From positions 1 to 23,034 of IMG/VR virus record IMGVR_UViG_3300030104_000299: a stretch of DNA of 23,034 bases; one strand, written 5' to 3'. The notes beneath the pieces are model-generated. The model did not search any database. It had not been told where the DNA came from and saw only the letters and a program-made list of their open reading frames with translations. Positions within the stretch are counted from its first letter, which is position 1. The number at the start of each line of letters is the position of its first letter. This stretch comes from a virus. The position numbers and the translations under genes were made by a program. Below, in pieces: positions 1 through 23,034 of this stretch.

Positions 1-814
1 GACCTTCCAATACCCACTTATGAGTTTGTGTACCGTCAAGCGTACCCGTGAATCCGTATCTGTATTTTGCATTATCTAATTTGGTCATCAATGTGACCAA
101 TGATTTGGATTTATATTGGTGTGCTTCGTCTCCTATAACAACACCATATTGTCTGAACCATTTACGATCCTGTTTGTATATAGATTGCCAAGTAGATATA
201 GTAACAGGTAAATCTGATAGCAAATCACGTCCACCATATATTTTGTGACAAAATTTACTAGCATCCCAACCATAATCCTCAAAGTCTTTATACATTTGTT
301 CTACTAAAGATGTTGTTGGTACGACAATCAACACCTTTCTCTTTGCTTGTACATGATATCTTGTTACAGCATATATCATCAAGGACTTACCAGATCCAGT
401 AGGTGATATTAATAATCTTCTATTCTTTTTTAAAGCATCAAAGACTCCTTCTATCTGGTAGTCTCTTGGTTTAACCTTAGATATATTAGTAAGATAATCT
501 TTTACACCTTCTTTAGATACTGCATCATTCTCTTCATAAGGTAAACCATAATGTTTATTATCACTAAATTCAAAAGAGTAATCGTGATTCTTACAGAACT
601 GTTCTACCTTGTCTAATAACCCAACATATATTTCTCCTTTCTCAGTATTGAATAGACGTATCTTTCCATCCCAGTACCTATTACGATACTGTGGCATAAA
701 CTTTGCATTTGGTACATCAAAGGTAAACTGATCTGCTAACTCATATTTGATATGAGGTTCACATTCAACCTTTAAGAATACCTCATTCTTTTTTTGGATA
801 ACAATGTTAGCCAT
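1..814 (-). CDS. uvsW: UvsW-type DNA/RNA helicase, N-terminal 271 residues (cut by left edge)
   Basis: Superfamily 2 helicase that in T4 unwinds R-loops and branched recombination intermediates and helps shift replication from origin-dependent to recombination-dependent. The frame is open from an ATG at 814 to the window edge, so the C-terminal RecA-like domain is missing. Visible motifs: a PRDYQ Q-motif-like element (residues 116-120), Walker A SPTGSGKS (137-144), DEAH box (229-232) and motif III GFTGTL (254-259). The first ~110 residues match the position of the small UvsW N-terminal domain, with a YWDGKIRLF stretch at 47-55. Its ATG overlaps the uvsY stop in an 8-base ATGGCTAA. The order gp23, gp3, uvsY, uvsW is the usual T4-like cyanophage arrangement. 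Confidence 0.93.
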   Translation of the reverse strand, partial: MANIVIQKKNEVFLKVECEPHIKYELADQFTFDVPNAKFMPQYRNRYWDGKIRLFNTEKGEIYVGLLDKVEQFCKNHDYSFEFSDNKHYGLPYEENDAVSKEGVKDYLTNISKVKPRDYQIEGVFDALKKNRRLLISPTGSGKSLMIYAVTRYHVQAKRKVLIVVPTTSLVEQMYKDFEDYGWDASKFCHKIYGGRDLLSDLPVTISTWQSIYKQDRKWFRQYGVVIGDEAHQYKSKSLVTLMTKLDNAKYRYGFTGTLDGTQTHKWVLEG

Positions 815-1253
815 AACCAGAAGAGAACCTACGCCACTCAATAGCGTTTTTAATTTGGTAAGTTCTATTAGAAACTTGCTTTAAGATATCCTCAAGATAT
901 CTAAGCATCATGTCATAGTACTCAATTTTCAACCTGATAATCTCGACTTTCTTGTCGGCATCAAGATGAAGTTTAAGGTCATCCTTATCCCGTATTTTCA
1001 TAGGGAAAGGTTCTTCAGCATATATGTCTGCTGTTGCTTGACCTTTATAATACTTCCGTCTTTCTAATATGACAGAAGCATATTGTGACTCAGCATTCTT
1101 ACGAAGTGCTAAAGTCATATTATATATGTTGAAATATTTGGCGTGTAATTGGGGAACTTTTAAAGACTCAGTATCAAGTTCATCTTGATTCAGTTTGCTA
1201 TCCTCATCCCACATTCGTTGGATCTTTTCTAGATCAAACTTTGTCTCCTTCAT
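807..1253 (-). CDS. uvsY: UvsY recombination mediator
   Basis: Recombination mediator that in T4 loads the UvsX recombinase onto single-stranded DNA coated with gp32. The product is 148 residues; T4 UvsY is 137. Visible hallmarks are a YYKGQA segment mid-protein, a following acidic and basic stretch ending LDADKKV, and a C-terminal helical part reading YQIKNAIEWRRF, which corresponds to the conserved UvsY end. The frame can be extended to a TTG at 1259, but the ATG at 1253 is preferred. It overlaps the end of gp3 by 20 bases and the start of uvsW by 8, so the three are probably translated from one message. The whole protein looks helical and highly charged, as expected for the ring-forming mediator. 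Confidence 0.88.
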   Translation of the reverse strand: MKETKFDLEKIQRMWDEDSKLNQDELDTESLKVPQLHAKYFNIYNMTLALRKNAESQYASVILERRKYYKGQATADIYAEEPFPMKIRDKDDLKLHLDADKKVEIIRLKIEYYDMMLRYLEDILKQVSNRTYQIKNAIEWRRFSSGYG

Positions 1254-1794
1254 TGTCAATCATATCAAAGATAGTATATTTAAAACTCACAGTTGCAGTA
1301 AAATACTGCTCTTGAGTTAGTGTCGCATCAAATGGTATACCAGTCAAAGCAAATGGGAACAAGTCTTTGAACTTAACTTGTGCAACAGTATTGTAGTTGC
1401 TATTAAGAACCATTAATGTTCCGTCTGACCTTTCATTGAAACCTTCGTTGAACTCTGGGAAGTATCTTGACTTTCTCTTGATGTCCTCAAACTGTTGTAA
1501 ACTTTCTGGAAAACCTAAACCAGTCATCCAGTCATATATTTGTAAGTAATTCTCAAGGTTTTCATCAACGATAAAACTAACAACCAAATCATCAAACGAC
1601 ATCTTATCCCCAGGAACAGGAATGTTCTTAAGGTAAGAAGTTTGTTGAGCAACACCCAAAGTAATGGTAGGCAGATTTGCTTTATTGCAAAGAAAGTCTA
1701 CCTTTGGACATCTATTCAACTTGAGTTTGAAACCACCTAATGCTAAGAAATTCCTATTAGAAACTTCTTGCAAGGCCATTGGATTGTTTGACAT
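1234..1794 (-). CDS. 3: gp3-like tail completion / tube-terminating protein
   Basis: Probably the T4 gp3 equivalent, which caps the tail tube at the neck end. It has 186 residues. Support is mainly position: cyanophages carry gp3 between gp23 and uvsY. The sequence has a tail-tube-family flavour, with a FLALGGFKLKL opening, a CNKANLPTITLG strand, VPGDKMSFDDLVVSFIVDENL and a YDWMTGLGFPE helix, much as gp19 has GDRRFDPWTLTVL followed by a helix. Other tube-fold proteins (gp48 or gp54 class) cannot be excluded from sequence alone. A late-promoter-like octamer lies 20-27 bases upstream of the ATG, and a short inverted repeat sits directly before the start. Confidence 0.65.
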   Translation of the reverse strand: MSNNPMALQEVSNRNFLALGGFKLKLNRCPKVDFLCNKANLPTITLGVAQQTSYLKNIPVPGDKMSFDDLVVSFIVDENLENYLQIYDWMTGLGFPESLQQFEDIKRKSRYFPEFNEGFNERSDGTLMVLNSNYNTVAQVKFKDLFPFALTGIPFDATLTQEQYFTATVSFKYTIFDMIDNEGDKV

Positions 1795-1795
1795 C

Positions 1796-1808
1796 AGCTT
1801 CCCAAGCT
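1796..1808 (-). promoter_or_regulatory. Small inverted repeat at the gp3 translation start
   Basis: AGCTTCCCAAGCT forms a 5-base stem with a 3-base loop. In the minus-strand RNA the loop reads GGG and the following AAG sits about 8 bases before the ATG at 1794, so the purine-rich ribosome-binding segment would be partly held in the stem. Function is inferred only. Confidence 0.3.
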
Positions 1809-1813
1809 ATATC

Positions 1814-1821
1814 TATTTATC
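1814..1821 (-). promoter_or_regulatory. Late-promoter-like octamer GATAAATA before gp3
   Basis: The minus strand reads GATAAATA, one base from the T4 late consensus TATAAATA, 20-27 bases before the gp3 ATG. It overlaps the stop codon of the preceding 54-residue gene. Similar octamers sit before gp22, gp20, gp13 and the fibre gene. Confidence 0.5.
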
Positions 1822-1981
1822 CCCAATACTCATCCAATGTATCAAGTGTTTTATGGAGATACTTATTCGCACCAATACATTCCCATTCTCCCATCTCACC
1901 AATCTCACATTTATAATCAAGTTCTCTTTTTAGTTGCATGAGTCTATTTGTCATGTCAACTTTAGATAGTCTACCGTTCAT
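1817..1981 (-). CDS. Small conserved-looking cyanophage protein, 54 residues
   Basis: A 54-codon frame from ATG 1981 to TAA 1817, fully open and strongly coding-like. It begins MNGRLSKVDMTNRLMQLKRE and ends KTLDTLDEYWG, so it is a small, charged, mostly helical protein with two cysteines. I recall similar short proteins in T4-like cyanophage genomes but know no function. It lies between the gp23 terminator and gp3, so it needs its own promoter (a weak TTAAATA candidate lies at 2004-2010) or terminator read-through. An overlapping frame on the other strand (1664-1933) lacks any recognisable feature. Confidence 0.8.
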   Translation of the reverse strand: MNGRLSKVDMTNRLMQLKRELDYKCEIGEMGEWECIGANKYLHKTLDTLDEYWG

Positions 1982-2017
1982 TAGATTATCTGATAGTGTA
2001 TACTATTTAACATCAGC

Positions 2018-2050
2018 ATAAAAAAAGACCCCCACTTGTGTGGAGGTCTT
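2018..2050 (-). terminator. Rho-independent terminator behind gp23
   Basis: On the minus strand, AAGACCTCCAC, a 4-base loop, then GTGGGGGTCTT make an 11-base stem with one mismatch, followed directly by a run of T residues. It lies 25 bases past the gp23 stop. Ending the capsid message here would separate abundant gp23 transcripts from gp3, uvsY and uvsW. Confidence 0.85.
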
Positions 2051-2074
2051 GATAAAGAAGTATAAACTTCTGTC

Positions 2075-3502
2075 TTACATTAGGTTCTGAACCTTAACAC
2101 GTCTGTAATAGCGGTTGCTATTAGCAGTAATACGTCCAAGACCTTGTGTTGTTCCTTCAGCATAAGGGTTAGCAACCATACCATATCTGGTTTTGAAACC
2201 AATTTTTGGTTGGAAGGTGTCCTGACCAACTGCACGAACCATCTGTAGAGGAACGTATGGGCAGTAGAACAGTCCAGCATCATAAGGGTTAGATCCCTTA
2301 TAACCCATGACGTAGTACTGATTAGCACTTAGGTTAGCAGCAAATGGGTCAATATAGACCTTGAAGCGTCCGTTAAGTACTCCAGCAAATGTATTACCAG
2401 TATCATCAACTGTTAAGTTAGCAGAGATAGCAGGTGTGTAGTCGAGTTGACCAGCAGCAGCAAGTGCAGATGCAACGTCAGCAGAGCAAAGGATAACATT
2501 GCCCTTTCCTCTTCTTGTTCTCTGTGCGATAGCGTTTGAATCACGCTCTAGCTGGAACATCATACCTTTGAACTTCTCAACCATCCAACGACCATTACTG
2601 TCAACGTCTAAGTCGAAGACTCCAGTTGAAGCAACGTTCGTCTGAGCACCAGGCTCAGCAGCCTTGTAGATAGTTCTGATGATTTCTCTGTTGATCTCAG
2701 CAAGTATCTCTGTTGAAAGGATATTTGCTAATTCAGCTTCAGCATCTAGACCGTGGATCGCCTTAAGGTCTTGAGCAAGTTCTAAACTGTACTCAGCTTT
2801 CAAAGCACGAGACTTAGCAGTAACCGAGACTTTCTCGATACTGAATGCCATCTCACGGAAGTCATTAGTGGCTGTATCGTCACCTAATGCTTCTAAATCT
2901 TGGGTCTTGAAACCTTGTCCTGTAGGATAAGCGTTTTGATCGCCACCGTTAAGGATTGATGGGTTTGTAGCATCACTGCTTGGGTCTGTACCCTGTGCAG
3001 TAGTACCGAAACCAACATCTGTTCCACCATCAACAGCACCTGTGTAATCACCTTGGTTAAGTGATGCAGCAGAGTTCTGTGCTGAGAAGGCAGTATCTGG
3101 TTCGTTGAAGAATGCTTCTGTTCCTTGCTGATTGTCGTAGCGAGTTCTCATCGCAAAGATCAAACCAGTAGGTCCGTTCATTGGCTGAACGCCAGCTAGG
3201 TCGTAAGCAACCAAGTTTGGCATCGAACGTCTGATCAAAGAAATCAGTACGGGGTCGAAACCAGCAACTGGGCCACCATTGTCAGCACCACCACTAAAAC
3301 CAGCAGCACCAGTGCCAGCAGGGTCAGTGTTAACTGTAGGAGGTGCTTCTGTTAAGAAGGCACGTTCTTCACGTAAAAATCTTTCTTGGTTTTCGAGAAG
3401 TTGGGCTGTAACCGCTTTTCTATGGGTGTCCTTGATACTATCAAGTCCTTCCGCTTCTAAAAGAGGTCCCCACTTCTTCTGCAATTGAGCAGAGTTAAAC
3501 AT
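2075..3502 (-). CDS. 23: Major capsid protein gp23
   Basis: Precursor of the main head subunit, 475 residues, slightly shorter than T4 gp23. The opening MFNSAQLQKKWGPLLEAEGL and the RRSMPNLVAYDLAGVQPM block are typical of cyanophage gp23, as is the end KTRYGMVANPYAEG with a basic tail. A likely gp21 cleavage site, LTE|A at residues 50-53, fits the T4 rule (hydrophobic, any, Glu, then Ala, Gly or Ser) and would remove a charged N-terminal propeptide. A second match, LLE|A at 14-17, is less likely to be the final site. A good ribosome-binding site (CGGAG) precedes the ATG. The strong terminator directly downstream fits a highly expressed gene. Upstream neighbours are the scaffold and protease, as in all T4-like phages. 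Confidence 0.97.
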   Translation of the reverse strand: MFNSAQLQKKWGPLLEAEGLDSIKDTHRKAVTAQLLENQERFLREERAFLTEAPPTVNTDPAGTGAAGFSGGADNGGPVAGFDPVLISLIRRSMPNLVAYDLAGVQPMNGPTGLIFAMRTRYDNQQGTEAFFNEPDTAFSAQNSAASLNQGDYTGAVDGGTDVGFGTTAQGTDPSSDATNPSILNGGDQNAYPTGQGFKTQDLEALGDDTATNDFREMAFSIEKVSVTAKSRALKAEYSLELAQDLKAIHGLDAEAELANILSTEILAEINREIIRTIYKAAEPGAQTNVASTGVFDLDVDSNGRWMVEKFKGMMFQLERDSNAIAQRTRRGKGNVILCSADVASALAAAGQLDYTPAISANLTVDDTGNTFAGVLNGRFKVYIDPFAANLSANQYYVMGYKGSNPYDAGLFYCPYVPLQMVRAVGQDTFQPKIGFKTRYGMVANPYAEGTTQGLGRITANSNRYYRRVKVQNLM

Positions 3503-3543
3503 TTTGGGTCTCCGTTTCGGGATGTAGTAAGTTTAAATTTAAT

Positions 3544-4647
3544 CTAGTTGAACTTAGTCAACGCCTCAAGATACTTTGACATAGTAGGGGAATTATCCTC
3601 TACAGCATCTTCGGATATGACTTCTTGTGAGTCAGTAACTGGCTTGTTAGAGAAATATGACTCTTTAAGAGTTACAAGTTTCTCACGGTATTGTTCCTCG
3701 CTTTCAAACTCAACACCTTCTGCTAATGAACTAAGCTTTTCTTTTTGAGAAAGTGCTAGTCCTTCGCTAACTTCATCAAGGATGTTGTCGGAGACAGAAT
3801 CAGATAGACGCTTAGTTAAAGCGATATTACCATCAATCTGTTCGTTGAGTTTACTCTCCATTTCATCTAGTTTTGTGACCATTGCCTCAAGGACATCGTA
3901 CTTATCATCTGGGATAGTTACGTAGTGCTCTTCAAAGAGACCCTTAAGACCAGTCATAAAGGATTCAGATAGTTCACCTCTGATTCCTGATTCTACAGCA
4001 AGTGCATTTTCATTAATCCACTCGTTAGCAACGTACTCAAGGTATGAGTCAATATGCTCTGTAAGTTCTGTACGTACAGCATTTACTTCTTCAGTAAGCA
4101 TTGCATCGTACTGCTTAGACATTGCTTCTTTAGCATCAGCAAGCCTAGACTTGATGACTGCTTCAAAGATTGTCTTAGCCTTCTCTTGGAATTTCTCAGA
4201 TAGTTCTTCTCCTTCGAGAAGTGCCTTAACATCTGCATCAATGTCCAATGGTTCTTCTGTTACTACAGGAGCTTCAACAGTTTCAGTTTCAGAAACGGTA
4301 GTTTCTGTTTCTACTGCTGGAGTTTCTGCAACAACTTCTTCCTCCTTAGCTGTTTCTTCGTTAGCACCCTTACCATATCCAGTTGCTTTTAAAGCAGCAG
4401 GGCCTGGTAGAGTGGTCTTAGCACCAGCGTGGCGAAAATGAGGATCGCCTGTTTGTGCCAAAGTGGCCGATGGAGTTTTTAGCTTGTTGCTATCGTCTGT
4501 AGGTTTAGAATTGGTTGGAGTTGGTCCACCAAGAACCTCGACTGAACCCGCATCAGGAACGTAATTTGGAGCCTTAGGCATAGGCTCGGCAGCAGAAGCT
4601 CCCTTCGTTACCTGATTATCCATCTCATGTAATTGTTCGTCTGACAT
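3544..4647 (-). CDS. 22: Prohead core scaffold protein gp22
   Basis: Main internal scaffold around which the gp23 shell assembles, later degraded by gp21. It has 367 residues against about 269 in T4. The first ~90 residues are proline- and alanine-rich and low in complexity, then comes a very acidic stretch rich in Glu, Val and Thr (about 100-140), then long charged helices likely to form coiled coils, and a short C-terminal tail SKYLEALTKFN. The segment ADVKALLEGEELSEKFQEK is characteristic of cyanophage gp22 and contains a possible protease site LLE|G. A perfect T4-type late promoter TATAAATA precedes it, suggesting gp22 and gp23 share a strong late transcript. Confidence 0.9.
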   Translation of the reverse strand: MSDEQLHEMDNQVTKGASAAEPMPKAPNYVPDAGSVEVLGGPTPTNSKPTDDSNKLKTPSATLAQTGDPHFRHAGAKTTLPGPAALKATGYGKGANEETAKEEEVVAETPAVETETTVSETETVEAPVVTEEPLDIDADVKALLEGEELSEKFQEKAKTIFEAVIKSRLADAKEAMSKQYDAMLTEEVNAVRTELTEHIDSYLEYVANEWINENALAVESGIRGELSESFMTGLKGLFEEHYVTIPDDKYDVLEAMVTKLDEMESKLNEQIDGNIALTKRLSDSVSDNILDEVSEGLALSQKEKLSSLAEGVEFESEEQYREKLVTLKESYFSNKPVTDSQEVISEDAVEDNSPTMSKYLEALTKFN

Positions 4648-4682
4648 TTTTAGATCCGAAAAATTCTAGAAAATGATATTAT

Positions 4683-4690
4683 TATTTATA
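4683..4690 (-). promoter_or_regulatory. Late promoter TATAAATA before gp22-gp23
   Basis: A perfect minus-strand match to the T4 late consensus TATAAATA, 36-43 bases before the gp22 start and within a gene-free AT-rich gap. It is the best late-promoter match in the window. Confidence 0.8.
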
Positions 4691-4700
4691 AATCTATAAA

Positions 4701-5348
4701 CTATAGACTACGCAAGAAGTTTGAGAATAACGCAAGTTTATGCTCATCTAATACTTCTTGACTCACTAACGTATTTATTGACTTCTTGACCTCTTCACAT
4801 TTTTTCTCACGCAAGACGGATCCTTCCCAGACCCATTCCTTACCTTCCATGATGCCATCTACAAAAGCATCGGGAGCACTAGGATCCGCAACAATGTCAG
4901 CAGCAGTTGCTAACATGAAGTCTTCTCCTACTATGTTTACCCCATCCTTTTGGTACATAGAACCCATACCACGACTGGAAACTCCAAGTTTTACACCATC
5001 ACTTAAAAGTGATTCTGCTATCTTACCCATAGGGGTTGATAGTATCTGTGCTTTACCTATAAAGTTGTTTCCTTCTTGTTTAAGTGAGACAATTTTATGT
5101 GATACACGATCAAGATTTATAGAAGGTCCATCAGGATGTCCGAGTTCTCCAAGTGCTCTACCTGATGAAACGAACTTCTTATTATAATTACTGACCTCAT
5201 TAACCATTGTATCAATTGGATAGAAACGTTTGTTCCTATTGACAACTTCTGCTTGTAAAAATGGTCCTTGAATGTATAAAGTCTTCTTACCGTCTTTTTC
5301 TTCAGTAAGAATATCTATGGATTCAATCTCTTCTGCAATTAATTTCAT
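4701..5348 (-). CDS. 21: Prohead core protease gp21
   Basis: Serine protease that cleaves the prohead proteins, including gp23 and gp22, during head maturation. With the ATG at 5348 the product is 215 residues, close to the T4 length. Key segments are GELGHPDGP, with the likely catalytic His71, NLDRVSHKI, and GVSSRGMGS, with the likely catalytic serine at 124/125; together they give the herpesvirus-type protease pattern. A longer frame to an ATG at 5381 is possible, but 5348 is preferred because a clear AGAGGTAGGA ribosome-binding stretch precedes it and it forms an ATGA overlap with the previous gene's stop. Such overlaps usually mean coupled translation. Confidence 0.93.
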   Translation of the reverse strand: MKLIAEEIESIDILTEEKDGKKTLYIQGPFLQAEVVNRNKRFYPIDTMVNEVSNYNKKFVSSGRALGELGHPDGPSINLDRVSHKIVSLKQEGNNFIGKAQILSTPMGKIAESLLSDGVKLGVSSRGMGSMYQKDGVNIVGEDFMLATAADIVADPSAPDAFVDGIMEGKEWVWEGSVLREKKCEEVKKSINTLVSQEVLDEHKLALFSNFLRSL

Positions 5349-5911
5349 CCTATTCCTACCTCTTTGATATGAAGTGTACATCCTGATGATGTCTCAGGGG
5401 CGAGTCTAAAGATAACAGATTTGTATGCAGTTGCTGTACCACTAAACGCTGCTAGTGATGAACAGTCTGCACTCACAGTTATAGTCTGTGCATACTCGTT
5501 GAACTGTTGAGGTTGTGACTTAGCAGTAACCTCTACGTGTGCTATCTGAGTATTATATCCACCAACAGTAGAACCAACTAAGGTGACATAATCACCTACA
5601 CTTAGTTTTGTGTCTGGATGGTCAAGAGTTATAACTGCTGGATTAGTAGCAGTGATATTAGTAACATTAGCGTTAGCTGGATGAGCATAACGATAAAGGA
5701 TGTTACTACCCTTATCTACAAACATGCTACCTACACCTGTTTGGGTGGAAGTATTACATGCTGCAATAGAACCACTAGCCTTATCAGAACTAGCAGTTAC
5801 ATGTACGACACCAGATCGAACTATCTGAGCAGATGATACAGCAGATGTAGCATTTGCAGATGATACCGACCCAACATCAGATACTAATTTTAGTGGCTGA
5901 GATGCACTCAT
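5345..5911 (-). CDS. Unidentified 188-residue protein between core peptide and protease, probably structural
   Basis: I do not recognise a function. The protein is rich in Ser, Thr, Ala and Val, has few charged residues, and looks mostly beta-stranded: repeated short strand patterns such as SGVVHVTASS, PAVITLDHP and DYVTLVGSTVGGY suggest an Ig-like or jelly-roll surface domain. Its place between the gp67-like core peptide and gp21 (ATGA overlaps at both ends) ties its expression to head assembly, so a head decoration or minor capsid protein is a reasonable guess. No signal peptide or membrane segment is visible. Three cysteines occur (CNT, ADCSS and SGCTL). Confidence 0.8.
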   Translation of the reverse strand: MSASQPLKLVSDVGSVSSANATSAVSSAQIVRSGVVHVTASSDKASGSIAACNTSTQTGVGSMFVDKGSNILYRYAHPANANVTNITATNPAVITLDHPDTKLSVGDYVTLVGSTVGGYNTQIAHVEVTAKSQPQQFNEYAQTITVSADCSSLAAFSGTATAYKSVIFRLAPETSSGCTLHIKEVGIG

Positions 5912-6096
5912 TCTTCTGTTTCCGTTGGTTCTTCTTCAACTTCAGGTTCAGCATCAAACAGCGATTGAGCAGCAGAAGGTTTCATAGCATCAACCTTTCC
6001 ACTACTTTTTACGTACAGCAGATCCTTAATTGCATCTGATACTTCCGATGAAGGAGTACCATTCGCAATCATATCTACTATGTCGGCAGATTCCAT
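5908..6096 (-). CDS. 67: Small acidic prohead core protein, gp67-like
   Basis: A 62-residue protein directly behind the portal gene, where T4 has gene 67 (an acidic prohead core peptide, about 80 residues). The N-terminal half looks helical (ESADIVDMIANG, VSDAIKDLLYVKSSG) and the tail is strongly acidic (EPEVEEEPTETEE), as expected for an internal core protein later degraded by gp21. It overlaps the next gene by ATGA. A CTAAATA late-promoter-like motif lies 27-33 bases upstream. The assignment rests on position, size and charge, not on clear sequence identity. Confidence 0.75.
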   Translation of the reverse strand: MESADIVDMIANGTPSSEVSDAIKDLLYVKSSGKVDAMKPSAAQSLFDAEPEVEEEPTETEE

Positions 6097-6122
6097 AATA
6101 TACTATTGAAGTGTATATTATA

Positions 6123-6129
6123 TATTTAG
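6123..6129 (-). promoter_or_regulatory. Late-promoter-like CTAAATA before the core peptide
   Basis: The minus strand reads CTAAATA just past the gp20 stop and 27-33 bases before the start of the gp67-like gene. The same heptamer occurs before gp18 and before the ferritin-like gene. Confidence 0.45.
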
Positions 6130-6130
6130 C

Positions 6131-7801
6131 TTATATCTTTGCTTTTTTAATATCTAACCCTGTCTTAGCCTTACTTACCTCTGGATTCTTAGGAGTTTGT
6201 CCCATTGCCGTAGTCTTTGACTGTGGTAAATTAGGAGCCATTCCTGGGTCTGCTTCCATCTGACCTTGCATAATCATATTCTGAGTTTCCAACGGTACAC
6301 CAACGCCCGCCTCGTTTTCTTGATCCATCTCAGATTCCATCTCAATGATCTCTTCATCCGTTTGACGGAGAATCTTGCGTTTAACATAGTCTCTTGAATA
6401 GTAGGTTCCGATGTAAGGTTCTATTTGTACCATGACATTGAGTCTTTCATTCATCAACTCCGTTTCTTTAAGTTCTGCAAAGTGATTATCATATAAGTAA
6501 TCGAATTGTATATGCTCTGCCATCTGTTCCCAGTCTTCTGGGGTAACGATGTTCTTGAGGATTAACTGAGTCTTAAGTAGATCTAAGAATAATGCACTGA
6601 ATCGTTTACGTAGTCTGCCAACAAACTTAGAGAACATCAACTCGTCTCTTAAGATTTCTGATGATCTACCTAGGTTAAATCCTTGATCATCTGCAACTCT
6701 ACTATCTGGTACGTTCAATGCACGATATAGTTTCTTCTGGAAGTATTCTATATCTGCTAGTTCTCCTAAGTTCTGACCACCAGGTAAAGTAGATATCTCT
6801 GTTCCTCTTCCTCCTTCTCTACGTGGTAACCAGAAGTCCTCTAGCATTGCCATATACTTCTTATCATCCTTGATCTCACCAGTGTTAGCATCGTATACCA
6901 ACTTATTTCTATAGCGAGACATCACATCTCTTAGGTATTGCTCTGCTTTAATCTTAGGTAAATTACCAACATCAATATAGAATATTCTTCTTTCGGGTGC
7001 TCTTGATAGTCTGTAGATAACCAATGAGTCTTCAATCATTCTCAACTGGTTCAGACCTTTGATTGCCTTATGGAGATAAGAGAGACCAATGTGTCTGTTA
7101 CGATCAACTAGACCAGATGATATATGTGTAATAGAATCCTTTGCAATCTTAATACCCTTACCTGCTATAGATCCATACTTCTGAGCAGTACCTTGTGGGT
7201 AGTATGTATAGAATTCTGATATCTCAGCGTCCTTACCAACCTTCATTATCTGGTCTTCAAGAGGAGCCATAGGTTGCCCACGTGTGGGTTTAGGCTTGAT
7301 CCTCATTAACTTAAGTTTTAATGCATCAATATGTCTTACTTCTTTTAAACCTTCATCAGGTTTCTCTAGGTCAATTACTTTATGGTAGTAAAGTCTACCA
7401 TCGACATACCAGTTTCTAAAGATCTCGTGAGACTTCTTATCAAAATGTAGGAGGTCTTTGATGTATTTAAACTCATCTCTTATGACATTCTTTAGGCTCT
7501 GACCAGTTTTTAAATTATCTAAATCTATTTCTACAGGACTATCGTTTAAATCTGAAACAATTGCTTCATTAACAACATGCTCAATAGCAGTATCGCACTC
7601 AGGGTGCAATGACATGTTCCTATACTTTTTGATTATATCAAACTCAGTACGAAAAACACCTTCTATGTCTACGTACTGGCCATAAAAACCAGAAGTCAAA
7701 TAGTAATCAGCACCGTCCTCTTGGTTGGGAGGAACAGGACTGACTACCGATTTCGACTTCTTCTCTTCATCATCAATTGAAAAACCAAAAAGTTTAGCCA
7801 T
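6131..7801 (-). CDS. 20: Portal vertex protein gp20
   Basis: Dodecameric portal through which DNA enters and leaves the head; it also starts head assembly and docks the terminase and neck. The product has 556 residues (T4 about 524). It opens MAKLFGFSIDDEE, has the conserved core RNMSLHPECDTAIEHVVNEAIV, then ITHISSGLVDRNRHIGLSYLHKAIK, SRAPERRIFYIDVGNLPK and ALNVPDSRVADDQGFNLGR, all familiar from the gp20 gene used in cyanophage diversity surveys. The C-terminal ~80 residues are Met, Gln and Pro rich and probably flexible. The ribosome-binding site AAAGGA lies about 8 bases before the ATG, and a late-type AATAAATA is just upstream. Confidence 0.97.
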   Translation of the reverse strand: MAKLFGFSIDDEEKKSKSVVSPVPPNQEDGADYYLTSGFYGQYVDIEGVFRTEFDIIKKYRNMSLHPECDTAIEHVVNEAIVSDLNDSPVEIDLDNLKTGQSLKNVIRDEFKYIKDLLHFDKKSHEIFRNWYVDGRLYYHKVIDLEKPDEGLKEVRHIDALKLKLMRIKPKPTRGQPMAPLEDQIMKVGKDAEISEFYTYYPQGTAQKYGSIAGKGIKIAKDSITHISSGLVDRNRHIGLSYLHKAIKGLNQLRMIEDSLVIYRLSRAPERRIFYIDVGNLPKIKAEQYLRDVMSRYRNKLVYDANTGEIKDDKKYMAMLEDFWLPRREGGRGTEISTLPGGQNLGELADIEYFQKKLYRALNVPDSRVADDQGFNLGRSSEILRDELMFSKFVGRLRKRFSALFLDLLKTQLILKNIVTPEDWEQMAEHIQFDYLYDNHFAELKETELMNERLNVMVQIEPYIGTYYSRDYVKRKILRQTDEEIIEMESEMDQENEAGVGVPLETQNMIMQGQMEADPGMAPNLPQSKTTAMGQTPKNPEVSKAKTGLDIKKAKI

Positions 7802-7819
7802 TCATATTATCCTTTCTGA

Positions 7820-7827
7820 TATTTATT
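7820..7827 (-). promoter_or_regulatory. Late-promoter-like AATAAATA before gp20
   Basis: The minus strand reads AATAAATA, 19-26 bases before the gp20 ATG, overlapping the last codons of gp19. It differs from TATAAATA at the first base only. Confidence 0.45.
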
Positions 7828-8452
7828 ATACCACAGAATCGCTGTTATCCTTGTCAAATGCTTCCCAGTACTGGACTTGCATGGTGACTTGGAACTCTTC
7901 TATAGTATCTTGAGTATCGTATGATAATTCCATACCAGACACAACAGAAGGCCAGCATCCCCACATCTTATATCCACGAAGGATAGGAAGATTAGCAGGG
8001 TTCTTGTCTCCAGTTACGTTAAGATCTGTATTTGCACGACCTAACTGGTATACTTCCCACTCAGCAAAGTAGTCAGATGGATTGATTGTACCAGATCCGT
8101 CAGATACCTTGATGATGTAGTTAGCCCAACGCTCGAATGCTTCTCTTAGTTTGAAGTCAGCGTCATTAAGTACTGTAAGAGTCCATGGATCGAATCTACG
8201 ATCACCAGCAACCTTGAGTTGTCTTCCCCTAAAAGGTACTACAACTTCAGCGATGTTAGATGCTGGTAACTGAGCACCTTTAACCATCATTCTGTACTCT
8301 TCTTCCCTACCGTCAAAGATATCGACATTAGGGAATACCATTTTAACTTCAAAGAGGTTAGGTCTAGCACCGCCAAACTGTAACCTATCCTTGAAAGAAT
8401 TAATGGTTCTCTTGTTGTTACCTATTTGAAATGAGTTTTGATCTAGTGGCAT
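7826..8452 (-). CDS. 19: Tail tube protein gp19
   Basis: Subunit of the inner tail tube that polymerises on the baseplate and guides DNA ejection. It has 208 residues (T4 163). The family pattern is seen in KGAQLPASNIAEVVVPFRG followed by GDRRFDPWTLTVLNDADF, a helix EAFERWANYI, and the C-terminal strand pair ELSYDTQDTIEEFQVTMQVQYW. It is followed by the portal gene and preceded by the sheath gene, the fixed T4 order. An excellent AGGAGG site (8461-8466) sits between the gp18 stop and this ATG, which fits the need for many tube copies. Confidence 0.95.
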   Translation of the reverse strand: MPLDQNSFQIGNNKRTINSFKDRLQFGGARPNLFEVKMVFPNVDIFDGREEEYRMMVKGAQLPASNIAEVVVPFRGRQLKVAGDRRFDPWTLTVLNDADFKLREAFERWANYIIKVSDGSGTINPSDYFAEWEVYQLGRANTDLNVTGDKNPANLPILRGYKMWGCWPSVVSGMELSYDTQDTIEEFQVTMQVQYWEAFDKDNSDSVV

Positions 8453-8467
8453 TAGTAGTTCCTCCTA

Positions 8468-10681
8468 TTACACAGTGCCGACTACTTCGGAGAAACTGAT
8501 GCCAGTTCTCGTAGCAACGAATGTTAGACCAATGAAGTTGATTGATCTTGCTGGTTTGACGAAAATGTCAGCAACAAATTCGTTGCGATCAATAACGTCT
8601 GGTGTGTTGTTTGATTCGTCACAAACAACTAGGAACTCATTGATGCCTCGCTTAGCTTGTACATCTCTGAGGTATGGTTCAACGATGTTCAAGAAGTTAG
8701 ATCTTGTACCTGGATCGTTAAGTTCAAAGAGTTGTGCTTTAGCAGCATGCTCAATTGCCTTTTCAATAGTGATGAATAATCTTCTTACGTTGATTCTGTC
8801 AAATGCAGACTCATAAGCAAGACCAGTCTTGTCACCAAATAAAATAATACCTGCACCAGGACTTGCAATAACTGGGTTGATTCTATTTGAATACAACCTA
8901 TCTCTTGCATCCTGACCAGGATTGTATGCTAGTTTAACTGCGAAGTTTAATGAACCTCTAGATGTTCCAGCAGGTGAGAACCATGGGAACTGGTTTCTAT
9001 CTGTTCTAACGCAGAGTCCACCGATATCATTTGATATTGGTAAGTAGCAGAACTTCTTATTAAATCTGTCGTAAGTGTATTGATAACCACTATCGAAGAC
9101 TGCATAAGAAGATGAACTTAGTGGACTGAAGAATGAAAGTACATTCTCTGTCTGTTGTGATTCACTTGTGATGTTAACAACAGATCCCCTATCGGGTGAT
9201 ATGAATGTTATACAATCTTTACGGAATTCACAGATGGATATAAGTTTCTGTGCTTTTGCTTGCTCTTCTTCCTTAGTCTTATGTGCTCCACCCTGTAACA
9301 AGAATCTGATATCAGAGTTAACTGGATCTTGTAGTTTATCGTAAGCAGTAAGAATATCTCCTAATGGAGCATTGAAGTTTCCTATGCCTTGATAATCCTT
9401 ACCAGCATTAAGACTATACTTAACGTTGCCTAATGAATTGAAATTAATATCTTTTGCTGTTTGACCCCATGAACCAACCCCAGATCCTAGTGGTGTAACT
9501 CCAGAAGAGAAACCGTTAGGTATAGGTGATGTTCCATAATGGGAATCAGTTACCGCAGGTGATGTACCAGCATAAACATATGCTGAGTTATCTGCTAAGA
9601 ACTGTTTATAGTATATTGACTTCTGTGGTGATACCTCTGAATCACTTGCCTTAGATAAGTTAGGGAACTTCTCTAGGATAGTGGCAGGTGTTCCGTTGAC
9701 ATTACCATCAACGTCAATAACAACTACGTTAAGGGAGTCATTGTCTCCACCTCTGTCAGCAGAGTATCCATTTACTCTTGGTTTAGGTAGTACAGATCTC
9801 CACTTAAGTGTAAGTAGATCTGATCCACCATCAGCAGCAGAAGTAAGAATGTCTTGATTGTTGTACCAATCAGAAACTGATAAAGAAGTACCATATACTT
9901 TCTTATCATCACCCACAGAAGCAGATGCAATACCAATAGGGTTGGAGGTATTGAATGAGTACTGTGAATTTTCTTGGTATCTAATAGCAGTCTCTGTACC
10001 AGATTGTACAACCGAAACTACTTTAACTGAAATACTGTCTGTACCAACCTCAGTGACGATTCCTTTAATGTAATCGTTGTCACCAGGTGAGGTAACTGTT
10101 CCAACACCGATAATGTTTCCAGTTAACTTCTGAGTAACACCATAACCTACGTTATAGGTGAACCCACTGCTGACTGAATTGCCGTATGTGGATACTTGGT
10201 TAACGGATACTCCGTTAATTATTTGATCGGCAGCAGCATCTATGACTGCAACCTTAATGTTTTCTCCCCAGTAACCTGGGTTTTTTGCTGCGAAATACCA
10301 ATCGGCAGATGTGCTATGGTTGTTGCTGTAATCATCATAATTCTCTATAAGCAACGCAGTAGATGGTGTACCCGAAGGTGCAGCATTTGCGTTGTTTAGT
10401 TCTCCACCACCAGCACGGACAACCTCTAGTTGTCCACCATATGATAGGTAATTTGATGCAGCATACCAGGTTTCATAATGGAAATCAGTGATCCCTGCAC
10501 CAGGGCCACCAAAGGTTTCTACGAGTTCGTTCTCGTTTGTGATTCTAATGATCTCATTAACAGGACCTTTCTGAAAAGGACCTGCTAGACCAGCAGCAAC
10601 GTTTAATGATGCATTAACGCCACCACGTGTTAGATCAACCTCACGTACATTAATTCCTGGGGATGCTAACTGAAGTGCCAT
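8468..10681 (-). CDS. 18: Contractile tail sheath protein gp18
   Basis: Sheath subunit whose contraction drives the tube through the host envelope. It has 737 residues, longer than T4 gp18 (659), with the extra length probably in the variable outer domains. The N-terminal part is conserved (ALQLASPGINVREVDLTRG, GLAGPFQKGPVNEI, LVETFGGPG), as is the C-terminal core (YAVFDSGYQY, FAVKLAYNPGQDARD, GIILFGDKTG, NVRRLFITIEKAI, FLVVCDESNNTPDVIDRNEF), where the sheath-to-sheath strand exchange occurs in relatives. The middle ~200-450 is Ser, Gly and Asn rich, as expected for exposed domains. GGGAG lies a few bases before the ATG, and a CTAAATA motif 38-44 bases upstream is a candidate late promoter. 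Confidence 0.97.
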   Translation of the reverse strand: MALQLASPGINVREVDLTRGGVNASLNVAAGLAGPFQKGPVNEIIRITNENELVETFGGPGAGITDFHYETWYAASNYLSYGGQLEVVRAGGGELNNANAAPSGTPSTALLIENYDDYSNNHSTSADWYFAAKNPGYWGENIKVAVIDAAADQIINGVSVNQVSTYGNSVSSGFTYNVGYGVTQKLTGNIIGVGTVTSPGDNDYIKGIVTEVGTDSISVKVVSVVQSGTETAIRYQENSQYSFNTSNPIGIASASVGDDKKVYGTSLSVSDWYNNQDILTSAADGGSDLLTLKWRSVLPKPRVNGYSADRGGDNDSLNVVVIDVDGNVNGTPATILEKFPNLSKASDSEVSPQKSIYYKQFLADNSAYVYAGTSPAVTDSHYGTSPIPNGFSSGVTPLGSGVGSWGQTAKDINFNSLGNVKYSLNAGKDYQGIGNFNAPLGDILTAYDKLQDPVNSDIRFLLQGGAHKTKEEEQAKAQKLISICEFRKDCITFISPDRGSVVNITSESQQTENVLSFFSPLSSSSYAVFDSGYQYTYDRFNKKFCYLPISNDIGGLCVRTDRNQFPWFSPAGTSRGSLNFAVKLAYNPGQDARDRLYSNRINPVIASPGAGIILFGDKTGLAYESAFDRINVRRLFITIEKAIEHAAKAQLFELNDPGTRSNFLNIVEPYLRDVQAKRGINEFLVVCDESNNTPDVIDRNEFVADIFVKPARSINFIGLTFVATRTGISFSEVVGTV

Positions 10682-10718
10682 TCTAACTCCCTGCGGTAAC
10701 CCTATTTTGACTATAAAT

Positions 10719-10725
10719 TATTTAG
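10719..10725 (-). promoter_or_regulatory. Late-promoter-like CTAAATA before gp18
   Basis: The minus strand reads CTAAATA in the 57-base gap between gp17 and gp18, 38-44 bases before the gp18 ATG. This is nearly the same spacing as the TATAAATA before gp22. Confidence 0.5.
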
Positions 10726-10738
10726 TAAAAATGCGTTA

Positions 10739-12388
10739 TTACTTGTAGTCCCACATGTATGACATATCTCCATATTCGTCTAAATGCCACTGATCACCGT
10801 TGCTATCAATGGTTATTTCCTCTTCTAGACCGTCAGTAACGAACCCAAAAGGAGCCATATCTTGCTCTATTTGATTCTTTTGCTCATCATAAATGCGTCT
10901 TCTTACGTCCTGATCTGTCATCTCTTTGAAGTAATCTTGAGCAACTAACCAAGAGAAAATAACCATACACATAGCAAGGTCATCGTTACATCCTTCCTCT
11001 GCTTCAAAGGATTGTTTCTTCTGTATAAACGTAGTAAGTTCACTTATCATATCATAATCACATAGTATAAGTTTGTCTTCTTCTATCAAAGTTTTAAGGT
11101 TAGAACACCCAACTTTCTTTGTTGTCACTGACATCTTGACTCCTAACTGAGTCTTGTTGCCAGAGAACCCTTGACCAACTACCTGACCTGCTCTACCACG
11201 CATAGCACACATTAAAACATTTTCATATTCCAGATCAAAGTTTAAGATTGACGCAACCTGATCTCCTATATCATTTACCTCACATAGTATCCATGCCATA
11301 TTATATCCACATGCTACTTCATGTATGATAGATGGAAACAGCATAGGTTTGATACTGTTATTACGGTATCGTGCTACTGCTTTATATGGAAATTCTGTAA
11401 TATCAAAAACTATAAAGGCACTGTAATCTTTCGACACACCACGTGCAACGTCAACTGTTACAATATAATCATGGTCTTTTCTTACATGCTCATATATGTA
11501 AAGACTACCATTCTGTAATACTGGATCTTCATATACTAACGTCTTTAACTTTGCAGGTGCTATCAATGTATCAACAGATCCTAGGAACTCACATTCAAAC
11601 TCAACTTGGAACTGAGACTTGGACGTGTTTGCTATAGTTTGTTCTTTCCATTTAGAATCACGACCTGGTACTTCAGACCAATGAACTTCAGTTGGGCAAT
11701 AATCATTTTTACCACGTTCACTATCATGCCACATACGGTAGAAGTGATTCATACCATGTGGAGTAGATACTATTATTACTTTGGTTTTCTGACCTGAAGA
11801 TATAGTAGGATAAACAGACGCAAAAAAGTCGTCTGCGAGGTGGTTTGCAACGAACGCAAACTCATCGAGGAAGATAATATTGTAAGATCCACCCCTGACA
11901 GCAGATGCAGAAGTAGATGCAGCGATAATTTTGGATCCATTTTCTAATTCCATAGAACCCTTGTTCCATGCAATAATTCCTTGTTGCATCCACTTGGGTA
12001 GGTTTTCATAGGCAAGTTGTAGTCTACCTAATAGGTCTCTAGCAGTCTGTGCCTTGTTTGCTAGTATAGCAATGTTTACGTTATCATTAAAGATAGCATA
12101 ATGTAGAAGATAAGACACCACAGTCGTAGACTTACCAGTCTGACGAGGCATCTTACATATATTAAATCTTTGACTATGGAAATTTTTAATTAACTTCTCT
12201 TGAAAGTCCCACATTTTAAATGGAACCAAACCTTCATCAAGAGAAACAATCTTAATATGACTTTGGGTGAAGTATACAGGATCATCCTTACACTTCAAAT
12301 ACTCTTCTATATGTTCTTTAGTAAACTGAACCTGTGTATTTGCTTTCTTTAGGTTCGGGTTACCGAGATAAATGTCATTTTGAGGCAT
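10739..12388 (-). CDS. 17: Terminase large subunit gp17 (packaging ATPase and nuclease)
   Basis: DNA-packaging motor that cuts concatemers and pumps DNA through the portal. It has 549 residues (T4 610). ATPase domain: Walker A PRQTGKST at 81-88, Walker B IIFLDE at 171-176, coupling motif STPHG at 208-212. RNase H-like nuclease domain: TVDVARG with Asp313, ILCEVND with Glu370, and CNDDLAM with Asp469/470. All expected catalytic residues are present, so it looks active. The acidic C-terminal tail (GDQWHLDEYGDMSYMWDYK) may contact the portal. Its start overlaps the end of a 48-residue frame by 14 bases, suggesting coupled translation. Confidence 0.97.
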   Translation of the reverse strand: MPQNDIYLGNPNLKKANTQVQFTKEHIEEYLKCKDDPVYFTQSHIKIVSLDEGLVPFKMWDFQEKLIKNFHSQRFNICKMPRQTGKSTTVVSYLLHYAIFNDNVNIAILANKAQTARDLLGRLQLAYENLPKWMQQGIIAWNKGSMELENGSKIIAASTSASAVRGGSYNIIFLDEFAFVANHLADDFFASVYPTISSGQKTKVIIVSTPHGMNHFYRMWHDSERGKNDYCPTEVHWSEVPGRDSKWKEQTIANTSKSQFQVEFECEFLGSVDTLIAPAKLKTLVYEDPVLQNGSLYIYEHVRKDHDYIVTVDVARGVSKDYSAFIVFDITEFPYKAVARYRNNSIKPMLFPSIIHEVACGYNMAWILCEVNDIGDQVASILNFDLEYENVLMCAMRGRAGQVVGQGFSGNKTQLGVKMSVTTKKVGCSNLKTLIEEDKLILCDYDMISELTTFIQKKQSFEAEEGCNDDLAMCMVIFSWLVAQDYFKEMTDQDVRRRIYDEQKNQIEQDMAPFGFVTDGLEEEITIDSNGDQWHLDEYGDMSYMWDYK

Positions 12389-12521
12389 TAACTTTTCTCT
12401 GTAAAGATTCTAGTTTCTGACTCGCACTCCTTAAGTCAATAGGATGAACGAATTTGATTAGTTTGCCAGAACCCAAAGGGTCTATTATAAAAGAAACCTT
12501 TGGGTTGGCAGTATAGATCAC
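12375..12521 (-). CDS. Possible very small gene, 48 residues, directly upstream of gp17
   Basis: An open frame from GTG 12521 to TGA 12375. The GTG overlaps the stop of the preceding 39-residue frame as GTGA, and its own stop overlaps the gp17 start by 14 bases, the coupling style used elsewhere here. The product starts MIYTANPKVSFIIDPLGSGK and ends in a charged helix (RSASQKLESLQRKVNASK). I recognise no family. It fills the only otherwise empty stretch between gp16 and gp17, and its DNA contains a strong inverted repeat (12464-12510). It could instead be a chance frame across a regulatory region. Confidence 0.5.
   Translation of the reverse strand: MIYTANPKVSFIIDPLGSGKLIKFVHPIDLRSASQKLESLQRKVNASK
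12464..12510. repeat. Strong inverted repeat upstream of gp17
   Basis: Two perfect 10-base arms, AACCCAAAGG (12470-12479) and CCTTTGGGTT (12497-12506), flank a 17-base AT-rich spacer. After a 2-base bulge (AG at 12468-12469), four more pairs form (TGCC at 12464-12467 with GGCA at 12507-12510), giving 14 pairs. There is no U-tract, so it is not a classic terminator. The spacer holds TATAAT on the minus strand (12484-12489). In T4 the packaging-initiation region lies near the gene 16/17 border, which makes a terminase recognition role possible but unproven. Confidence 0.8.
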
Positions 12522-12637
12522 TTATATTTTGCTGGATTGGTCAAGTATTTAGCATCATGTTGTCTAGTTAAATCAGATAAACGGTTGATTTCAGACTGAC
12601 GTTTTAATTCGTCATGTCCTCTTTCTTTGTTATCCAT
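12518..12637 (-). CDS. Possible very small gene, 39 residues
   Basis: A frame from ATG 12637 to TGA 12518, overlapping the end of the 115-residue gene by 34 bases and joined to the next small frame by GTGA. The product starts MDNKERGHDELKRQSEIN and continues as a very polar, mostly helical peptide ending NPAKYK. No family is recognised and no clear ribosome-binding site precedes it. Support comes from the absence of stops, charged amino-acid use, and tight packing in line with its neighbours. Confidence 0.5.
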   Translation of the reverse strand: MDNKERGHDELKRQSEINRLSDLTRQHDAKYLTNPAKYK

Positions 12638-12951
12638 CTAAAATTTTTAAAAGTAAACGACTCTTTCGGTTCGTAGACTCTAGAGATATTCTGATTGACA
12701 GTCCTGACTACATCTAATGCAGCCTTTGCTCTTCCCATCAGTTTACTGGCTCCAGCTGCCCTTTGCTTTTGTTTAGCATTTTTTTCAGCCGCAGTCGCTG
12801 CTGCTGTATCAGCAGCAGACGGCATCTTTTGGGCAGAGAAACTACCTGCTCGTCCAGTCGATACGATCCCAAATTTTTCTGATACTAAATCCTCCGAAAT
12901 ATTTTTCTGATCCACTATTTGTAGAACTTTAATAATCCCCTTATTAAACAT
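12604..12951 (-). CDS. Unidentified 115-residue protein between gp16 and the small frames
   Basis: No known family recognised. The first ~35 residues may fold (FNKGIIKVLQIVDQKNISEDLVSEKFGIV), the middle is a low-complexity Ala, Lys and Gln helix (about 45-75, with AADTAAATAAEKNAKQKQRAAG), and the end is aromatic and basic (ESFTFKNFRWITKKED). It lies 21 bases after gp16 on the same strand and before gp17, so it belongs to the packaging group by position, possibly as a packaging accessory or small virion protein. It is not the small terminase, which is the gene just upstream. Confidence 0.75.
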   Translation of the reverse strand: MFNKGIIKVLQIVDQKNISEDLVSEKFGIVSTGRAGSFSAQKMPSAADTAAATAAEKNAKQKQRAAGASKLMGRAKAALDVVRTVNQNISRVYEPKESFTFKNFRWITKKEDMTN

Positions 12952-12972
12952 AATAGTAAATCAGACTGTTCT

Positions 12973-13401
12973 TTATTTATTGTCTTTCTTACCCATCTCC
13001 TTTAACATCTTTTGTAAATCAGATGTACTTCCAACGAACAAAGAATTGTTTGTAACCTGTTTAGGACCTGACTTATCCTCATCCATGTCCTTCATTTTCT
13101 TCTGAGAATCAAGTAACTTGTCTGTTACATCTCCAACACTTTTAATTAACTGACCAGCAACTTCATATGCTCTAGGATGCTGACTATCAGCAGCAACATC
13201 TAGAATACCGTTAAGTGCTTCATGTCCTTTCTCGATTAAATTATACAGTTGTGCTCTAGTATATTCGTAATCTTTAGTGGGATCATCTTTCTCTATACGT
13301 TGTGCTTTATCAGATCTCTTAGCACAACCACCTTCCTTGACGATCTCTGCCTTTACGTCAAGTGCTCTATTAATGGCATCGTGTCCTTTGTTATTAGACA
13401 T
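12973..13401 (-). CDS. 16: Terminase small subunit gp16
   Basis: DNA-recognition subunit that starts packaging and regulates gp17. The product has 142 residues (T4 164). The central part, TRAQLYNLIEKGHEALNGIL followed by DSQHPRAYEVAGQLIKSVGDVTDKLLDSQKKM, is the conserved coiled-coil oligomerisation core of T4-type small terminases. The N-terminal segment is polar and the tail Lys-rich. Its ATG overlaps the gp15 stop in ATGTCTAA, an 8-base coupling overlap. It is followed within 21 bases by the alanine-rich protein. Confidence 0.9.
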   Translation of the reverse strand: MSNNKGHDAINRALDVKAEIVKEGGCAKRSDKAQRIEKDDPTKDYEYTRAQLYNLIEKGHEALNGILDVAADSQHPRAYEVAGQLIKSVGDVTDKLLDSQKKMKDMDEDKSGPKQVTNNSLFVGSTSDLQKMLKEMGKKDNK

Positions 13402-14443
13402 CTATTCCTTGCGAACTGCTATAGACTTTACCGTCTTGATAGAAAGTTCTGGTCTCGTTGAATCCGAAATCATCACCAATTTCAATTAGGGCATCATCTT
13501 GTATAGTGATTTGATTAATAACGTCACCTTGGTAGTGTTCTCTCATAGTAGAACCATACTGTGCTCGTGATACTAATACATTAGTACCATTCACCTCATT
13601 GATGCGTAAAACTTCGTCACCTATTTGTATATATCTTCCAACTGTTAAACCAGTGTTAGTAGTAACTTCCATCAAAGTCTTATCCATATCAAGATTTGCT
13701 GCCAATGACTGCGTTTGATCTTGGTTATAATCCTTGACAGCCGCTGGTGTCACTACATACCTTTGTTCTCTAGGTGCTCTGATAGCAGAAGCATAATCGA
13801 TCTTAACCTTCTTAATAATACCACCACTCTCATCTGTAGGTACTTCGCTATAGAAGAATGTTTTTAAGTCAAAATCCATCTCATATACAATTGCTCTACG
13901 TTCAGTAAAGTCACCTTCATACTCATCCCTAAAGGTTATATTGGTTAATGTAATTGGAATATCTTTAATCTCTTCAGCATCTTCCAGCATATTAATACTA
14001 ACCTTATATGATGGTTGGAAATGAGGTAGTATCTGTTCTAATATTTGTAGCGAATCATCCTGTATCTTTGCAGCAAAACTCAACCTAAACCCAATGGTGT
14101 AGGGGGTTGGCATAAAAACTTTCTTAATTTTTGTCTTCTCTGTTGGAGTAAGTAGACAGAATTTTGTAATAGGGGCAGTCTTTCTAGAAGCATCATACTT
14201 ATAATTTACAATTTCAAAAGACATCCTTGGAAGTGTGATAGCAGCATCCCTAGCGAAATTTGGCTGCTGTTCTACTCTTGCTAAGAACTTCTGAATAGGA
14301 CCATAGGCAATAGGAACCTTGATCTTACTGATAACTTCACCAGTAGCATCATTAGTATGCTGTATACTGATGTTATTAAACAGTGTACCGAAAGCAATAA
14401 CTGACTTTCTTACCGTACTATGATAAAAATAATTACCTAACAT
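13394..14443 (-). CDS. 15: Tail sheath stabiliser gp15 (proximal tail terminator)
   Basis: Caps the upper end of the sheath and tube and joins the tail to the neck. It has 349 residues, longer than T4 gp15 (272). The N-terminal two thirds are typical: MLGNYFYHSTVRKSVIAFGT, PIAYGPIQKFLARVEQQPN, LPRMSFEIVNYKYDASRK and FMPTPYTIGFRLSFAAK. The C-terminal ~120 residues after KIDYASAIRAP include a small beta domain (TVGRYIQIGDEVLRINEVNG, VSRAQYGSTMREHYQGD) absent from T4 and resembling a hub-type add-on. It is joined to gp14 by TAATG and to gp16 by an 8-base overlap. Confidence 0.92.
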   Translation of the reverse strand: MLGNYFYHSTVRKSVIAFGTLFNNISIQHTNDATGEVISKIKVPIAYGPIQKFLARVEQQPNFARDAAITLPRMSFEIVNYKYDASRKTAPITKFCLLTPTEKTKIKKVFMPTPYTIGFRLSFAAKIQDDSLQILEQILPHFQPSYKVSINMLEDAEEIKDIPITLTNITFRDEYEGDFTERRAIVYEMDFDLKTFFYSEVPTDESGGIIKKVKIDYASAIRAPREQRYVVTPAAVKDYNQDQTQSLAANLDMDKTLMEVTTNTGLTVGRYIQIGDEVLRINEVNGTNVLVSRAQYGSTMREHYQGDVINQITIQDDALIEIGDDFGFNETRTFYQDGKVYSSSQGIDV

Positions 14444-15849
14444 TATGGTCTCTCACTAAATGGGTTCTGTTCAGACCAATCAATGATCTCTTCACCAGCA
14501 ACCTCAATTTCTTGGTTGTTGTCAATAACATCGTCATCATCATAGTTGATGGTATTTAGTCTATATGCTACAGACTCACCTGTTGTCTTAGATGTACCTA
14601 CAATTATCTCACCAGGAGTGAAGTGTCCACTGAGACTCTTAATAGTTAAAGTCATAGTAGGATTGTTCCAATTAGTAACAAATGCCTTGTTATTACTAAG
14701 ACTACCAGTTATAAGATCACCACTGAAATATGTACCAACTCCTATAGTTCCAGCAGCAGACACTGTGACAGTTGGAGCAATGGCATATCCTGATCCAGCA
14801 TTAACAATACTAATAGATCCTACCTTACCATTGGCATCAAGATTAGCAAAACCTTCAGCAGTAACACCTGGTGATGGTGGAGAACTAAACGTAACAACTG
14901 GTGTTAGTACATAGTCTGAACCATGCTCAGTCATAACAACAGTGCCAACAGTTCCATTACTAACAATAGCTTGTGCTTGTGCTCCAGCACCTTCACCATC
15001 ATCAGTTATAATTTGAATAGTTGGTGGATTTGAAGAAGTAGAATAACCAGATCCAGAATCAGTTATTTGTATATCCGTTAGCGAATACTTACCATCTGAC
15101 ATCTGGGTAGTTATTGCAACAGCAGTTGCAGTATGACCTATTCCCCAGTTAGGTGGTTGTATTACTATATTTGGTGCTCTGGTATACCCTGTACCACCAG
15201 ATACTAAGTTGATTTGTGACAGACCACCGTTAACTATAGTTGAAGTAGCTTCACTTTGTGTACCTATTCCTAGCAACTGCATTGTTGCATTGTATCCTAT
15301 AGTCTCAAAGTCATCATCAATAGAACCAATACCAGTATCGATTTGCTCGTCCTCGTACTCGAAGAGTTCACATTTTAACTTATAAGTATAGTTCTTTTGT
15401 AACTGGTAGAATGATGGTTGCTCATGTTCAACATACTTAATCTCAAAAAGCATGTCTCCCAATGGGAAGTAAAGTAAATCTCCTTCCAATGGTCTAACTG
15501 GATCATTACTTAACCCAGTAACACCGCCTGTTAATAATGGAGTTATATATTCTTCAAACCTTTCTTGTGATATTATAACAGTCATCTCAGCAGTTGACCT
15601 TACACCAAACTTAGTAAGTATATTATAATTGTCTCCAAACCCTTGGTAGTTCTCAATATATCCTTCAATAGGAAATGCTTTATCAAACTTAGATGAACTA
15701 ACTTCTCTTATTATAGTTTTTGTATTCACATAGATTCTAGGCATATAGGTAAACTCTATGCCATGCATCTTAATATGTTCGTCAATCAATTCCTGAACAA
15801 GTCCTTGCTCAGACCGATTGCCTTGAGTAAAAAATGGATTTAATGCCAT
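14443..15849 (-). CDS. 14: Neck protein gp14 with an inserted repeat region
   Basis: Forms the neck with gp13 and closes the filled head for tail attachment. It has 468 residues, against 256 in T4. Residues 1-200 are the conserved gp14 part (NPFFTQGNRSEQGLVQELID, FGVRSTAEMTVIISQERFEE, EGDLLYFPLGDMLFEIKYVE). About 205-370 holds four imperfect repeats built on a GSGY-then-Pro motif, at residues 212-230, 260-281, 304-321 and 346-363, each forming a beta hairpin-like unit. The end (about 430-468) returns to a conserved-looking acidic tail with WSEQNPFSERP. It is linked to gp13 and gp15 by TAATG overlaps at both ends. Confidence 0.93.
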   Translation of the reverse strand: MALNPFFTQGNRSEQGLVQELIDEHIKMHGIEFTYMPRIYVNTKTIIREVSSSKFDKAFPIEGYIENYQGFGDNYNILTKFGVRSTAEMTVIISQERFEEYITPLLTGGVTGLSNDPVRPLEGDLLYFPLGDMLFEIKYVEHEQPSFYQLQKNYTYKLKCELFEYEDEQIDTGIGSIDDDFETIGYNATMQLLGIGTQSEATSTIVNGGLSQINLVSGGTGYTRAPNIVIQPPNWGIGHTATAVAITTQMSDGKYSLTDIQITDSGSGYSTSSNPPTIQIITDDGEGAGAQAQAIVSNGTVGTVVMTEHGSDYVLTPVVTFSSPPSPGVTAEGFANLDANGKVGSISIVNAGSGYAIAPTVTVSAAGTIGVGTYFSGDLITGSLSNNKAFVTNWNNPTMTLTIKSLSGHFTPGEIIVGTSKTTGESVAYRLNTINYDDDDVIDNNQEIEVAGEEIIDWSEQNPFSERP

Positions 15850-16697
15850 TATCCAATAGTATCCATAGCAGGTATTTCATATTCCCATGCCATTCTTTCT
15901 TCAATCTTATCTATTTCTCCTATTGCATCATCATATATTTGTCTACCATTAAGTTCTACACCACCAGGAAGTTTAACTCCTTGGAATTTAATAAGGTTCT
16001 GACCCCATTGCTTCTTCATAAGAGCAGTAAAATACTTCTTTAAGAATGGATCTCTGTACACATTAGGATAAGCATTAGGATCTAGTGCTCTATAGCATTC
16101 GATAATAATGTAGTCATCAACTTGCATACTGGAATAATCGGTATCAATATACAATCTGTTCTGTCTTCTGTTATATCTAATCTGCTTCTCAGGACGTAAT
16201 AGGAAGTTAATATCTTCCAAGAACGTTTTGGTCATAGCATAGTTAAGCATTTCAGAAGCACTAAACCAGTAAATCTCATTCAAGAATAACTGATAGTTTA
16301 CACTAAACATGTTAGTACTTATTGCCCTATTATCAATCTTCCAAACCTTGACTATACTTATAACTTGTTCTGGTATCTGAATAAAGTTTTGGTTCTCTTC
16401 ATATGAAAACGTAGTTATACCAACCTTTCCTGTTATCTGTGCTTCTGCTGTAGTCGTAGTAACACCAATAGTTTTAGATCCACCCCTTGCTTCAATGGAG
16501 TTAATAAACTCTTGGGTTACCTTATGCTTCATGTATAGTTTTTCTATACCATCAAAATGTCTATCCTGAAATAATTGGATAGCATCATCCATCAGATCTT
16601 CGATCTGTTCATCGGCAAGGTTGATCTCTAAGACAGGATAACCTAACTGCCTTTTAGCGTATTCAACTAATTCTTGTCTTGTAGACGGTTGTGCCAT
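15849..16697 (-). CDS. 13: Neck protein gp13 (head completion)
   Basis: Binds the portal after packaging and, with gp14, makes the head competent for tail joining. It has 282 residues (T4 309). It opens MAQPSTRQELVEYAKRQLG, then PVLEINLADEQIEDLMDDAI and LFQDRHFDGIEKLYMKHKVT, the standard cyanophage gp13 start. Later come QIPEQVISIVKVWKIDNRA and IIIECYRALDPNAYPNVYRD, also conserved. It shares MAQP with the next gene upstream, which is otherwise unrelated. A CATAAATA late motif lies 19-26 bases before the ATG. Confidence 0.95.
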   Translation of the reverse strand: MAQPSTRQELVEYAKRQLGYPVLEINLADEQIEDLMDDAIQLFQDRHFDGIEKLYMKHKVTQEFINSIEARGGSKTIGVTTTTAEAQITGKVGITTFSYEENQNFIQIPEQVISIVKVWKIDNRAISTNMFSVNYQLFLNEIYWFSASEMLNYAMTKTFLEDINFLLRPEKQIRYNRRQNRLYIDTDYSSMQVDDYIIIECYRALDPNAYPNVYRDPFLKKYFTALMKKQWGQNLIKFQGVKLPGGVELNGRQIYDDAIGEIDKIEERMAWEYEIPAMDTIG

Positions 16698-16715
16698 TGT
16701 TAGCCTACTTTTTTG

Positions 16716-16723
16716 TATTTATG
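16716..16723 (-). promoter_or_regulatory. Late-promoter-like CATAAATA before gp13
   Basis: The minus strand reads CATAAATA, overlapping the stop codon of the fibre-like gene and 19-26 bases before the gp13 ATG. The identical octamer precedes the fibre-like gene itself at 17995-18002. Confidence 0.5.
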
Positions 16724-17933
16724 CCCTGTACACCACATCAAGGTGATCACCCTTGTTCAAACCTTCTGTTAGTGTTATTGTGGGGGAGTTTTTAGTGAAA
16801 TCATTATTTTCTAATCTGACACCATTAACAAAAACCATTAGGTTATGCTCTTGTATGTCAACATTACTAGGTGAAAATTCAATTTGATTTTGAGTAGCAG
16901 TGAAGTAATCTTCAGCAGTCTCTGATATGATGTCAACCTCATCACCAACATTACAACCCTGTACTAGAGTTATTTTTCTAGTTATAGAAAAGTCAGTTGA
17001 TCTTAATTTGACACCATTGACATAACATTTCACATTTGTTTTGTCACCACCAGTTAGGTTAAATTCAGTTTGACCTTCTACTGATGCACCAAGCAAATCT
17101 TCTTCAAATTCATTTTGATAGAATACAGTTATCTGCACTCTGTCACCAGCATGGCATCCAGTTGTTAATGTAACTGTTCTAACTCCCGATAAAGCAAAGT
17201 CAGCAGGGGGATCATTTACAAATTGATTATCTCTTAACTTAATACCATTAAGAAATACCTGACAAGACCTAGTGCCTATGTCACCGACAAATGGATGAGG
17301 TGCATTGAATTCTACTTGAAACTCTGATGCTGTATAATATCCATCTACGTGGGTGGTTATACCAGCACCACCTCCACTTTCTATAGTTTTAAAACTTAAG
17401 TTACCATTACCATCAGTAACTAAACTTTCATTTTCAGAACCATCACTACTAGGGAATGTAAACCCTGATACTGTACATATACCTGCTGAGAAAATATTAC
17501 CATCTACATGACCTGTCAATCTTCCTGTGACATTACCTGTCACATTACCCGTTAAATCCCCTGCTAAATCACCGAAACTTAAATTTCCACTACCATCTGT
17601 CTGAAGAGTCTGTAAGGCACTCCCGTCACTTGCAGGGTATGTTAGACCACTTATGGTTGTAACACCAGTTACTTTTAAATCTCCAGTAACTGATAATGCT
17701 GCACCACAAGCCACCTTACCACTATAACTTACCAGTTCACCAACACCAGAGGTTTCTACCCATGGGTTAACTGATACAGTTGTAGTAGCAATTCCTACCG
17801 ATGACTGATCCCTAAGAATATAGACCTTACCATCATAGGTATTGATGGCAAATTCACCACGTTCTATACTACTTACTGCTGGAACCTTGCCTTCAACGGA
17901 AGACCTTTTAAACTTTAATACAGGTTGTGCCAT
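16719..17933 (-). CDS. Repeat-built fibre-like virion protein at the whisker-gene position
   Basis: Probably a trimeric fibre or whisker; T4 carries fibritin (wac) just upstream of gp13. It has 404 residues. The N-terminus KFKRSSVEGKVP...RGEFAINTYDGKVYI is a common phage fibre attachment motif. Residues ~82-120 and ~145-181 are two copies of a module containing a TVSG/TISG element, a SDGS turn and a TDG-GNLSF strand. Between them, 125-145 is a GNVTG/GRLTG/GHVDG turn repeat. Residues ~200-404 hold three copies of a domain marked by FLNGIKLR (227), YVNGVKLR (304) and FVNGVRLE (368), each ending in a GD-V strand. It resembles modular tail-fibre proteins, but the host receptor and exact location in the virion are unknown. 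Confidence 0.8.
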   Translation of the reverse strand: MAQPVLKFKRSSVEGKVPAVSSIERGEFAINTYDGKVYILRDQSSVGIATTTVSVNPWVETSGVGELVSYSGKVACGAALSVTGDLKVTGVTTISGLTYPASDGSALQTLQTDGSGNLSFGDLAGDLTGNVTGNVTGRLTGHVDGNIFSAGICTVSGFTFPSSDGSENESLVTDGNGNLSFKTIESGGGAGITTHVDGYYTASEFQVEFNAPHPFVGDIGTRSCQVFLNGIKLRDNQFVNDPPADFALSGVRTVTLTTGCHAGDRVQITVFYQNEFEEDLLGASVEGQTEFNLTGGDKTNVKCYVNGVKLRSTDFSITRKITLVQGCNVGDEVDIISETAEDYFTATQNQIEFSPSNVDIQEHNLMVFVNGVRLENNDFTKNSPTITLTEGLNKGDHLDVVYRA

Positions 17934-17941
17934 TCACAAGA

Positions 17942-17980
17942 CTCTTAAAGAAGAGGAGACATACCATCTGTAAAGACAGA
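17942..17980 (-). promoter_or_regulatory. Two matched small hairpins in the fibre-gene leader
   Basis: The untranslated leader contains two 5-base-pair hairpins (17942-17955 and 17967-17980), 25 bases apart centre to centre. Their stems differ, but both have the loop CTTT in the minus-strand RNA. Paired stem-loops with the same loop just before a start codon can be translational operators; no protein is assigned here. Confidence 0.35.
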
Positions 17981-17982
17981 CG

Positions 17983-18011
17983 TTGATATGAGATTATTTA
18001 TGTGTTATAAT
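17983..18011 (+). promoter_or_regulatory. Sigma-70 promoter driving the pebS cassette
   Basis: TTGATA (17983-17988), a 17-base spacer, then TATAAT (18006-18011) preceded by TG at the extended -10 position. Five of six -35 bases and all -10 bases match the bacterial consensus, with ideal spacing. Transcription should begin near 18018. It points to expression by unmodified host polymerase, i.e. early in infection. Confidence 0.8.
17995..18002 (-). promoter_or_regulatory. Late-promoter-like CATAAATA of the fibre gene, inside the early promoter
   Basis: The minus-strand octamer CATAAATA lies wholly within the spacer of the plus-strand sigma-70 promoter, 62-69 bases before the fibre start. The identical octamer precedes gp13. 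Both promoters cannot be occupied together. Confidence 0.55.
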
Positions 18012-18034
18012 TAGTAGTGTATATAATCAATACC

Positions 18035-18739
18035 TTGAAAAAATTAGTTATTTTGACTGGACCTCAGGGGTCTGGAAATCATTTGTGGTCAAAAGTTTTC
18101 TCATTACACGAAGATGTATTCGGTTGGAAGACCTTACTTGATAACTATTGGGAAGCACATAGGTTAACAGAACCATTTGCAGCACACTGGAGAGATCCCA
18201 GTACACTAAAGGATTTTGATTGGTCGCAGAGTGAATATTTCTTTACCAGTATCAGTGTCCCACTAGGTATAGAATCTAAAGGTACTAAGTGGTCACCTAA
18301 TATTATGCAGTTTGCTATGAATGCAGAACTGTGTGGAATAGAGACTAAAATATGCGTTATAGGAAGAGATCAAAATATACTAAATCATCAGCAGCAAAGA
18401 ATACGTGAAGAAAATACTTGCAGACATTTCCTAGATCAGTTACCTAACTTAGAAAATCCTACATTCTTAAGTTATGAATTGTTATATCTTTACAAAGCAG
18501 AGTACCTTAAGACTCTTGACTTAGGTATTCCTATAGCATGGTATGATGAAAGATTAACTGAAATATTAAAATTTGATGCTAATAGTAAATACATTTCTCC
18601 AGTAGAACCACAACCACTAGATGATGGTAATAAGACAGCAGTACCATTCCCAAGTAACCCTGTAAATAAGGAGGAGTATGAGAAAGGAATACGTGGAGAT
18701 TACTTAGACTGCTGTGATGATAAACCATGCCATTGTTAG
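18035..18739 (+). CDS. P-loop protein A, sulfotransferase-like, first gene of the pebS cassette
   Basis: No ATG exists before the P-loop. The frame opens with GTG at 18017, but the predicted transcript starts near 18018, so I choose TTG at 18035, which also aligns with the start of paralog B. The product is 234 residues. It begins KKLVILTGPQGSGNHLW, a nucleotide-binding loop at 8-16 in which the usual Walker lysine is Asn15. FSLHEDVFGW, LLDNYW and EPFAAHW follow, then GRDQNI (110-115) with QQQR, resembling the 3'-phosphate-binding Arg region of sulfotransferases. The tail is odd: DYLDCCDDKPCHC carries four cysteines and a histidine, possibly binding metal. Activity is unknown; sulfotransferase-like is inferred from motif shape. 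Confidence 0.75.
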   Translation: MKKLVILTGPQGSGNHLWSKVFSLHEDVFGWKTLLDNYWEAHRLTEPFAAHWRDPSTLKDFDWSQSEYFFTSISVPLGIESKGTKWSPNIMQFAMNAELCGIETKICVIGRDQNILNHQQQRIREENTCRHFLDQLPNLENPTFLSYELLYLYKAEYLKTLDLGIPIAWYDERLTEILKFDANSKYISPVEPQPLDDGNKTAVPFPSNPVNKEEYEKGIRGDYLDCCDDKPCHC

Positions 18740-18740
18740 C

Positions 18741-20112
<1,372 letters not shown>

Positions 20113-20116
<4 letters not shown>

Positions 20117-20787
20117 CCAACTTCAGCAATTGCTGTGTTCTTAGCAGAAATCTCAGCAAGGTCGATTCTCATTTGAGCAACCATGTCAAGAATGCGGCTC
20201 TGAAGTTCAGAAGCACCTTCTACTAGAGTAGCAAGCTTACGTCCACCTAAAGCAGAGTGGAAACCTTCGTCTCTACCGATTGTAGCATATCTGTGTGAGA
20301 TATAAGTATCTTCAACACATTCAGCCATTTCTTGCCAAACAGCTTCAGCTCTTCCTTCTGCAACCAACTGGTAAGCAGCAAGTGCAGCTTCGTCTGTAGA
20401 AGCAGAATACTTCTCAAGAAGTGAAGCACCTTTAGCTTGTGGGTTAGCAGCGTCAGCAGCGAATGCAGCTTCAACATCTACAGGTGATCCTGTGATGTGC
20501 TCGATAACTTCCTTAACCATACGGAAGTGCTTAGCTTCGTCTTGTGCTTGCTTTGAAAGAAGCTCAAGATCCTGTACACTATGTGTAGAAGGAGTTGAAG
20601 AAGCAACTTCAGCAGCGATAGCCTTCATGTTCTGAGCTTCATTAACCATACGGCCAGTGAAGTGCTCTACAAGGTACTCATCGCTAGGCTTTGATGCAAA
20701 GAAGTTACGTACGTTTTCACGTGATGAATCAAAAAGAGACTTATTCTCTTCTTTGATCTTCTTTACGAACTCTTGTCCTGATAACAT
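20113..20787 (-). CDS. Ferritin-like diiron protein
   Basis: A 224-residue, nearly all-helical protein. The four-helix diiron signature is present: Glu50 in helix 1, Glu84-x-x-His87 (DEAKH) in helix 2, Glu144 or Glu148 in helix 3, and Glu174-x-x-His177 (DEGFH) in helix 4. This fits oxygen-activating or iron-oxidising proteins of the ferritin/rubrerythrin superfamily; the substrate cannot be read from sequence. It is not a heme oxygenase, since the proximal-His region is absent. A good GGAG site lies about 9 bases before the ATG, and the leader carries a perfect palindrome and a CTAAATA motif, suggesting late, high expression. It converges tail to tail with the pebS cassette, the stops sharing TTAG with no terminator between. 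Confidence 0.72.
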
Positions 20788-20803
20788 TTGTTTTTACTCC
20801 GTG

Positions 20804-20817
20804 TGTTTTATAAAACA
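20804..20817. promoter_or_regulatory. 14-base perfect palindrome in the ferritin-like gene leader
   Basis: TGTTTTATAAAACA reads the same on both strands and lies between the CTAAATA motif and the ribosome-binding site. Perfect palindromes of this size often bind a dimeric regulator, but AT-rich sequence can form them by chance. Confidence 0.4.
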
Positions 20818-20838
20818 GGGGATGTAGTATCTACGCTA

Positions 20839-21357
20839 TTATTTAGTAAAAACAAAATAATACCGTAAATGACCGTGAATGGTGTATTCCTTTTCAAAGC
20901 GGTCTACGTTATATTTATATTGTTTTGCAATTTCATATACCTTTTCCTTATTCCATGGATACCAAACAACTCCATCTATGTGTGACTTGTCTACCCATGT
21001 ATGTGTTAGACCAGGATTGACTCTGAAGATACATTCCTTCATCCATATACTATCTAATATTTCTATTTGATGATCTATAGTTTCTTCGTCACCAAAGTTA
21101 ATAGAACCTAAACATAAAGCAATATCTACCATAGGACCATCATATCCTTCGATAGAACACTTAACATCAGCAGCATCGTTGTATGGATCTATACCCCAAA
21201 GGTGATCTATTTTGCCTTTGAATTTATTAAATCCACACCCAACATCTAATACCCTAGTAGGTTTTTTAGCATTAACATAATCGACCAACTGATAGCCAGA
21301 ATACTTAAGAGATTTAAAATCTTGGTCTTGCCAAACTCCATTAAAATACGAATCCAT
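20839..21357 (-). CDS. Small SAM-dependent methyltransferase-like protein
   Basis: 172 residues from ATG 21357; a GTG 12 bases upstream is less likely because the ATG forms TAATG with the previous stop. It has the class I methyltransferase signature: VLDVGCGFN (36-44, SAM-binding loop), WGIDPYNDA (54-62, acidic ribose-binding region) and VDIALCLGSINF (78-89, motif III/IV region). The family includes enzymes acting on small molecules, sugars and proteins, so the substrate is open. Coupling to the sulfotransferase upstream suggests a shared target, perhaps a glycan or surface polymer. Confidence 0.72.
   Translation of the reverse strand: MDSYFNGVWQDQDFKSLKYSGYQLVDYVNAKKPTRVLDVGCGFNKFKGKIDHLWGIDPYNDAADVKCSIEGYDGPMVDIALCLGSINFGDEETIDHQIEILDSIWMKECIFRVNPGLTHTWVDKSHIDGVVWYPWNKEKVYEIAKQYKYNVDRFEKEYTIHGHLRYYFVFTK
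20840..20846 (-). promoter_or_regulatory. Late-promoter-like CTAAATA before the ferritin-like gene
   Basis: The minus strand reads CTAAATA across the stop codon of the methyltransferase, 53-59 bases before the ferritin-like ATG. Confidence 0.4.
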
Positions 21358-22556
21358 TAGGTGTGCCACTTATTATTGTTTAACATATCTACAGCTTCAT
21401 CAGACGTAGGTATGCATCCTGGATCAATTCTCATGATCTCTTCAAGTGCTTTTGAAGTTTCTTCTTCAGTCATTTCATTTAACTTAGGAACTTTAACTGT
21501 GTCCATAGTCATCCATGATTCAGGTATAGAACCAAACACACGTTCCCACTCAGTATATGCCTCATCCATTATACATCTAGCTACTTGTTGTTGCTGATGG
21601 CTTAGATCTACTTGGTCACTCATCCACTGGTCTGACAGATTTGGAAGTTTAGGTGCTCTAGATCCCATCTCAGGAACGTAAACATTTGGAAACATATCAT
21701 CTATCTTATATCCTATAAAATCTGATAGTTTCTCCATTGCTTCTTTACCACCCCATTTGTCACCATTACGTTCCCATAGTTCTTCCATCACTGTCATATG
21801 GACATTCTCTTCACCAAACGCTTCACACCATCTCCTATAACCTTCTGTATATAAAGTTATAACATCCATCTCATGACCACATAAATGTGTATTCTTACCC
21901 AATAAACATTGCCAATATAAATGCCAAGGATCCTGACATCCACCACGTTTCTTTCTTTGGAACCATCTAAATTGATTCTTAGACCATGCCCTTCTAACAG
22001 GATCCCTACATGTTATAATTATCTTAACATTAAAAATTTCCCTTACTTGATCTGCAAAGAGTTTTACAAAGTCTTCTGGTAAGTAAATGTTATTAACTGT
22101 AAAGTCTGATACTGCGTGGTATTCCCCATTTTCAACTACATTCTCATGATGAAGTTTATAATAATTAATATATTTTTGAAATGTATGTGGTTGTGAGAAG
22201 AATTTATCAGTATATTCTCTAGTCCAATGCTCATTAGCACCTGATGTATACATCACCTGTGATGGTCTATCTCTTAAACCAAACTCCATAAATTTTTCAT
22301 TATCTGGATCATCACGGAAGGTCTCATGCATTACCCTACGAAATGTTACCTTCTTCTTATCTAAAGTGTAATAATCTTTAATATTATAATGAAATATGTG
22401 CTCTAGATATTTGTTTTCTTTTAAATGCCCACAATGACAATATCTATTCCAATCTCCTAAAGTGTAATACAGTGGACTTGTACCACTCCAACCTGTCCCA
22501 ATACACATGAACAATGTTGGTTTATTTTTCAGATTGATTTTGTACTTGGTTCCCAT
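21357..22556 (-). CDS. Sulfotransferase-family protein
   Basis: 399 residues. LFMCIGTGWSGTSPLYYTLG (15-34) is a 5'-phosphosulfate-binding loop of the sulfotransferase family, and ITCRDPVRRAWSKNQFRW (181-198) gives the matching 3'-phosphate-binding Arg and Ser. Such enzymes transfer sulfate from PAPS to sugars, lipids or proteins. The last ~150 residues (from VMEELWERNGDKWGG) are repeated in the neighbouring gene. It is followed by the methyltransferase with a 1-base TAATG overlap. The acceptor is unknown; surface or virion glycan modification is a guess. Confidence 0.82.
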   Translation of the reverse strand: MGTKYKINLKNKPTLFMCIGTGWSGTSPLYYTLGDWNRYCHCGHLKENKYLEHIFHYNIKDYYTLDKKKVTFRRVMHETFRDDPDNEKFMEFGLRDRPSQVMYTSGANEHWTREYTDKFFSQPHTFQKYINYYKLHHENVVENGEYHAVSDFTVNNIYLPEDFVKLFADQVREIFNVKIIITCRDPVRRAWSKNQFRWFQRKKRGGCQDPWHLYWQCLLGKNTHLCGHEMDVITLYTEGYRRWCEAFGEENVHMTVMEELWERNGDKWGGKEAMEKLSDFIGYKIDDMFPNVYVPEMGSRAPKLPNLSDQWMSDQVDLSHQQQQVARCIMDEAYTEWERVFGSIPESWMTMDTVKVPKLNEMTEEETSKALEEIMRIDPGCIPTSDEAVDMLNNNKWHT

Positions 22557-22564
22557 AATTTAAT

Positions 22565-23034
22565 TCATACTGATGGTTTACTTAGATATAATGAAGATAT
22601 AGTGTCTCCATTTCCTTTTTTTTCTAACCACTTTATACCCTTCTCTGATGTGGGTTTAGAAAGGGGATCAAACTCCATTACTTCCATAAGTGTTGTCAAT
22701 TGTTGTTCTTGATCTGATGTATTTAACTTAGGAACTTTAACTTTGTCTAAAGTCATCCATTCTTTAGGTATGGAACCAAACACACGTTCCCACTCAGTAT
22801 ATGCTTTATCCATTAAACGTCTTGCTACTTGCTCCTGTTCGTAAGTTAAATCTACTTGATCACTCATCCATTGATCTGATAGATATTCAAGTTTAGGTGC
22901 TTTAGATTTCATATCAGGAACATATACATTAGGAAACATATCAGTTATTTTATAATTTATAAAGTCTGACAGTTTTTCCATTGCTTCTTTACCACCCCAT
23001 TTGTCACCATTACGTTCCCATAGTTGTTCCATAA
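22565..23034 (-). CDS. Second sulfotransferase, C-terminal part only (cut by right edge)
   Basis: The visible 155 residues align without gaps over most of their length with the end of the sulfotransferase gene to the left: MEQLWERNGDKWGGKEAME, DMFPNVYVPDM, LSDQWMSDQVDL and YTEWERVFGSIP. The frame stays open to the edge, and in the paralog the matching Met is internal, so the catalytic N-terminal part lies outside this window. The two genes are 8 bases apart, the sign of a tandem duplication. The final ~30 residues differ (ISSLYLSKPSV). Confidence 0.82.
   Translation of the reverse strand, partial: MEQLWERNGDKWGGKEAMEKLSDFINYKITDMFPNVYVPDMKSKAPKLEYLSDQWMSDQVDLTYEQEQVARRLMDKAYTEWERVFGSIPKEWMTLDKVKVPKLNTSDQEQQLTTLMEVMEFDPLSKPTSEKGIKWLEKKGNGDTISSLYLSKPSV

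Follow-up and report, generated by a model that had tools for sequence, protein, structure and literature searches.

Overlapping divergent promoters are known from E. coli and Salmonella (Warman, Grainger; PMC12825309, PMC10268837). The sigma70 -10 elements of these bidirectional promoters share bases by symmetry, their starts lie 7-25 bp apart, binding of one polymerase blocks the other, and one side can be repressed when the opposite side is strongly activated. T4-like phages offer a second precedent: RB49 and S-PM2 have overlapping promoters in which an early element of sigma70 type and a late one of NATAAATA type precede the same gene, and middle-type expression is thought to result (PMC2984593). 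NATAAATA is the published late promoter of cyanomyoviruses, whose early promoters are poorly defined experimentally (sigma70-like motifs in S-PM2 and Syn9, not in S-RSM4), and how T4-like cyanophages control their early and middle transcription has been described as unclear (PMC2984593). T4-type late promoters carry the octamer TATAAATA and depend on gp55/gp33/gp45; CTAAATA is the variant of phage Aeh1 (PMC1524935). Structured RNAs (manA, wcaG, and PhotoRC-II) have been found in the 5' leaders of cyanophage transcripts (PMC2864571).

The locus compared here lies in a window of 23,034 nucleotides (the whole stretch of DNA analysed, IMG/VR record IMGVR_UViG_3300030104_000299) from a family of ocean viruses infecting cyanobacteria. 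Positions 17983-18011 of its plus strand read TTGATATGAGATTATTTATGTGTTATAAT. An earlier note had described this box as TTGATA-17-TGT-TATAAT with a minus-strand octamer in the spacer, and the letters of the window confirm this: the minus-strand CATAAATA is wholly contained within the 17-nt spacer between TTGATA and TATAAT (Table 1). Early and late promoters of opposite direction thus probably share about 17 bases of DNA. Among 52 sigma70-type sites in the 20 kb scanned, the plus-strand site ranks first and is the sole 11/12 match with TG.

The box resembles the E. coli and Salmonella promoters in being an overlapping divergent pair, and in mutual blocking and repression if the exclusion that we infer here is counted; it differs in having two distinct -10 elements, predicted to be of an early and a late sigma type, and about 29 bp between the predicted starts. 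It shares with RB49 and S-PM2 the combination of early and late elements in a T4-like phage, but its promoters are divergent and face different genes. With the T4-type and Aeh1 late promoters it has in common the octamer, the position before a late structural gene and the A/C degeneracy; the octamer here, however, lies within the spacer of an early promoter that faces the other way.

Table 1. Positions of the promoter elements, RNA hairpins and neighbouring genes in the window.
Feature	Position	Strand	Basis or remark
-35-like hexamer TTGATA, predicted early promoter	17983..17988	+	sequence match
Extended -10 TGT-TATAAT, predicted early sigma70 promoter	18003..18011	+	TGT 18003-18005, TATAAT 18006-18011; predicted start near 18018
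Late promoter octamer CATAAATA	17995..18002 (read 18002-17995)	-	predicted start near 17989
HP1, near 5' end of late fibre transcript	17965..17982	-	CGUCUGU-CUUU-ACAGAUG
HP2, before fibre start codon	17942..17955	-	CUCUU-CUUU-AAGAG
Tail fibre-type gene, late, leftward from box	16719..17933	-	PHROG 17885 tail fiber protein, N-terminal match
First early-cassette gene, P-loop protein	18035..18739	+	80 relatives; probable start codon TTG at 18035
pebS, passenger in cassette	18853..19494	+	PF05996, PHROG 7278
Paralogue of first cassette gene	19469..20116	+	same family in relatives by tblastn

With a probability of roughly 0.7, the box is read as two real divergent promoters of distinct sigma dependence in one box of about 17 bases, where strong late initiation reduces the remaining early initiation per DNA copy. 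The box thus probably does consist of two real divergent promoters. On the plus strand, an early promoter for host sigma70 (SigA-type) would drive a short P-loop cassette, which in some phages includes pebS; on the minus strand, a gp55-type late promoter would drive the tail-fibre gene, with a transcript opening in a two-hairpin leader. The predicted starts, placed about 7 nt (plus strand) and 6 nt (minus strand) from the -10 elements, would lie head to head about 29 bp apart. With the footprints known for bacterial RNA polymerase, two complexes would overlap almost completely; given this start spacing and the nearly abutting -10 regions, two polymerases should be unable to sit on the box together. 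Provided that both promoters are real, they are therefore likely to exclude each other on one DNA copy. Because T4-like phages activate their late transcription strongly, a one-way handover from early to late transcription is plausible, and strong late initiation would lower any remaining early initiation on the same DNA copy. Sigma use, start sites, and timing at the box are, like the exclusion, deduced. If the exclusion is real, the box would be a cis switch between early genes and late virion genes that needs no dedicated repressor, and the early/late handover in T4-like cyanophages would proceed via promoter overlap.

The earlier note's account of the genes on either side holds in part. 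The fibre-type gene has an N-terminus of the kind common to the fibre genes behind the leaders scanned below. It is followed on the minus strand by genes for gp13, the gp14 neck protein, the tail sheath stabilizer, and the small and large terminase; further minus-strand genes encode tail sheath, portal, scaffold, and major capsid (PHROGs). Several of these genes are preceded by a late heptamer of their own, 19-36 nt from the start codon. The neck gene gp13 has its heptamer at 16716-16722, and hence the fibre gene is the main one served by the box. The minus-strand genes that the earlier note expected to switch on late are late structural genes by their PHROGs.

The plus-strand genes had been named a pebS cassette, which was not borne out: pebS was found in 7 of the 81 records searched, some of them truncated (loci including L001, L002, L003, L005, L007, and L030), and is therefore regarded as a passenger, the paralogous P-loop pair being the more constant part. 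In many relatives the paralogue follows directly after the first cassette gene (tblastn), and pebS has apparently been inserted between the two; a small ORF lies between the first P-loop gene and pebS. The first cassette protein is weakly sulfotransferase- or kinase-like in its AlphaFold2 model (pLDDT 81; top fold match a sulfotransferase, E 6.7e-4, TM 0.43), and it gave no Pfam, PHROG, or NCBIfam family and no PDB sequence match. A tblastn search with its gene returned no match in 50,697 phage records, so that the cassette was not found in any cultured phage. Minus-strand genes resume to the right of the cassette; the gene at 20116-20787 (minus strand) adjoins the cassette in 42 of the 81 records, and that at 21360-22556 (minus strand) looks sulfotransferase-like by eye only.

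For the late element, heptamers were counted in the 50 nt immediately preceding the gene starts of P-SSM2, Syn9, P-TIM68, Bellamy, and S-PM2. ATAAATA and CTAAATA occurred 124 and 52 times in sense against 8 and 4 times in antisense orientation, and GTAAATA and TTAAATA were far less enriched. The box has one mark of a T4-like late promoter, an [A/C]TAAATA heptamer upstream of a late structural gene. A homologue of the late co-activator gp33 was found in the 121-kb relative G001 (E 5.6e-29), with no match in the 23-kb window fragment or in the other fragments searched. S-PM2 (NC_006820) carries an overlapping TATTTATAAT without TG at 135146-135155, and at 135234-135247 the sequence TGCTATAATAAATA, in which an early -10 overlaps a late heptamer of the same orientation.

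The early element is probably an extended -10 in the main, supplemented by a weak -35, as judged from its sequence in relatives. In six cyanomyovirus genomes, the 50 nt preceding gene starts contain TGNTATAAT 38 times in sense and 7 times in antisense orientation. The canonical TTGATA is restricted to the window (L001) and L002 among the junctions of relatives. The mean match to TTGACA is nevertheless best at a spacer of 17 (at least 4/6 in 19 of 35 clusters, against 8 of 35 for the next best spacers); the hexamers at this spacing vary by clade (TATACA, TGTACA, CTGTCA, TTGTTG, TTGATA), are weak matches, and often overlap an arm of HP1. Two clades have the heptamer at distances from the -10 that differ by 2 nt, yet each keeps its weak -35 at 17 nt from the -10; this fits separate elements, the late one being placed independently of the early geometry.

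Relatives were collected by a homology search with the first plus-strand protein, which yielded 80 IMG/VR loci. The close group, which includes the window and spans 62-100% protein identity, comprised 53 distinct upstream regions, reduced to 35 non-redundant junction clusters with flank identity under 85%. Both TATTTA[T/G] (minus strand [A/C]TAAATA) and TGNTATAAT were present in 53/53 of these homology-selected junctions, so that the joint conservation predicted in the earlier note for related phages was found. The left gene was divergent in 52 of the 53 and lost at the contig end in the remaining one, where a short minus-strand ORF is visible. Across the 35 clusters the columns of TATTTA and TG-TATAAT were invariant and were followed directly by T in every case, and flanking columns were mostly below 1 bit. 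TGNTATAAT was unchanged in 35/35 except for the N of TGN, which takes all four bases, and position 7 of the heptamer varied only between T and G, that is, between ATAAATA and CTAAATA on the minus strand. Two remote homologues with a divergent left gene (L073, L074) have the late heptamer and lack the extended -10, which speaks against the reading as two promoters. Matches to the pattern at non-divergent positions were obtained in L084, L087, L111, L113, and L119; L084 and L087 resemble unrelated phages by eye, and the L084 box abuts a terminator T-run.

The 53 junctions share ancestry, so this conservation partly reflects descent, which bears on the most serious alternative. Both promoters may be real and their overlap passive: a single insertion of the cassette behind the fibre gene would have left a compact divergent junction, the cassette would be silenced by the loss of sigma70 transcription, and the overlap would add no measurable regulation. 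This has somewhat less than an even chance of being correct. A general loss of sigma70 transcription would indeed also silence the cassette, so that the overlap could be redundant, and all junctions look descended from one arrangement. Nor does basal transcription give competition at the E. coli bidirectional promoters tested, at which it is too low (PMC12825309). At the same promoters, however, one direction is repressed once the other is substantially activated (PMC12825309), and the fibre leaders of L061, L062, L065, L066, and L115, which at 127-133 nt offer room to separate the promoters, still have them interlocked.

The reading as two promoters is also addressed by the occurrence of each element without the other. 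A scan for fibre leaders was made without reference to the early box and, pooled with the other loci, gave at least 103 distinct leaders. Among the matches listed, an opposing extended -10 was present in 37; the other 66 comprised 65 without an opposing ATTATA and one with the hexamer alone. By a crude ORF test, a codirectional ORF precedes 63 of the 65 among the matches listed, and 7 of the listed leaders with the extended -10 also show an open codirectional frame. In P-SSM2, the tail-fibre gene PSSM2_293 comes after a codirectional HNH gene; it has the late promoter and leader and lacks an opposing -10. Conversely, five remote homologues of the plus-strand gene (48-51% identity), each preceded by a codirectional gene, show TTGACA and a -10-like hexamer but lack a late heptamer, and in the 121-kb relative TATTTA is missing from three other TGNTATAAT sites located 21-25 nt upstream of a gene. 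Elements found apart in other contexts indicate that the box joins two elements where fibre gene and cassette diverge, rather than being one composite signal. The gene before codirectional fibre genes (L213, L221, L226, L253, L287) often ends like the HNH endonuclease gene preceding the P-SSM2 fibre gene, which suggests a mobile gene adjoining fibre genes.

These data make it improbable that TATTTAT is an accessory part of the plus-strand early promoter instead of a late promoter. The heptamer does always stand beside the extended -10 at the junction, even in the L061-type clade, whose leader is different. It also occurs, however, before codirectional fibre genes that lack an opposing -10, is absent from the other near-gene TGNTATAAT sites of the 121-kb relative, and is missing in the remote codirectional homologues; moreover, its spacing to the -10 is variable and its sole variation is the late degeneracy. 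The composite was likewise rejected as a general plus-strand early element: it was absent from five complete cyanomyovirus genomes at gaps of 0-12 nt and from ten at gaps of 1-8 nt. Divergent junctions are few in five cultured genomes, and none of them has TATTTA followed by TGNTATAAT within 12 nt. Of ten relatives, six contain the composite once per contig; the remaining four, as far as checked, belong to a clade with a 0-gap variant unmatchable by the pattern used.

Very unlikely, too, is a single symmetric sigma70 bidirectional promoter that makes both transcripts. Near-symmetric -10 bidirectional promoters are common in bacteria, with starts most often 18 bp apart (PMC10268837, PMC12825309); the predicted spacing in the box is wider than their range, and the minus-strand element fits the late consensus. 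An opposing (minus-strand) extended -10 was found near the box in 0/35 non-redundant junctions, and a plus-strand late heptamer likewise in none of the 35.

A chance arrangement of AT-rich motifs, to which the number of ATAAATA copies in the window would conform (8 observed, 8.1 expected), is contradicted by conservation of the motifs in all 35 clusters, by absence of the composite from five complete genomes at every gap tested, and by 2000 dinucleotide-preserving shuffles of the window, only 0.7% of which contained TTGA[T/C]A-(16-18)-TATAAT with TGN and 0.45% the composite TATTTA[G/T]-(0-8)-TGNTATAAT. All eight ATAAATA copies lie on the minus strand, which also carries the late genes, and besides the box copy five lie 19-36 nt upstream of minus-strand genes.

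The fibre leader downstream of the late octamer was analysed for RNA structure. Both hairpins have four-base loops with U as the last base and a closing U-A pair, and the counterparts of HP2 in relatives read GGTANATACC, GCTYTTTAGC, or TCGCTACATAGCGA. HP1 was aligned by its loop, as a whole-leader MAFFT alignment misplaced it. In 44 distinct junction sequences it was 98.1% paired with two-sided changes at 5/6 pairs, and its covariation score was reached by 0/500 shuffles; in 58 distinct leaders without an opposing -10 (among the matches listed) it was 97.1% paired with two-sided changes at 4/6 pairs. Because the stem was used to choose the junction segments, and because GTNNNTAC and HP2 were fixed in the leader scan, the innermost pairs are uninformative and the outer pairs constitute the evidence. 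G-U pairs in the sense of the late transcript fit an RNA structure in that transcript.

The order of late heptamer, two hairpins, and tail-fibre start codon recurs in at least about 100 distinct leaders, including many of L202-L310. In five genomes the two-hairpin signature occurred once at a late heptamer (P-SSM2, NC_006883, 214815-214874) and never beside control heptamers. We tentatively propose, at odds slightly below even, that the leader is a widespread cis-acting RNA of cyanophage tail-fibre genes which stabilises or times the fibre mRNA, and whose DNA in this family overlaps the weak -35 of the opposing early promoter. It may be a more novel part of the locus than the box itself, and would provide a handle on tail-fibre gene expression. 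Like manA, wcaG, and PhotoRC-II it is a structured RNA in a cyanophage 5' leader; unlike these, its hairpins are smaller, stand before tail-fibre genes, and have no gathering-level Rfam match in the five sources scanned. In window positions 15000-21000, Rfam returned only two weak, unrelated matches (E up to 1). In L045, L052, L112, and L122 a two-hairpin leader also precedes a second fibre paralogue. The fibre leaders of L061, L062, L065, L066, and L115 contain a hairpin and T-run shortly before the start codon that are terminator- or attenuator-like.
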